Shown piece by piece: positions 1-64,000 of a stretch of 64,000 bases of DNA; position 1 is the stretch's first letter; each line of letters begins with the position of its first letter. The notes below the pieces were generated by a model that made no database searches, had not been told where the DNA came from, and was given only the letters and a program-made list of their open reading frames with translations. The position numbers and the translations under genes were made by a program. This stretch comes from Vicingaceae bacterium (lineage in GTDB: Bacteria > Bacteroidota > Bacteroidia > Flavobacteriales_E > Vicingaceae), in NCBI GenBank assembly GCA_018402765.1, contig JAGYIE010000002.1, positions 930,001 to 994,000 of the forward strand, given 5' to 3'.

Positions 1-1
1 T

Positions 2-2299
2 CCTAATAATCCAGAAGTCATTCAAGGACGTTTCTTAAATGGATTTACTGACCCACTTGGCTATAAATTTACGCCGAGTGATGTCAACCCAGTTTTATCG
101 AATTACAATTCAAATGTGTATAGTTTTTATGACGAAATTAATACAATTGATGAATTAGCCGGGTTTAACGGTTTATCGAATGGTAGAATGCCAAACACTG
201 TTTATTCAATGTGGTCTTCTGTTGGTGATGTTGAGAATCTCTATCAAAAAACGGAGAGAGATCAGTTTAGAGTTTCAGGTTATGCTTCTGCGCAAATAAA
301 GAGCCATGAATTGTTATTGGGGTTTGAGTATGAGCAAAGAATTGAAAGATCATACGCTTTAAACCCACATGGCTTGTGGACTATTGGTCGTAACTCAGTT
401 AACTCTCATATTACTGAAATTGATACATTAAATTATACTATTGATTATTCTCAGCCTGATTACCCAAATGTTATCTTTAACAGAAGATATGCAGGTGATG
501 AAAATAGAACAGCATTTGCATTCAATATGCGTCAAGCTTTAGGCTTAGCTGTTGATGGAACTGACTTTATTGATTTTGACTCTTATGATCCAGATTTTTA
601 TAATATCGATTGGTTTTCAGCTGATCAGTTGATCAATCCTGCTAACGCTGCGAATATGGCTTATTACGGTTACGATCATACAGGAGACAAAGTGAATAAT
701 GTATCATTAAATGACTTCTTTAATGGGGTTGATGGTAATGGCTATAATACGCGATTAATTGCTCCTTACCAACCAATTTATGTTTCTGGATATGTTCAAG
801 ATAAGTTTAAGTTTGACGATTTGATTCTTAGATTAGGTGTGCGTGTTGATCGATTTGATGCGAATCAACCTGTTCTAAAAGACCAATTTTCTTTAGCCCC
901 AATAAGAACAGTAGGTTCATTGAAAAGCGACGGCGCTGTGGATCCATCTATGTTAGGTTTAATACCTGGAAATATTGGTGATGATTTTGTGGTATATACT
1001 GATAATTTGGAAGATCCGTACAGTGGTAATATCACCGGTTACAGAGATGGAGACGCTTTTTACAATGCAAATGGTATAGAAATTGAAAACCCAAGACCTA
1101 TTTATGCTGCAGGCGCTATTGCTCCATGGTTACAAAATCCTGAATTAATTTCTGGTCAAACAGAAGGTGGTAGTACAAACCCGCTTAGAGAAAACTCTTT
1201 TGAGGATTATGAGCCACAAGTAACTGTAATGCCAAGGGTATCTTTTTCATTTCCTATCTCTGATGAGGCTACCTTTTTTGCAAATTACGACATCTTGACT
1301 CAGCGTCCATCTTCAAACAACCAGTTACAGTTGATTAACTATCAGTATATGCAAAGTTTATCTGCAACTACGCGTACGAACAACCCAAATTTAAGACCTG
1401 AAAAGACCATCAACTATGAGCTTGGATTTAAGCAAGCATTAAACAAATCTTCTGCATTAACCGTTTCTTCTTTTTACAGAGAGCAAAGAGATATGATTCA
1501 GGTTAGAAAATTAACAGGAGCCTTCCCGGTGGATTATTTGTCTTATGATAATATTGATTTTGGAACTGTTAAAGGAGCCACTTTAACGTACGATTTAAGA
1601 AGAACGAAGAATATCCAATTCAAAGCTAGTTATACTATTCAATTTGCTGAAGGAACCGGTTCTTCAACTACCACTTCTTTAAATTTGGTTAACACAGGTC
1701 AGCCCAACCTTCGTACTATCTTACCTTATACATACGACCAACGTCATGCCATTACTGCAACTATTGACTTTAGATATGGCTCTGGTAAGGATTACAATGG
1801 TCCAATGATTAAGGGTAAGCCAATATTGGAGAACTTCGGAGTTAACTTAGTTACATTAGGAGGTTCAGGAACGCCTTACACTGCAAGAGACAGAGCTACT
1901 GGTCGTGAATTATTCACCGGCGGCGGTGGCAACGGTTCTGTTGTTGGAGATGTAAATGGTTCTAGATTGCCATTAGTTTTTAGAATGGATGCAAGAATCG
2001 ATAAAGACTTCGTGATAACATGGAAAAGAGGTTCTGATGACAGTAAAGCGAAACAATCTTATTTAAATGTATATCTTCAGATTCTTAATCTGTTGGATAG
2101 AAGTAACGTAAGTAGTGTTTATGGTTACACAGGTAGCCCTGAAGATGATGGTTTCTTAGCCTCTTCATTGTATACAAACCAGATCGAATCTCAATTGGAT
2201 GAGCAATCATTCAGAGATCAGTATAGTATAAAGTTAAACGACCCATATAATTATGAATTACCAAGAAGATTCCGTTTAGGAATGTCAATTAGTTTCTAA
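2..2299 (+). CDS. TonB-dependent outer-membrane receptor (5' partial)
   Basis: The frame is open from the left edge to the stop at 2297-2299, so the N-terminal signal, any carboxypeptidase-like domain and the plug lie outside the window; an internal GTG at 116 is not a credible start. About 765 residues are visible. They alternate aromatic beta strands with Asn/Gly/Asp-rich loops, include the barrel motif NPNLRPEKTINYELGFK typical of TonB-dependent receptors, and finish with RFRLGMSISF, a terminal-Phe strand suited to BAM insertion. The role would be TonB-driven import of a siderophore, glycan or peptide; the substrate cannot be read from the sequence. It is followed after 37 nt by a giant secreted protein and a PorV/PorQ-family protein, so the three probably form one surface operon. 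Confidence 0.9.
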   Translation, partial: PNNPEVIQGRFLNGFTDPLGYKFTPSDVNPVLSNYNSNVYSFYDEINTIDELAGFNGLSNGRMPNTVYSMWSSVGDVENLYQKTERDQFRVSGYASAQIKSHELLLGFEYEQRIERSYALNPHGLWTIGRNSVNSHITEIDTLNYTIDYSQPDYPNVIFNRRYAGDENRTAFAFNMRQALGLAVDGTDFIDFDSYDPDFYNIDWFSADQLINPANAANMAYYGYDHTGDKVNNVSLNDFFNGVDGNGYNTRLIAPYQPIYVSGYVQDKFKFDDLILRLGVRVDRFDANQPVLKDQFSLAPIRTVGSLKSDGAVDPSMLGLIPGNIGDDFVVYTDNLEDPYSGNITGYRDGDAFYNANGIEIENPRPIYAAGAIAPWLQNPELISGQTEGGSTNPLRENSFEDYEPQVTVMPRVSFSFPISDEATFFANYDILTQRPSSNNQLQLINYQYMQSLSATTRTNNPNLRPEKTINYELGFKQALNKSSALTVSSFYREQRDMIQVRKLTGAFPVDYLSYDNIDFGTVKGATLTYDLRRTKNIQFKASYTIQFAEGTGSSTTTSLNLVNTGQPNLRTILPYTYDQRHAITATIDFRYGSGKDYNGPMIKGKPILENFGVNLVTLGGSGTPYTARDRATGRELFTGGGGNGSVVGDVNGSRLPLVFRMDARIDKDFVITWKRGSDDSKAKQSYLNVYLQILNLLDRSNVSSVYGYTGSPEDDGFLASSLYTNQIESQLDEQSFRDQYSIKLNDPYNYELPRRFRLGMSISF

Positions 2300-2336
2300 T
2301 AGGTAATAAGTAGTTGTTAAATATAAAACACAGATT

Positions 2337-5300
2337 ATGAAAAATATTGTTAAGAATATCAGTCTAACTGCCCTAGCAATTGCGATTACTACCTCTTCTT
2401 TTGGTCGAGACAGTGTTACTCGAACGCAGCAAGGAAATGGCAACAATAATGGCGGTGGCCAAGGTTTAGCAGTAAACTGTACTCCTGCTAAAAAGGTTAT
2501 TTTATTAGCTTATAATAATGCGAGTACATTTATCTATTCAAATGGTCTTCTTTGGCAAAACAGAGCTAACGGTGTGGCCGGATATGAAGTGCCGATCAAT
2601 TCAGGTAGATTTGCTTTGTATTCAGGAGGTTTATGGCTAGGAGGAACTGATGTGAACGGACAGTTGAAAGCTGCAGTTGCTACTTTTGGTCAAGGTAATG
2701 ATTACTGGACAGGTCCACTAGATACAACAGGTAACGCAGAAATACAGCCGAATAGATGTGATTTTTATGATAGATTTGATACGCTTCGTAAAGCTACAGT
2801 ACAGCAGTTTGTGGCTTATAATTTAGCTACTGATGAAGAAAAGCTTGAAAATTTTCGAGGGTATACAATACCTCAGTCAATTTTAAATTGGCCCGGAAAT
2901 GGTAGCACAGAAAATGGAGAAGCATTGAGATTAGCTCCGTTTGTTGACCTTGATGGTGATCAGATTTATGACCCTGAAAGATCAGGGGATTATCCATTTT
3001 ATGATTTAGGTGGCGATATTGATTGTCGTGCACCTAGACAAAATAGAAGTGAATCAGGGAGACGACCTTTATTCGGCGATTATACGATCTGGTGGGTATT
3101 TAATGATAAGGGAAATATCCATACAGAATCTCAGGCTCCTGGTATAGGCATGGAAATTCGTGCTCAAGCTTTTGCTTTTGCAACGAATGATGAGATTAAC
3201 TCAATGACATTCTATAACTATGAATTGGTTAACAGATCAACTTTTACATTAACAAATACGTATTTTGGTAACTGGGTTGATCCAGATTTAGGTAATGCTT
3301 CTGATGATTACGTTGGATGTGATGTAGGAAGGGGTCTTGGCTATTGTTATAATGGGGATGATGACGATGAAGATGCTAATGGGCAAGTAGGTTATGGTTT
3401 AAATCCTCCTGCGATAGGTATTGATTATTTTGAAGGTCCATATCAAGATGCTGATGGAATAAATAACAATTATGGAATTGGACCAGGTGAGGCTTTGAAT
3501 GGTTTAGGATATTTCAATCCTGCAGACCAAGAGCCTGATACATTAGTAGATAACGAGCGTTTTGGTATGAGACGTTTTGTTTATCACAATAACAGTTCTG
3601 CGGATAATGGTGATCCTACTGTTTCGGCACATTATTACAATTATTTAAGAGGTATTTGGAAGAATGGCCAACGTATGCTTTATGGTGGTGATGGACTAAG
3701 AGCTGCAGGAACTGAAACCGTTCCAACCGACTTTATGTTCCCAGGCACATCAGATTCATTGCGATGGGGTACCAATGGTGTTGCTGTTACAAATCAAAAC
3801 TGGACAGAGACCAATCCAGGAGGAGCTGCAACTGCAAATCCTGTAGGCGATAGACGTTTCTTACAATCTGCAGGACCTTTTACACTTGAGCCAGGAAATG
3901 TAAACGACATTACGGTTGGTGTTGTATATGCCAGAGCTACAAGTGGTGGTAGGTTGCAATCAATAGAACGATTATTTGACGCAGACGATAAAGCACAAAT
4001 TCTTTTTGACAATTGTTTTAAAGTTCTTAGTGGTCCTGATGCTCCTGATGTGCTAGTTCAAGAATTGAATAATGAGGTTATCCTATATTTAGAAAATTCT
4101 CCTACTTCGAACAACTACAAAGAACAGTATAGAGAAAAAGATCCAAATATCGTAACTCCATCTAACTTAGTGCAAGACGGAATTTTTTATGATGATGAAT
4201 ATACATTTCAGGGATACAAAATTTATCAGTTAGCCGAAGCGGATGTCTCTGTAGGTGATTTGAATGATCAAACCAAAGCAAGATTAGTTGCTCAAGTTGA
4301 TTTAAGAGACGATGTCACTCAGCTTGTCAATTACACCTTTGATGACGATATAAAAGCTAACCGTCCTGAAGTTATGGTCGACGGAGAAAATCAAGGGATT
4401 CGTCATAGTTTTAGAGTTACTAGAGATTTATTTGCTACCGGCGATAACAGATTGGTGAATTTTAAAACGTACTACTTCTTAGCTATTGCATATGGATACA
4501 ATGAGTTTAAGCCATATGCTCAAGATGTTCCACCAAATGCTTCTAATCCCCTAGGGGCTGATTTTAATGGCCAATTAAAACCATATTTGTCAGGTCGTCA
4601 AAATGGCCAAGGTGGTTCTATTCGTCCTGTAATAGCAATCCCTCATAATACTTTTTCTGAGGAAAATGGAGCTTCTCTTAATTCAGCTTATGGTGATGAA
4701 GTTGCAATTACACGTCTTCAAGGTAAAGGGAATGGAGGTTATGGATTACAACTTACTGACGCTACTTTAGATAGAATAGGTTCTGTAACGAATGGAGTTT
4801 ATCCTGATACTCTTGATTATGTTTTAGGAGCAGGCCCAATTCAAGTTAAGGTAGTTGATCCTTTAAATGTTAAGAGTCAATCTTATATTTTGAAAATAAA
4901 AGAAACAAAAGGTAACCCTACCGATACAACTGTTACTCCGGAGTCAACTTGGGTAATGTTCGTAGAGAACGGTAGTGGTTTAAGTACTGATACTATTACT
5001 TCTGATCAAACACTTGAGGTAGAAAATGAACAAGTAATTAATGATTGGGGCATATCTGTTAAAATATCCTATGGGTCAGAACCCGGATTGAGTTCATCTT
5101 TTAATAATGGTTACATAGGAGCTTCTTTAAAATACGCTGATCCAAGCAAAGAATGGTTGGAAGGAATTGCAGATCAAGATGGATTTAACTTTTATAACTG
5201 GATTCTTTCAGGACAAATTAGAGGCGGTGATGATGATCCTGTTTTTTCGAAGTATTTTGATGATGTCTTTAACGGTGATAAAGGTAAATTTGAAGACCCC

Positions 5301-6536
5301 GACGAGGCATATGAAGATATATTAGGAGGCATCGTAGGACCTTTTGGGCTGGTACAGTATAGAGCTGGTGACATAGCGGGGACCACAGATGATGGAATTG
5401 TTTTAAATGCTCCTGGTTACAATTTTCAAGCTTCTACATATTCTAGATTGAATTATCTAAGTTCAGCAACAATTGTTTTTACAAAGGACAAAAGCAAATG
5501 GACCCGAGTACCTGTAATTGAATTACAAGAAGAACGTTTTAAAGCTCAAGGTGGAGCTACAAGGCATTCATTACGAGCTGCGCAGTCTGTTGATAAGGAT
5601 GGCAATTCTGCTCCAGTAGGCGCAACTGCTAGTTCAGATCCTAACGACCCTGCTTATATTAGTGCTACAGGTATGGGATGGTTCCCCGGATACGCTGTTG
5701 ATGTTGAGACTGGTGAACGTTTAAATATGGCTTTCGGGGAAGATAGCTGGTATGGTGCTGATAATGGAGCTGATATGTTATGGAACCCAACTTCTACTAT
5801 TACAACTGGTACTTTTAACTCAGAAAATTTAGTTTGGGGTGGGAAGCATTATGTATATGTGTTTAGAAAGACTTTGCCTATTGAGCCTTTATTTATTTCT
5901 CCAACCTTCCGTTTCCCTACCTATGACGCAGCTGAAAAGCTTGTAAATACATTTAAAGGGAATAATAGTTTGCTGAAGAATGTAGCTTGGGGAAGCTGTT
6001 CGTGGGTAACAATACCAACGTTAAAGGAGGGTTCCGAGTTGTTAGCAACTGATGCTTCTATAACTGTTCAGGTATCAAGACCATTAGGTTCTTTTTATAC
6101 ACCTCTTGCAGGTTTAAATCCTAATTCTGAAATTCGAAATAATAGTCGTCCTGTATATAAGTTTAATACGATAGGTTTAGAACCAAGCACGAATAATCGA
6201 GCTGTTTTAAATGAAGCTATTAATCAAATTCGTGTAGTACCCAACCCTTACTATGCTTATTCAGAGTACGAGAATGGAATTTTAGATAATGTTGTTAAGA
6301 TTACAAATTTGCCTGATGTTGCAAATATTAAAATCTACAATTTAAGTGGTACTTTAATTAGAGAGTATTCCAAGAATAGCAAATCAGTTCAATTTTTGGA
6401 TTGGGATCTAAAGAATCAAGCCAATATTTCTATTTCAAGTGGTGTATACATTATACACGTTGAGATTCCGGGTGTTGGAGAGAAAGTTATTAGATGGTTT
6501 GGTGTAATGAGACCTATTGACTTAAATAACTTTTAA
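2337..6536 (+). CDS. Large secreted protein with T9SS-like C-terminal domain
   Basis: A 1399-residue secreted protein. The N-terminus has a signal peptide (MKNIVKNISLTALAIAITTS, cleavage near SSFG), then a short Asn/Gly-rich linker and a long Asp/Asn/Gly-rich extracellular body with no enzyme motif I recognise; Asp-rich stretches around residues 205-220 and 335-345 could bind calcium. The last ~100 residues start with VRVVPNPYYAYSEYE and continue through IKIYNLSGTLIREY and SGVYIIHVEIPG. This is the layout of a C-terminal sorting domain (PNP, then IYNxxG, then GVY), though in a long variant ending well after GVY. Export by the type IX secretion system to the surface is inferred. The gene sits between a TonB receptor and a PorV/PorQ-like barrel, which fits. 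Confidence 0.8.
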   Translation: MKNIVKNISLTALAIAITTSSFGRDSVTRTQQGNGNNNGGGQGLAVNCTPAKKVILLAYNNASTFIYSNGLLWQNRANGVAGYEVPINSGRFALYSGGLWLGGTDVNGQLKAAVATFGQGNDYWTGPLDTTGNAEIQPNRCDFYDRFDTLRKATVQQFVAYNLATDEEKLENFRGYTIPQSILNWPGNGSTENGEALRLAPFVDLDGDQIYDPERSGDYPFYDLGGDIDCRAPRQNRSESGRRPLFGDYTIWWVFNDKGNIHTESQAPGIGMEIRAQAFAFATNDEINSMTFYNYELVNRSTFTLTNTYFGNWVDPDLGNASDDYVGCDVGRGLGYCYNGDDDDEDANGQVGYGLNPPAIGIDYFEGPYQDADGINNNYGIGPGEALNGLGYFNPADQEPDTLVDNERFGMRRFVYHNNSSADNGDPTVSAHYYNYLRGIWKNGQRMLYGGDGLRAAGTETVPTDFMFPGTSDSLRWGTNGVAVTNQNWTETNPGGAATANPVGDRRFLQSAGPFTLEPGNVNDITVGVVYARATSGGRLQSIERLFDADDKAQILFDNCFKVLSGPDAPDVLVQELNNEVILYLENSPTSNNYKEQYREKDPNIVTPSNLVQDGIFYDDEYTFQGYKIYQLAEADVSVGDLNDQTKARLVAQVDLRDDVTQLVNYTFDDDIKANRPEVMVDGENQGIRHSFRVTRDLFATGDNRLVNFKTYYFLAIAYGYNEFKPYAQDVPPNASNPLGADFNGQLKPYLSGRQNGQGGSIRPVIAIPHNTFSEENGASLNSAYGDEVAITRLQGKGNGGYGLQLTDATLDRIGSVTNGVYPDTLDYVLGAGPIQVKVVDPLNVKSQSYILKIKETKGNPTDTTVTPESTWVMFVENGSGLSTDTITSDQTLEVENEQVINDWGISVKISYGSEPGLSSSFNNGYIGASLKYADPSKEWLEGIADQDGFNFYNWILSGQIRGGDDDPVFSKYFDDVFNGDKGKFEDPDEAYEDILGGIVGPFGLVQYRAGDIAGTTDDGIVLNAPGYNFQASTYSRLNYLSSATIVFTKDKSKWTRVPVIELQEERFKAQGGATRHSLRAAQSVDKDGNSAPVGATASSDPNDPAYISATGMGWFPGYAVDVETGERLNMAFGEDSWYGADNGADMLWNPTSTITTGTFNSENLVWGGKHYVYVFRKTLPIEPLFISPTFRFPTYDAAEKLVNTFKGNNSLLKNVAWGSCSWVTIPTLKEGSELLATDASITVQVSRPLGSFYTPLAGLNPNSEIRNNSRPVYKFNTIGLEPSTNNRAVLNEAINQIRVVPNPYYAYSEYENGILDNVVKITNLPDVANIKIYNLSGTLIREYSKNSKSVQFLDWDLKNQANISISSGVYIIHVEIPGVGEKVIRWFGVMRPIDLNNF

Positions 6537-6566
6537 TATTAACGTAGACTACTTTAAATTTTGCAT

Positions 6567-7640
6567 ATGAAAAAATTAAATAAAATAACATTCATGTTCT
6601 CATTAGTAGTATTGTGCTCTACTGTACACGCAGGTAACGAAGATAGAGCAGGAGAAGCAGGAGCCTCTGAAATATTAGTTAATCCTTGGGCAAGAAGCGG
6701 TGCTTTTGGAAGTTCAAACTCAACGTCTTTGAGGGGTATAGAAGCTATATCCTTAAATGTTGCAGGGCTTGCTCAAACAAATGGTACTGAGTTGGCTTTC
6801 TCAAATACGAATTATTTAAGTGGAACAGGTATACGTATAAATGCTTTTGGATTAGCTCAATCCGTTGGAGAATCAGGGGTCATAGGTATCAGTGCAGCTT
6901 CCATGAGTTTTGGTGATAACGATATAACTACTGTTAATCTACCTGAAGGTGGTATAGGTACATTTAGTCCCACGTTTCTAAATATCGGAGTGTCTTATGC
7001 GAAGACTTTCTCAAATAGCATCTATGGAGGATTAACCGTTAAGCTAATAAGTGAGTCTACCGCTAATGCTAAAACTTCTGGCGTAGCCATTGATGCAGGT
7101 GTGAAATACGTAACAGGTAAATATGACCAAATTCAGTTTGGTATTACGTTAAGAAACGTTGGTCCACCGATGAAATATTCAGGTAACGGGTTAGCTGTAA
7201 CTACATCTTTGCCGGGAACTGACTTTAATAGAACAGTTAATTCCCGCTCAGCAGATTTCGAATTACCATCTCAAATTATGATAGGTGCGTCCTATGATTT
7301 TTTCCTTGCAGGAACTGATACAATTAATGATAAATTGTCTTCTACTCATAGATTAACAGCTTCTGGTAATTTTACCTCTAACTCATTTACAAGAGATCAG
7401 ATTTCAGTTGGCGCAGAATACGCGTTTAAAGAGATGTTTATGTTAAGAGGTTCTTTCGTTTATGAAGAGGAAATGCTTGACGAAAACTTGTCTAGAACTG
7501 CTAATGTGGGTCCTGCCGCAGGTGCCTCTATAGTTTTACCGTTAGGTAAAGCCGGTACACAAATAGCTTTAGACTATTCATATAGAGCCACTAGAACTTT
7601 TGATGGTACCCATACTATTGGATTGCGATTGAATCTATAG
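6567..7640 (+). CDS. PorV/PorQ-family outer-membrane protein
   Basis: A 357-residue outer-membrane protein. A TTG six bases upstream is in frame, but the ATG at 6567 gives a proper signal peptide (KKLNKITFMFSLVVLCSTVHA), so I use that. The mature N-terminus GEAGASEILVNPWARSGAFGSSN, followed by SLNVAGLA, matches the start of PorV/PorQ proteins (FadL-like barrels). The rest is a run of amphipathic beta strands ending GLRLNL. In T9SS, PorV shuttles cargo from the translocon to the attachment complex. Here the paralogue lies 30 nt after a large secreted protein with a T9SS-like tail, so it may be its dedicated partner; that link is inference. A strong terminator follows. Confidence 0.82.
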   Translation: MKKLNKITFMFSLVVLCSTVHAGNEDRAGEAGASEILVNPWARSGAFGSSNSTSLRGIEAISLNVAGLAQTNGTELAFSNTNYLSGTGIRINAFGLAQSVGESGVIGISAASMSFGDNDITTVNLPEGGIGTFSPTFLNIGVSYAKTFSNSIYGGLTVKLISESTANAKTSGVAIDAGVKYVTGKYDQIQFGITLRNVGPPMKYSGNGLAVTTSLPGTDFNRTVNSRSADFELPSQIMIGASYDFFLAGTDTINDKLSSTHRLTASGNFTSNSFTRDQISVGAEYAFKEMFMLRGSFVYEEEMLDENLSRTANVGPAAGASIVLPLGKAGTQIALDYSYRATRTFDGTHTIGLRLNL

Positions 7641-7670
7641 AAATATCAAATTAAATAATTATTTTTGTTT

Positions 7671-7704
7671 AAAGAGGGTCTCGTTTTACGGGATTCTCTT
7701 TTTA
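7671..7704 (+). terminator. Rho-independent terminator after PorV-like gene
   Basis: The arms at 7671-7683 and 7689-7701 pair over 13 bp (three G-U pairs) around the loop TTTTA and are followed by a T run. It separates the surface trio from greA. Confidence 0.75.
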
Positions 7705-7726
7705 AATTTATATCAATCATAAAATT

Positions 7727-8200
7727 ATGTCAAACGTTAGTTATTTTACCGAGGAAGGATTGCAGAAGTTGAAAGATGAATTAAAACACTTACGTACTGT
7801 CGAGCGTCCAAGTATATCCAGACAAATTGGAGAGGCACGCGATAAAGGTGATTTGTCTGAAAACGCAGAATATGATGCAGCCAAGGAAGCACAAGGCCTT
7901 TTGGAGATGAAAATTTCTAAATTGGAGACATTGATTGGTAACGCTAGGGTTATAGACGAGTCTCAACTAGATGTATCAAAAGTATTAGTTCTTTCTAAAG
8001 TCAAAATCAAAAATGTCGCGAATAAAGCGATCATGGAATATACGTTGGTTTCTGAGAAGGAGGCAAATCTTAAAGAGAAAAAAATCTCTGTAGATTCACC
8101 CATAGGTAGAGGCTTATTAGGAAAGTCTGTTGGTGATATTGCAGAGGTATCTGTTCCATCTGGTACAATGAAACTGGAGATTATAGAGATTAGTAGATAA
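7727..8200 (+). CDS. greA: Transcription elongation factor GreA
   Basis: A 157-residue protein, the usual GreA length. Residues 1-75 form the N-terminal coiled coil that enters the RNA polymerase secondary channel, with the signature GDLSENAEYDAAKE carrying the acidic tip residues that promote transcript cleavage. The C-terminal FKBP-like domain includes SPIGRGLLGKSVGD. GreA rescues backtracked polymerase. The HIT-family gene begins one base after its stop codon, so the two are almost certainly cotranscribed. Confidence 0.97.
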   Translation: MSNVSYFTEEGLQKLKDELKHLRTVERPSISRQIGEARDKGDLSENAEYDAAKEAQGLLEMKISKLETLIGNARVIDESQLDVSKVLVLSKVKIKNVANKAIMEYTLVSEKEANLKEKKISVDSPIGRGLLGKSVGDIAEVSVPSGTMKLEIIEISR

Positions 8201-8201
8201 G

Positions 8202-8588
8202 ATGAGCACTATTTTTGACAAAATTATATCTGGAGAAATTCCTGCATTTACCATAGCTGAGAATGACGAATTTTTAGCCTTTTTAGATATTAGTCCTTTA
8301 GCTAAAGGACATACATTAGTAATTCCAAAAAAGCCGGTAGATTATATCTTTGATATGGAAGATCAGGAATATGCTGATATGTGGGTTTTTGCTAAATCAG
8401 TAGCTAAAAGAATAAAGGAACAGATCCCATGTGTGAAGATTGGTATTGCTGTTATAGGTTTAGAAGTTGAGCACACCCATATTCACTTAGTTCCTATTAA
8501 TAGTGTTAGTGATATTAATTTTGCCGCCCCTAAGTTGAGTTTATCACATGAAGAGTTGGCTGAAATTGCAACTAAAATTGCATTTTAA
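8202..8588 (+). CDS. HIT-family nucleotide hydrolase/transferase
   Basis: A 128-residue protein of the histidine-triad family (HINT/Fhit-like nucleotide phosphoramidases and hydrolases). The catalytic triad is plain: HTHIHLVPI near residues 90-98 fits HxHxHxxP. The N-terminal IISGEIPAFTIAENDEFLAFLDISPLAKGHTLVIP is the standard HIT nucleotide-binding half. It follows greA by one base. Its stop codon ends at 8588 and the convergent ruvC stop begins at 8589, so the two genes meet with no gap. The exact nucleotide substrate is not predictable. Confidence 0.93.
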   Translation: MSTIFDKIISGEIPAFTIAENDEFLAFLDISPLAKGHTLVIPKKPVDYIFDMEDQEYADMWVFAKSVAKRIKEQIPCVKIGIAVIGLEVEHTHIHLVPINSVSDINFAAPKLSLSHEELAEIATKIAF

Positions 8589-9149
8589 TTAGGCCTGCCG
8601 GTCCGGATTCTGTTTTAGGAAGGCATCCCATCCCGAAATACCTTTGCTTTTGGCAGGTGTTCCCGATTGAAAATAGTGACAAACAGCAACAGCTAAGGCA
8701 TCTGTTGCATCTAAATAATTGGGATCTAGCTCGTATGGCACAATTGTTTTAAGCATAGCAGCGACTTGTTCCTTCGTAGCTTGGCCCCTACCTGTGACTG
8801 ATTTTTTTACCTTTTTTGGTAAATATTCTTCTACAGGGATATTCTTTGATAAGGATGCTGCAATGGCAACTCCTTGAGCCCTCCCAAGCTTCAACATTGA
8901 CTGAACGTTTTTACCAAAGAATTGGGCTTCTATGGCTGTCTCATCTGGCTTAAACTCTTCAATTAAATGAATTGTTCTGTCAAATATTCGTTTAAGACGA
9001 ATCTGATGGTCTCCAAGTTTTGCTAAGTGAATTACTCCCATTGCTACTAATGAAAGTTTTTTATTTCTAACTTTGATTATGCCGTATCCCATTACACTTG
9101 TACCTGGGTCTATTCCTAAAATTACCTTATCTTCCGTTATTTTTGCCAT
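8589..9149 (-). CDS. ruvC: Holliday junction resolvase RuvC
   Basis: A 186-residue RuvC when started at the ATG at 9149 (MAKITEDKVILGIDPG). A 24-codon in-frame extension upstream is hydrophobic, unlike RuvC, and overlaps the divergent gene, so I reject it. The four acidic catalytic residues are present: D14 (GIDPG), E74 (AIEAQFF), D147 and D150 (YLDATD). RuvC is the dimeric endonuclease that resolves four-way junctions made by RecA/RuvAB. Its start codon lies two bases from the divergent flippase start, so any promoter for it must sit inside the neighbour; a TAGTTTTG box is present there. Confidence 0.96.
   Translation of the reverse strand: MAKITEDKVILGIDPGTSVMGYGIIKVRNKKLSLVAMGVIHLAKLGDHQIRLKRIFDRTIHLIEEFKPDETAIEAQFFGKNVQSMLKLGRAQGVAIAASLSKNIPVEEYLPKKVKKSVTGRGQATKEQVAAMLKTIVPYELDPNYLDATDALAVAVCHYFQSGTPAKSKGISGWDAFLKQNPDRQA
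9138..9145 (+). promoter_or_regulatory. TAnnTTTG -7 box inside ruvC, facing the flippase gene
   Basis: TATTTTTG matches the Bacteroidota -7 consensus exactly and ends 6 nt before the GTG at 9152, so the transcript would be leaderless or nearly so. No TTTG -33 element was found at the usual spacing. Confidence 0.35.
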
Positions 9150-9151
9150 AA

Positions 9152-10114
9152 GTGTATTTCTTAACAAAACTATATAAAAAACTCTTGCCATTTCTGGTGC
9201 CTGCAATAGGCTTTTCAGCAATGACTTTTATAGTTATGGAAATTTTCGAACGATATGAAGGTTTGCCTCAAATATTTGTAAATTTTAAACAGTCAAATTG
9301 GCTCTACTTTATTGTCGTTTTATTGCTTATGCCTTTTAATTGGTTAGTTGAAAGTTTGAAATGGGGAAAATTGGTCGATATATTTCAAGTATTGACTCTT
9401 AAAGAAAAGTATTTGTCAACTCTTTATGGTGTAAGTGCAAGTATTTTAACACCTAACCGAATAGGCGATTATGGAGGTAGGTTAAGGTTTATTAGAAAGG
9501 GTAATCGACTTATGGGAATTTATGCAACAATCATTGCCTCTTTTTATCAGACAATTGTTACCTTATTCTTTGGTACTTTAGGTTTACTGTATTACATCTT
9601 TCGATTTGAAGACATTAAATTTTCTGAAGCATTTTATGCTGCACTGGTTCTTTTTATTATAGGTTATTTTTTATTACTGGTTCGAATGAAATCCATTATT
9701 AGGTGGATATTGAGGTTTAAATTTGTCAATAACTACAGCGACTCGTTCAGTTGGTTTCTAGATGTTGAAAGTAATAAAGTACGCCAAGTATTAGGATTAG
9801 CAATACTCCGTTATGGTATATTTCTTTTACAGGTTCTATTTATTTTCAACTTCTTTGTTATAGGAATTCCTGTTTTAGATTTACTATCAGGCATTGCAAT
9901 TCTCTATTTATTTACTACTATAATTCCATCTGGATTTGTAACCGACTTAATAATCCGAGGTGCGGCAGGTTTACTTATTTTCAATACAATTGTCAAAGAT
10001 GAAGGTGTTATTTTATGGAGTATTACTTTAATTTGGATGATTAACTTAGCAATCCCTGCATTCTTTGGAGGTATATTATATGTAGTTTCACCAATAAATA
10101 AAAAGTCAAATTGA
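9152..10114 (+). CDS. Flippase-like integral membrane protein (LPG synthase TM family)
   Basis: A 320-residue polytopic membrane protein with about eight hydrophobic helices, resembling the UPF0104/AglD/YbhN superfamily (transmembrane half of lysylphosphatidylglycerol synthase). Typical elements are NWLVESLKWGKL near residues 63-74, LYGVSASILTPNRIGDYGGRLRF (the TPxRxGE-like motif) and the late IPSGFVTDLIIRGAAGLL. Members flip or modify lipid-linked substrates. The start is GTG at 9152, two bases from the ruvC start; no better start was found before conserved sequence. The stop overlaps the next gene in a TTGA junction, and that gene is a glycosyltransferase, suggesting a shared role in a surface lipid or glycan. 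Confidence 0.78.
   Translation: MYFLTKLYKKLLPFLVPAIGFSAMTFIVMEIFERYEGLPQIFVNFKQSNWLYFIVVLLLMPFNWLVESLKWGKLVDIFQVLTLKEKYLSTLYGVSASILTPNRIGDYGGRLRFIRKGNRLMGIYATIIASFYQTIVTLFFGTLGLLYYIFRFEDIKFSEAFYAALVLFIIGYFLLLVRMKSIIRWILRFKFVNNYSDSFSWFLDVESNKVRQVLGLAILRYGIFLLQVLFIFNFFVIGIPVLDLLSGIAILYLFTTIIPSGFVTDLIIRGAAGLLIFNTIVKDEGVILWSITLIWMINLAIPAFFGGILYVVSPINKKSN
9165..9172 (-). promoter_or_regulatory. TAnnTTTG -7 box inside the flippase gene, facing ruvC
   Basis: On the minus strand this reads TAGTTTTG, ending 15 nt before the ruvC ATG, which leaves room for a leader of roughly 9 nt. No good -33 element is visible. Confidence 0.35.
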
Positions 10115-11223
10115 TAAGTTTACTTTTTGCTTGTAATGCTTTAATATATTCTATTTTCTTTTTAAGAGTTTATAAAGGATTAATTAAAGAAAAGAACCGG
10201 TCAAATTTTGAATTTGGAAATAGAGATAAAATATCAATTGTTATTCCTTTTCGCAATGAGTCAGAAAATTTGAATGCTCTACTAAGCAGCCTTTCTAAGC
10301 AAACTGATGATAATTTTCAGCTCACATTGGTTAATGATCACTCAACAGACGATTATCTTTCGGTGATCTCAAAGTGGACAGTTCACTTTGATGAATTTCA
10401 GCTTCTGCATTTAGATCAGGAGTCAGGTAAGAAAGATGCTGTTTATAAGGGCGTATGTAATTCTAAGTATCCTTTAATTCTTTGCACGGATGCTGATTGC
10501 GTAGTTCCTATAACCTGGATCAATATTATGAGAAGTTCATTTGATTTAGCCAATACCATTCAGCTTGTTGCAGGGACAGTTTCTTTAAAAGGCTCATCCT
10601 TATTTCAACGGTTTCAACAGTTAGAATTCTCAGCTTTAATTGCCACCTCTATTGGTGCTGCTAATATTGGTAAAGCAGTAATGCTAAATGCCGCAAATAT
10701 GGCTTTTCGAAAAGATTTTTATCTAAGAGTGCAAAGTGAATTAGCGCGAGAAAATTCTCCATCTGGAGATGATGTTTTTCTACTCTCAGCTTGTAAACGG
10801 AACCATCCAAATGGATTTTTATATCTAAATTCGAAAGAATCGATGGTTATGACTATGGCGAAAAAATCTCTACAAGACTTTATAAGTCAACGCAATCGGT
10901 GGGCCTCTAAAGCTAAATTTTATACCGATGTTGATATGTTAAGACTTACTTTTGTAGTAGCAATCACAAATTTAATGATTTTATTTAGTGGAATTGGTAG
11001 TTTAATTTCTTCTCAGCTATTATTCCCTTTCTTCTTATTGTTTGGTGCAAAATCGATTATTGACTTCTTGATATTATATCAATATTTAAAAGGTATTCAA
11101 CAATTGAATCTTCTCAACTATTTTTTAATTGTAGAGTTTATATTGCCATTCTACACTATTTTTGTAGCGATTACTTCACAGCTTTCTAAGTATAGCTGGA
11201 AAGATAGAATCTTTAACAATTGA
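10111..11223 (+). CDS. Membrane-anchored family 2 glycosyltransferase
   Basis: A 370-residue GT-A glycosyltransferase. An N-terminal hydrophobic helix is followed by the GT2 core: SIVIPFRNESENL, LVNDHSTDD, the DxD-type TDADCVVP, the acceptor-side GDDVFLLS and the processive-type QxxRW motif (QRNRW near residue 267). Several hydrophobic helices end the protein, so the active site probably faces the cytoplasm on a membrane platform. The TTG start overlaps the stop of the flippase gene by 4 nt, which implies translational coupling. Donor and acceptor are unknown. Confidence 0.87.
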   Translation: MISLLFACNALIYSIFFLRVYKGLIKEKNRSNFEFGNRDKISIVIPFRNESENLNALLSSLSKQTDDNFQLTLVNDHSTDDYLSVISKWTVHFDEFQLLHLDQESGKKDAVYKGVCNSKYPLILCTDADCVVPITWINIMRSSFDLANTIQLVAGTVSLKGSSLFQRFQQLEFSALIATSIGAANIGKAVMLNAANMAFRKDFYLRVQSELARENSPSGDDVFLLSACKRNHPNGFLYLNSKESMVMTMAKKSLQDFISQRNRWASKAKFYTDVDMLRLTFVVAITNLMILFSGIGSLISSQLLFPFFLLFGAKSIIDFLILYQYLKGIQQLNLLNYFLIVEFILPFYTIFVAITSQLSKYSWKDRIFNN

Positions 11224-12362
11224 AATCAACAATAAAATCTACATCATTAACACAATTGGCTGTTGGCCGATTGAAGGGTAATTTACTAGCGATGTTAGGA
11301 TTGTTGGTGATTTTAGGCTATTTATTTGTAGCTATTTTAGGCCCTTTTATTCGTAAAGACGATAGCTCAAAGGCAAACGACCAGCATTTAGAGATAGCTA
11401 TTAAAAAGCCTAGGTTTTCTGTAAAATTCCTTCAAGAAAAATTAGCCAATTTGCATGAGCCATGGTATTCAGTATGGATATTTGGTAAGTCAAATTTAGG
11501 ATCTCGATTTCCGATTTATGACTATGAAGTCTTAAATGACTCTTTGGTTGTAGAAATCTATACTGGCGACGATATTAATAATGGTAAAATAGTAACCTAC
11601 GCACTTGCAGATTTAGCCTCAAATAACCGACTTCTAACTTCTGATTTGACCAATGAAGAGATAATAGAGCATGTTATTTGTGAAGAAACGTTTTGGCTTG
11701 GAACCGATAGATACGGACGAGATGTGCTCAGTAGGTTAATGGCAGGTACTTGGATTTCTTTTACTGTTGGGGCTATTTCAATTATTATTTCTTTATTCAT
11801 TGGTATAATTCTGGGTTCTTTAGCCGGCTTTTACAGGGGTAGGGTTGATGATATTATTATGTGGTTAATTAATGTTATATGGTCAATACCTACGTTACTG
11901 CTGATAATTGCAATAGCATTGGCACTAGGAAAAGGTTTTTGGCAGGTTTTTGTAGCAGTAGGGTTAACGATGTGGGTAGAGGTTGCTAGAGTTGTTAGAG
12001 GGCAAGTTTTGAGTCTACGGGAAAAAGAATATGTTGAGGCAGGAAAGGCTCTGGGATATCAAAATAAACGGATTATATTCAGGCATGTAATACCAAATGT
12101 AATAGGTCCAGTTATTGTAATTTCTGCGGCTAACTTTGCATCTGCAATTTTAGTAGAAGCAGGGCTTAGTTTTTTAGGATTAGGAGCTCAGCCTCCTCAA
12201 GCTACTTGGGGAAAGATGATTAGTGAGCACAAAGGATATATTATTACCGGGGATGCTTATCTAGCTATATTACCTGGGATAGCTATTTTTATTCTTGTAT
12301 TTGCTTTTGTTTTGCTTGGCAACGGGTTACGTGATGCATTAGATACTAAGCTAGAAAATTAA
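11220..12362 (+). CDS. OppC/DppC-type ABC transporter permease
   Basis: A 380-residue permease of the peptide/nickel ABC class. TM1 is around residues 19-43, followed by ~120 soluble residues (longer than in E. coli OppC), then WLGTDRYGRDVLSRLMAGTW, the classical entry to the permease core. The EAA loop that docks the ATPase is present (EAGKALGYQNKRIIFRHVIPN), as is EAGLSFLGLGAQPP. The TTG start overlaps the preceding stop by 4 nt. No OppA, OppB, OppD or OppF partner is encoded nearby, so the other subunits must lie elsewhere. The 3' end overlaps the convergent AtoE-like gene by 12 nt. Confidence 0.9.
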   Translation: MKSTIKSTSLTQLAVGRLKGNLLAMLGLLVILGYLFVAILGPFIRKDDSSKANDQHLEIAIKKPRFSVKFLQEKLANLHEPWYSVWIFGKSNLGSRFPIYDYEVLNDSLVVEIYTGDDINNGKIVTYALADLASNNRLLTSDLTNEEIIEHVICEETFWLGTDRYGRDVLSRLMAGTWISFTVGAISIIISLFIGIILGSLAGFYRGRVDDIIMWLINVIWSIPTLLLIIAIALALGKGFWQVFVAVGLTMWVEVARVVRGQVLSLREKEYVEAGKALGYQNKRIIFRHVIPNVIGPVIVISAANFASAILVEAGLSFLGLGAQPPQATWGKMISEHKGYIITGDAYLAILPGIAIFILVFAFVLLGNGLRDALDTKLEN

Positions 12363-13745
12363 TAGCGCCATAGTGTAAACTGCAACCCCTATAAGAAAAA
12401 GCAATAGGGTATAAGGTAATATTTGTTGTGCTTTTAATTTAGTTACTGCTAATAGTGGGAGAGCCCAAAAAGGTTGCAGCATATTCGTTAACTGATCTCC
12501 GTATGCTAGTGCGAGTATGCTTTTTGGTAAACTAACCCCTATTTCTTGAGCTGATTGTATAATTATAGGACCTTGCACAGCCCATTGTCCGCCTCCACTT
12601 GGAACAAACAAATTCACAATTCCTGCGCTTATTAAAGTAAATATTGGAAATGTATTTTCAGTAGAAATTGAAACAAAGAAGTCGGATAGAGCGTGAATCA
12701 TTCCACTTGAATTCATAATCCCCATTATTCCAAAATAAATTGGAAACTGAATTAATATACCTGCAGCACCACTAATTCCTTCATCAAGGGCTGAGAGAAA
12801 TTCAACTATAGATTGATGGAAGGCTAATCCTAAACCAAGTAAAAAGAAGTTAATGTAATTAAGATTAATAAAGCTTATACTCTCTAAATTGTATGATTGA
12901 ATGCCGCTATATACTGAATACAATATAAATACTAAACCAATAAGACGCCCAAACCATTTTGATTGATCTATCTTTTCAGCACCTTTACTTTCGTTCTCTA
13001 TACTTACATCACATTGAGGGATAATTAGATTTTTTACCTTTTCTTCCTTTACAAACTTGCCAACCAGATACATCCCTATTGGGATAGCTAGAAGTATGGC
13101 AACTGAGGCGAATATATTCATAGGTGAAAGTACAGTCTCAGAGAAGTTTATATTTTCTGGTAATAAATCTATTGCTGAGGGTGTTAATAAATCATTCATG
13201 AGAGCTTTTAGATGGCCCATTTCGGATACTTTGGTTAACGAGGATCCTGAAACTCCTCCATGCCAAACCATTAAGCCTACATAACCTGCAGCTCCGATCA
13301 CAGGGTAGTTAATAAGTGTGCCATTTTTTTCTGCGGCTTCTCCAACCTTTCTGGCGAAAATTGCACCAAATACTAATGCTAGTCCCCAATTAAAGAATGC
13401 CATTAATATGGTTAATGATGAAACAATTGCAGCAGCTTTTGAAGTGGTATTGCAGTATTTTACAAAAAATTGAATCAAGTATCCAAAAGGTTTACTTAAG
13501 GCCAATATATGACCAAGTACCAAAATTAGCATCATTTGTAAAGCAAAGACTAGTAGCCCTTGATTCCAAATGCCTTTTTCAAAATAAGAAAACAATTTTA
13601 CTGATTGGTCAAGAACTGATATATCATCTTGATAGGAAAATACTAAGCCAAGAATGAATGTAATTATTACAAGAAGAAGTGCTATGCTGAATGGTGAAGG
13701 TAATAGATAGCTGAAGAGACGACTGTATTTTTCTGAAAAACTCAT
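12351..13745 (-). CDS. Short-chain fatty acid transporter, AtoE family
   Basis: A 464-residue inner-membrane protein with about twelve hydrophobic segments, matching the AtoE short-chain fatty acid uptake family in length and in motifs such as FFNWGLALVFGAIFAR, GYVGLMVWHGGVSGSSL and NLFVPSGGGQWAVQGPI. It would import acetoacetate, butyrate or similar acids. It is a single-gene unit on the minus strand, with a 12-nt 3' overlap with the convergent OppC-like gene. Substrate preference is an inference from the family. Confidence 0.88.
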   Translation of the reverse strand: MSFSEKYSRLFSYLLPSPFSIALLLVIITFILGLVFSYQDDISVLDQSVKLFSYFEKGIWNQGLLVFALQMMLILVLGHILALSKPFGYLIQFFVKYCNTTSKAAAIVSSLTILMAFFNWGLALVFGAIFARKVGEAAEKNGTLINYPVIGAAGYVGLMVWHGGVSGSSLTKVSEMGHLKALMNDLLTPSAIDLLPENINFSETVLSPMNIFASVAILLAIPIGMYLVGKFVKEEKVKNLIIPQCDVSIENESKGAEKIDQSKWFGRLIGLVFILYSVYSGIQSYNLESISFINLNYINFFLLGLGLAFHQSIVEFLSALDEGISGAAGILIQFPIYFGIMGIMNSSGMIHALSDFFVSISTENTFPIFTLISAGIVNLFVPSGGGQWAVQGPIIIQSAQEIGVSLPKSILALAYGDQLTNMLQPFWALPLLAVTKLKAQQILPYTLLLFLIGVAVYTMALLIF

Positions 13746-13792
13746 CTTTTTTATTTTGAATAAAGATAGTGACTAAAACTTGGATTGGATAA

Positions 13793-17729
<3,937 letters not shown>

Positions 17730-17786
17730 TTCTTGTATAAAAGATTAGCGGTTAAAAATTACTATTTTCTTGGAATACATACCTAA

Positions 17787-18710
17787 TTATAATTTCTCCA
17801 TAAGTAGGCTAAAAAGTTGATGCATTGCTTCGATGTCATTTATATGGACTTTCTCATTAGGAGTGTGTACATTATCTTCTGGAGCTCCGATAAAGCACCA
17901 ATCTATAGGGTATGAAGACTTTTGCAATGCATTTCCATCACTTCCGCCTGCGCTCTCGACTTCTAATTGGAATGGAATAGAAGAGTCATTAGCAATTTTT
18001 AATATCTTATTCAAATATTGTTTTCTTGGCAAACCTGAATCTCTTAATGAAATCGCAACTCCTTCTCCATGTTTTATACCTTCAGTTACCCAAGTTATAT
18101 CTGAGATTAACGCTTGTGTTATGTTATGTTTTTCGTACAAATACTTACCCAAATAGCCTGCAGTTCCGCCACCGGTTTCTTCCCAACAACTAAATGCGAT
18201 TGCTCCATTTTCTAATGTTTCGGCAACTTTTAGGGCGCTCCAAATTCCTAGTCGATTATCAAGGTAGCATGTTTGAACAAATTCACGATCTTTTCTAAAA
18301 TTACATTTAAAGGTTAGGTTTGTTCCTCTATCAATTGGCCGATTGAAATCGCATCGAACTATTTTTTGATCATCCCTTTCTTCAACTATTAACGTTGTTT
18401 CAATTTCACCTTTGCTATCAGCTCCTACTAAAATAGTTCCATCTATAATTCTTGGTCCACCAATTTTTATGAGACTGTTGTTATACCCTACAGTAAATCC
18501 AATAGAATCTAAATGAGCATAAATAGCCGTTCTTGGCTTACCAAAAACTAAAATTATGCAATCTTGAAAGTGGTCACCTTCGATTATTGTAGGCAGTACT
18601 TTCCAATTCTTTTTCTCGCGCTCGATGTAATTGAGCACAAACTCTTTCATTGGAGCTTCATCACCTGATGCAGCCCTTACTTGGCACATTTCTTTTAATA
18701 ATTTCATCAT
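17787..18710 (-). CDS. M42-family metallopeptidase
   Basis: A 307-residue dinuclear metal peptidase of the M42 (glutamyl aminopeptidase/TET) type. The metal and catalytic residues can be assigned: H66 and D68 (YAHLDS), bridging D151 (CYLDNRLG), the EE pair at 177-178 (WEETGGGTAGYL), D204 (ISDITW) and H282 (NVHTPNE). It would be a cytosolic aminopeptidase acting on short peptides. The protein is somewhat shorter than typical M42 enzymes (~340-360). The ORF begins MM; either Met is possible. No operon partner is obvious. Confidence 0.88.
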   Translation of the reverse strand: MMKLLKEMCQVRAASGDEAPMKEFVLNYIEREKKNWKVLPTIIEGDHFQDCIILVFGKPRTAIYAHLDSIGFTVGYNNSLIKIGGPRIIDGTILVGADSKGEIETTLIVEERDDQKIVRCDFNRPIDRGTNLTFKCNFRKDREFVQTCYLDNRLGIWSALKVAETLENGAIAFSCWEETGGGTAGYLGKYLYEKHNITQALISDITWVTEGIKHGEGVAISLRDSGLPRKQYLNKILKIANDSSIPFQLEVESAGGSDGNALQKSSYPIDWCFIGAPEDNVHTPNEKVHINDIEAMHQLFSLLMEKL

Positions 18711-18720
18711 GTATAATCAA

Positions 18721-18759
18721 AAAAAAGTCCCGAGTCTTGCATATATGAAGATCGGGACT
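18721..18759 (-). terminator. Terminator downstream of dnaN
   Basis: AGTCCCGA (18726-18733) pairs with TCGGGACT (18752-18759), with an inner TCTT/AAGA extension. The minus-strand transcript ends in a T6 run. It closes the gldF-gldG-DUF4340-dnaN run. Confidence 0.75.
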
Positions 18760-18779
18760 AATAGGGTTTAAGTATAATT

Positions 18780-19898
18780 TTAGCTGTTAAGCATCACCGG
18801 CATAACAAGCATTAAAACTTCCTCATTATCATCTTCTTTTTCAACTGGAGTTAAAATTCCTGCTCTATTTGGAGCAGACATTTCTAAATTTACTTGTTCT
18901 GAGCGTAAGTTAGATAACATTTCCATTAGAAAGCGAGAGTTAAAACCAATTTCCATATCTTCTCCTTCATACTGGCATGTTAATCTTTCAGTAGCAGAAT
19001 TGGAGAAATCTAAGTCTTCAGCAGAAATATTCAACTCACTACCTGTAACTTTTAATCTTACTTGGTGTGTAGTTTTACTAGAGAAAATAGAAACACGCTT
19101 TATAGCATTTAAAAATGCTGATCGTTCAACAGTTAATTTATTTGGATTTTCTTTTGGTATTACTGCTTCGTAGTTAGGATATTTTCCGTCTATTAATCTA
19201 CAAATAAGCGTTGTGCTAGCAAAAGAAAACAATGCATTGGTATCATTGTATTCTACTGTTACTTCATCATTAATAGAACCTAAAATGTTCTTCAATAGGT
19301 TTAATGATTTTTTCGGCATTATAAACGATGCGTTTTTATCACTTTTTGCATCATTTCTACCGTATTTAACTAGCTTGTGAGCATCTGTTGCAACAAAAAT
19401 GCTACCCTCACTACTCAATTGAAAAAATACTCCTGACATTACAGGTCTTAATTCATCATTGCCTGAAGCAAAAATAGTTTTTTCAATAGCACTCGCCAAC
19501 ATGAAAGCTTGCAACTTCATTACTGAAGGCTCTTCAATAGATGGAGTTTTAGGAAACTCAGAAGCATCTTGTCCTGTCAAGTTATAACGACCAAAATCAG
19601 AACTAATTTCTATACTGAAATTATTTCCGATAGTAAACGTTAATGGTTGTTCAGGGAAAGCCTTGAGCGTGTCTAATAAAAGCTTTGCAGGAATAGCTAT
19701 TATGCCACTATCTTTAGCTTCTACGGCTAATTTAGTAGTCATTGTAGTTTCTAGATCTGATGCTGATATCGTTATCTCATTTTCGTTTATTTCAAACAAA
19801 AAATTATCGAGTATTGGTAATGAGTTGTTGCTATTTAAAACGCCAGATACAATCTGAAGCTGTTTAAGCAGTGCCGAACTTGATACAATAAATTTCAT
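18780..19898 (-). CDS. dnaN: DNA polymerase III sliding clamp, beta subunit
   Basis: A 372-residue beta clamp of standard length. Recognisable landmarks are the N-terminal MKFIVSSSALLKQLQIVSGVLN, SDFGRYNLTGQDASEFP in domain one, ATDAHKLVKYGR at the domain-two peptide pocket, IDGKYPNYEAVIP, and the C-terminal LVMPVML. It forms the dimeric ring that tethers Pol III to DNA. It is the last gene of a minus-strand run behind gldG and a DUF4340 gene, but a promoter-like TTG-N23-TAAATTTG element precedes it, so it need not depend on the gliding genes. Confidence 0.97.
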   Translation of the reverse strand: MKFIVSSSALLKQLQIVSGVLNSNNSLPILDNFLFEINENEITISASDLETTMTTKLAVEAKDSGIIAIPAKLLLDTLKAFPEQPLTFTIGNNFSIEISSDFGRYNLTGQDASEFPKTPSIEEPSVMKLQAFMLASAIEKTIFASGNDELRPVMSGVFFQLSSEGSIFVATDAHKLVKYGRNDAKSDKNASFIMPKKSLNLLKNILGSINDEVTVEYNDTNALFSFASTTLICRLIDGKYPNYEAVIPKENPNKLTVERSAFLNAIKRVSIFSSKTTHQVRLKVTGSELNISAEDLDFSNSATERLTCQYEGEDMEIGFNSRFLMEMLSNLRSEQVNLEMSAPNRAGILTPVEKEDDNEEVLMLVMPVMLNS

Positions 19899-19926
19899 GT
19901 ATATAAATTATAGTTTTTGACTAAAG

Positions 19927-19961
19927 CAAATTTAAAAGTTTCTCTAAAAAAGGACGGCAAA
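19927..19961 (-). promoter_or_regulatory. Candidate promoter for dnaN
   Basis: On the minus strand TTTTG (19961-19957 region) is followed after about 23 nt by TAAATTTG (19934-19927), which matches the Bacteroidota -33/-7 pattern. The leader would be about 20 nt. Confidence 0.45.
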
Positions 19962-19969
19962 ACTTACCA

Positions 19970-21004
19970 TTACTTATTAACAGATTCAGGATCTAAAATT
20001 GCTTCAGATTTTAGCACTTGATCAAAAAGAAAGTTTTGAATTACAAGTGCTCTTCCTTCATTTAGTGTGCTTTTGGCATACATACGTTCATTATGGTAGT
20101 TTAGCATTTGCCCTTTTAAATCTTTAGCTCCTTTTCTTACAGACATATAATATGCCCAAAGTTGCTGTTTTTCTCCATTCGTGTGTTCTAAAGTCAGCTC
20201 ATATTGAGGTGTGCTTGTAAAAATAGAATCCAATTCAGTTTTATTTGTCTTAACATCTTCATATTCATAAGCTAATTTAGATGCTCTTTTAAAGTATGGA
20301 ATGGCCGTCTCAAAGCTTATGGTTTGTGATTCTTCCGTTTTAAGATTTTGATAAATAAATTCATTATTACCTAAGTGTTTAATAAAAAATTCGTTATGCT
20401 CTTTTGATGGACTAAGAACAGTGATTTTTTTAATCTCTTTTGCAGGCATACGCAATGCAATTGGATCTTTCCATAGAGATTCCTTTAAGAAGAATCGACT
20501 CGTTAAGTAACCGTAATTACTTGGTAAATGCGTAATCATAGGTCTACTTGATTTTTTGCCGTCTATTTCCAAAAGCATGTAAGTCCCCATACTACTTGCT
20601 GTGGGGTCTCCAACATACCAGGTCTTCTCAGGTGATTCGCCTGATTCCTTAGTAAAAATTTCAACCTTTATAGAAGAGGTTGACAGTCTTTTTATAACTC
20701 CTTTAGCAGTTAAATCTGATACCAAATTTAGTACTTTAATTTGGTTGAAGGTTTTTAAAACCAAATCAATGGCATCTTTTCTAGCTACTAGTTTGTTGTT
20801 TATTGTCCAATGATCACCTTTTCTGGTGAGTAATGCAGATTCATTTAGCGTAGTAATTTTAAAACTTGTAACATTAGCTGTATCTTTTATGGCAAAGTCT
20901 ACAATTTCTTCAGCCAATGTTCCTTTGCTATTGCTTTGATAAATGTAATAAGCGATTCCACCTAATATAAGCACAACCAATAATAATAGTAAGTTCTTTT
21001 TCAT
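19970..21004 (-). CDS. DUF4340 domain protein
   Basis: A 344-residue protein anchored by one N-terminal helix (MKKNLLLLLVVLILGGIAYYIYQ) with the remainder predicted periplasmic. The body holds DUF4340-type features: LLTRKGDHWTINN near residues 58-70, a KTWYVGDPTASSMGTYMLLEI strand pair, and SRFFLKESLWKDPIALR. It starts 3 nt after the gldG stop codon, so it is cotranscribed with gldFG. In other organisms DUF4340 proteins accompany ABC-type GldG-like (ABC-2 associated) proteins, so a role in the same envelope machine is likely; the molecular activity is unknown. Confidence 0.85.
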   Translation of the reverse strand: MKKNLLLLLVVLILGGIAYYIYQSNSKGTLAEEIVDFAIKDTANVTSFKITTLNESALLTRKGDHWTINNKLVARKDAIDLVLKTFNQIKVLNLVSDLTAKGVIKRLSTSSIKVEIFTKESGESPEKTWYVGDPTASSMGTYMLLEIDGKKSSRPMITHLPSNYGYLTSRFFLKESLWKDPIALRMPAKEIKKITVLSPSKEHNEFFIKHLGNNEFIYQNLKTEESQTISFETAIPYFKRASKLAYEYEDVKTNKTELDSIFTSTPQYELTLEHTNGEKQQLWAYYMSVRKGAKDLKGQMLNYHNERMYAKSTLNEGRALVIQNFLFDQVLKSEAILDPESVNK

Positions 21005-21007
21005 GGT

Positions 21008-22774
21008 TTAATGTTTGGTGTATTTTCGTTTTCTAACATAGAATACAATTCCGCCTAAAAGTAGAATAAGTGCAATCGGGCTGGCAATATTAATCGTTTG
21101 CCATAGTACTTTATCTGACTTTACTTTTTCCTTATCAAGTAATCTAATTGTTAATGATTTCGAATTGGTAAGCATTAATCCGCTATCATCAATTAAGTAA
21201 TTGATACAGTTTAATATAAAGTCCTTGTTTGCATATAGTTTTTTTGTGAATCGGTCATATCCTAATGCATAATATTCCTTAGTACTTTCTTTTACGTAAT
21301 TGTTAATCATATCACCGTCAGCGACTACAATCATTTTTGTAGGCATACTCCGTTCTTTAAATTTCATTAAAGGATTAGTGGCAATTTGGCTTGTTATTCT
21401 GTTTTTATATACAGATTCAAATTCACCTTCTAGCAAAGCAGCTACAGGAATGTTTCTTTGGTTGTATTGATCTTTTTGAGGTTCAAACTTTACCATGTCT
21501 AAACTAATTCTGGTAGGAGCCCTTAAAACCTTGGTGTAGGGTGAGGTTTCCAAGAGCACAGTTCTCTTAATTTCTGTATTGCCTACTAAGTCTATGGAAT
21601 TAACAAATTGTCCGCGTATTGCATCAAGACCTTTTGTGATAGGATGTTTGCTTTGTTGTAAAAAAAGTGGGTAGAAATTCCAAGGAAATAAATCTGTTTT
21701 TATCTGATTGCCCATAGCCCCGGTTACAATTGGGATTGGTGCAGAGCGGATATCTTGAACTAAATCTTTATTTATACGAACCCCATAATTGAATAATTGG
21801 TCTTCAAGATTTAAGGTTTTGCTAATAGCCATTGTCACATTAGCAGACTTTAAGCTATCCATTTCAGCATTTACTTGATCTATAAGCCACAAAACTTTGC
21901 CGCCATACATAATGTGTTGATCGATTATGTACTTATCCTTTTCAGAATAGGCTAATTCTGGCTTAGCTATAACCAAGAGGTCATATTTGTTTTGAATATA
22001 AACACTGGTTGAGTCATCACCAAAACGAGCTGTTAAAGCATCTATATTTCCATTCAGCTCTACATAGTCAATAATGTAGTAATCTTCTAGGGTTTTTGTA
22101 ATGTCTGCAGTATGGAATTTATCCAGCTCTCCATGACCTTGCAAAAATGCAATCTTAGCTTTTGAGGTCGACGTTATCTTTTTAATAGCTGCCGCAATTT
22201 CATACTCTAATGCCTCTATAGATTGATTTAGCATTACCTCGGGCGAAGCCCCTGTAGAACTTTTAAGTAGTTGCATAGAAATCTCTTCACCTTTGAAACC
22301 TACCAACGCTCCGGGCCAAATCATTTTATTAGAGATTCCACTTTCTTCTCTAACTTCTAAATCAGTAGGACGTAGACCTAGCTCATAAAGGATTTTATAG
22401 ACTTTGTCACGCTCTTTTTGGTTAGGATTTTCTGATGGGTTTATGAATTCATACTCTATTTTTCCATCAGAATATGCTCGAAATTCATCCAGCATTTCTT
22501 TTGTTTCATCTCGAAGCCGTTTGAATCCTGCAGGAAAACTTCCTTCTAAATAAACTTTAAAAAACACTACATCGTCTAGTTCCTTCACTAGCTTTTTAGA
22601 TGGCGCTGATAAAGAATAGCGCTTTTCTGAAGTTAAGTCAAAGCGACTAAATAGAGATGAGCCAATATAATTAATTAGCAGTATTATTGCGAACCAAATT
22701 AAAAGACTAGTCAGATCAGTGACTTTATTATTTGCAGTTTTGTTACTCGTTTTCTTTGCCATTTTTTTTACCAT
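21008..22774 (-). CDS. gldG: Gliding-motility-associated protein GldG
   Basis: A 588-residue protein with an N-terminal transmembrane helix (about residues 21-41), a large periplasmic region of the ABC-type_uncharacterised/GldG kind (SEKRYSLSAPSKKLVKEL, then EFINPSENPNQ, then ALEYEIAAAIKKI and IAFLQGHGE) and a C-terminal helix before a basic tail. It overlaps the gldF stop by 7 nt. GldG with permease GldF and an ATPase GldA is needed for gliding in Flavobacterium. The ATPase gene is not in the window. A second Met (residue 5) is an alternative start that would remove most of the overlap. Confidence 0.93.
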   Translation of the reverse strand: MVKKMAKKTSNKTANNKVTDLTSLLIWFAIILLINYIGSSLFSRFDLTSEKRYSLSAPSKKLVKELDDVVFFKVYLEGSFPAGFKRLRDETKEMLDEFRAYSDGKIEYEFINPSENPNQKERDKVYKILYELGLRPTDLEVREESGISNKMIWPGALVGFKGEEISMQLLKSSTGASPEVMLNQSIEALEYEIAAAIKKITSTSKAKIAFLQGHGELDKFHTADITKTLEDYYIIDYVELNGNIDALTARFGDDSTSVYIQNKYDLLVIAKPELAYSEKDKYIIDQHIMYGGKVLWLIDQVNAEMDSLKSANVTMAISKTLNLEDQLFNYGVRINKDLVQDIRSAPIPIVTGAMGNQIKTDLFPWNFYPLFLQQSKHPITKGLDAIRGQFVNSIDLVGNTEIKRTVLLETSPYTKVLRAPTRISLDMVKFEPQKDQYNQRNIPVAALLEGEFESVYKNRITSQIATNPLMKFKERSMPTKMIVVADGDMINNYVKESTKEYYALGYDRFTKKLYANKDFILNCINYLIDDSGLMLTNSKSLTIRLLDKEKVKSDKVLWQTINIASPIALILLLGGIVFYVRKRKYTKH

Positions 22775-23499
22775 TTACGACTAGATAAAACAGTTTTTGT
22801 AATCAAAATAAATAAAGTGATGATGCTGAGGAAGTATACCACATCTCTGGTGTCAATTACTCCTCTACTCATTGAATTATAGTGCTCACTTATCCCTAAT
22901 TTAAGAATCAATAAATCAATTGGTCCAAATAGCGCTAACGAGCTAATAAAATCAAAACCAATGTAAATGAAGAAACATAAAAAAATTGCAACGATAAAAG
23001 AGATGATTTGATTTTCAGTAATTGAAGATGCAAATATGCCTATGCTCACAAATCCTGATGCTAGAAATAGCAACCCAATGTATGATCCCCACATAGCACC
23101 GAGGTCTATATTTCCTATTGGGCTTCCAAGAAAATAAACAGTCCCAAAATATACTAAGGTTGGTAAGAGTGCAATTGCTACTAAAATGACACCTGAGAAA
23201 TACTTGGATAGAATAATTTGGACGTCTGTTAATGGCCTAGTCAAAAGAAATTCTATTGTTCCTGCCTTTTTTTCATCAGCAAATGAACGCATGGTGATTG
23301 CAGGAATTAGAAACATAAAAACCCATGGAGCTACCGCAAACAAAGTGTCTATACTTGCATATCCACTATCTAAAACATTATTATTTCCAGGAAATATCCA
23401 CATTAATAATCCAATAGTGGTCAAAAACACTACGATTACAATGTAGCCAATAAGGGATCCTAAAAAACTTTGTATCTCTTTCTTTAAGAGGCTTCTCAT
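22768..23499 (-). CDS. gldF: Gliding-motility ABC permease GldF
   Basis: A 243-residue ABC-2 type permease with six hydrophobic helices. The N-terminal MRSLLKKEIQSFLGSLIGYIV, the ITMRSFADEKKAGTIEFLLTRPLTD motif and the final helix before VLSSRKW are typical of GldF. It is the first gene of the minus-strand gldF-gldG-DUF4340-dnaN group and diverges from the aspartate kinase gene. The presence of gldFG suggests, but does not prove, gliding, because homologues also occur in non-motile relatives. Confidence 0.93.
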   Translation of the reverse strand: MRSLLKKEIQSFLGSLIGYIVIVVFLTTIGLLMWIFPGNNNVLDSGYASIDTLFAVAPWVFMFLIPAITMRSFADEKKAGTIEFLLTRPLTDVQIILSKYFSGVILVAIALLPTLVYFGTVYFLGSPIGNIDLGAMWGSYIGLLFLASGFVSIGIFASSITENQIISFIVAIFLCFFIYIGFDFISSLALFGPIDLLILKLGISEHYNSMSRGVIDTRDVVYFLSIITLFILITKTVLSSRKW

Positions 23500-23628
23500 A
23501 GAATTTGAAATTGCAAATTGGTTAAAGGCATCAAAAATAACTAATTTAAAACTTGTTTGACGTTAAAAGGTCTTAATTCTATTTGACAGCAATCCTACTA
23601 AAATCGCTGCTTCCTTATTTCCAAATCT

Positions 23629-23636
23629 TATATTTG
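23629..23636 (+). promoter_or_regulatory. -7 box upstream of aspartate kinase
   Basis: TATATTTG lies 23 nt before the ATG at 23660. No convincing -33 box was seen. A 5-bp stem (GCAGC/GCTGC, 23636-23655) fills most of the remaining leader. Confidence 0.35.
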
Positions 23637-23659
23637 CAGCATACAAACAAGCTGCCAAT

Positions 23660-24970
23660 ATGAAAGTATTAAAGTTTGGGGGAACATCAGTTGGTTCCGC
23701 CGAAAGAATGAAAAAAGTTGCTGAATTAATAGTTGCCAAGAAAAACATTATCGTTGTCCTTTCTGCAATGAGCGGCACAACAAATAGCTTAGTAGAATTT
23801 GCAAATTGTTTACATCAAAAGAAAAGTGATGTTGCCACTGATTTGCTCTTAGGGTTACATGAAAAGTATAAACAAACAGTTGAAGAACTATTTTCTAAAG
23901 ATGCGTTTAAGCAAACTGCCGATGAAATGCTTTCGTCACACTTTAATTATCTAAAGCAGTATACACTTGACTCATTTACATTGTTTGAAGAGAAAGCTGT
24001 TTTGGCCCAAGGCGAATTATTATCTACTGCTTTATTCCAATTATATCTTGAAGAAATTGGACATACTTCGGCTTTACTGCCGGCTTTAAATTTTATGCGA
24101 ATAGATAAAGAAGAAGAGCCTGATCATTTTTACATAAAAGAAAATTTAAAAAGAGAATTGGATAGACAGCCGGGTATTAACTGCTTTATAACACAAGGAT
24201 TTATTTGCCGAAATGTATATGGAGAAATAGATAATCTTAAGCGTGGGGGTAGTGATTATACCGCTTCAATTATTGGTGTAGCAGCTCAAGCTGATGAAGT
24301 TCAAATATGGACTGATATTGATGGGATGCATAATAATGATCCGCGCATAGTTGATAAAACTAGCCCGATAGAACACTTGTCATTCGATGAAGCTGCTGAG
24401 TTAGCCTATTTTGGAGCGAAAATATTACACCCTTCAAGCATTAGGCCTGCAAAAGAAGCGAATATACCAGTAAGGTTAAAAAGTACATTGCAGCCTGAAG
24501 CCGAGGGAACACTTATCACGGCAGATTTATCAGGAGAGGGCATAAAGGCGATAGCTGCTAAAAGTGGAATAACTGCCGTGAAGATAAAATCTGGTCGCAT
24601 GTTGTTGGCTTATGGGTTTTTAAGGAAGGTGTTTGAGATATTTGAGAGCTATAAGACGCCAATAGACATGATTACAACATCTGAAGTTGCCGTTTCGGTT
24701 ACCATAGATGATACCACTCACTTAGAAAAGATCGTAGCCGAATTAAATGAATATGGAAATGTGGAAGTAGATCATGATCAAAGTATAGTATGTATTGTAG
24801 GAGATTTTACAAGTCCTAAAACTGGTATTGCAAATCAAGTTTTCGAAGCCTTGACGGAAACGCCTATACGCATGATTTCTTATGGTGGAAGTAATCATAA
24901 TATATCGATACTAATTAATTCAAAGGATACGAAATCAGCTTTACAAGCGCTTCATAATTATCTATTTTAA
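23660..24970 (+). CDS. lysC: Aspartate kinase (monofunctional)
   Basis: A 436-residue aspartokinase. The N-terminal KFGGTS motif (5-10), VVLSAMSGTTNSL and RGGSDYTASIIGVAAQADEVQIWTDIDGM define the amino acid kinase fold. The C-terminal ~140 residues hold tandem ACT domains (ITAVKIKSGRMLLAYGFL ... VEVDHDQSIVCIVGDF) that usually bind lysine or threonine. There is no homoserine dehydrogenase fusion. It phosphorylates L-aspartate at the head of the diaminopimelate/Lys/Thr/Met pathway. Its stop overlaps the lysA start (TAATG), so the two are coupled in lysine/DAP synthesis. Confidence 0.95.
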   Translation: MKVLKFGGTSVGSAERMKKVAELIVAKKNIIVVLSAMSGTTNSLVEFANCLHQKKSDVATDLLLGLHEKYKQTVEELFSKDAFKQTADEMLSSHFNYLKQYTLDSFTLFEEKAVLAQGELLSTALFQLYLEEIGHTSALLPALNFMRIDKEEEPDHFYIKENLKRELDRQPGINCFITQGFICRNVYGEIDNLKRGGSDYTASIIGVAAQADEVQIWTDIDGMHNNDPRIVDKTSPIEHLSFDEAAELAYFGAKILHPSSIRPAKEANIPVRLKSTLQPEAEGTLITADLSGEGIKAIAAKSGITAVKIKSGRMLLAYGFLRKVFEIFESYKTPIDMITTSEVAVSVTIDDTTHLEKIVAELNEYGNVEVDHDQSIVCIVGDFTSPKTGIANQVFEALTETPIRMISYGGSNHNISILINSKDTKSALQALHNYLF

Positions 24971-26130
24971 TGACGAACTTTAATACAAAAGCATTCGAAA
25001 AACTCGAAACACCCTTTTATTACTATGATGAAAGCTTGTTAGTTAGAACATTAGACAATCTTGTTTCTGCTTCTAAAAAACACAATTTTCACGTACATTA
25101 TGCATTAAAGGCCAACGCAAACGATAAAATTTTAAAACATATAATTTCGGCTGGTTTAGGCGCAGACTGTGTAAGTGGGAATGAAGTAAAAAAAGCTTTG
25201 TCTATTGGGTTTTCTCCAAATAATATAGCATTTGCAGGGGTAGGTAAATCAGATTATGAGATAAAGGTTGGCCTTGAGTATGATATATTTAGTTTTAATT
25301 GTGAGTCTACTCAAGAATTAGAGGTAATTAATCAGTTGGCAGAAAATGCAGGAAAAATTGCAAGGGTAGCCATTCGGATAAATCCAAATGTCAATGCTAA
25401 AACGCATAAATATATCACCACCGGATTAGAAGAAAATAAGTTCGGGATAAATCCGTGGGAGTTTGAAACAGTAATTAATTTACTTGAGAAGTGTAAAAGT
25501 TTACAACTGGTTGGTTTGCATTTTCATATTGGCTCTCAAATTACAGACTTAGATGTGTTTAAAAGTTTGTGTATTCGGGTAAATGAAATTCAGGACTGGT
25601 TTATTTCTCGACATATTTTAGTTGAGCATTTGAATGTAGGTGGTGGCTTTGGAGTTGATTATACCAATGTAGAAGAGAATCTAGTTCCTGATTTTAATTC
25701 CTTTTTTCAATTGTTTGCCGATTTTCTTGAATTAAAGCCTGGACAACAATTGCATTTTGAGCTTGGAAGGTCAGTCGTTGCGCAGTGTGGTTCCTTAATT
25801 TCTAGGGTATTATATATTAAGAATGGTCAAAATACGAATTTTGCTATTTTGGATGCAGGAATGACGGAGTTAATTCGACCTGCTCTTTATCAGTCTGCAC
25901 ATTTAATTCAGAATATCTCAAGATTAGACCATTTGGCATTGCATAAATATGACGTTGTTGGACCCATATGTGAGTCATCCGATTGTTTCGGAAAAGCTAT
26001 ATTACTGCCAGAAACTAAGCGAGGAGATTTAATAGCAATAAGAACAGCCGGAGCTTATGGAGAGGTAATGAGTTCATCATACAATCTTCGTGATAAGGCA
26101 AACGTATATTATGATTCAGATTTAAATTAA
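24970..26130 (+). CDS. lysA: Diaminopimelate decarboxylase
   Basis: A 386-residue fold-type III PLP enzyme. The PLP lysine is K47 in HYALKANAN; HFHIGSQI, NVGGGFGVDY and ELGRSVVAQCG line the barrel, and CESSDCFGK near residue 337 supplies the catalytic Cys from the partner subunit. It decarboxylates meso-DAP to lysine as the last step of the pathway opened by the overlapping aspartate kinase. An unusual feature is the short N-terminus, with only ~12 residues before TPFYYYDE. Confidence 0.95.
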   Translation: MTNFNTKAFEKLETPFYYYDESLLVRTLDNLVSASKKHNFHVHYALKANANDKILKHIISAGLGADCVSGNEVKKALSIGFSPNNIAFAGVGKSDYEIKVGLEYDIFSFNCESTQELEVINQLAENAGKIARVAIRINPNVNAKTHKYITTGLEENKFGINPWEFETVINLLEKCKSLQLVGLHFHIGSQITDLDVFKSLCIRVNEIQDWFISRHILVEHLNVGGGFGVDYTNVEENLVPDFNSFFQLFADFLELKPGQQLHFELGRSVVAQCGSLISRVLYIKNGQNTNFAILDAGMTELIRPALYQSAHLIQNISRLDHLALHKYDVVGPICESSDCFGKAILLPETKRGDLIAIRTAGAYGEVMSSSYNLRDKANVYYDSDLN

Positions 26131-26136
26131 TTCGTC

Positions 26137-28539
26137 ATGAAAAGTAATGCATTTTTAGTTGTAACATTTTTAATAAGCTTTTTAGCTGTATCTCAAGATC
26201 AAGTAAGAACTTTCTTAGAAGATGAAAATCGTATACCAAGAGAGCGAGTAGTGGACTTTACATCGCTAAGTTTAGAAGTAAAATTTGATCTCGAAAAATC
26301 CAAGGTTATAGGAAAGGTTACTCACGTTTTTCATGCATTAAGAGAGCAAGTGGATGTGATAACTTTAGATGCTATTGATATGGATATCTTATCTGTGAAA
26401 TCAGGTAAAGATGCGCTTAAATTTGATTATGATGATCAATATCTTACTATACATTTTAACCAACCTATTCTTGTTCAAGAACAAATGACAATCGAAATAG
26501 TGTATAGCGCAACACCTCGAAAAGGAATCTATTTTGTTGGATGGAATGATACAACTAATACATCGAGAAAACAAATTTGGACACAAGGACAAGGAATTGA
26601 TAATCGACATTGGATTCCATTATTTGATGATATGAGTGATAAGGTAATTAGTGAAGTTAAGGTTACAATGCCTGAAGCGTTTAGTGTTTTGTCAAATGGA
26701 AAGAAACTAAAGGAGAAGTCGATCAATGATGGAAATAAGATTTGGCATTATAAAATTAGTCATCCGCATCCGCCATATTTAATCATGCTAGGCATTGGAG
26801 AGTATGAAATTGCTAATAGAGTTTCTTCAAGCGGTGTTAATTTGAAATTATATTATTACCCTGGAGAGGAGCATAAAGTAGAACCTACTTATCGGCACAG
26901 CGTAGCTATGTTTGATTATTTTGAAAAGACATTTGGTGTTCCGTATCCTTGGGGTTCATATGCTCAAATTCCGGTACAAGAGTTTATGTATGGAGCCATG
27001 GAAAATACGACAGCCACTATTTTTGGAGACTTTTATTTAGTCGATAGTGCTGAATTTTTGGATAGAAATTACGTCCGAGTTAATGCTCATGAGCTTGCTC
27101 ACCAGTGGTTTGGGGATTACGTAACAGCAAGAACGTCAACACACACTTGGTTGCAAGAAAGTTTTGCCACCCATTTTGATATGATTTATCAAGGTGTTGC
27201 TTTTGGTGATGACTATTTTGATTTTATAAGACGAGGGTACAATCAACAGGCTCTAGATGCTTCTGAGAAAGATTTAAGACCAATAGCTCACTCTAAAGCA
27301 GGAACTGCTAGACATTATCCAAAAGGAGCAATGGTGTTATACATGCTAAAGAACGTAGTAGGAGAGAAGCAGTTTAATAGTACAATTCAGTATTACCTTA
27401 AAAAGCATGCTTATGGAACAGTAGATACTGAAGATTTCTTGATAGCATTCTATGAAAATCTTGGATTACCTTTGGATTGGTTTTGGGAGCAATGGATTTT
27501 AAAAGGAGGAGAGCCTCACTACGAAGTTAATTTTGAAGAGTTAGAAGATGTTTATCGATTTTCAGTAAAGCAGATTCACGATCAAAATGAATTGGTTGGT
27601 TTATTCAAAATGCCAATTTCTTTTGAAGTTCATTTTAAAGACGGCACTTTTATTCATAAAGAAGCAATAGTAGAAGACCACTATCAACAAATTAATTTGC
27701 CAATTCAAAATGGAAAAGATGTTGCATTTGTGTTATTTGACCCCAAAAATCAAATCCTCAAAGAAGTCACTTTCCCAAAGTCCATTCAATTCTTGAAAGA
27801 ACAAGCGTTTAATGCACCAAACACTATTGACCGCTATGAAGCTTATGTTGAATTGAGAGGCTCACTTTCTCCTGAAGAATTATCTAAAGCTTGGGAAAGT
27901 GAAACTTATGCCGAAATGAAGGCTGAGGTTGCATTACATGCTATGCTCGACAAGTCGAATAATGAAAATAAAGCATTGTTATCAAAAGCTTTTAAAGCTA
28001 AGATTGTAGAAGTTGAAAAGATGCTTCTAACCAATACGACATTTATCCCTTCTGAAGAGTTAGGCTGGTATCAGCCACTATTAGCGAGTAAGTCGAATCA
28101 AGTTGTTGAAAAAGCATTGGATTTACTATGCTTTTACCAGCCTCAATATATTGATCAATACTTAGAAATTACAAGTGGTCGAATAGGAAGTCGCAGTCAT
28201 AATGTTCGGGTCAAATGGTTGGAATGGAGTTATTTGTTCAGTAGAGATGAAACATATGCTGAACAGTTGGTTGAGTTTATGTCCAACCGATATGAATTTA
28301 TTACCCGCACAAATGCAGCAACTGCACTGGAGCGATTAAACTACATGAATGAGAAAGGAGTAAGTTATATTATAGATGGCTTATTTAGCGCTAATTCTCG
28401 TTTAAGAGGCCCTATGAGTAGTGCTATAAAGCATTTTTATGCTCAAAATGGATATCAATTGTTGATTAGAGAATACATCATTTCAAAAGAATGGACCGAT
28501 AGGGAGGAGGCTGTAATAGCTAGGTATACTGTACGTTAA
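26137..28539 (+). CDS. M1-family zinc aminopeptidase, exported
   Basis: An 800-residue gluzincin. A signal peptide (MKSNAFLVVTFLISFLAVSQ) sends it out of the cytoplasm. The exopeptidase motif appears as GAMENTTATIFG near residue 287, and the zinc motif as HELAHQWFGDYVT near 320, with the third ligand Glu 19 residues later in WLQESFATHFD. A C-terminal helical domain of about 230 residues follows. It would trim N-termini of peptides in the periplasm. No C-terminal T9SS domain is apparent. It starts 6 nt after lysA but is probably not part of that pathway. Confidence 0.93.
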   Translation: MKSNAFLVVTFLISFLAVSQDQVRTFLEDENRIPRERVVDFTSLSLEVKFDLEKSKVIGKVTHVFHALREQVDVITLDAIDMDILSVKSGKDALKFDYDDQYLTIHFNQPILVQEQMTIEIVYSATPRKGIYFVGWNDTTNTSRKQIWTQGQGIDNRHWIPLFDDMSDKVISEVKVTMPEAFSVLSNGKKLKEKSINDGNKIWHYKISHPHPPYLIMLGIGEYEIANRVSSSGVNLKLYYYPGEEHKVEPTYRHSVAMFDYFEKTFGVPYPWGSYAQIPVQEFMYGAMENTTATIFGDFYLVDSAEFLDRNYVRVNAHELAHQWFGDYVTARTSTHTWLQESFATHFDMIYQGVAFGDDYFDFIRRGYNQQALDASEKDLRPIAHSKAGTARHYPKGAMVLYMLKNVVGEKQFNSTIQYYLKKHAYGTVDTEDFLIAFYENLGLPLDWFWEQWILKGGEPHYEVNFEELEDVYRFSVKQIHDQNELVGLFKMPISFEVHFKDGTFIHKEAIVEDHYQQINLPIQNGKDVAFVLFDPKNQILKEVTFPKSIQFLKEQAFNAPNTIDRYEAYVELRGSLSPEELSKAWESETYAEMKAEVALHAMLDKSNNENKALLSKAFKAKIVEVEKMLLTNTTFIPSEELGWYQPLLASKSNQVVEKALDLLCFYQPQYIDQYLEITSGRIGSRSHNVRVKWLEWSYLFSRDETYAEQLVEFMSNRYEFITRTNAATALERLNYMNEKGVSYIIDGLFSANSRLRGPMSSAIKHFYAQNGYQLLIREYIISKEWTDREEAVIARYTVR

Positions 28540-28739
28540 GATATAGTGATTGTTTCTCCGAAAACTTCAATAATATCTCCGGGTCTTACTTTTAGGCGTT
28601 TGCGTAAATCAACTTCTCCATTGTATTTAACTTCGCCTTCATCGACAATAGCCTTAGCGTGGCCGCCATTTTCAGCTATACCTACTGCTTTTAATAATTT
28701 TATTAATTCAATAAATTCGGTGGTAATTTTAAACTCCAT
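28536..28739 (-). CDS. RNA-binding S4 domain protein
   Basis: A 67-residue single-domain S4 protein, taking the ATG at 28739 (MEFKITTEF); a longer in-frame start at 28790 would overlap the divergent gene and adds a non-conserved tail. The body matches the YbcJ/YaaA type: FIELIKLLKAVGIAENGGHAKAIVDEGEVKYNG, then RKRLKVRPGDIIEVFG. It is likely to bind structured RNA, for example in ribosome assembly. Its stop codon overlaps that of the convergent M1 peptidase by 4 nt. Confidence 0.9.
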   Translation of the reverse strand: MEFKITTEFIELIKLLKAVGIAENGGHAKAIVDEGEVKYNGEVDLRKRLKVRPGDIIEVFGETITIS

Positions 28740-28769
28740 CTGACTTTTGTTGTTTAGAAAGGTAAATCT

Positions 28770-29600
28770 ATGCAAAGAATTTACATACATATACTCCTGT
28801 TGATTTTCTTTTATCCATTAATCGGATTTACACAGAAAATGAATGAATGCACTCCTAAAAAATCTGCTTTTAGTTTTGGAGAATCCGCTGATTATACAAT
28901 TTATTATAATTTAGGAGCTGTTTGGGTTTCTGCTGGAAGTGTAAATTTTACTGTCGACTCAACTAGAATTAAAGCGAATAAATATTATCATATAAAAAGT
29001 ACGGGATACACCTTTAAAAAGTATGATTGGATTTATAAAGTAAGAGATCATTACGAAGTTATTGCTGATATGGAACCGTTTAGACCTATCCGTTTTAAAA
29101 GAGATGTGCGAGAAGGAGGAACTGAGATTTATGAAGATTATATCTTTAATCACGCTATAAATCAGGTTGTAACTTTAAGAAAGGAAGATAAAAAATCTCA
29201 ACTTGTAAAGGATACTGTTAATTTTTCAGATTGTTCGTATGACGTTCTAAGTATGATTTATGTGGCTAGAAATTTAGATTATTCAACTTTAAAGCCTGAT
29301 GATGTATTGCCTATAACTTTGTTCCTGGACAATGAGGAGCACAATTCTTACATCCGTTATCTAGGTAAAGAAAATGTGACAGTTAAAGGGTTAGGTACTT
29401 TTCGTTGTATAAAGTTTAAGCCTTTACTTATTGAAGGGACGATATTTAATGCCGGTGAGGATATGACGGTTTGGGTAACTGACGACGAAGCAAAAGTTCC
29501 CATTTTAATCGATACACCTATTTTAGTAGGTTCAATAAAAGCGAGATTAAATGCTATTAGTGGGAACAAATACAAATTGACTTCTAAAGTAGGAGAGTAA
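28770..29600 (+). CDS. DUF3108 domain protein, exported
   Basis: A 276-residue exported protein with signal peptide MQRIYIHILLLIFFYPLIGF and a DUF3108 body: ESADYTIYYNLGAVWVSAGSVNF at the start, then YHIKSTGYTF and the C-terminal VWVTDDEAKVPILIDTPILVGSIKARL. DUF3108 proteins adopt a lipocalin/LolA-like barrel and are periplasmic; the function is unknown, though lipid binding is often guessed. The single Cys pair (NEC and SDC) could form a disulphide. It is divergent from the S4 gene with a 30-nt gap and converges on DUF493. Confidence 0.85.
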   Translation: MQRIYIHILLLIFFYPLIGFTQKMNECTPKKSAFSFGESADYTIYYNLGAVWVSAGSVNFTVDSTRIKANKYYHIKSTGYTFKKYDWIYKVRDHYEVIADMEPFRPIRFKRDVREGGTEIYEDYIFNHAINQVVTLRKEDKKSQLVKDTVNFSDCSYDVLSMIYVARNLDYSTLKPDDVLPITLFLDNEEHNSYIRYLGKENVTVKGLGTFRCIKFKPLLIEGTIFNAGEDMTVWVTDDEAKVPILIDTPILVGSIKARLNAISGNKYKLTSKVGE

Positions 29601-29602
29601 TA

Positions 29603-29642
29603 CCAAAAAAGGAATTATATCACTAGAGCGACATAATTCCTT
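29603..29642 (-). terminator. Hairpin terminator of the serC-to-DUF493 run
   Basis: AAGGAATTAT (29609-29618) pairs with ATAATTCCTT (29633-29642). The minus-strand transcript continues into T6. The loop contains the DUF493 stop codon. Confidence 0.65.
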
Positions 29643-29892
29643 CTATACCATCTAATTTCTGATATTTTTTAATGACTTCATCAGGACTTATCATTACTTC
29701 TTTTATAGAAATACTAATGTACTTTCCATTTGACGACTCTCTAGTTGTAAGTTGAGCCGTATCGCCAAATTCTTTTTCTACTAGAGCAATTCTATGATTA
29801 TCAGCGGGTACAATAAATTTAAACAAATATACACTTGGCCAACTAAATCCTTTCTCTAGTTTTTCCTTTAATGCTATATAATCTTTATGCAT
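29623..29892 (-). CDS. DUF493 family (YbeD-like) protein
   Basis: An 89-residue protein of the YbeD/DUF493 family: YIALKEKLEKGFSWPSVYLFKFIVP, a middle TTRESSNGKYISISIKEVMISPDEVIKKY and LDGIEGIMSL. The fold is ferredoxin-like and resembles ACT-type regulatory domains. Family members are often near lipoate genes; here none is adjacent. It ends the minus-strand run that begins with serC and lies 2 nt after the HEAT-repeat gene. Confidence 0.88.
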   Translation of the reverse strand: MHKDYIALKEKLEKGFSWPSVYLFKFIVPADNHRIALVEKEFGDTAQLTTRESSNGKYISISIKEVMISPDEVIKKYQKLDGIEGIMSL

Positions 29893-29894
29893 AA

Positions 29895-30434
29895 TTATTC
29901 TCCTGTCGAAAGCTGCTCAATAACTTCAAGCATACTTTTTAATAGTTCTTTTTTTTCTCCGGCTTTCTCTCGTTCTATCGCTTCCATAAGAAGTGATGCA
30001 CAATGCTGAATTTCATCATTTTCAAAAGTAGTATCAAAGTTTTCTATTACTGTTAATGCTTCTAAGCAAACCATATAGTCTCCTTTAACTGCCTTAGTTA
30101 CAAAGAGAGTTAAGTGATCAGAGCCATCTAAAGCTGACTGCCAAAAGGCAGAAATTAAAAAGCTGTAATAATACTTTAAGCGTTGATTGTTTAACGCTGC
30201 TACTAGATACGGAACAGCCTCCTCATCTTGAAGATCAAACAACAGTTGGATAATGCCTGCTTCGATTTCTGGGTTATCCGTATCAGCTAATAAATCCAAT
30301 ACCGCAGGTAAAATTTTAGAATTGCCCTCATCTCTGATAAGATCTAAGGTGTCAAGTACAGTGTCTTCGCTGTTTGATCGCAGTTTAGCGGCCAATTTGT
30401 CCATTGATTCGCTGCCTGAATTTTCGTCTTTCAT
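29895..30434 (-). CDS. HEAT-repeat-like acidic protein
   Basis: A 179-residue acidic protein. Several helical pairs of the HEAT type are visible: LAAKLRSNSEDTVLDTLDLIRDEGNSKILPAVLDLL, then IEAGIIQLLFDLQDEEAVPYLVAAL. No catalytic motif and no signal peptide are seen, so it probably acts as a cytosolic scaffold. It lies between yggS and a DUF493 gene in the same direction. The role is unknown. Confidence 0.75.
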   Translation of the reverse strand: MKDENSGSESMDKLAAKLRSNSEDTVLDTLDLIRDEGNSKILPAVLDLLADTDNPEIEAGIIQLLFDLQDEEAVPYLVAALNNQRLKYYYSFLISAFWQSALDGSDHLTLFVTKAVKGDYMVCLEALTVIENFDTTFENDEIQHCASLLMEAIEREKAGEKKELLKSMLEVIEQLSTGE

Positions 30435-30471
30435 GTTTTCTTATTGCCGACCGATGAAGGCCAATCTGTTA

Positions 30472-31143
30472 TTAATTGGTATAATTTCTACTGCCAAATA
30501 TAGCACTTCCTATTCGTATCATATTCGATCCACAAGAAATTGCTAATGAATAATCTCCACTCATTCCCATAGATAATATCTGAAAATTGGAAGACGTTTT
30601 TAATTGATTGGTTTTTATATATTTAAATAATTCGTATAATTCTTTAAATTCATTTTCGATAGTTTTATTGTTTTCTGTGTTCGTAGCCATTCCCATCAAT
30701 CCAACTAACTGAATATTTTTTAAATCAGGCAATATATTTTCAAGTAAATCAATTGTCTCTATTTCATCCAACCCAAATTTACTTTCCTCTTTCGCAATGT
30801 AAATTTGTAAGAGGCAATCAATAATTCGATTATTTTTCTTCGCTTCTTTATCGATTTCCTTTAATAGCCTAACACTGTCTACTGAATGAATTAGACTTAC
30901 ATAAGGAGCGATGTATTTTACTTTGTTTCTTTGCAAATGACCTATCATGTGCCATTGAATATCTTTTGGTAATGCTTCATATTTAGAGGTCATTTCTTGT
31001 GCCTTATTTTCTCCAAATACACGTTGACCTGCATCATATGCTTCTTGCAAATCTTCTATCGGTTTGGTTTTAGATACAGCTACTAATGTAACATTCTCTC
31101 CAATTTGTGATTTGTAAGCTGATAAATTATCTGAAATACTCAT
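30472..31143 (-). CDS. YggS/PROSC-family PLP homeostasis protein
   Basis: A 223-residue fold-type III PLP-binding protein. The PLP lysine is K25 in LVAVSKTKP; GENKAQEM, WHMIGHLQRNK, SVDSVRLLKEI and LSMGMSGDYSLAI are classical for the family. It buffers free pyridoxal phosphate. It starts directly after the DUF1015 stop (31143/31144, no gap). The run therefore joins SerC, a PLP enzyme, with a PLP-handling protein. Confidence 0.94.
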   Translation of the reverse strand: MSISDNLSAYKSQIGENVTLVAVSKTKPIEDLQEAYDAGQRVFGENKAQEMTSKYEALPKDIQWHMIGHLQRNKVKYIAPYVSLIHSVDSVRLLKEIDKEAKKNNRIIDCLLQIYIAKEESKFGLDEIETIDLLENILPDLKNIQLVGLMGMATNTENNKTIENEFKELYELFKYIKTNQLKTSSNFQILSMGMSGDYSLAISCGSNMIRIGSAIFGSRNYTN

Positions 31144-32391
31144 TTAATGGATGTTTTCAATACTGTAAACAGTTAAACCACTTCTTAGTTTTGGTTCTAT
31201 CCAAGTACTTTTTGGTGGCATAATTTGTTGAGCATCAGCTACTGCTTTTAATTGTTCAATGGAAATAGGAAAATGAGCAAATGCAACTTTAGCTCTTTTT
31301 TGATCTACTTCTGACTGTAATCTTTCAAGTCCTCCCGTTCCTGCCATGAACAATACCCTTGAATCCGTTTTTAAATCAGTAATGCCTAAAGTTGGCTCTA
31401 AAATATTTTTTGATAGAATACTAACATCTAGTTCCTCTACAGGATTAGTATGGTCAAATGTGCCCAACTTAGGGATAATACAGAACCACTCTCCCTCTAA
31501 ATACATACTTATTTCGTGAATTTGCTGAGGTTGATAAGCTTGAGTTCCTTTAGGTAAAATTTCGAATTGCTTATTAATTTCAGTTATGAAGCTGTTTTTT
31601 GAGTGTTTACCAATGTTAGTTACCAATCGATTAAACGCGTATATTTTCAAATTACTCTCAGGAATAAAAATTCCCATGAAATAATCCGTTGGGAGTTTTC
31701 CCTCGCGCTTCTTATTGCTTTTTTCTTTACCGAGAAGTGCAGAAGATGCAGATCTATGATGTCCGTCAGCAATATATACCGCAGGAATATTTGAAAATTC
31801 TTGCTGAATACGCTTAACTAAATTTAGCTCATTGACCACCCAAAATGTATGTTGAACTCGATTGGTTGTTGTAAAATCATATTCCGGTGAAGTCCTTATT
31901 TTTTGAGCAGTAATCTCATCTATTGTTGCGTTATTCGGATAGGTAAAGCAAACAGGTTCAGCATTGATTGCTACAAAATCGAGATAGTTTTTAAACATTT
32001 TCTCTCGCTTAGTAATTGTAGCTTCATGCTTTTTAATGACATCATTGTAATAGTCAGCAACACTTGCACAAGCAATTATTCCTATATAGTGATGTCCATT
32101 TTTTATTTGTCTGTAGATATAATAAGAAGGATTTTCATCTTGAATTAGAACGCCCTGATCTACAAATTGGTCAAATCTAGTCCTCACCAGTTTAAAACGT
32201 GCTGGACTATTTGCTTTAGTACCTGCTTTTAAGGTATGCTCAGGATTAATTACATGTAAAAACGTGAATGGATTTTCATCAAGTTTTACTTTTAAATCTC
32301 CTCTCTTGTATGAAACATATGAACGAGATGCAACTAAGTGAACTTTGTCTCGTACAGGCCTAAAGGCACAAAATGGAATTACTTCTGCCAA
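31144..32391 (-). CDS. DUF1015 protein in the serine operon (ParB/SerK-like motif)
   Basis: A 415-residue DUF1015 family protein. The N-terminal PFCAFRPVRDKV, the EATITKREK segment near 124-132 and the central VYIADGHHRSASSALL (D209 to R213 in DGHHR) are the conserved family marks. The DGHHR element resembles the nucleotide/phosphoryl-binding motif of ParB-like free serine kinases (SerK, SbnI). This is my reading and is not established for DUF1015. It follows serA by 36 nt and precedes yggS with no gap, so a role in serine or phosphoserine handling is plausible. No serB phosphatase is present in the window. Confidence 0.85.
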   Translation of the reverse strand: MAEVIPFCAFRPVRDKVHLVASRSYVSYKRGDLKVKLDENPFTFLHVINPEHTLKAGTKANSPARFKLVRTRFDQFVDQGVLIQDENPSYYIYRQIKNGHHYIGIIACASVADYYNDVIKKHEATITKREKMFKNYLDFVAINAEPVCFTYPNNATIDEITAQKIRTSPEYDFTTTNRVQHTFWVVNELNLVKRIQQEFSNIPAVYIADGHHRSASSALLGKEKSNKKREGKLPTDYFMGIFIPESNLKIYAFNRLVTNIGKHSKNSFITEINKQFEILPKGTQAYQPQQIHEISMYLEGEWFCIIPKLGTFDHTNPVEELDVSILSKNILEPTLGITDLKTDSRVLFMAGTGGLERLQSEVDQKRAKVAFAHFPISIEQLKAVADAQQIMPPKSTWIEPKLRSGLTVYSIENIH

Positions 32392-32427
32392 GTTTTTCTA
32401 ATATAAATATGTGAAAACCAGAATTCG

Positions 32428-33381
32428 TTATTTCGAATTTTGATTCATTATAATTTCAGCTAATTCTGTTCCAATTCTATCTTGTGCTTCTTCGGTAGCA
32501 GCTCCTATGTGAGGACTCAATGAAATATTTGACATAGCCATTAAATCAGCTCGTGGGTTAGGCTCGTTATCGAATACGTCTAAGCATGCATGTGCTAATT
32601 TGCCAGATTCTAAGGCTTCTAATAATGCATCCTCATCAATTACTCCACCTCTTGCAGCATTAACAATTACTGCTCCGTCTTTCATTAAATCAAATTGTGT
32701 TTTTCCTATAATTGGTTCGTCCAATGCCGGTGTATGTATTGTAATAAAATCACTTGATTTTAATACATCTTCTATAGAGTGGCTAGGTATTTCTATAGCA
32801 ATAGCCCCATGACCTTCTATTTTCATATTTATTATGGCAGATTCCATGTTTTGTGTATGCGCAACTACTTTCATTCCAAAACCTAACGCATAAGAAGCTA
32901 CTGATTGACCAATTCTTCCAAACCCAACTATACCTAAAGTTTTCCCTCTTAGTTCTATTCCTTTAGCATAGGCCTTTTTTAGTCCTTTAAAGTTAGTTGT
33001 TCCTTCTGCAGGCATTGCTCTATTTGACAGGTGTAGAAAACGAACTGCACCAAATAAATGAGCCATTACTAGCTCTGCCACACTTTGACTTGAGGCAGCA
33101 GGTGTATTAAATACAAATTTTCCTTTTTGTCTAGCGTAATCAACATCGATATTGTCTACACCAACTCCCCCGCGACCAATCATTTTAAGATTTGAGCAGC
33201 CATCAATTATATCAGTTCTTACTTTTGTAGCACTTCTAACCAATAAAACCTCGTAATTTTCTCTGTTAATTACTTCAACTAGTCGGTCTTGTGGTACAGA
33301 TTCTGTGACTACTGTATACCCATTTTCTTCTAATAATTTTTTGCCTAATGGAGCAATTCCATCGTTTGCTAAAATCTTCAT
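32428..33381 (-). CDS. serA: D-3-phosphoglycerate dehydrogenase-like dehydrogenase (SerA)
   Basis: A 317-residue D-2-hydroxyacid dehydrogenase. The Rossmann motif is GFGRIG (153-158), and the catalytic set is R244 (NAARGG), E273 (FDNEP) and H291 (SPHIGAAT). It is the short form without a C-terminal ACT/ASB domain, so serine feedback through ACT is unlikely. Linkage to serC (25 nt upstream) supports phosphoglycerate oxidation as the first step of serine synthesis rather than another hydroxyacid reaction. Confidence 0.93.
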   Translation of the reverse strand: MKILANDGIAPLGKKLLEENGYTVVTESVPQDRLVEVINRENYEVLLVRSATKVRTDIIDGCSNLKMIGRGGVGVDNIDVDYARQKGKFVFNTPAASSQSVAELVMAHLFGAVRFLHLSNRAMPAEGTTNFKGLKKAYAKGIELRGKTLGIVGFGRIGQSVASYALGFGMKVVAHTQNMESAIINMKIEGHGAIAIEIPSHSIEDVLKSSDFITIHTPALDEPIIGKTQFDLMKDGAVIVNAARGGVIDEDALLEALESGKLAHACLDVFDNEPNPRADLMAMSNISLSPHIGAATEEAQDRIGTELAEIIMNQNSK

Positions 33382-33405
33382 TTTTTTAGTTTTATTGTGT
33401 ATTGA

Positions 33406-34479
33406 TTAACCGTTGGTTTTTTCAAAATTCTGCATAACGTCTACAAGTGCTTGTACGCTTTCTAATGGAAGTGCGTTGTACATAGAGGCTCTGTATCCTC
33501 CTGCTGAGCGATGCCCTTTTATTCCACTAATATTAGCTGCTTTCCATGCCGCGTCAAATGCTTCCGTCTGTGATTCATCTTTTAATACGAATGTTGCATT
33601 CATATTAGACCGATCTTCTGTAGCTACAATCCCTTTAAATAAGGGATTTCTATCAATTTCGGCATATAGCAATTCCGATTTTTGATTATTTACTCCTTCA
33701 ATCCATTTCACTCCTCCATTTTTCTTAAGCCATTGCAAGTTAAGCATCGAAACATAAATAGGGTATACCGGCGGGGTATTAAACATGGACTCCTTATCAA
33801 TATGAATTTGTAAGTCTAACATAGAAGGAATATCTCTACCTGTTTTGCCCAAAAAATCATTCTTTACAATGTATAAAGTTGTTCCTGCTGGACCCATATT
33901 TTTCTGAGCGCCCGCATAAATCAAATCGTAATCACTTACGTTAATTTCTTTGCTAAAAATGTCTGATGACATATCACAGATTACAGGAATAGCAGATTTT
34001 GGGAACGTTTTAAACTGAGTTCCAAATATGGTGTTGTTTGAGGTGTAATGAATATAGTTAGCATCTGATGGGATTTCAAAATTCGTTGGGATGTAACTAA
34101 AGTTTTTATCCTTACTTGAGGCGATTACATTTACGTTACCTAACTTTTTCGCTTCTTTAATTGCCTTACTACTCCAAGTGCCTGTATCTATATAAGCTCC
34201 TGTACCATCTGATTTCATTCCATTAATGGCAGAAATATAAAATCCTAGACTTGCACCACCTTGTAAAAATAATATGCTGTATCCATCAGGTACATTTAAA
34301 AGTTCTTTTACTAGCTCTTGAGCATTTGACATCACCTCAATGAAATCTTTGCTTCTATGTGAGATTTCTAACAACGATAAATTTAAATTATTAAAATTTA
34401 TAACTGCTTCCGACGCTTGTTTTAATACCTCTTCTGGTAATATACAAGGTCCTGCGCTGTAATTATGAACTTTTGCCAT
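33406..34479 (-). CDS. serC: Phosphoserine aminotransferase
   Basis: A 357-residue class V aminotransferase. NYSAGPCILPEEVLKQA opens it, GGASLGF and TSNNTIFGTQF bind substrate and cofactor, and the PLP lysine is K193 in AGAQKNMGPAG. The C-terminal RSAGGYRASMYNALPLESV is typical. It transaminates 3-phosphohydroxypyruvate with glutamate. It is the first gene of a six-gene minus-strand run. A 16-bp perfect palindrome lies about 38 nt before its start. Confidence 0.96.
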   Translation of the reverse strand: MAKVHNYSAGPCILPEEVLKQASEAVINFNNLNLSLLEISHRSKDFIEVMSNAQELVKELLNVPDGYSILFLQGGASLGFYISAINGMKSDGTGAYIDTGTWSSKAIKEAKKLGNVNVIASSKDKNFSYIPTNFEIPSDANYIHYTSNNTIFGTQFKTFPKSAIPVICDMSSDIFSKEINVSDYDLIYAGAQKNMGPAGTTLYIVKNDFLGKTGRDIPSMLDLQIHIDKESMFNTPPVYPIYVSMLNLQWLKKNGGVKWIEGVNNQKSELLYAEIDRNPLFKGIVATEDRSNMNATFVLKDESQTEAFDAAWKAANISGIKGHRSAGGYRASMYNALPLESVQALVDVMQNFEKTNG

Positions 34480-34516
34480 GATAGAATTTGAGTTTTTTTA
34501 ATATTCTTTTCAAAAT

Positions 34517-34532
34517 TGCAAAATATTTTGCA
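34517..34532. promoter_or_regulatory. 16-bp palindrome between serC and rpmE2
   Basis: TGCAAAATATTTTGCA is a perfect 16-bp palindrome in the divergent serC/rpmE2 gap, 38 to 53 nt ahead of serC. It has no T run and no loop, so it looks like a dimer-binding operator rather than a terminator. The binding protein is unknown. Confidence 0.45.
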
Positions 34533-34631
34533 CAAAGCGAATTAGAAAGGCTATTTAACGATTAAATATTCGTGAATTTTAACAAGAATATTTTTTTATC
34601 AAAAAAAAGGTGTAAAAAAATAGATTATTCA

Positions 34632-34661
34632 TATATTTGCGCTCTCAAAAAATTAAAGGAG
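34632..34661 (+). promoter_or_regulatory. -7 box and Shine-Dalgarno-like site of rpmE2
   Basis: TATATTTG (34632-34639) fits the -7 consensus. AAAGGAG (34655-34661) sits 7 nt before the ATG, an unusually clear Shine-Dalgarno for this window, where most genes have none. Confidence 0.5.
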
Positions 34662-34668
34662 TAATAGA

Positions 34669-34926
34669 ATGAAAAAAGAAATCCATCCAGATAATTATAG
34701 ATTAGTTGTATTTAAAGATATGTCTAACGACTACGCTTTCATTACCAAATCTACTGCTGAAACTAGCGAGACGATTGAATGGGAAGACGGAAAGGAATAT
34801 CCTGTAGTTAAATTGGAAATTTCTCATAAATCTCACCCTTTTTACACCGGTAAAATGCAACTTATTGATACAGCAGGACGTATTGATAAATTTAACAGCA
34901 GATACAAGAGCTTCAAAAAGAAGTAA
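34669..34926 (+). CDS. rpmE2: 50S ribosomal protein L31 type B
   Basis: An 85-residue L31 of the B (zinc-independent) type. The opening [20 protein letters not shown], the [25 protein letters not shown] segment and the basic tail YKSFKKK match, and the CxxC zinc ligands of the A type are absent. It forms the intersubunit bridge of the 70S ribosome. It stands alone between a divergent serC and its own terminator, with an obvious Shine-Dalgarno. Confidence 0.96.
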
Positions 34927-34946
34927 TCTTATAAGCATAGAAAATA

Positions 34947-34982
34947 AAAAAAGGTCTTGGTTCAATCCAAGACCTTTTTTTT
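34947..34982 (+). terminator. Terminator of rpmE2
   Basis: AAGGTCTTGG (34951-34960) pairs with CCAAGACCTT (34967-34976) around TTCAAT-type loop bases, flanked by A and T runs. It could serve both strands, including the convergent flavin reductase. Confidence 0.85.
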
Positions 34983-35005
34983 ATGATAATCTCTTCTGTA
35001 CGTTT

Positions 35006-35869
35006 CTACTTTTTAAATAGTAACGTTTTCCAAGCATCCAATGTTTTACCTTGACTTAACAGATATTTTGCTGCCTCATGCAATTCTTTATCTCTAAAGT
35101 CAATTAAATTATTTTCTATAGCAAAAGAACTTATGTCCTCTTGGCTAGGTAGGGCCTCAATGTTTCCTAGCATACCAAGATCGTTTCCTGTCAATACTTC
35201 ACTTGTTTTTATAGTTTCAGGGATATTGTCAAAACCAATACCTAAAGTTGTGATCGGCTTGTCTACTTCAAAAAGCGCTTCGTTATTAGCTCTTACATAC
35301 CAATTAGCGCCCATTCTTCCAACTAAATCTATTTTATGTTGATCGATTTGGCCATTAGCATCTAATATTCTTTCGTCTATATGCATTCTTAAAACCTCAC
35401 ATATAACTAAGTTTCCTGCTCCTCCTTGGTCTCCTAATTCAATGACTTGATTTACCTTGCACTCCATTTGAACTGGAGATTCTTTTACTCTAAACGGTTT
35501 GATTAACTCTGATTTTAACGGAGTAAATCCAGCTTTAACAAATTCATTAACTCCTTTAGGGTAAGCCGAACTCGATAAAGACATTTGATGAACGATTTCG
35601 TGATTAACAATATTAATCACAACTTCTGCCACTTCTTTTACATTGTTGTAGGTGTCTTTAGTTGTATTCATTCTGCCACTTCTTGCTGGTGAGAATATTA
35701 ATATTGGGGGATTTGAACTGAATACGTTGAAAAAACTAAATGGAGATAGATTGGGGTTTCCATCTTTATCTACTGTGCTAGCAAATGCAATTGGTCTTGG
35801 ACCAACGGCAGACTGCAGATGTCTTTGTAATTCAGGAACAGTAACTTCTTTTGGATTTATCGTTATCAT
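35006..35869 (-). CDS. Flavin reductase-like FMN-binding protein
   Basis: A 287-residue protein when started at the ATG at 35869 (MITINPKEVTVPELQ). The longer frame adds 33 hydrophobic residues that run toward the tRNA promoter and are not credible. The flavin reductase-like domain is clear: AVGPRPIAFASTVDKDGNPNLSPFSFFN (residues 18-45) and ILIFSPA, then HEIVHQM and ECKVNQVIELG. It would bind FMN and reduce it or use it on small substrates. The extra ~80 C-terminal residues are helical and distinct. No neighbour explains the substrate. Confidence 0.86.
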   Translation of the reverse strand: MITINPKEVTVPELQRHLQSAVGPRPIAFASTVDKDGNPNLSPFSFFNVFSSNPPILIFSPARSGRMNTTKDTYNNVKEVAEVVINIVNHEIVHQMSLSSSAYPKGVNEFVKAGFTPLKSELIKPFRVKESPVQMECKVNQVIELGDQGGAGNLVICEVLRMHIDERILDANGQIDQHKIDLVGRMGANWYVRANNEALFEVDKPITTLGIGFDNIPETIKTSEVLTGNDLGMLGNIEALPSQEDISSFAIENNLIDFRDKELHEAAKYLLSQGKTLDAWKTLLFKK

Positions 35870-35980
35870 AAATGTGCTTGTTTTTACTTCAAAAATACGG
35901 ATTACTTGCAGTGATAAAAAGGATAATTGAATGATAAAAAATATTTTTAAATAATGAAGTAATATCAATTGTAAAAAAGT

Positions 35981-35988
35981 TATCTTTG
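35981..35988 (+). promoter_or_regulatory. -7 box of tRNA-Leu(UAG)
   Basis: TATCTTTG matches TAnnTTTG and ends 30 nt before the mature tRNA. The -33 element is not clear. Confidence 0.4.
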
Positions 35989-36018
35989 CAACCTCGTTTT
36001 TTAAAGGAGATTTTATTG

Positions 36019-36100
36019 GCGGATGTGGTGAAATTGGTAGACACGCTAGACTTAGGATCTAGTGCCGCGAGGCTTGGGGGTTCGAGTCCCTTCATCCGCA
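36019..36100 (+). tRNA. tRNA-Leu (anticodon UAG)
   Basis: The acceptor arms GCGGATG and CATCCGC pair fully. The anticodon stem CTAGA/TCTAG encloses CTTAGGA with anticodon TAG. A class II variable arm and a TTCGAGT loop follow. CCA is not encoded. Trigger factor begins 86 nt later. Confidence 0.96.
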
Positions 36101-36185
36101 CTACGAAAAATGGTATAAAGCTTTGGAAATCCCTCAGCTCTATGCCATTTTTAATTTACATACATTTTTAAAGATTTTATTTACG

Positions 36186-37538
36186 ATGGAAGTAACAAGA
36201 AAAGATATCGATAAGTTAAATGCAGAGATTACGGTAAAATTAACTCCTGCAGATTATCAAGATAAAGTGGATGCTGTTTTAAAGCAACATAGAAAAAATG
36301 CAAGTATTCCTGGATTCAGAAAAGGGATGGTTCCAATGGGAGTTATTAAAAAGCAAGTTGGTACTAGCGTAATAGTGGAAGAAGTAAATAAGATTCTTTC
36401 CGACGAATTGTATAAGTACGTAGCTGATAATAAGATTGATATGCTAGGAAATCCAATTCCAAAGCAGCAAGATCGTATTGATTTTACTACACAGAAGGAT
36501 TTCGAGTTTACATATGAAATTGGAATCACTCCGATTTTTGAAATAGAGATTTCAGATAAGCATAAGTTCGAAAAGTTAGTTGTAAAAGTTGATGACAAAT
36601 TAATCGATCAAAATGTTAATGAGATCGCTAAGCGATATGGTAAAATGGAAAATGCAGATACATCTAATGCAGATGATATGCTATATGGTAAGTTCCAAGA
36701 GCTGAATGAGAAAGGCGAAATTAAAGAAGGCGGAATTTATAATAGTTCTGTACTAAACTTGGCTTCTTTAACAGATAAAAAGATAATTAAGAAATTGACA
36801 GGTGTTAAGTCTGGCGATACAGTAGTAATTCAGCCAGCAGAAATGGGTAATGCAAATCTTGTAAAATCTTGGTTAGGAATAGAGGCTGAAGATTTAGCCG
36901 CGGTAAACGGAGATTACAATTTTACTGTTGAAAAAATCAACCGAATGCTACCTGCAGATTTAAACCAAGAGTTTTTCGATAAGCTTTATGGTCAAGATGT
37001 AATCAAGTCAGAAGGTGAATTCAGAGATAAGGTTAAAGAAGAGCTAGAAAATAGCTTCAAATCTAATGCGGATCAGTTATTTAATAGAGAAGTTCAAGAT
37101 ACGTTGATCGAAAAAGCAAAGGTGGAGTTGCCTGATGAATTCTTAAAGAGATGGTTAATGGTGGCAAATGATAAACCTGTTACTAGAGAGCAAATCGATG
37201 CAGAATATGATCAATATGCATTAGGATTAAAATGGCAGTTAATTGAGAATAAAATCATCAAAGAAAACGGTTTAGAAATGAGTAGGGATGCAGTTGTAGA
37301 GCATACTAAAATGCTAATCCAACAGCAAATGGCCGGTATGGGCCAAAACTTTATGGACGATACAGAACTAACAGAAACAGCCAATAGAGTTTTACAAAAC
37401 CAAGATGAGGCCAGACAATTATATGAGCAACTTTATCAGCAAAAATTAATTGCTCTTTATAACGAGAAGTTTAACATAAAAGAGAAAGCTGTTTCTTATG
37501 ATGAATTCGTTAAATTAGCAGAAGCTAAAAGAAAATAA
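36186..37538 (+). CDS. tig: Trigger factor
   Basis: A 450-residue trigger factor from the ATG at 36186 (MEVTRKDIDK); an upstream in-frame ATG at 36123 adds residues unlike the family and overlaps the tRNA trailer. The ribosome-docking loop SIPGFRKGMVPMGVIKKQVG carries the GFRxGxxP signature. The PPIase region is degraded, as is usual in Bacteroidota, and a long helical C-terminal chaperone domain follows. It acts on nascent chains at the exit tunnel. The tig-clpP-clpX order is preserved. Confidence 0.96.
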   Translation: MEVTRKDIDKLNAEITVKLTPADYQDKVDAVLKQHRKNASIPGFRKGMVPMGVIKKQVGTSVIVEEVNKILSDELYKYVADNKIDMLGNPIPKQQDRIDFTTQKDFEFTYEIGITPIFEIEISDKHKFEKLVVKVDDKLIDQNVNEIAKRYGKMENADTSNADDMLYGKFQELNEKGEIKEGGIYNSSVLNLASLTDKKIIKKLTGVKSGDTVVIQPAEMGNANLVKSWLGIEAEDLAAVNGDYNFTVEKINRMLPADLNQEFFDKLYGQDVIKSEGEFRDKVKEELENSFKSNADQLFNREVQDTLIEKAKVELPDEFLKRWLMVANDKPVTREQIDAEYDQYALGLKWQLIENKIIKENGLEMSRDAVVEHTKMLIQQQMAGMGQNFMDDTELTETANRVLQNQDEARQLYEQLYQQKLIALYNEKFNIKEKAVSYDEFVKLAEAKRK

Positions 37539-37563
37539 TAACGAATATAAAAACTACGATAGT

Positions 37564-38226
37564 ATGTTTGATAATAATGAATTTAAGAAGTACGCTGTAA
37601 AAGGTAAAGGCATTAATAGTATGCACTTGGATAATTATATTGAAGCTTCAATGACTCCTTATATTATTGAAGAGCGTCAGCTTAATGTTGCTCAAATGGA
37701 TGTTTTTTCTCGTCTAATGATGGATAGAATTATCTTTTTAGGTACTGGAGTGAATGACCAGATGGCAAATATTATCCAAGCCCAGCTTTTATTTTTAGAG
37801 TCAGTAGATAATAAGAAGGATATTCAAATTTATTTAAATTCCCCCGGTGGATCTGTATATGCAGGACTTGGTATTTACGACACGATGCAATATATAGCGC
37901 CTGATGTTGCTACAATTTGTACAGGAATGGCTGCCTCTATGGGAGCTGTTTTGTTGTGCGCCGGAGCTCATGGTAAACGAACTGCATTGCCTCACTCAAG
38001 AGTAATGATTCACCAGCCTTCAGCAGGAACACAAGGTATGGCTTCTGACATGGAAATCGCTTTAAAAGAAGTGCTGAAAATGAAAGAAGAGTTATATGAA
38101 ATTATAGCGAAGCATTCAGGGCAACCATTTGATAAGGTAGAAAAAGATTCCGATAGAGATTATTGGATGAAAGCTGATGAAGCAAAAGCTTATGGAATGA
38201 TTGATGAAGTGTTGGTTCGCAAATAA
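37564..38226 (+). CDS. clpP: ATP-dependent Clp protease proteolytic subunit
   Basis: A 220-residue ClpP with a catalytic triad S125 (GMAASMGA), H150 (RVMIHQP) and D199 (DSDRDYW). LNSPGGSVYAGLGIYDTMQ is the oxyanion-hole segment. The N-terminal ~25 residues would be removed or form the axial loops. It makes the barrel protease that pairs with ClpX, encoded 78 nt downstream. A hairpin between the genes could reduce clpX transcription. Confidence 0.97.
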   Translation: MFDNNEFKKYAVKGKGINSMHLDNYIEASMTPYIIEERQLNVAQMDVFSRLMMDRIIFLGTGVNDQMANIIQAQLLFLESVDNKKDIQIYLNSPGGSVYAGLGIYDTMQYIAPDVATICTGMAASMGAVLLCAGAHGKRTALPHSRVMIHQPSAGTQGMASDMEIALKEVLKMKEELYEIIAKHSGQPFDKVEKDSDRDYWMKADEAKAYGMIDEVLVRK

Positions 38227-38252
38227 CCCTCAAGAAAAATAGTTAACTTTGA

Positions 38253-38283
38253 AACCGCCGCGAATATCGCAGCGGTTTTTTTA
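38253..38283 (+). terminator. Hairpin with T run between clpP and clpX
   Basis: AACCGC (38253-38258) pairs with GCGGTT (38272-38277), with an inner GCGA/TCGC stem, followed by T6-7. It is only 20 nt before clpX, so it may attenuate rather than fully end transcription. Confidence 0.65.
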
Positions 38284-38303
38284 TAGATAGATAACAACGT
38301 TTT

Positions 38304-39536
38304 ATGTCAGATAAGCAAACGATTCATTGCTCTTTTTGTGGAAGAGATAAAAAGGATACGCACGTTTTAATCGCAGGAATTACAGGCCATATTTGTGATA
38401 GCTGTATATCTCAAGCAGAAGCTATAGTGAAAGAAGAATTGGCACCTAAGGTTGCTACTGCTCCTGCCTTCTCTAATTTAAAGCCTAAGCAGATAAAAAC
38501 TTATTTAGATGATTATATTATTGGACAGGATGAAGCTAAAAAAGTGCTTTCTGTTGCAGTTTATAATCATTACAAGCGATTAGGTCAAACGGTTAAAGAG
38601 GACGAGATAGAGATTGAGAAATCAAACATACTATTAGTTGGCGAAACAGGAACAGGTAAGACATTAATGGCTAAAACAATTGCAAAGTTATTGAATGTTC
38701 CTTTTTGTATCGCTGATGCTACTGTTCTTACAGAGGCCGGTTATGTTGGGGAAGATGTAGAGAGTATTTTGTCGCGATTACTTCAAGCAGCAGATTATGA
38801 TGTAGAAGCTGCTCAAAGAGGTATTGTTTTCATTGACGAAGTAGATAAAATTGCACGTAAAAGTGATAACCCTTCCATTACTAGAGATGTTTCTGGGGAA
38901 GGTGTTCAGCAAGCACTATTGAAATTATTAGAAGGAGCAACCGTTAATGTGCCGCCACAAGGCGGAAGAAAACACCCTGAGCAAAAGATGGTAGCTGTCG
39001 ATACAAAAAATATCCTTTTTATCTGTGGAGGTGCTTTTGATGGAATAAATAAAGTTATTGCAAAACGATTAAAGACAAATGCAATCGGCTATAAAAATAG
39101 AAGTGAAGACGAAGAGATTGATATGGACCAGTTACTGAAATATGTAGCACCTCATGATATCAAAACGTTTGGTTTGATTCCTGAATTAATCGGTCGAATT
39201 CCCGTATTGAGTTATTTACATCCTTTAGATGCAGCAGCATTAAGAAGAATTTTAACGGAGCCAAAGAATGCGATTGCTAAACAGTTCACAAAACTATTCG
39301 AATTAGATGGTGTAAGTTTAACATTTGAAGCGTCTGCTTTAGATTATATTGTGGAAAAGGCAGATCAGTATAAATTAGGAGCAAGAGGGTTAAGGTCTAT
39401 ATGTGAAGCTATTATGCTTGATGCGATGTTTGACATTCCAAGCGATGAAAGCCAAACGGAACTAAAAATAACTAAAGAATATGCCGAACAGAAAATTAGT
39501 CAATCAACATTGAAAAAATTAAAGGTAGCTTCTTAG
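38304..39536 (+). CDS. clpX: ATP-dependent Clp protease ATPase subunit ClpX
   Basis: A 410-residue ClpX. The N-terminal zinc domain uses C9, C12, C31 and C34. Walker A is GETGTGKT (113-120), Walker B is IVFIDEVDK, and the GYVGEDVE pore loop plus the RKHPEQ pore-2 segment are present. The C-terminal sensor region includes LGARGLRSICE. It unfolds substrates and feeds ClpP. Its last codons form half of the terminator stem, so the stop codon sits inside the hairpin. Confidence 0.97.
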   Translation: MSDKQTIHCSFCGRDKKDTHVLIAGITGHICDSCISQAEAIVKEELAPKVATAPAFSNLKPKQIKTYLDDYIIGQDEAKKVLSVAVYNHYKRLGQTVKEDEIEIEKSNILLVGETGTGKTLMAKTIAKLLNVPFCIADATVLTEAGYVGEDVESILSRLLQAADYDVEAAQRGIVFIDEVDKIARKSDNPSITRDVSGEGVQQALLKLLEGATVNVPPQGGRKHPEQKMVAVDTKNILFICGGAFDGINKVIAKRLKTNAIGYKNRSEDEEIDMDQLLKYVAPHDIKTFGLIPELIGRIPVLSYLHPLDAAALRRILTEPKNAIAKQFTKLFELDGVSLTFEASALDYIVEKADQYKLGARGLRSICEAIMLDAMFDIPSDESQTELKITKEYAEQKISQSTLKKLKVAS

Positions 39537-39547
39537 CTGCCTTTTTT
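39519..39547 (+). terminator. Terminator overlapping the clpX stop codon
   Basis: AAAGGTAGCT (39521-39530) pairs with AGCTGCCTTT (39535-39544) over 10 bp with one G-U pair and the loop TCTT, followed by T. The stop TAG is at the loop/stem junction. Confidence 0.75.
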
Positions 39548-39571
39548 ATTCAAAAATAAATTATCTACTTC

Positions 39572-40063
39572 TTAACGACGTTCATACATCTCAAAGGTAA
39601 AAGCATAGACATGCTTCTCATCTTTTTCATGTTTTTCTGAAGAAATTAACTCCCATTCATCTGAGCGAAATTCAGGAAAATAGGTATCTCCCTCAAGTTT
39701 AGTGTGTATGCGCGTAAGGTAAATTCTATTGGCCATTGGAAGTGCCTGTTTGTATATTTCTCCACCGCCAATTATCATCAATTCTTCTTCTCGATTTCTA
39801 TCGGCAATGCGAATTCCTTCTTGTAATTCATGCACGATCACAGCGCCTTCAAACTCATATTCTGTATCACGAGTTAAAACGATATTAGTTCTATTAGGTA
39901 GTAATTTGCCGAATGACTCTAAGTTTTTTCTACCAGTAAGCACATGATGACCTTTAGTCGTTTGCACGAAAAATCGCATATCGTCAGGAAGTGACCATGG
40001 AAGACCATTGTTTCTTCCAATTACATTATTTTCTGTTGCGGCTGCTATTAGGGATATTTTCAT
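39572..40063 (-). CDS. folA: Dihydrofolate reductase
   Basis: A 163-residue DHFR. The substrate loop IAAATENNVIGRNNGLPWSLPDDMRFF holds the acidic D residue that protonates substrate, with VLTGRKNLESFG, RTNIVLTRD and MIIGGGEIYKQAL for NADPH. It regenerates tetrahydrofolate after ThyA, which lies 46 nt upstream in the same direction, so the two form a thymidylate pair. The length is normal. Nothing suggests acquired resistance. Confidence 0.96.
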   Translation of the reverse strand: MKISLIAAATENNVIGRNNGLPWSLPDDMRFFVQTTKGHHVLTGRKNLESFGKLLPNRTNIVLTRDTEYEFEGAVIVHELQEGIRIADRNREEELMIIGGGEIYKQALPMANRIYLTRIHTKLEGDTYFPEFRSDEWELISSEKHEKDEKHVYAFTFEMYERR

Positions 40064-40109
40064 TCAAATAAGTTCTTTAGGTAACGTTCGAAAAAAGTAA
40101 TTGGTTCTC

Positions 40110-40904
40110 TTAAACAGCAACAGCTGCCTTTATATGTGGATGAGGATTATAGTTTTCTAAAGTAAAATCCTCAAATTTAAAATCAAATAGGTCAGTTACT
40201 TTAGGGTTTATTTTCATTGTTGGTAAGGAGAGAATTTCTCTACTTAATTGCAATTTTGCTTGCTCTATATGATTGGAATATAAGTGAGCATCTCCTAAGG
40301 TGTGTATAAAGTCTCCAGGCTTTAGGCTACAAACTTGAGCCACCATCATTGTAAGTAGGGCATAGGATGCAATATTAAATGGCACGCCCAAAAATGTATC
40401 GGCACTTCTTTGATACAATTGACAAGAAAGTTTACCATCTGCTACATAAAACTGAAAGAATGCGTGACAAGGAGGAAGTGCCATATTTTCAATTTCCGCT
40501 ACGTTCCACGCATTTACGATGATTCTTCTAGAATTGGGCGTGTTTTTTATTTGATTGATAATGTTGGTGATCTGATCAATATGTCTGCCATCGGCTGTTG
40601 GCCAAGATCTCCATTGAGAGCCGTATACAGGTCCTAAATTTCCTTCTTCATCAGCCCATTCATCCCAAATTTTAACACCGTTTTCTTTTAAGTATTTGAT
40701 GTTTGTATCACCTGACAAAAACCATAGTAATTCATGAATAATTGAACGTAGGTGAAGTTTCTTGGTTGTTACCAATGGGAAGCCTTCTGATAAGTCGTAC
40801 CTTGATTGATATCCAAATACACTAATGGTACCTGTTCCGGTTCGGTCGCCTTTTTGGGTTCCATTATCTAAAATGTGATGTAATAAATCGTGGTATTGCT
40901 GCAT
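40110..40904 (-). CDS. thyA: Thymidylate synthase ThyA
   Basis: A 264-residue ThyA from the ATG at 40904 ([15 protein letters not shown]), which gives the same length and numbering as E. coli. The catalytic Cys is C146 in [42 protein letters not shown] and the final [10 protein letters not shown] are all present. It methylates dUMP using 5,10-methylene-THF. A -33/-7-type promoter lies just upstream. The neighbours are folA and a nucleoside transporter, a nucleotide-metabolism cluster. Confidence 0.97.
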
Positions 40905-40930
40905 GATAAAATTATTTAGTACACGTTGGT

Positions 40931-40964
40931 CAAATTTAAACAATCACTTCAATTTTAACCACAA
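40931..40964 (-). promoter_or_regulatory. Candidate promoter for thyA-folA
   Basis: On the minus strand TTG (40964-40962) and TAAATTTG (40938-40931) are separated by 23 nt. The start point would lie about 20 nt before the thyA ATG. Confidence 0.42.
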
Positions 40965-40993
40965 CTTTTTATGCTATTTACATGAGCTTTTTA

Positions 40994-42700
40994 TTACAAT
41001 ATTACACCGACAATTACCGCTGTAAAAAGTGAAGCTAGGGTTCCGCCAATTAACGCCCTTACTCCATATTTAGAAAGGATTCCTTTTTTATTAGGCGCTA
41101 ATGCTCCAATTCCTCCAATTTGGATTCCAATGCTTGCAAAGTTGGCAAACCCACAAAGAATGTAAGTTGCCATTGTGATTGATTTCTCTTCGGCGAAAAG
41201 CTGAGCTGCTTTCATTTTTCCAAGAGAAACGTATGCAACAAACTCATTCAGAATGGTTTTTTCTCCAAGTAATTGACCAACTAGAACCATGTCTTCTTTC
41301 GCTACACCCATTAAATATGCAATTGGGGCAAAAGAGTATCCTATTAAAAATTCAAAAGTAAGCCCTCTAAAAGAAGTGTTCGTCGAAATAATTTCATTTA
41401 GACCTGAGTAGTATCCAATCACATCACACAGTAGATAATTTCCCATTGTAATGAAAGCGATAAATACAAGTAACATAGCGCCAACGTTTACTGCTAATTT
41501 GATGCCATCTGAAGTGCCGTTAGCAATTGCTTCTAATGCATTGCCTCCGATTTTTTCGCTACTGATTTCCATATCCGTATTGACTTTTTCTGTCTCAGGG
41601 ACTAAAATTTTTGCTGCCACAACTGCAGCCGGTGCAGACATTACAGAAGCGGCTAATAAATGCTTTGCAAAGTATATTTGTTGAACAGGATCATCACCTC
41701 CTAAGAAGCCAATATAGGCAGCTAAAACACCACCCGCAATAGTTGCCATTCCTCCTGACATTAAACTCATAATTTCTGAGTTAGTCATTTTACTGAGGTA
41801 AGGTTTTACGAGTAATGGTGACTCGGTTTGGCCAAGAAAAATGTTTCCTGCGGCAGCTAAACTTTCTGCACCTGAAAGCTTCATTAGTTTTTTCATTACC
41901 CATGCAAAGGCATAAACAACCTTCTGTAAAATTCCCCAATAATATAATAGGCTAGTTAATGCAGAAAAGAAAATAATCGTTGGTAAAACTTGTATTGCAA
42001 AGTTGATAAAGCCAATCTCAATTTGTTCAGTTACAAAAGAGCTAAATAAAAATTTGGTTCCTTCGCTGGTAAATGAAATTATACGAACAAAAAAACCACT
42101 TACGACTTCAAATATCTTCGCCACGAATGGAACTTTTAACACAAGCACAGCAAATACAATTTGAAGCCCAATCCCTTTAGCTACTAAGGACCAAGAAATA
42201 GCCTTTCTATTTATACTAAAGGCATATGCAAGTAGCAATAACGTAATCATTCCTATAACCCCTCTTCCCAGTGAGTTAAACGTAAACCCTTCAGAAAGTT
42301 TCATTTTATAGCTCGGTAGCGCCAACTGATATCGCTCACTAATGCCTTTTCGGTTTAATTCTATAGCGTTGTCTGTTAATTCACTAATGCTATAAATGAT
42401 GTTTTTCTTCTCTTTTCTCACTTCATTTGAGTCTTCAAGAACAATAACATTTTCTTCTATTTCTATGGTTTCATCCAAAATGTTCCATGAGCCAATTAAG
42501 GCATCGCCGGTTCTAAAAGCAATCAGCTTTTTTTCTTTAGTAACTTTTAATGAATCAAAATGCGCATTTTCAGATTGCGGAATCCAAAGGGAAAGTTCTT
42601 CCTTATTTGTAGTTGACTTATTGGTTGTTTCTCCACAAGCAAATAACAATGTAAATGGCAGTAGCATGAAAAGCCACTTTATGAAATGGATTGATTTCAA
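40994..42700 (-). CDS. Na+-type concentrative nucleoside transporter with lipoprotein-like N-terminal domain
   Basis: A CNT/NupC-family transporter of 568 residues if started at the TTG at 42700, which yields a clean lipoprotein signal ending LLFAC (C22) and avoids overlap with the upstream gene; the ATG at 42742 is the alternative (582 aa). About 120 periplasmic residues (SLWIPQSENAHFDSLKV ... GSWNIL) precede the CNT core, which is marked by GLQIVFAVLVLKVPF, GQTESPLLVKPYLSKMTNSEI and MSAPAAVVAAKILVPETE. It would import nucleosides by Na+ or H+ symport beside thyA-folA. The N-terminal domain is not part of standard NupC. Confidence 0.87.
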   Translation of the reverse strand: MKSIHFIKWLFMLLPFTLLFACGETTNKSTTNKEELSLWIPQSENAHFDSLKVTKEKKLIAFRTGDALIGSWNILDETIEIEENVIVLEDSNEVRKEKKNIIYSISELTDNAIELNRKGISERYQLALPSYKMKLSEGFTFNSLGRGVIGMITLLLLAYAFSINRKAISWSLVAKGIGLQIVFAVLVLKVPFVAKIFEVVSGFFVRIISFTSEGTKFLFSSFVTEQIEIGFINFAIQVLPTIIFFSALTSLLYYWGILQKVVYAFAWVMKKLMKLSGAESLAAAGNIFLGQTESPLLVKPYLSKMTNSEIMSLMSGGMATIAGGVLAAYIGFLGGDDPVQQIYFAKHLLAASVMSAPAAVVAAKILVPETEKVNTDMEISSEKIGGNALEAIANGTSDGIKLAVNVGAMLLVFIAFITMGNYLLCDVIGYYSGLNEIISTNTSFRGLTFEFLIGYSFAPIAYLMGVAKEDMVLVGQLLGEKTILNEFVAYVSLGKMKAAQLFAEEKSITMATYILCGFANFASIGIQIGGIGALAPNKKGILSKYGVRALIGGTLASLFTAVIVGVIL

Positions 42701-42707
42701 TAGATTC

Positions 42708-43331
42708 TTAGTTTGTAGATTGACTTCTTTTCGTAATCTCATCTCTGATTTGGGAGGCTAGTTCATAGTTCTCACCATCGATTGCTTTTTCCAATTTTTC
42801 GTTGAGTTCTTTAATGGTAAAATCTGCCAATTTAGACTTTTTCTCCTCCTTTTTTATTGAAGGGGTAGTCATTTCTTCCTCATTCTTCAAATCGGGGTAC
42901 TCACTATCTTCTTCATCTAAAGTTATCCCAGCAGAAGATAGGATAAATTCATAGGTAAATATCGGGCATTTAAATCTTACTGCAAGTGCTACTGCATCCG
43001 ATGTTCTAGTGTCAATTTCAACTTCTTTGTCCTCTTTTAAACAAACGAGTTTGGCATAGAAAACTCCTTCAACTAAATTGTAAATGACAATTTGCTTGAT
43101 AGAAATGTTGAAAACATCAGCAAAATTTTTAAATAAGTCATGTGTTAGTGGTCGAGTAGGGGTCATTTCTTCGAGCTCTATTGCTATTGCCTGAGCTTCA
43201 AAACCCCCAATGATTATTGGTAATCTTCTTTTTCCCTCTTTCTCGCCTAGCACCAGTGCATATGCTCCTGACTGTGTTTGGCTATATGAAAGGCCTATAA
43301 TTTCTAGCCCAATTTTCTCCATTCTTCCCAT
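42708..43331 (-). CDS. Bifunctional nuclease domain protein with UVR motif
   Basis: A 207-residue protein. Residues 1-135 form a DUF151/bifunctional-nuclease (BFN) domain: GLSYSQTQSGAYALVLGE, RRLPIIIGGFEAQAIAIELE and DTRTSDAVALAVRFKCPIF. A linker then leads to a C-terminal UvrB/UvrC (UVR) helical hairpin (LNEKLEKAIDGENYELASQIRDEI). The combination of BFN and UVR domains is known in Bacteroidota and plants. BFN proteins have been linked to RNA/DNA cleavage and transcription antitermination. The start could be Met1 or Met4. Confidence 0.9.
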   Translation of the reverse strand: MGRMEKIGLEIIGLSYSQTQSGAYALVLGEKEGKRRLPIIIGGFEAQAIAIELEEMTPTRPLTHDLFKNFADVFNISIKQIVIYNLVEGVFYAKLVCLKEDKEVEIDTRTSDAVALAVRFKCPIFTYEFILSSAGITLDEEDSEYPDLKNEEEMTTPSIKKEEKKSKLADFTIKELNEKLEKAIDGENYELASQIRDEITKRSQSTN

Positions 43332-43362
43332 TTCGTAACCTAGCTTTAAAAGTATAAAATAA

Positions 43363-43395
43363 TAAATGGGAAGACAACAATTATCTTCCCATTTA
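43363..43395 (-). terminator. Terminator of etfB-etfA
   Basis: TAAATGGGAAGA (43363-43374) and TCTTCCCATTTA (43384-43395) form a perfect 12-bp stem with a 9-nt loop. The minus transcript then enters an A/T-rich tract with T's. Confidence 0.75.
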
Positions 43396-43418
43396 TAAAA
43401 TATGTTATTACTACTTGA

Positions 43419-44384
43419 TTAATGATTTGCAGCATTAAATGCTTTAGCTGCTTCTAATAGTTTTGGAACAACTTCAAATGCATCACCCACAATACCATAG
43501 TTTGCTGATTTAAAGAATGGGGCTTCAGGATCATTGTTAATTACAACAATAGTTTTGCTTTGGTTAACTCCTGCCAAGTGCTGGATTGCTCCTGAAATAC
43601 CTATAGCAATGTAAAGATTTGGTCTAATTGCGACACCTGTTTGTCCTACATGCTCATGATGAGGTCTCCAATCCATATCAGAAACTGGTCTTGAGCAAGC
43701 AGTTGCAGCACCTAGTGCTTTTGCTAAATCCTCAACCATCTCCCAGTTTTCTGGTCCTTTTAAGCCTCTTCCTGCTGAAACTACTTTTTCAGCTTCTGTT
43801 AACGGAAGATCTGTAGATTCTTTAACTACTTCTTTTACCATTACTGTTGACGCACCAACTTCAGGATTAAAAGTTTCTACTGATGCAGAACCTCCTACAG
43901 GCGATTTGTCTACTGAGTTAGGAAGTAATGAAATTACTTTTTTATCTGTCGTTATCGATATGTTTGCAAATGCTTTTCCTGAAAAAACAGCTTTTCTAAT
44001 TGTAAAACCGTTATTCGTGTTTGGGTAATCAACTGCACCACTTACTAATCCAGCATCTAATCTAGCTGAGACTCTTGGAGCTATAGATTTTCCTGTGTAA
44101 TCATGAGAAAAGATAATAATATCAGCACCTTCTGCCTCAACCGCAGCGGTTACTAATTTTGCATATACCGATGGGTCAAAGCTGTTGAATTTAGTATCAT
44201 TTGCATGCAGAACTTTTGTTGCACCAAATTCTCCTAATGTGTCTGCATCATCACATGCGCCTACTACAATAGCTGTAGTATTAGTTCCCATGTCTTTTGC
44301 AATTTTACTTCCATAAGCAACTGCCTCTAAGGCTGACTTATGAATTTTTCCATTGGCTGTATTCGCGTATATTAAAATAGACAT
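43419..44384 (-). CDS. etfA: Electron transfer flavoprotein subunit alpha
   Basis: A 321-residue ETF alpha. The N-terminal domain runs to about residue 190, and the FAD domain includes VVSAGRGLKGPENWEMVEDLAKALGAATACSRPVSD, VGQTGVAIRPNLYIAIGISGAIQHLAGV and INNDPEAPFFKSANYGIVGD. It passes electrons from acyl-CoA dehydrogenases to the quinone pool. It is 18 nt behind etfB in one operon with its own terminator. No acyl-CoA dehydrogenase is adjacent in the window. Confidence 0.96.
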   Translation of the reverse strand: MSILIYANTANGKIHKSALEAVAYGSKIAKDMGTNTTAIVVGACDDADTLGEFGATKVLHANDTKFNSFDPSVYAKLVTAAVEAEGADIIIFSHDYTGKSIAPRVSARLDAGLVSGAVDYPNTNNGFTIRKAVFSGKAFANISITTDKKVISLLPNSVDKSPVGGSASVETFNPEVGASTVMVKEVVKESTDLPLTEAEKVVSAGRGLKGPENWEMVEDLAKALGAATACSRPVSDMDWRPHHEHVGQTGVAIRPNLYIAIGISGAIQHLAGVNQSKTIVVINNDPEAPFFKSANYGIVGDAFEVVPKLLEAAKAFNAANH

Positions 44385-44402
44385 CGTCGTTTGTTTTTTA
44401 GA

Positions 44403-45143
44403 TTAGATAACTTTTGCTTCGTTATGCAATAATTCAATTAATTCACCAGCATTTTCAGCATCTATATAATGACAATCCCCTTTTGCAGGAGGTAACTCAT
44501 AGTTGCTAATTGTTGTCGCAGCAGCTGCACCCGTTGCAGCAACTACGTTCAATGGTTTGGTTCTAGCTGCCATAATACCTCTCATATTAGGAATTCTAGC
44601 TTCTGCCATACCTTTTGCAGCGCTGATGACTACAGGAGTTGAAACTTCTACTATTTCAGTACCGCCTTGAATATCACGACTTACAGTTGCAGTATTTCCA
44701 TTAACATCTAATTTTGTTGCTAATGATACATAAGGTAGATCCATTAATTCTGAAATCATTGCACCCATCTGAGAACCATTGTAATCGATTGTTTCTTTGC
44801 CTAGTAAGATAATATCGAAACCTTCGGATTTAGCATAAGCAGTAATCTCTTTAGACGCTTGAAGCGCATCTGTAGGATTTACATCTATTCTTACTGCTTC
44901 ATCAGCTCCTATTGCTAGTGCTTTTCTAATAATTGGGTCATTTTCTGCTGTTCCAACATTTAATACGGTAACACTGCCCCCAAGCTGTTCCTTTAATTCT
45001 AAACCTCTTACTAAAGCATACCATTCGTCATATGGGTTCACAATAAATTGAACTCCATTGGTATCAAATTCTGTATTGTTGTTCGTAAATGCAATTTTGG
45101 CTGTTGTGTCAGGTGCTTTACTTATACAAACTAATATTTTCAT
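44403..45143 (-). CDS. etfB: Electron transfer flavoprotein subunit beta
   Basis: A 246-residue ETF beta, with MKILVCISKAPDTTAKIAF, IVNPYDEWYALVRGLELKEQLGG, IDYNGSQMGAMISELMDLPYVSLA and the recognition loop MRGIMAARTKPLNVV. It binds AMP and pairs with ETF alpha encoded downstream. It heads the operon. A TAGTTTTG -7 box lies about 43 nt upstream at 45187-45194. A 7-bp dyad is in the gap shared with pdhB. Confidence 0.96.
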   Translation of the reverse strand: MKILVCISKAPDTTAKIAFTNNNTEFDTNGVQFIVNPYDEWYALVRGLELKEQLGGSVTVLNVGTAENDPIIRKALAIGADEAVRIDVNPTDALQASKEITAYAKSEGFDIILLGKETIDYNGSQMGAMISELMDLPYVSLATKLDVNGNTATVSRDIQGGTEIVEVSTPVVISAAKGMAEARIPNMRGIMAARTKPLNVVAATGAAAATTISNYELPPAKGDCHYIDAENAGELIELLHNEAKVI

Positions 45144-45278
45144 CTTTATAGGATTATTGTGTAAACTGTTCTTCTTTTCAGTGCAACAAAACTAAGCTCT
45201 TTTGGTTTGTTTTAATTGATTTTTAACAAGGTTTTTTATTGCTTTACAAAGCTAATTTAAAAAAGAAAGAAATAAAAG

Positions 45279-45296
45279 TATTATGCATACATAATA
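45279..45296. promoter_or_regulatory. Inverted repeat between etfB and pdhB
   Basis: TATTATG-N4-CATAATA forms a 7-bp dyad in the 262-nt divergent gap. It is a candidate operator for a regulator of ETF or pyruvate oxidation. The rest of this gap holds only promoter-like boxes (45187-45194 minus, 45332-45363 plus). Confidence 0.35.
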
Positions 45297-45331
45297 AATA
45301 TGAAAAAATAATTTTTCTTCATGATTTAAGC

Positions 45332-45363
45332 TTTGTCATCCACATATTAATTTTCTATTTTTG
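45332..45363 (+). promoter_or_regulatory. Bacteroidota-type promoter of pdhB
   Basis: TTTG (45332-45335), 20 nt, then TATTTTTG (45356-45363) match both the -33 and -7 elements. The start point would be near 45370, about 35 nt ahead of the ATG. Confidence 0.6.
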
Positions 45364-45405
45364 CAGGCATTAAAATTGAAGCAGTACCTTATTTATATAT
45401 ATAGT

Positions 45406-46389
45406 ATGAAAACATTACAATTTAGAGAAGCGCTAAGAGAGGCAATGAGTGAGGAGATGCGCAATGACAAAGACATTGTGTTGATTGGAGAAGAAGTTGC
45501 TGAATATAATGGGGCTTACAAAGTAAGTCAAGGTATGCTTGACGAGTTTGGCAAAGAAAGAGTAATTGACACACCTATTGCCGAATTAGGTTTTGCAGGT
45601 ATCGGTGTTGGAGCAGCAATGAATGGCTTGCGACCAATTATAGAATTCATGACATTTAACTTTTCGTTGGTAGCAATTGACCAAGTTATCAATTCTGCAG
45701 CAAAAATGTATCAAATGAGTGGAGGTCAATATAACGTTCCTATCGTTTTTAGAGGACCAACTGCTTCAGCCGGTCAGTTAGGAGCTCAGCATTCTCAGGC
45801 ATTTGATAGTTGGTATGCAAATTGTCCCGGGTTAAAGGTAGTTGTACCATCGAATCCTGCTGATGCTAAAGGCTTATTAAAAGCGGCAATAAGAGATAAT
45901 GATCCTGTTATCTTTATGGAATCAGAGCAAATGTATGGTGATAAAGGAGAAGTTCCTGAAAGAGAATATATCATTCCTATTGGAGTTGCTGATGTTACTA
46001 GAAAGGGAGATGATGTTACGTTGGTATCATTCGGTAAAATTGTGAAGGTAATGAACGAAGCGGCTGAAGCCTTAGCAAAAGAAGGAATTCATGCAGAAAC
46101 AATCGATTTAAGAACTATTAGACCAATTGATTACAAGACTGTTATTGATTCGGTTAAAAAAACAAATCGTTTGGTTATTATAGAAGAGGCTTGGCCATTA
46201 GGTAATATATCGACTGAATTGACCTACATGGTACAAAAGAATGCATTTGACTTCTTAGATGCTCCGATTAGAAGAATAAACACAGCGGATACTCCCTTAG
46301 GATATGCTAACGTATTTGTTGAAGAGTTTTTACCAAATGCAGCAAAAGTTATAGATGCTGTAAAAGAAGTAATGTATTTGAAGAAATAA
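45406..46389 (+). CDS. pdhB: Pyruvate dehydrogenase E1 component, beta subunit
   Basis: A 327-residue E1 beta from the ATG at 45406 (MKTLQFREALREAMSEEM); an earlier in-frame TTG lies in the promoter. Core motifs are IGEEVAEYNGAYKVSQG, DTPIAELGFAGIGVGAAMNGLRPI and GPTASAGQLGAQHSQAFDSW (cofactor pocket), with TIDLRTIRPID in the C-terminal domain. With the alpha subunit, encoded elsewhere, it decarboxylates pyruvate with TPP. Sequence alone does not fully exclude a branched-chain keto acid E1. Confidence 0.93.
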   Translation: MKTLQFREALREAMSEEMRNDKDIVLIGEEVAEYNGAYKVSQGMLDEFGKERVIDTPIAELGFAGIGVGAAMNGLRPIIEFMTFNFSLVAIDQVINSAAKMYQMSGGQYNVPIVFRGPTASAGQLGAQHSQAFDSWYANCPGLKVVVPSNPADAKGLLKAAIRDNDPVIFMESEQMYGDKGEVPEREYIIPIGVADVTRKGDDVTLVSFGKIVKVMNEAAEALAKEGIHAETIDLRTIRPIDYKTVIDSVKKTNRLVIIEEAWPLGNISTELTYMVQKNAFDFLDAPIRRINTADTPLGYANVFVEEFLPNAAKVIDAVKEVMYLKK

Positions 46390-46410
46390 AGAATACTGTA
46401 AAGTTTAAGT

Positions 46411-46476
46411 TAAGCCAATCGATTTAGTTCGGTAGGCGTATTTTTTGTTAAAAATTGGCTTTAGCCTTTTTTTTTT
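46411..46476 (+). terminator. Possible terminator of pdhB
   Basis: AAGCCAAT (46412-46419) pairs with ATTGGCTT (46454-46461) around a 34-nt loop, followed by TAGCC and T10. The long loop makes this less certain than the others. Confidence 0.45.
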
Positions 46477-46513
46477 GTTACTTGATCGTTTAACTAATAA
46501 TTTAAATATAACT

Positions 46514-49216
46514 ATGAGTGATTTCTTTCTTTATTTAGTTCCTCTTTTAGGAATTTTAGGATTAATTGTAATGGCCATAAAATCAGCTTGGGTAAGTAAG
46601 CAAGAAACCGGAGATGATAACATGAGAGAACTGGCAAAGTATATTGCTGACGGCGCTATGGCATTTTTAAAAGCAGAGTGGAAGGTAATGGGCTATTTTG
46701 TCGTTATTGCCGCTATTCTGTTAGCATGGTCGGGCACTATGACAGATCCTGATCATCCTCAAACACACCCTGTAATTGCTATAACGTTTATTATAGGAGC
46801 TTTTTTATCAGCTTTAGCAGGTTATTTAGGAATGAATATCGCTACTAAATCAAATGTTAGAACTACTCAAGCGGCTAGAACTTCTTTACAACAAGCTTTA
46901 AAAGTATCGTTTAGCGGGGGTACTGTTATGGGGCTTGGTGTTGCAGGTTTAGCAGTGTTAGGTCTTGGCGGTCTATTTATAGTTATGTTGGCTATGTTCG
47001 GACCTGACGGCACGTTTACAGATAAAGGAAGTTACATTTTAGCAATAGAAGTACTAGCCGGATTTTCTTTAGGTGCTGAATCTATCGCTTTGTTTGCTCG
47101 TGTAGGTGGCGGTATTTATACCAAAGCTGCCGATGTTGGAGCTGATTTAGTTGGTAAAGTAGAGGCCGGAATTCCTGAAGATGATGTCAGAAATCCTGCT
47201 ACAATTGCCGATAATGTTGGTGATAATGTAGGAGATGTTGCAGGAATGGGAGCAGATTTATTTGGTTCTTACGTTGCGACGATCCTCGCAACTATGGTTC
47301 TTGGAGTTGAAATAAAAATGGGTGATGACGGAATGAGTGGAATGTCAGCTATTCTTTTACCCATGGTTATTGCCGGGTTAGGGATTGTTTTCTCCATATT
47401 GGGGACTTTGTTTGTAAAAATTAAAGGTGAAAATGGAAATGTTCAGTCAGCTTTGAACATGGGTAACTGGTTATCTATGGTTATGGTAGCCATATCTTCT
47501 TACTTTTTAGTAGATTATTTATTGCCTAATTCAATGGAAATTAGAGGCGAAGAATTTACCTCAATGCAGGTCTATTATGCAATTCTTACAGGTTTAGTAG
47601 TTGGTGCAATTATGAGTATTGTCACAGAATATTATACTGCTATGGGTAAAAAACCTGTGAACTCGATTGTTCATCAATCGTCTACAGGCCATGCTACTAA
47701 CATAATCGGAGGGTTGTCTGTTGGAATGGAGTCTACCGTAATTCCTATATTGACATTAGCGGCCGGAATTTACATTTCTTTCGAGTTTGCAGGACTTTAT
47801 GGAGTTGCAATAGCAGCTTCAGGTATGATGGCAACCACAGCAATGCAATTGGCAATAGATGCTTTCGGACCGATAGCTGATAATGCAGGAGGTATTGCTG
47901 AAATGAGCGGATTGCCTGAAGAGGTTAGGGGACGAACTGATATTTTAGATGCTGTTGGAAATACGACTGCCGCATCTGGTAAAGGTTTCGCAATTGCTTC
48001 GGCAGCTTTAACTGCTCTGGCTCTCTTTGCTGCATTTGTAGGTCTTTCTGGTATCGATTCTATTGATATTTATAAAGCAGACGTTTTATCTGGTCTTTTT
48101 GTTGGTGCTATGATTCCATTTATTTTTTCATCCCTAGCTATTGCAGCAGTAGGAAGAGCCGCAATGGATATGGTTAATGAAGTTCGTAGACAGTTTAAGG
48201 AGATTCCTGGGATTATGGAATATAAGGCAAAGCCAGAATATGAGAAATGTGTAGAGATATCTACTAAAGCATCTATTCGTGAAATGATGCTGCCTGGTGC
48301 TATTGCTTTAGTTGTACCCATAATTGTGGGTTTTGCTTTTGGTCCTGAGGTTCTTGGAGGGCTGTTAGCAGGAGTTACAGTTTCTGGGGTATTGATGGGA
48401 ATATTTCAAAATAATGCTGGTGGTGCTTGGGATAACGCAAAGAAATCATTCGAAAAGGGAGTAATGATAAATGGAAAAATGGAGTATAAGGGTTCAGACG
48501 CACATAAAGCATCTGTGACAGGCGATACTGTTGGAGATCCATTTAAAGACACTTCTGGTCCTTCCATGAATATTTTAATCAAGTTAATGTCAATTGTTTC
48601 ATTGGTTATAGCTCCTCACATTCATGCAGGGCAAGCTACATCGCATGTCGGACACGGAGTTGAAATTCCAAAAAATGCAACTTTTGATATGGAAGGCCCT
48701 TATAGCATAAATTCGGCTAATTCTGAAATATATTGGGAAGGTAGAAAAGTTGGTGGTGACCACAATGGCACCATTCAGCTTGCTGATGGAGAGGTTGTGT
48801 TTTCAAATGGAGAATTAGAAACAATTGAGATTCTTGTTGATATGAATTCTATAAATAACAGTGATATTGAGGACCCAGAAAGTGCCGAAAAGCTAATAGG
48901 ACACTTAAAAAGTGATGATTTTTTTGGGGTTGAAGCTAATCCAAACGCGATGATTTCGCTCACTAGTTTCATTAAACAATCTGACGATTATTATGAGGCT
49001 TCTGGAGTGATTACAATTAAAGGAATTGCGCAAGAAATTGCAGTTCCTGTCACAATAGAACAGATTGATAATATTTTTTATGCGGTAGCTAGTTTTAGAA
49101 TTGATAGAACGAAGTTTGGAATAAAGTACAAATCAAAGTCCTTAGGAGGGGAGTTTCTAGATAATTTCATTTACGATGATTTCACTATAAAAGGGAAAGT
49201 AGGAATAGAGAAGTAA
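46514..49216 (+). CDS. hppA: K+-dependent membrane pyrophosphatase fused to YceI domain
   Basis: A 900-residue protein from the ATG at 46514; the longer frame adds a tail unlike the family. Residues 1-~700 are a complete ion-pumping pyrophosphatase: [21 protein letters not shown] and [17 protein letters not shown] (PPi/Mg ligands), and near 482 [20 protein letters not shown], where Ala after TTA marks the K+-dependent class. The position equal to Thermotoga E246 is Gly (DLFGSYV). After the last helix ([12 protein letters not shown]) and a His/Gly linker comes a ~165-residue YceI-like domain ([21 protein letters not shown] ... [14 protein letters not shown]-type ending). The C-terminus of these pumps faces the periplasm, so YceI would too. 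Confidence 0.93.
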
Positions 49217-49352
49217 TGGATTTTGACCTGTTCTATTAGGGTTGTATTAATGTTATCAACAGCCAACTTGTTAAAATTTGCTATTTATTTTTTTTTAATT
49301 AAGTGTAAAATAAACTAACTTGGAAATAATTATTAAACTAAATTTTATAACT

Positions 49353-50101
49353 ATGAAAAAACTGTTTTTTTAGCAGCAGCTTTCTGTATTGCAGGAGCTA
49401 CTTTTGCTCAAGATGTCCTAACATCAAAAAAGGGAACGCCAATTCTTCCTGAAGCAGGTGATTACGCTATAGGTGTAGATGCTACTCCATTTCTGGATTA
49501 TGCAGGGAATATGTTTAACGGAAACTTAGGGAATGTTTCTCCGGGTTTTGCATATGGTCCTGATCGCCCACTTGCTATTTTTGGTAAGCGATTCATTGAT
49601 GCTAACTCTGCTTACAGAGCAACATTTAGACTTGGGTTTAACTCATTTACTGAAAGAGAATTTGCTGCTGGTCCTGGAGGTGCAGGAACAATCGATGATG
49701 AATTTAAGCAATCAGCTTTTGACGTAACGCTTGGCTTTGGTAAAGAATGGAGAAGAGGAAAAGGACGTCTTCAAGGAGTTTATGGTGGAGAGGCATTAGT
49801 GAATGTTTCATCATTTTCAGAGAATTATGATTATGATAATGGGGATTCTTATGAAGCGAAAAGCGGATTAGGTTTTGGTCTTTCAGTAAGAGGTTTTGTT
49901 GGAGTAGAATACTTTTTTGCTCCTAAAATGTCCTTTGGTGCTGAGTATGGATACGCATTGGGTTTTGCTAGTCAATCAGATGGAGAGAATATAGCAAATG
50001 TAGGTGGTGTTGAAACAAAAGTAGAAACTGGTGGTGCTAATCAATTTGGATTAGATACTGATGCATCAGGATTTAATATCAAGTTTAACTTTCACTTTTA
50101 G
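49353..50101 (+). CDS. Outer-membrane beta-barrel protein, signal peptide broken by a 1-nt frameshift
   Basis: The long frame is open at 49511-50101 (196 residues from an internal ATG), but the coding signal extends upstream in that frame to a signal peptide (FLAAAFCIAGATFAQ, then DVLTSKKGTPILPEAGDYAIG). The ATG at 49353 is one base out of frame and meets TAG after six codons. Adding one base in A6 (giving MKKTVFLAAAF) or in T7 (giving MKKLFFLAAAF) would restore a 249-residue barrel protein ending IKFNFHF. This may be an assembly error, a phase-variable tract or a true pseudogene. The barrel contains RATFRLGFNS and GFGLSVRGFVGVEYFF-type strands. The function is unknown. Confidence 0.75.
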
Positions 50102-50126
50102 TAGTAACAAGAAAACTTTAAAAATG

Positions 50127-50160
50127 AAAGGCTCGAATCAACTGATTCGAGCCTTTTATT
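50127..50160 (+). terminator. Terminator after the barrel gene
   Basis: AAAGGCTCGAATCA (50127-50140) and TGATTCGAGCCTTT (50143-50156) form a long stem followed by T's. Both strands could use it, as the convergent dNK gene ends at 50183. Confidence 0.85.
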
Positions 50161-50182
50161 GTTTTACCTATATGAACAGATT

Positions 50183-50797
50183 TTAAAATAAACCGTGAAT
50201 ATCTGCATCTATCTTTTCAATTATTTTTCCCAAGTCTTCTGAATTTTCCATAAAATTATTGTCATCTACATCTATAATTAGAAGTTTACCTTGGTTGTAT
50301 GTGCTAATCCATGCTTCATAGCGCTCATTAAGGCGTTTTAGATAATCTAGTCGTATGCTTTCTTCGTAATCTCTTCCTCTTTTTTGTATTTGATTGACTA
50401 ATTTAGGTATCGAAGCTCTTAGATAGATTAATAAATCTGGTGGCTGAATAAACCCTTCCATCAATTTAAAAAGACTAAAGTAACTCTCAAAATCTCTGGT
50501 AGTCATTAAACCCATAGAATGAAGGTTGGGTGCAAAGATGTAAGCATCTTCAAAGATAGTTCGGTCTTGAATTACCTTTTTACCAGTTTCTCTTATATCA
50601 ACAACTTGGTTAAACCGATTATTTAAAAAGTAGACTTGTAAATTAAATGACCATCGCTGCATGTCATTATAAAAGTCATTTAAGTAGGGGTTTTCATCAG
50701 CGTCTTCGTAGTGTGCCTCCCAGTTATAATGTTTTGAAAGGAGAGAGGTTAGGGTTGTTTTTCCTGATCCAATATTTCCAGCAATTGCTATATGCAT
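50183..50797 (-). CDS. Deoxynucleoside kinase
   Basis: A 204-residue kinase of the dNK/dCK family. The P-loop is GNIGSGKTT (7-15), the catalytic acidic motif is in HYEDADENPYLNDFY, the DRT motif (IQDRTIFEDAYIFA) replaces the usual ERS, and the LID RGRDYEESIRLDYLKRLNERYE is basic. It phosphorylates deoxynucleosides for salvage and fits with the nucleoside transporter 7 kb away. Which deoxynucleoside it prefers cannot be read. It is followed by a gap of 58 nt and a predicted propeller protein in the same direction upstream. Confidence 0.92.
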   Translation of the reverse strand: MHIAIAGNIGSGKTTLTSLLSKHYNWEAHYEDADENPYLNDFYNDMQRWSFNLQVYFLNNRFNQVVDIRETGKKVIQDRTIFEDAYIFAPNLHSMGLMTTRDFESYFSLFKLMEGFIQPPDLLIYLRASIPKLVNQIQKRGRDYEESIRLDYLKRLNERYEAWISTYNQGKLLIIDVDDNNFMENSEDLGKIIEKIDADIHGLF

Positions 50798-50855
50798 ATG
50801 TTCTCTTTTATTAACGTACTAAAGTACAAATTTAAGTCTATACCCACCTAATGAA

Positions 50856-51659
50856 TTACTCGCTTTTTGGGTTAGAAAATTGATAGATGTACAAATCATC
50901 TTTAGTCAGAATAACGAGTCTATCCTTCGCTATTCTTGCATTGACGGCATTTGATATTGGAAGATTGATATGTGCTAATTGAGTGAATTTTGGGTTGTAT
51001 TGAAATAGCGTATCATTTTCAAAATACATAACCTGTTTGTTAATTACTTGGATAGTAGATGTTGTGTTTATCGTGATTTTTTTTTCAAAGGTTCCAAATT
51101 GATCAAATTGTAAAATACCGTCCTTATTTGTTTGCAATAATAAATTTGAATTTTGCTCAAGCATATATGTTGGGGAACTTTGTTTTCCTGTTAATTGGCT
51201 TAAATTAATGCTTTTGTTTGATGGACTTAAGTCGCGATTTAATTTGATGACAGTTTGTTTTAAGCGATCAAAAAGCCAAAGTCCATTTTCTTGCGATGAG
51301 CATGCTAAAGTGACTTGATCAAACCCCAATTGGTCAAGCGATAGAGGCTCTTCCATTAAACTCATGAAATTGTCAAGGTATATTATGCTAGAATAGTCTG
51401 CATAAAACACTAAAATTTTATAAGGATTTGTAACATCTACAGAGCTTATTGAACCTAACCTATTGTTACTATAGGTACCAATAGAATCACCTACAGAATT
51501 GTACTTTATCAGATTTATATCATTGTAGATATAGCTATTTCCTAAATTGTCTGTTGTTAGGTGTGCATTTTTAATTACGGGAATGGCTTTTATTAAATTA
51601 GCTTGCCCAATGCAAGTTTCTGTTATTAAAAGTAAGAGTATGGATATTATTTTTTGCAT
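50856..51659 (-). CDS. Exported protein, predicted beta-propeller
   Basis: A 267-residue protein with a signal peptide (MQKIISILLLLITETCIGQ). The rest is built of short repeated strands such as NLGNSYIYNDINLIKYNSVG, NSNLLLQTNKDGILQFDQFG and NDTLFQYNPKFTQLAHINL, which suggest a small beta-propeller. No catalytic residues are evident. It begins 2 nt after the GH3-like gene stop and 58 nt ahead of the dNK gene, so it is probably cotranscribed with them. The function is unknown. Confidence 0.72.
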   Translation of the reverse strand: MQKIISILLLLITETCIGQANLIKAIPVIKNAHLTTDNLGNSYIYNDINLIKYNSVGDSIGTYSNNRLGSISSVDVTNPYKILVFYADYSSIIYLDNFMSLMEEPLSLDQLGFDQVTLACSSQENGLWLFDRLKQTVIKLNRDLSPSNKSINLSQLTGKQSSPTYMLEQNSNLLLQTNKDGILQFDQFGTFEKKITINTTSTIQVINKQVMYFENDTLFQYNPKFTQLAHINLPISNAVNARIAKDRLVILTKDDLYIYQFSNPKSE

Positions 51660-51661
51660 AA

Positions 51662-53173
51662 TTACGATAGCATAGGTAAGATTTCTTCTAGATACATTCT
51701 AGTATTTGATAATCTTGGAACTTTATTTTGTCCACCGAGTTTACCTTTACCTTTTAGCCATTTGAAAAATGTATCATCAGGAGCAACGTGTACGATAGGC
51801 AATTTTAGTGCCATGTCCCCTTTCCTTTTTGCAGCGTAATCGGTATTTATTTCTTGCAGCGTGTAATCTAATGTTAGGATAAATGTGTCAAGATTGTCAG
51901 GTAGCTTAATAAACTCGATTATCCATTCATGATTTCCTGCTTCTTTATCTTTCAAAAATACGGGGCCTGCCGTATATTCTCGTATTGTTGCGCCCGTCGC
52001 TAAGCATGCCTTTTGAAGTCCTTTTTCTGCATTATCGATAATTAGTTCTTCTCCAAATGCATTTATGAAATGCTTCGTACGGCCACTAATTTTTATTCGA
52101 TAGGGTTGCACGGAAGTAAATATGATTGTATCTCCAATTCGATATCTCCATAGTCCTGCATTTGTGGTAATAAGCAGAGCATAGTTTACACCAATTTCTA
52201 CTTCACCTAATGGGATTGTTATTGGGAACTCCTTATTCCACTCTTCCATTGGGATGAATTCATAATAAATGCCATAGTCAAGCATTAAAAGTAGTTCATC
52301 GCTATTTTTTTGATCTTGTATGCCAAAAAAACCCTCAGATGCATTGTAAGTTTCAAGGTAATTCATTTTACTAGAAGGAATTAACTTTTTAAACTCTTCT
52401 CTGTAGGGAGTGAAATTAACACCTCCATGGAAGAATACTTCGAGGTTTGGCCATATATCAAGAATATTTGACTTTCCTGTTTCTTCTAATACTTTATGTA
52501 ACAGAATGAGCGTCCAAGAGGGGACTCCGGAAAGATTTGTGATGTTTTCATTGACTGTGATTTCAGTCATTTTTTTTAGCTTATCTTCAAAATTATCAAG
52601 TAGGGCTACTTCTTTGCCTGGAGTTCTTAAATATTCGGCCCAGAAAGGCAAATTTTTAATAATAATAGCTGATAGATCACCATGATAAGAGTCCGTTGCT
52701 TGGTTTATGGATTGGCTGCTACCTCCCATCATTAAGGCCAAACCATTAAATACATTTGTATTTGGATAGTTATTACAATATATAGAGAGCATATCTTTAC
52801 CTCCTTTGTAATGGCAATCTTCTAATGCCTCTTTTGTAACAGGAATAAATTTGCTTTTGTCATTGGTGGTGCCTGAAGACTTTGCAAACCACTTAGTTTC
52901 TGTTGGCCATAAAATGTTTTGTTCTCCTTGTTTTAGTCGGTCAACGAAAGGTTTTAAGTTCTCATAAGTTTGTACAGGCACTCTATTCGCAAATTGCGAC
53001 GGTGTTTTTATGGACGAATAATCGTATTCTTTTCCCCATGCAGTATGTCTAGCACTACTAATTAATTTTTCAAACCACTCCTGTTGCACTTCTATGGGAT
53101 ACTTCATAAAAAGCTCTATTTGATGCATTCGCTTTTTCATGATCCAAGACATTAAAGAATTGATAATCGCCAT
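51662..53173 (-). CDS. GH3-family acyl-adenylating enzyme
   Basis: A 503-residue protein of the GH3 (auxin-responsive promoter) family, part of the ANL adenylate-forming superfamily. The ATP loop is SSGTTNDKSKF (99-109). Further marks are YLETYNASEGFFGIQD, the segment GLWRYRIGDTIIFTS and the C-terminal HEWIIEF. In plants GH3 enzymes join amino acids to hormones; the bacterial substrate is unknown. There is no membrane segment. It is the first of a tight three-gene group with the propeller protein and a dNK. The divergence from plant GH3 makes hormone activity unlikely. Confidence 0.9.
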   Translation of the reverse strand: MAIINSLMSWIMKKRMHQIELFMKYPIEVQQEWFEKLISSARHTAWGKEYDYSSIKTPSQFANRVPVQTYENLKPFVDRLKQGEQNILWPTETKWFAKSSGTTNDKSKFIPVTKEALEDCHYKGGKDMLSIYCNNYPNTNVFNGLALMMGGSSQSINQATDSYHGDLSAIIIKNLPFWAEYLRTPGKEVALLDNFEDKLKKMTEITVNENITNLSGVPSWTLILLHKVLEETGKSNILDIWPNLEVFFHGGVNFTPYREEFKKLIPSSKMNYLETYNASEGFFGIQDQKNSDELLLMLDYGIYYEFIPMEEWNKEFPITIPLGEVEIGVNYALLITTNAGLWRYRIGDTIIFTSVQPYRIKISGRTKHFINAFGEELIIDNAEKGLQKACLATGATIREYTAGPVFLKDKEAGNHEWIIEFIKLPDNLDTFILTLDYTLQEINTDYAAKRKGDMALKLPIVHVAPDDTFFKWLKGKGKLGGQNKVPRLSNTRMYLEEILPMLS

Positions 53174-53246
53174 TAAGTTTAGGGTTTTATGTTAAGCTAA
53201 AATTAGCTGTAAAAAATGAATTTTTAAGCATTTGGTAATGATTAAC

Positions 53247-53290
53247 ACAAAAAAGCACCATCATTTTTGTCAATTTTGATGGTGCTTTTT
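53247..53290 (-). terminator. Terminator of sppA
   Basis: AAAAGCACCATCA (53251-53263) pairs with TGATGGTGCTTTT (53277-53289), separated by a 13-nt loop. The minus transcript continues with T's. Confidence 0.7.
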
Positions 53291-53310
53291 AATGATATTA
53301 ACTGTTTTAC

Positions 53311-55131
53311 TTAGTGTATTATTATGTCGTAAGGAATTCTAGTCATTATTCCACTGCGCTTAGTAGTTTCTTCAAATACTTTAAAATAGTTGTAAGTTCT
53401 GCTTAATTCATCTCCCAATATCATAGCTTTAGCTTCCAATGAAAAATCTTCCATAATCTGCTCGATAGGATCCTTTTTTCTTGGCAGTTCTTTGATTTTA
53501 TAGGAGTCAATATTTGCTAGTTCTGCTGCAGATTTAATAGCATCATTTAAACCGCCTAATTCATCTACTAAGCCTATTTCAATAGCATTAACACCACTCC
53601 AAACTCTGCCTTGACCAATTGAATCTACTTCTGCTTTGGTCATTCCTCTTCCTTCTGCTACTTTACTGATAAAATCATCGTAAATTGCCTCTACCATTTC
53701 GGTAATCGCTGAGGTTTCTTCATCGTCAAGCGGTCTCCATTGGTTTATCATCATATCTGAATGTTTGTTGGTAGAAACTCCATCAACATAAATTCCCAGT
53801 TTGTTATTGAATAAACCTTTAAAGTTTGGCACTACACCAAAAACACCAATTGACCCCGTAATAGTTGTAGGTTGTGCAAAAATCTTGTTTGCGCCGCAAG
53901 CTATATAATAACCGCCTGATGCAGCAAGGTTGCCCATTGATACAACTACAGGCTTTTCCCTTTTTGCTAACTCTATAGCTCTCCACATTACGTCTGATGC
54001 AAGAGCGCTACCTCCTGGAGAGTTAATTCGAAGTACAATGGCTTTAACATTTTTGTCTTTGGTAGCTTTTTCAATTGCTTCAACTGTCGTTTCACTGCCA
54101 AGAATATCTCTGTTGCTTTTTCCACTTCTGATTTCTCCTTCTGCGTAAATGATAGCAATTTTGTCTTTTGCATTTGGTTTTATCGCATCATCATCTTCAT
54201 TTTCCTCTTTTGCTTCTTTCCCTTCTGCATTTTTGTATTTGCTTAATTTTATGAGTTTTGGCTTAGTTAATGGTTCATCATTTTTGGCTTCAGTTCCTGC
54301 AAGATTTGCCAACTCAGCAAGCACTTCGTCTTCATATTTTAAACCATCAATTAACTTATTGGTTAAAGCATCTTTAGGTAAACGGATTGCAATGTCATCT
54401 GCGATACGATTGAGTTCTGCAATTGATATTGATCTGGCTGTTGAGATATTTGAAAGCATATCATTCCAAATGGAATTAATTAGGGTGCTTATCTGCTTTC
54501 TATTTGATGGACTCATTTCATTTAAAAGGTATGGTTCAACAGCACTTTTAAACTTTCCATGTCTAATCACTTGCATTTCTATATCTAACTTCTCTAAGGC
54601 CTCTTTAAAAAACATTATTTGAGAAGTTAATCCTTGAAAAGACATTTCGCCGACAGGGTTTAGATATACTTTGTCAGCAACTGTGCTCAGATAATATGCT
54701 CCTTGAGAATAAACTTCGCTATATGCAATTATAAATTTCTCACTTTCTTTAAAATCTAATAATGCCCTCCTAATCTCTTCTAGGTTTGCCATTCCTGTTT
54801 TTACACTAGTCACATTCAAGAATATTCCTTTAATTTTGTCATCAGTTTTCGCTTTTTCAAGACTTTCTTTAATGTCGGTCATTCCTAGAATTTCTTTAGT
54901 TTGGAACGAATTGAAATCGAAATTATCAAATGGGTTATTAGAAGATCGATCTTTTATTTCTTCTTTTAGCTCTATATGCAATACGGAGTTGTCGCTTACA
55001 TAAGTAATTGGATTATCTCCTGCTGAGGCTACAATGCTCCCTATAATACCTACGATTAAAAGAAAACCCAAAATAATTGTTAATGTCATACCTAACATAG
55101 AGGCAAACATGAATTTGAAAAACTGTTTCAT
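53311..55131 (-). CDS. sppA: Signal peptide peptidase SppA, 67K type
   Basis: A 606-residue double-domain SppA. A membrane anchor occupies residues 10-37. The catalytic dyad is split as in E. coli: K195 in GKFKSAVEPYLL of the first half and S405 in NLAASGGYYIACGA of the second. SPGGSALASD forms the oxyanion wall. An acidic/Lys-rich linker (about residues 303-323, KEAKEENEDDD) joins the halves. It degrades cleaved signal peptides in the membrane and periplasm. It stands alone with its own terminator, divergent from folK. Confidence 0.95.
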   Translation of the reverse strand: MKQFFKFMFASMLGMTLTIILGFLLIVGIIGSIVASAGDNPITYVSDNSVLHIELKEEIKDRSSNNPFDNFDFNSFQTKEILGMTDIKESLEKAKTDDKIKGIFLNVTSVKTGMANLEEIRRALLDFKESEKFIIAYSEVYSQGAYYLSTVADKVYLNPVGEMSFQGLTSQIMFFKEALEKLDIEMQVIRHGKFKSAVEPYLLNEMSPSNRKQISTLINSIWNDMLSNISTARSISIAELNRIADDIAIRLPKDALTNKLIDGLKYEDEVLAELANLAGTEAKNDEPLTKPKLIKLSKYKNAEGKEAKEENEDDDAIKPNAKDKIAIIYAEGEIRSGKSNRDILGSETTVEAIEKATKDKNVKAIVLRINSPGGSALASDVMWRAIELAKREKPVVVSMGNLAASGGYYIACGANKIFAQPTTITGSIGVFGVVPNFKGLFNNKLGIYVDGVSTNKHSDMMINQWRPLDDEETSAITEMVEAIYDDFISKVAEGRGMTKAEVDSIGQGRVWSGVNAIEIGLVDELGGLNDAIKSAAELANIDSYKIKELPRKKDPIEQIMEDFSLEAKAMILGDELSRTYNYFKVFEETTKRSGIMTRIPYDIIIH

Positions 55132-55229
55132 ACGAATAGTTATCTACTTTTATAAAAAATTAGTTATTTGGTAAAAGTAGCGCATAAAGCTAAAGACTGA
55201 AATAGTTTCTACATCAAAGGTTTTACATT

Positions 55230-55733
55230 ATGATAAAAGGGAACAACTCCTGTGTTTTGCAATTGGGAAGTAATATGAACGATCGTCAAGGTTTACTTAA
55301 AGAAGCACGTGCTAAAATTCAAATTACTGTCGGTAAGATTTTAGCGAAGAGTAGTTTGTATGAATCTGAGCCATGGGGAAATAGTCAATTGAATTGGTTT
55401 TTAAATCAGGTGATTATTGTTAATAGCCCCCAATCTCCTATTGAGTTGCTGAGGTTATGTAAAAAGATTGAGCAAACTATGGGTAGGTCAGCTAAAAGAG
55501 GGGTAGATTACGAAGATAGAGTGATTGACATAGATATTCTCTTTTATAATAATGAAGTGGTTTCAGAACCCAACTTGAAGGTTCCCCATGAGAAAATTCC
55601 ACAAAGAAGATTCGTTTTGGAGCCACTTGTTGAGCTTATTCCACAATTCGTTCATCCGGTATTCAATCTTAGTTTAACTCATCTGCTTGATAGTTGTGAA
55701 GATAGACTTGCAGTTAAACGTTTGGGTTGTTAA
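55230..55733 (+). CDS. folK: 6-hydroxymethyl-7,8-dihydropterin pyrophosphokinase
   Basis: A 167-residue HPPK. QLGSNMNDRQGLLKEARAKI, SSLYESEPWG, WFLNQVIIVNS and RVIDIDILFYNNE cover the pterin site and the two Mg-binding Asp residues (DIDIL), with VPHEKIPQRRFVLEPLVEL at the end. It transfers pyrophosphate from ATP to the pterin before DHPS. It complements folA at 39.6 kb in folate synthesis, but the other steps are not in the window. Confidence 0.94.
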   Translation: MIKGNNSCVLQLGSNMNDRQGLLKEARAKIQITVGKILAKSSLYESEPWGNSQLNWFLNQVIIVNSPQSPIELLRLCKKIEQTMGRSAKRGVDYEDRVIDIDILFYNNEVVSEPNLKVPHEKIPQRRFVLEPLVELIPQFVHPVFNLSLTHLLDSCEDRLAVKRLGC

Positions 55734-55853
55734 TTCAATTAGTAATAATCACACAAAAGATTGCAGATTAAATGCACCTATTTTTTTGTGGTATTTAACA
55801 ATATTAACTAACATTGTATCTTAAAATACCATGGAAAAAGAAAAATTAAAAAC

Positions 55854-57578
55854 ATGAAAAATAGAAATATCAAAACTTTAACTCTAGTTGTATCAGCTTC
55901 AGTTGGTTTAATGGCATGTAATCCATTAAATAAAATGTCTAAAAAGGCAGAAGAAGTAAGTTATTCTGTAACACCTAGTCCTATTGAAATGCATGGGGAT
56001 AGCGTTGAAATAAACGTTTCAGGAAGCATTCCTCCGAAGTTCTTTAATAAGAAAGTGTCAGTGGATTTTGTTCCAAACTTCAAATTTGAAGGTGGAGAAA
56101 CCAACTTCAAGACCATTACTCTAGTAGGTGAAGACAGTGAAGTTGAAGGGATCAAGATTAATTTTGAAAGAGGTGGTAGTTTTTCTTATTCAGATAAGAT
56201 TGCTTACACTCAAGGAATGGATCAGGCTGAACTATTTATGTTAGCTACCGGATCTTACAAAGGAAAGTCTAAAGCTTTCGATCCTGAGAAGGTTGCAAGT
56301 GGAACTATTGTAACTCCAAAATGGTTTCAGGCAGAAGATATGCCAATTGTTGGTGCAGATCAATTTGCTAAAGTTGTTCCTCAAGAATATAAGGCAACTG
56401 TTAATTATTTAGTGAATAGTTCAAATGTTCGTTCCACTGAAATGTCAGATGCTGATGTAAAAGGTATGGCTGAATTCGTTAAAAATGGAAAAGCTAAGGG
56501 ATTTGTGTTTAAATCTACTGATGTGGTAGCTTGGGCTTCTCCTGAAGGTGAGATTTCTTTAAACGAAAACTTAGCTGATGATAGAGCAAATTCAGGCGCT
56601 AATGTTGCTAAGGGTCTATTTTCTAAAAATAAAGTTGATGCCGCAAAAGGAAAAGAATTTTATAGCAAGACCGGAAATGGTGAAGACTGGGATGGATTTA
56701 AGTCTGCGATGCAAGCTTCTGATATCGCTGATAAAAACTTAATCTTAAGAGTTCTTGAAATGTATGAGGATAAGACCAAGAGAGAGCAAGAGATTAAGAA
56801 TTTAGCTGAGACTTTTGAAGTCGTTAAAGAAAATATCTTACCACAATTAAGAAGGTCTGAAATTACAATTAATGCTGATTTAATCAGCATGTCTGACGAA
56901 ATGATTTCTAATTATGCTGTTTCTAATCCTGATACTTTAACAGTTGAAGAATTATTGTATGCAGCTACATTGACAGACGATATGAATTCAAAGTTAGAAA
57001 TTTACAAAAATGCTGAAAGAGTTTATCCAAACGATTGGAGAGGATTTAACAATTCAGGTTATATCTATGCATTGCAAAATGATGTAGCTAAGGCCAAAGT
57101 TGAATTTGGTAAAGCTGCTAAATTAAATCCATCTGCGCCTGTTGTGAATAACAACTTAGGCATGGTAGCTAGATTAGAGGGAGATAATGGTAAGGCTATG
57201 GAGTATTATAACAATGCTACCGGAGCAGGTAAGGCTGTAGGTGCAAACAAAGGTTTATTGAATATCTTGAGTGGAGATTATGCGCAAGCGGTATCTAATT
57301 ATGGTGATACGAAAACTTTTAATGCTGCTTTAGCTCAGACATTAAATAAAGATTATCAGACAGCGTTAAAAACTATTGATGCTTCTGATGCTGCTTCAGC
57401 GGCTAAAGGAATGTATTTGAAAGCAGTTATTGGTGCTAGAATGAAAGATAAGTCAATGATGGTTAACAACCTTAAGTTGGCTATATCTAAAGATGCATCA
57501 TTAAAGGCGACTGCTAAAAAAGACGCAGAATTTAATAATTATAAAGAAGATGCTGAATTTCAAGCAGCAGTTAACTAA
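55854..57578 (+). CDS. Lipoprotein with OmpA-like and TPR regions
   Basis: A 574-residue lipoprotein. The lipobox is GLMAC (C22). The region to about residue 190 is beta-rich and not recognised. Around residues 215-260 an OmpA/MotB-like stretch appears (VVAWASPEGEISLNENLADDRANSGANVAKGL), comparable to the ASPEG motif that binds peptidoglycan, though shortened. The C-terminal half is helical, with TPR units (IYKNAERVYPNDWRGFNNSGYIYAL, LGMVARLEGDNGKAMEYYNNA). A periplasmic scaffold linking the outer membrane to the wall is plausible. It is a single-gene unit with its own terminator. Confidence 0.8.
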   Translation: MKNRNIKTLTLVVSASVGLMACNPLNKMSKKAEEVSYSVTPSPIEMHGDSVEINVSGSIPPKFFNKKVSVDFVPNFKFEGGETNFKTITLVGEDSEVEGIKINFERGGSFSYSDKIAYTQGMDQAELFMLATGSYKGKSKAFDPEKVASGTIVTPKWFQAEDMPIVGADQFAKVVPQEYKATVNYLVNSSNVRSTEMSDADVKGMAEFVKNGKAKGFVFKSTDVVAWASPEGEISLNENLADDRANSGANVAKGLFSKNKVDAAKGKEFYSKTGNGEDWDGFKSAMQASDIADKNLILRVLEMYEDKTKREQEIKNLAETFEVVKENILPQLRRSEITINADLISMSDEMISNYAVSNPDTLTVEELLYAATLTDDMNSKLEIYKNAERVYPNDWRGFNNSGYIYALQNDVAKAKVEFGKAAKLNPSAPVVNNNLGMVARLEGDNGKAMEYYNNATGAGKAVGANKGLLNILSGDYAQAVSNYGDTKTFNAALAQTLNKDYQTALKTIDASDAASAAKGMYLKAVIGARMKDKSMMVNNLKLAISKDASLKATAKKDAEFNNYKEDAEFQAAVN

Positions 57579-57599
57579 TTGTTAGCTAAAAATTTTCAT

Positions 57600-57638
57600 A
57601 AAAGGTCTCTAGAAATATTCCTAGAGACCTTTTTTTTG
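57600..57638 (+). terminator. Terminator of the TPR lipoprotein gene
   Basis: AAAGGTCTCTAG (57601-57612) and CTAGAGACCTTT (57621-57632) form a 12-bp stem with an 8-nt loop, followed by T's. Confidence 0.88.
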
Positions 57639-57675
57639 TTCAATTTATTGTTGGAGAGTTTTTCATACGCGAATT

Positions 57676-58203
57676 TTAAATGAATTTTTTACTAAACTCA
57701 TAGAGAGCAATACCTGCAGAAACAGAAATATTTAAAGAATGCTTAGTTCCTTCTTGCGCTATTTCGATTACTGCGTCAGACTGATTGATTACTTCTTGAG
57801 TAACACCATCTACTTCGTGTCCAAATATAAGAGCAACACCACTTTTTTGACATGCGTATATATGTGGTTCATAGCTTTTTTCTGCTTGCTCAACTGATAG
57901 GATTTCATAGTTTTTCGCTCTGCAAGCTAGAATTGCATCAAGTGTAGATTCACAGTAGCTCCATGATACTGACTCAGTGGCTCCTAGTGCACTCTTGTTG
58001 ATTTCGCGATGAGGAGGTGTGGCTGTGATACCACATAGGTAAATGTGCTCTATACGAAATGCATCAGAAGTTCTAAAAACTGAACCTATGTTATTTAAGC
58101 TCCTTATGTTGTCTAGTATAACTATTATCGGTTTTTTATCAGCCGATTTAAATGCCTCAATGCTTAATCGGTTGAGGTCTTCATTCTTTATTTTTGAGTT
58201 CAT
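57676..58203 (-). CDS. SpoU/TrmH-family RNA 2'-O-methyltransferase
   Basis: A 175-residue SPOUT methyltransferase. Motif 1 is LDNIRSLNNIGSVFRTSDAF, motif 2 is ALIFGHEVDGV, and motif 3 is SLNISVSAGIALYEF, which together form the trefoil knot that binds SAM. There is no N-terminal substrate-binding domain, so it is like TrmL or a short TrmH; the tRNA or rRNA target is not decidable. It is a lone minus-strand gene between the lipoprotein and mutS. Confidence 0.92.
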   Translation of the reverse strand: MNSKIKNEDLNRLSIEAFKSADKKPIIVILDNIRSLNNIGSVFRTSDAFRIEHIYLCGITATPPHREINKSALGATESVSWSYCESTLDAILACRAKNYEILSVEQAEKSYEPHIYACQKSGVALIFGHEVDGVTQEVINQSDAVIEIAQEGTKHSLNISVSAGIALYEFSKKFI

Positions 58204-58321
58204 AACACAAAAGTAGCAGAAATAAGTGTTTTCATTTGTGAAAAACTATTTATAACCTAATGGACGGGATTGGAGAGAGCCGAAGTTAAGTTCTTAAATT
58301 AGCCTTGAAAATTATAGATCA

Positions 58322-60952
58322 GTGAGCATAAATAAAACATCCGATAAGCCGAAAGAAACACCTTTGATGAAGCAATATCATCAAATAAAAGGTAAGTATC
58401 CCGATGCCTTATTGCTATTTAGAGTAGGTGATTTTTATGAAACATTTGGGAATGATGCTGTTCGTGCCGCAGGGATTCTTGGAATAGTACTTACTAAGCG
58501 CCACAATGGTTCAGCAAATGAAATAGAATTAGCAGGTTTTCCTCATCACTCCTTAGATACCTATTTACCTAAGCTTGTTAGAGCAGGTCAGCGAGTAGCT
58601 ATATGTGACCAATTGGAGGATCCAAGGCAAACGAAAACCATCGTAAAAAGAGGTGTAACAGAATTAGTTACTCCAGGCATTTCTTATAGCGACAAAGTTC
58701 TTGATCATAAATCGAATAACTTCTTAGCTTCTGTACATTTTGGTAAAAAGACTGCAGGGGTTTCTTTTGTTGATGTTTCAACAGGGGAGTATTTAGTTGC
58801 AGAAGGCTCTGTAGAGTATATTGATAAGTTGCTTCAAAGTTTTACACCGGCTGAAATTGTTTTTCAGAAAAAGAATAAAGCCCTTTTTGAAGAAAGTTTT
58901 GGAAAGAGTCATTATACGTATGCTTTAGAAGATTGGGTTTTTACACAAGAATTTGGAGAAGACTTATTGTTAAAGCATTTTCAGACTAAATCGCTGAAGG
59001 GGTTTGGTATAGAGCCATTTCAAAATGGAATTATTGCTGCAGGAGCAGTTTTGTATTATTTGGCAGAAACGCAGCATAGCCAATTACAGCACATTTCTTC
59101 TATCTCAAGAATAGAAGAGGAGCGTTATGTCTGGCTAGATCGATTTACTATTCGAAATTTAGAGCTGATAAATTCGCCACATGAAAATGCAAAAACGCTA
59201 ATTGATGTTATAGATGATACCATCTCTCCAATGGGGTCTCGTATGCTAAAGCGTTGGGTCGCATTGCCGCTAAAGGATATACAGCCTATTGAAGAGCGAC
59301 TAAATGTTGTAGCAGAATTTATTAGAAAGGAACCCTCAGCTCAGTTGCTAAAGGATAGTCTAGAAAAGATCGGAGATTTGGAACGGTTGATTTCTAGGGC
59401 AGCAGTTGGCAGAATTAGTCCAAGAGAAGTGGCACAACTTAGTCGTGCGCTAAACGAGATAAAACCGATAAAAGAACTTTGTTCTTCAACAGATAACCTT
59501 GCGCTAAAGAAGATCGGGGAGCAATTAAACCCTTGCACTACAATTCAAGAGCGTATTCAGCGGGAATTGATGGAGGAGCCACCTGTGTCTTTAGCTAAGG
59601 GAGATGTTATTGCTAAGGGAGTAAATGCGGAGCTAGATGAACTTAGAGAGTTGAAAAAAAATGGTAAGGATAGCTTGCTAAAAATTCAACAAAGGGAAGC
59701 TGAGGCAACAGGCATTAGCAGCCTAAAGATTGCTTTCAATAACGTATTTGGATACTATATAGAGGTCAGAAATGCCCAAAAAGATAAAGTGCCTGCCAAT
59801 TGGCATCGAAAACAAACATTGGTAAATGCAGAACGTTACATTACTGAGGAGTTAAAAGAGTACGAAAGTAAAATTTTAGGGGCTGAAGATAAAATTGCTG
59901 GACTTGAGTCAAGATTATATAATGACCTAACACTTGCTTTAGCTGACTATATTTTGCCAATACAATTGAATGCTAATTTATTGGCTCGTTTAGACTGTCT
60001 TTTAGCTTTTTCTCGAATTGCTATAAAATACAACTATACAAAGCCTCAGCTCGATGATTCTAAAGTATTAGAGATTTCATTGGGAAGACATCCTGTAATT
60101 GAACGGCAACTTCCAATAGGGGAAGAGTATATCGCTAATGACGTTTATTTGGATGATGCGACTCAACAAATAATGATGATTACTGGGCCAAATATGTCTG
60201 GCAAGTCTGCTTTGCTGAGACAGACTTCATTGATTGTTTTGATGGCGCAAATAGGTTGTTTTGTTCCAGCAAAACATGCCAAAATTGGTTTGGTCGATAA
60301 GATTTTTACTCGAGTTGGCGCTTCAGATAATATCTCATTGGGAGAGTCTACTTTTATGGTAGAGATGAATGAAACGGCTAGTATTCTGAATAATATATCA
60401 GACCGTTCTCTGATTTTATTGGATGAAATTGGCCGAGGGACGAGCACCTATGATGGTATTTCCATTGCATGGGCCATTGCTGAATACTTGCATGAGGCAA
60501 AAGAGGCGAAACCTAAAACACTTTTTGCAACTCACTATCATGAATTAAATGATATGGCAAAGCAATTTAAACGCATTAAGAACTTTCATGTTTCTGTAAA
60601 AGAAATTAATAACAAGATTATTTTTATGAGAAAGTTAGCTACCGGAGGCAGTGAGCACAGTTTTGGTATTCACGTAGCACAAATGGCAGGAATGCCGCCA
60701 AAATTAATTCGACGCGCAAATGAAATGCTCTCTGTCTTAGAAAAATCGCATGTAACGGAAGTAAACTCGAAGAAAATGACTGAGGTATCATCCGTTTTGG
60801 ACGATTTTCAATTGAGTTTTTTCCAATTAGACGATCCTGTTTTACAACAAATAAAGGAGGAGTTGATTGGAATTGATATAAATACATTAACTCCAGTGGA
60901 AGCACTTTTTAAGTTGAATGAAATAAAAAAGATGGTAGGTGTAAAAAAGTAA
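58322..60952 (+). CDS. mutS: DNA mismatch repair protein MutS
   Basis: An 876-residue MutS1. The mismatch-reading motif is F38-x-E40 (GDFYETFG). Core and clamp domains follow, then Walker A GPNMSGKS near 622, Walker [17 protein letters not shown] near 700 and the helix-turn-helix dimer region ([22 protein letters not shown]). The GTG start at 58322 places the conserved [27 protein letters not shown] at the usual distance. It recognises base mismatches for MutL. It is followed by a tRNA pair. Confidence 0.97.
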
Positions 60953-60961
60953 TTTTTTTGG

Positions 60962-60990
60962 TTGTGAAACTGAAAAAATTATTACTTTTG
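60962..60990 (+). promoter_or_regulatory. Promoter of the tRNA-Gly/tRNA-Leu pair
   Basis: TTG (60962-60964), 18 nt, then TACTTTTG (60983-60990) match the Bacteroidota promoter. The start would be near 60997, about 70 nt ahead of tRNA-Gly. Confidence 0.6.
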
Positions 60991-61067
60991 TCGTCCACTA
61001 CAGGCTATGGGTAATCATAGTTGTATGGTTTCAAACGTTCATAAAGTGTTCACAAAGTAAATTATAA

Positions 61068-61140
<73 letters not shown>

Positions 61141-61141
61141 C

Positions 61142-61177
61142 AAAGATATTTCTATGTATATTCGGAATATCTTTTTT
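61142..61177 (+). terminator. Hairpin with T run between tRNA-Gly and tRNA-Leu
   Basis: AAAGATATT (61142-61150) pairs with AATATCTTT (61166-61174), followed by T. The gap to tRNA-Leu is too short for a normal promoter, so read-through must occur if this is a terminator. Confidence 0.5.
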
Positions 61178-61192
61178 AAATTATTATAGTCT

Positions 61193-61277
61193 GCCCGGGT
61201 GGTGAAACTGGTAGACACGCAGGACTTAAAATCCTGTGATCATTGCGATCGTGCGGGTTCAAGTCCCGCCCCGGGTA
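61193..61277 (+). tRNA. tRNA-Leu (anticodon UAA)
   Basis: An 85-nt class II tRNA. The acceptor GCCCGGG/CCCGGGT closes with a G-U first pair. The anticodon stem CAGGA/TCCTG encloses CTTAAAA (anticodon TAA). The T arm GCGGG/CCCGC is intact. Its 3' end at 61277 touches the stop codon of the serine recombinase on the other strand. Confidence 0.96.
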
Positions 61278-62846
61278 CTAAACGGGAATAATCTGAATTT
61301 TCAGTTTTATTCCCGTTTTTTTATGCTTGTTTTTTACTGATAATGAAGGGATTACGCTGAAAATTGAATTTATTCTCGTGGTTCGATAATCGTCATTTTT
61401 GAAGTCATACAGAATCCCGTCCGGAAACACCATTTTTTGAATGCTTCTCTTTACCTCCAAATTGCCAGAATCCCACAATTCAGGGAGTTTTAGGGAATAT
61501 TTCAATGATAAATCAATGGCTTTTTCAAGGTTCGATAAATTAAAACCGTTGCTATACAAACTTTCCTCAATTTCATACTTCTCGGCTTCTAGCTTTTGCT
61601 TGAACTTCTCGTATTGACCTTGTGAGATTTCCTCAAAAACGTATCGCTCTTCCAATCTTTCTAGCTTCGTTGTAAATTCTAAAATTTGTTTTTGCTGTAC
61701 TGCGGTCTCTTGAATTTTAGCTTCATGTTCAGCCTTAAAAGTATAGTACATGATCTCCTTCATTGGAGCGATGTATTTCTTATCTTGAATTTGATAGCTC
61801 TTCAAAAGATCTGTAAACTTCTCGTGCATCATCTTAGCACTTCTATTTTCTTTTGCTCCGATACGGTTATTCTTGTAGTAATACAAACCTTTCTTTCTAA
61901 CCAAATACCCTGTGTATGGGGTGTCGCAATCTGATGAGCGAACGAACTGCTTTAAAGGAAGGTGTTCACAGTCTGCATTGTGTTTTTCTCCATATCCACG
62001 CTTATTTAATAGTTTATGAATCTTCAGGAATATTTCTTTTGATACTAAACCTTCATGTTTTCCCTCAATTACTTCTCCAGGGATGTGTGAACTTACTACC
62101 AAACCACAATAAAATGGGTTTCTATACAGGTCACTCAATTTCTTTGCTGTTATTTCTAAACCTTTTTTAGCTAATCGCTCGGAAATTTCATTGTGGGTGA
62201 TATCCTCATTTGCTTTCCATATAAAGGCATGTTTTAATATTTCGCCTTCTTCGTTGATAACAATATCCTGTTCTTTTCCTTTGCCCGGACTTAGGTTTGT
62301 ATAGCCAAACGGAATGGTTCCAATCCAATATCCTTTTCTTAGCTTTTCTCGCATACCTGATACCGATTTGTCTCTTCTCAGTTCGTTATCGAATTGACTA
62401 AACATGTAGTATAGGTTTTGTTGAAAAGAGCCAGCTGCTGTCATGGCATCTACTTCCTGCGTTGCTGAAAACGTTACGATACCTTGTTTTTTTAATTGAT
62501 CGCTTATATAAGCTCCATTTGCTCCAGTTCTTGAAAATCTATCGTAAGAATATACGATGATGTATGAAATGTCTTTTCTTCTGTTTACGAAAGTCAGCAT
62601 CTTTTGAAATTGCTTCCTTTCATCACTTTTGGCAGATTCGTAAGTTCCACCGAAATACTCAATTACTTCAATATTTTTTCGCTTTGCGAATTCTAAACAA
62701 TACTTCTTTTGTGTTTCTAAACTAGCATTGTTTTCGGCTTGTTCTTTCGTTGAAACCCTTGTGTAGATAACGGCTTTCCCATCAATATTAATCAACTGTG
62801 CTTTAGATTCTTTCGCAAATGGCTTAAAAATATCAAGGTTCTTCAT
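61278..62846 (-). CDS. Large serine recombinase (resolvase/integrase family)
   Basis: A 522-residue large serine recombinase. The catalytic domain (about 24-165) has the nucleophile S32 (YTRVSTKEQ), with YDRFSRTG and SATQEVDAMTAAGSFQQNLYY. The recombinase DNA-binding domain begins near GYWIGTIPFGYTN (172-184). The zinc ribbon is degenerate: only one Cys of the usual CxxC remains (RSSDCDTPYTGY) and the second pair is absent (YYYKNN). A coiled coil lies near residues 375-425. It should integrate or excise its host element without a transposon-type duplication. The stop touches tRNA-Leu; the C-terminus KTGIKLKIQIIPV is encoded by the tRNA terminator hairpin. Confidence 0.93.
   Translation of the reverse strand: MKNLDIFKPFAKESKAQLINIDGKAVIYTRVSTKEQAENNASLETQKKYCLEFAKRKNIEVIEYFGGTYESAKSDERKQFQKMLTFVNRRKDISYIIVYSYDRFSRTGANGAYISDQLKKQGIVTFSATQEVDAMTAAGSFQQNLYYMFSQFDNELRRDKSVSGMREKLRKGYWIGTIPFGYTNLSPGKGKEQDIVINEEGEILKHAFIWKANEDITHNEISERLAKKGLEITAKKLSDLYRNPFYCGLVVSSHIPGEVIEGKHEGLVSKEIFLKIHKLLNKRGYGEKHNADCEHLPLKQFVRSSDCDTPYTGYLVRKKGLYYYKNNRIGAKENRSAKMMHEKFTDLLKSYQIQDKKYIAPMKEIMYYTFKAEHEAKIQETAVQQKQILEFTTKLERLEERYVFEEISQGQYEKFKQKLEAEKYEIEESLYSNGFNLSNLEKAIDLSLKYSLKLPELWDSGNLEVKRSIQKMVFPDGILYDFKNDDYRTTRINSIFSVIPSLSVKNKHKKTGIKLKIQIIPV
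61280..61321 (+). terminator. Terminator of the tRNA-Leu operon, inside the recombinase 3' end
   Basis: AAACGGGAATAA (61280-61291) pairs with TTATTCCCGTTT (61307-61318), with an inner CTGA/TCAG extension and a T run. The complementary strand is the last ~13 codons of the recombinase gene, so the element may mark the integration junction. Confidence 0.75.
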
Positions 62847-63039
62847 TTTTTTCTTTTTTCGATATATGTTTTACAATGATTCCACAAAAACATTCGAGTG
62901 TCTCAATAACATGTTTTGCTTCATCTTCTTTTATCTCTTCAAATCCCGGAAAAGTTTTAAGTCTTTCCGGTGTCATTTTTTCTACTTTTAGAATTTTTCG
63001 ATACGTATCCGCATGAGATTCATTTTTTCTCGTTTGCAT
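62833..63039 (-). CDS. Small unknown protein upstream of the recombinase
   Basis: A 68-residue charged protein (MQTRKNESHADTYRKILKV ... VIETLECFCGIIVKHISKKEK). It overlaps the recombinase start by 14 nt, a sign of coupling. It is probably helical, with a CFC segment but no recognised domain. An inner ATG at 62976 is an alternative start (47 residues) and would remove the overlap with the 44-codon ORF. It could be a recombination directionality factor or regulator, but that is a guess from position. Confidence 0.6.
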   Translation of the reverse strand: MQTRKNESHADTYRKILKVEKMTPERLKTFPGFEEIKEDEAKHVIETLECFCGIIVKHISKKEKNEEP

Positions 63040-63122
63040 TTTTCTTCACTTCGCCAATCTCTCAAATCTTTTGATAAGACCGGTGTTCGTAGTGATGCCT
63101 GAATATTTCTCAAAGCCTTCAT
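62988..63122 (-). CDS. Possible 44-residue basic peptide
   Basis: A short ORF whose ATG overlaps the stop of the 220-aa gene (ATGA). It would encode MKALRNIQASLRTPVLSKDL followed by an Arg/Lys-rich tail ending RIRIEKF. It overlaps the 5' part of the 68-codon gene by 52 nt unless that gene starts at its inner ATG. The coding reality is uncertain; the ATGA overlap is the main support. Confidence 0.3.
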   Translation of the reverse strand: MKALRNIQASLRTPVLSKDLRDWRSEEKCKREKMNLMRIRIEKF

Positions 63123-63781
63123 AATTTTTGTTTTACTACTCTATTTATGTGCACTGCTTTTCCATCTTCCTGATTAATGGAAATACTCTGAAAGGCAGCA
63201 TCCCTCATAATATCAATAACCTTTTTATCAATAGGCATCTTCTCTTCGCATTCCACTCTATCGAGTTGACCTTTACGTTTGATTATTTTAACGCTATGGT
63301 AATTTTTTTCTTGAATTAAATTCAATACTTTGACTTCCTTCTGTTCCAATGCTATTAGATTCAATTCCTTTGCCCAATGATGGATGCCGGGAAAGGTCTC
63401 TTTTATCAGTTCTGCAAGATGAATAACTAAGCATCCTACTCCTTCTAAGCTATCTATTAGTTTGCCATCTTTATTAAAAACGATTAAAATCGACTTTTCA
63501 CCAATCATAACATCTAACACACGATTTTCTAAATAACTAAGCGATATACCATTTCTGCTTGTTTGTTCGTTTAGTGATGATGATAATTCCTGAATGGCAT
63601 CTTGGTTTAAATAGAGCTCGGAGGCTTGATAACGAATTGCCTGACAAATACCATTAATAAAAGAAAGAGATACATTTTGATCAGAGTACAATAAAACACA
63701 GTCCACTTCTTTGTTTCGTAAACAAAAAAGTAATTGCTCCAGAGGAGCTTGGTTGGCTGTTATACTGTTATTGCTCTTCAT
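63119..63781 (-). CDS. Unknown protein of the mobile element
   Basis: A 220-residue protein from the ATG at 63781 (MKSNNSITANQAPLEQLL); a longer in-frame start at 63811 overlaps the upstream coiled-coil gene. I do not recognise it. Features are a beta-rich middle (VDCVLLYSDQNVSLSFINGICQAI; DVMIGEKSILIVFNKDGKLI) and a basic C-terminus (VKIIKRKGQLDRVECEEKMPIDKKVIDIMRDAAF). There is no signal peptide or membrane helix. It sits 4 nt after the coiled-coil gene and upstream of the recombinase, in a likely operon. A DNA-binding or regulatory role is possible. Confidence 0.65.
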   Translation of the reverse strand: MKSNNSITANQAPLEQLLFCLRNKEVDCVLLYSDQNVSLSFINGICQAIRYQASELYLNQDAIQELSSSLNEQTSRNGISLSYLENRVLDVMIGEKSILIVFNKDGKLIDSLEGVGCLVIHLAELIKETFPGIHHWAKELNLIALEQKEVKVLNLIQEKNYHSVKIIKRKGQLDRVECEEKMPIDKKVIDIMRDAAFQSISINQEDGKAVHINRVVKQKL

Positions 63782-63785
63782 AAAG

Positions 63786-64000
63786 CTACTTTTTCTTCTT
63801 GTACACTTCAATCAGTTCGCATTGTGCCTGATACAAACGCTCGTCTTTTTCTTTGATTTGAGCATGTGCATCATTGAGCTGCGAAGTCATATTTTCGATT
63901 ATTTTTTTTAATTCGCTGACTTCGTCCTTGAATTTGCTGTTTTCTTTTTCGAGCATCTCATACTTGGCTTGCAACTGCCTTATATGCTCTCTTAATTCCT
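63786..64000 (-). CDS. Coiled-coil protein (5' partial at the right edge)
   Basis: The frame stays open to the right edge, so this is the C-terminal ~71 residues of a longer protein; the TTG at 63974 is not needed as a start. The visible part is a continuous heptad coiled coil (IRQLQAKYEMLEKENSKFKD, ENMTSQLNDAHAQIKEKDERL) ending YKKKK. Many Bacteroidota regulators carry an N-terminal HTH and such a tail, but nothing N-terminal is visible here. It starts the visible part of the minus-strand island operon. Confidence 0.6.
   Translation of the reverse strand, partial: ELREHIRQLQAKYEMLEKENSKFKDEVSELKKIIENMTSQLNDAHAQIKEKDERLYQAQCELIEVYKKKK

Follow-up and report, generated by a model that had tools for sequence, protein, structure and literature searches.

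Why should the gene of a large serine recombinase end at the very base where a tRNA gene ends? The window analysed here, a stretch of 64,000 nucleotides (C9:930001-994000) from the genome of a Vicingaceae bacterium, carries near its right end a tRNA-Leu(UAA) gene and, on the opposite strand, the gene of a 522-residue recombinase whose TAG stop codon (61280-61278, minus strand) directly abuts it (Table 1). ARAGORN places the discriminator base A73 of the tRNA at 61277, with a C next to it at 61278, and the hairpin that follows (61280-61318 and a T7 run) folds at -18.9 kcal/mol (z -6.1), its opposite strand encoding the C-terminus of the recombinase. An earlier note on this DNA had claimed both that the stop codon abuts the tRNA and that the last recombinase codons are the complement of the terminator hairpin; the coordinates confirm the former and the fold the latter. 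Our reading is that the window ends in a mobile element integrated site-specifically, by its own large serine integrase, at the 3′ end of tRNA-Leu(UAA), and to this account as a whole we assign a probability of about 0.87.

Table 1. Coordinates of the features at the tRNA-Leu(UAA) junction (window numbering unless a contig is named).
Feature	Position	Strand	Basis or remark
tRNA-Leu(UAA), integration target	61193..61277/8	+	ARAGORN and junction comparison
Predicted partition of tRNA-Leu(UAA)			Bases 1-70 host; 71-72 crossover dinucleotide; A73 onward from element
T-loop antisense CTTGAAC, proposed zinc-domain motif of attB half-site	61257..61263	-	+13..+19 from centre
Direct repeat GGTAC of attL	61274..61278	+	5 bp identical at C10:35489-35493
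Inferred central dinucleotide GT, acceptor-stem bases 71-72	61275..61276	+	attP dyad and dinucleotide/tRNA tree
Element part inside the window	61277..64000	.	Continues to C9:994283, then C10:1-35493 by flank synteny
Large serine integrase ORF	61278..62846	-	Catalytic, recombinase and zinc-domain-like regions, coiled coil
Element-supplied intrinsic terminator of the tRNA	61280..61322	+	Fold and covariation in 19 relatives
Terminator parts	stem 61280-61291 / 61307-61318; T7 61316-61322	+	Fold
T7 (A7 in the gene), 8 in close relatives	61316..61322	+	Frameshift creating the junction TAG
Small gene beside the integrase, conserved in related elements	63119..63811	-	No Pfam or PHROG match

Identity of the recombinase and extent of the element

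The recombinase comprises a Resolvase domain (PF00239, 6e-25) followed by a Recombinase domain (PF07508, 2.5e-9) and, with these two Pfam domains only, lacks DUF4368, a feature of multi-targeting serine recombinases (PMC10083194). Its catalytic serine and arginine motifs are intact, the RVS and DRFSR columns being invariant in the family alignment. The AlphaFold model, whose overall pTM is only 0.39, shows strands at residues 302-336 and coiled-coil helices at 356-433; a zinc-domain region is present alongside the coiled coil, with zinc ligands that look reduced, and Foldseek matches the model to serine integrase complexes at an E-value of 5e-16. The curated CcrA/CcrB/CcrC families failed on score (CcrB reached 75 bits, the cut-off being 900), and within the window no small partner recombinase was seen near the integrase gene.

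The contig ends 283 bases beyond the window (C9:994283, window position 64283), and the far side of the element was found through synteny. Downstream of the same tRNA-Leu, a congeneric genome (G002) has the remnant of a recombinase (56% identical), then tRNA-His and a copper ATPase, and this native downstream flank with tRNA-His and the Cu-ATPase is found in the window's genome from C10:37220 onward. The earlier note had suggested searching beyond position 64,000 for attR, and a direct repeat does exist there, GGTAC at C10:35489-35493, preceded by sequence homologous to element ends elsewhere; a search for a long second copy of the tRNA end found none, the repeat measuring 5 bp only, and attR in this genome was recognised by its homology to other left ends. 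The element would accordingly span C9:991278-994283 and C10:1-35493, ∼38.5 kb plus a contig gap, as two contigs with an unproven middle. Just outside the far GGTAC, the sequence AAAACA-GTATCTTAA-GAAA-TTAAGGTGC-ATTTTTT folds as a terminator (-8.7 kcal/mol), the native terminator of tRNA-Leu displaced to the far side of the element, which bears out the earlier proposal that the terminator was swapped on integration. Between this end of the element and tRNA-His lie ∼1.5 kb of decayed DNA resembling transposase remnants (L127:16000-16700). In a second congeneric genome (G001, L008:1300-1500), the 3′ end of this tRNA-Leu is precisely where a run of Ns sets in, and the genome thus offers no clean empty site.

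The cargo includes amidase, endolysin and tail-collar genes, and these lysis and tail functions mark the element as phage-related. Viral contigs gave no match, and phage and plasmid records contained distant relatives only. One run of the cargo (L084:11020-19962, on C10) may be a defence or stress module: it encodes a kinase-AAA+ fusion together with a pair of Hsp70-like proteins and one long coiled protein.

Recurrence of the junction in other genomes

Homologues were drawn from public genomes as well as from 41 relatives, and their loci were oriented and scanned for tRNAs. At 47 of 55 loci, the antisense 3′ end of a tRNA or tmRNA starts no more than ∼70 bases from where the recombinase match ends, the targets being tRNAs for Leu, Arg (five anticodons), Met, Ser, Asn, Pro, Glu, Val and Tyr, and tmRNA; for at least three of the eight loci without a visible tRNA, the cause is a contig end, a stretch of Ns or a tandem copy. 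Among 296 held-out Bacteroidota genomes, 21 carry relatives; these yielded 26 new loci, and 18 of them have the same tRNA junction, adding Ala and Lys to the targets. None of four unrelated large serine recombinases from the same genomes adjoins a tRNA. The hairpin, moreover, covaries across 19 relatives (91.2% of cells paired; 45 double changes against 17.4 in shuffled alignments). The junction is thus not a chance arrangement, and ending at a tRNA is what this recombinase clade normally does rather than an oddity; the earlier remark that tRNA 3′ ends are unusual for serine integrases stands with respect to the literature, but not within the clade. The same note had counted recurrence in unrelated genomes with different neighbours against an attachment site. 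It does recur in just such genomes, yet, as the element travels as a whole and brings its own terminator along, this supports the att-site reading.

Elements in which both ends could be compared agree with this. Three Winogradskyella-type genomes (G045, G049 and G052) carry an element of 99.95-99.99% identity at tRNA-Arg(ACG), while the flanks are ∼80% identical, which points to a very recent transfer between species; the sequence common to its attL and attR, GTGACCTCGA, is the 3′ end of tRNA-Arg(ACG). This element is ∼54 kb long, and 45.8 kb of it are 99.99% identical between two of the genomes (L130-L132, L139-L142, L145-L160). Shared terminators are frequent in convergent genes and the hairpin in the window is a real terminator, so an ordinary overlap, in which a chromosomal recombinase shares a bidirectional terminator with the tRNA and no att site is involved, would in principle account for the junction. 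We give that explanation practically no credence, as the junction recurs at many tRNAs and at tmRNA in unrelated genomes, identical elements sit between diverged flanks in different species, and far ends with repeats were found.

Several further loci were noted along the way. In G048:C1 (L203/L223 and L112), an element lies at tRNA-Tyr and its probable left end resembles the 3′ end of tmRNA, as would follow from a jump between tmRNA and tRNA-Tyr in that direction, two targets that both carry CC at bases 71-72. In G039 (L168, L183), members of a more distant serine recombinase group (MATKFFLYARKSSEAEERQ...) end inside antisense tRNA-Ser and tRNA-Leu(CAA). A break after 7.1 kb of shared sequence between L095 and L118 has no att-like boundary and was not accepted as an element end, and a comparison of two G017 elements defined no ends because their cargo differs.

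Crossover point and choice of target

The earlier note placed the crossover in the 3′ end of the recombinase gene. The junction is indeed the attachment site, but the crossover is better placed at bases 71-72 of the tRNA than inside the hairpin, since the arm symmetry of attP, as reconstructed for the window's element and the Winogradskyella element, is centred there. On the recombinase tree, the 71-72 dinucleotide changes 6 times, where the minimum is 5, the shuffled mean 22.8 and none of 200 shufflings is as low, whereas the identity of the tRNA changes 23 times on the same tree. Indeed, recombinases that are identical over the compared region are found at Leu(GAG) and Arg(UCU), and others at Arg(ACG) and Arg(UCG). 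A dinucleotide that is kept while the tRNA switches freely is the pattern expected if the central dinucleotide must match. The base that follows is supplied by the element, mostly as A73, with G73 at Ser and Asn sites, and the direct repeats measure 5-10 bp across elements.

These observations also bear on which enzyme acted. Most tRNA-site islands are served by tyrosine integrases, and one encoded elsewhere on the element might have inserted it, with the serine recombinase a passenger at its end; the middle of the element was annotated gene by gene for some of the families. We hold this to be highly improbable, given that the target dinucleotide follows the phylogeny of the serine recombinase, that the repeats are not tens of bp long, and that the site has the geometry of a serine-integrase site.

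This geometry is seen in the arms. The antisense T-loop motif occupies +13 to +19 in attL and a similar motif, CTCGAAC, +18 to +24 in attP; the offset of 5 bp, with the T-loop copy nearer the centre, is as for the zinc-domain motifs of serine integrases, the LI integrase having its own at 16-24 in attP and 11-19 in attB (PMC3783163). Left ends were collected with a pattern derived from the left-end peptide, which already held the TCNAAC part of the motif but not its distance from the core; aligned, 18 distinct left ends show xTCRAAC at +18, and 17 of them a GT-type core. A candidate attR match at L150:6546 was due to chance and was dropped. We infer that the T-loop serves as the zinc-domain motif of the attB half-site, and if it does, all tRNAs and tmRNA can serve as targets.

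Integration by the element's own integrase would then proceed as follows. The 3′ end of tRNA-Leu(UAA) would serve as attB and be recombined with attP by the enzyme, one of whose subunits would recognise the tRNA half of attB through the acceptor stem, the T-stem and the T-loop motif of TTCRA type, a half-site common to all tRNAs and tmRNA. Strands would be exchanged at acceptor bases 71-72, and the chosen tRNA would have to carry the central dinucleotide of the element; the element would restore A73 and bring a new terminator, pushing the native one to its far end. As attP straddles the 3′ end of the integrase gene, the circular form of relatives encodes a conserved tail, which integration separates from the gene, leaving tRNA-antisense codons in its stead.

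Position of attP within the integrase gene

At 44 of the 47 loci, the recombinase frame enters the antisense strand of the tRNA, always in the same register, producing tails of the form V-x-x-x-G-[FLI]-E-P. When relatives are read in their circular form, the frame instead continues into the left end of the element and encodes a conserved tail, V[TEN]SxGQSSNFL[KN]EDIxLIISKS, with a core of SSNFLxEDIxLIISKS and a length that varies at the far end. An intact attP junction with this tail is found in a 42,847-bp contig of Aquimarina (G064:C28, L243-L246) whose two ends both lie in one recombinase gene, apparently a circular or tandem copy of a family element; ∼770 bases of that gene are missing between the contig ends. 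In most relatives, integration thus swaps the tail for tRNA-antisense codons.

The left end overlaps an attP arm that must be kept as DNA, and its conservation could in part reflect this constraint rather than one on protein. Integration may accordingly be as described while the open frame and the tail are mere by-products, the left end being retained as integrase-binding DNA and the tail having no function as protein, a view with which the variable tail length agrees. We regard this as a serious possibility, if on the whole a doubtful one. Of 32 clusters formed at 90% identity, 30 agree in their frame at the crossover; among 37 hairpins, the final 48 nt contain a stop in 1, 17 and 35 cases by frame, leaving frame 0 open in 36; changes in the tail fall mostly on third codon positions (545/349/1021); and a relative of 33% identity (L256) shows the tail pattern again, there at a tandem junction. 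A functional tail would probably act in the regulation of direction or stability, and a regulatory role is plausible by likeness to the repressor of phage BPs (PMC4557955).

The copy in the window departs from this scheme. Its gene has a run of 7 A where ∼95%-identical relatives have 8 and run on into the antisense strand of the tRNA; the one-base shift brings in, exactly at the tRNA junction, a TAG that is conserved in another frame. The stop abutting the tRNA therefore seems peculiar to the window's copy, and KTGIKLKIQIIPV is not the C-terminus of the family. The earlier suggestion that the C-terminus was swapped applies to the family, in which attP lies inside the integrase ORF and integration alters the end of the protein, but not to this frameshifted copy, whose ORF ends before the crossover and which would lack the conserved tail in the circular and the integrated state alike. 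The shift may be a sequencing (homopolymer) error, or the copy may be inactive. A 100% match of L123 over the short C-terminus was set aside, as it reflects two overlapping frames and L123 has 8 A's like the relatives. In L262, a distant relative at tRNA-Arg(ACG), a frame change also puts a stop at the tRNA junction, apparently independently.

Taken together, we tentatively propose, at somewhat short of even odds, that this clade reads the universal T-arm as attB and picks its tRNAs by the 71-72 dinucleotide, and that attP within its own gene works as a switch, in which the tail of the circular form and the host-tRNA-antisense tail would differ in their effect on the direction, activity or lifetime of the enzyme.

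Relation to known integration systems

The clade shares with phiC31, Bxb1 and Listeria LI/A118 the order of Resolvase and Recombinase domains, the coiled coil, short repeats and the 5-bp offset of the zinc motif. Those integrases, however, use sites in protein genes or other non-tRNA sites, and a review of mobilizable elements likewise has serine-integrase elements inserting inside protein genes, whereas the clade described here uses the 3′ ends of tRNAs and tmRNA and, unlike them, has a gene that itself crosses attP. Closest in target is DsiB of the Dehalococcoides ssrA islands, a serine recombinase of ∼540 residues encoded next to attL at the tmRNA gene, where insertion also restores the 3′ end of the RNA (PMC3146451). 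DsiB has a single target (ssrA), a crossover in the T-loop, a 20-bp repeat and a partner recombinase, DsiA (PMC3146451), and its T-loop crossover in ssrA is not what we see in the clade, with its many tRNAs, predicted crossover at bases 71-72 and repeats of 5-10 bp. Tyrosine-integrase islands in tDNA (Islander; NBU1 at tRNA-Leu) have the same kind of target and leave the tRNA functional, but belong to another enzyme family and cross over at the anticodon loop, the T loop or the T/acceptor junction; in phages of M. smegmatis, 10 of 10 tyrosine-type attB sites overlap tRNA or tmRNA genes. In the mycobacteriophage BPs, attP also lies in a coding gene and integration changes the C-terminus of a protein (PMC4557955); there it is the repressor gene that is cut (PMC4557955), whereas here it is the integrase's own gene, of the serine family. 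Our search of the open literature yielded no description of this clade, but prior notice of serine integrases at tRNAs may exist; the clade represents an integrase type not previously known to specify tRNA genes, with DsiB as the precedent for tmRNA.

As a working rule, serine integrases have been held not to specify tRNA genes. The finding runs counter to this, and it accounts for the ability of a single enzyme family to use almost any tRNA. Bases 71-72 together with the T-loop provide a rule for predicting or redirecting the target and, as attB occurs in all genomes, these integrases could find broad use as tools for insertion. Programs for island detection that expect a tyrosine integrase at tRNA sites will have overlooked elements of this kind. 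For the elements themselves, exchanging the tail would amount to a simple, self-encoded record of being integrated.
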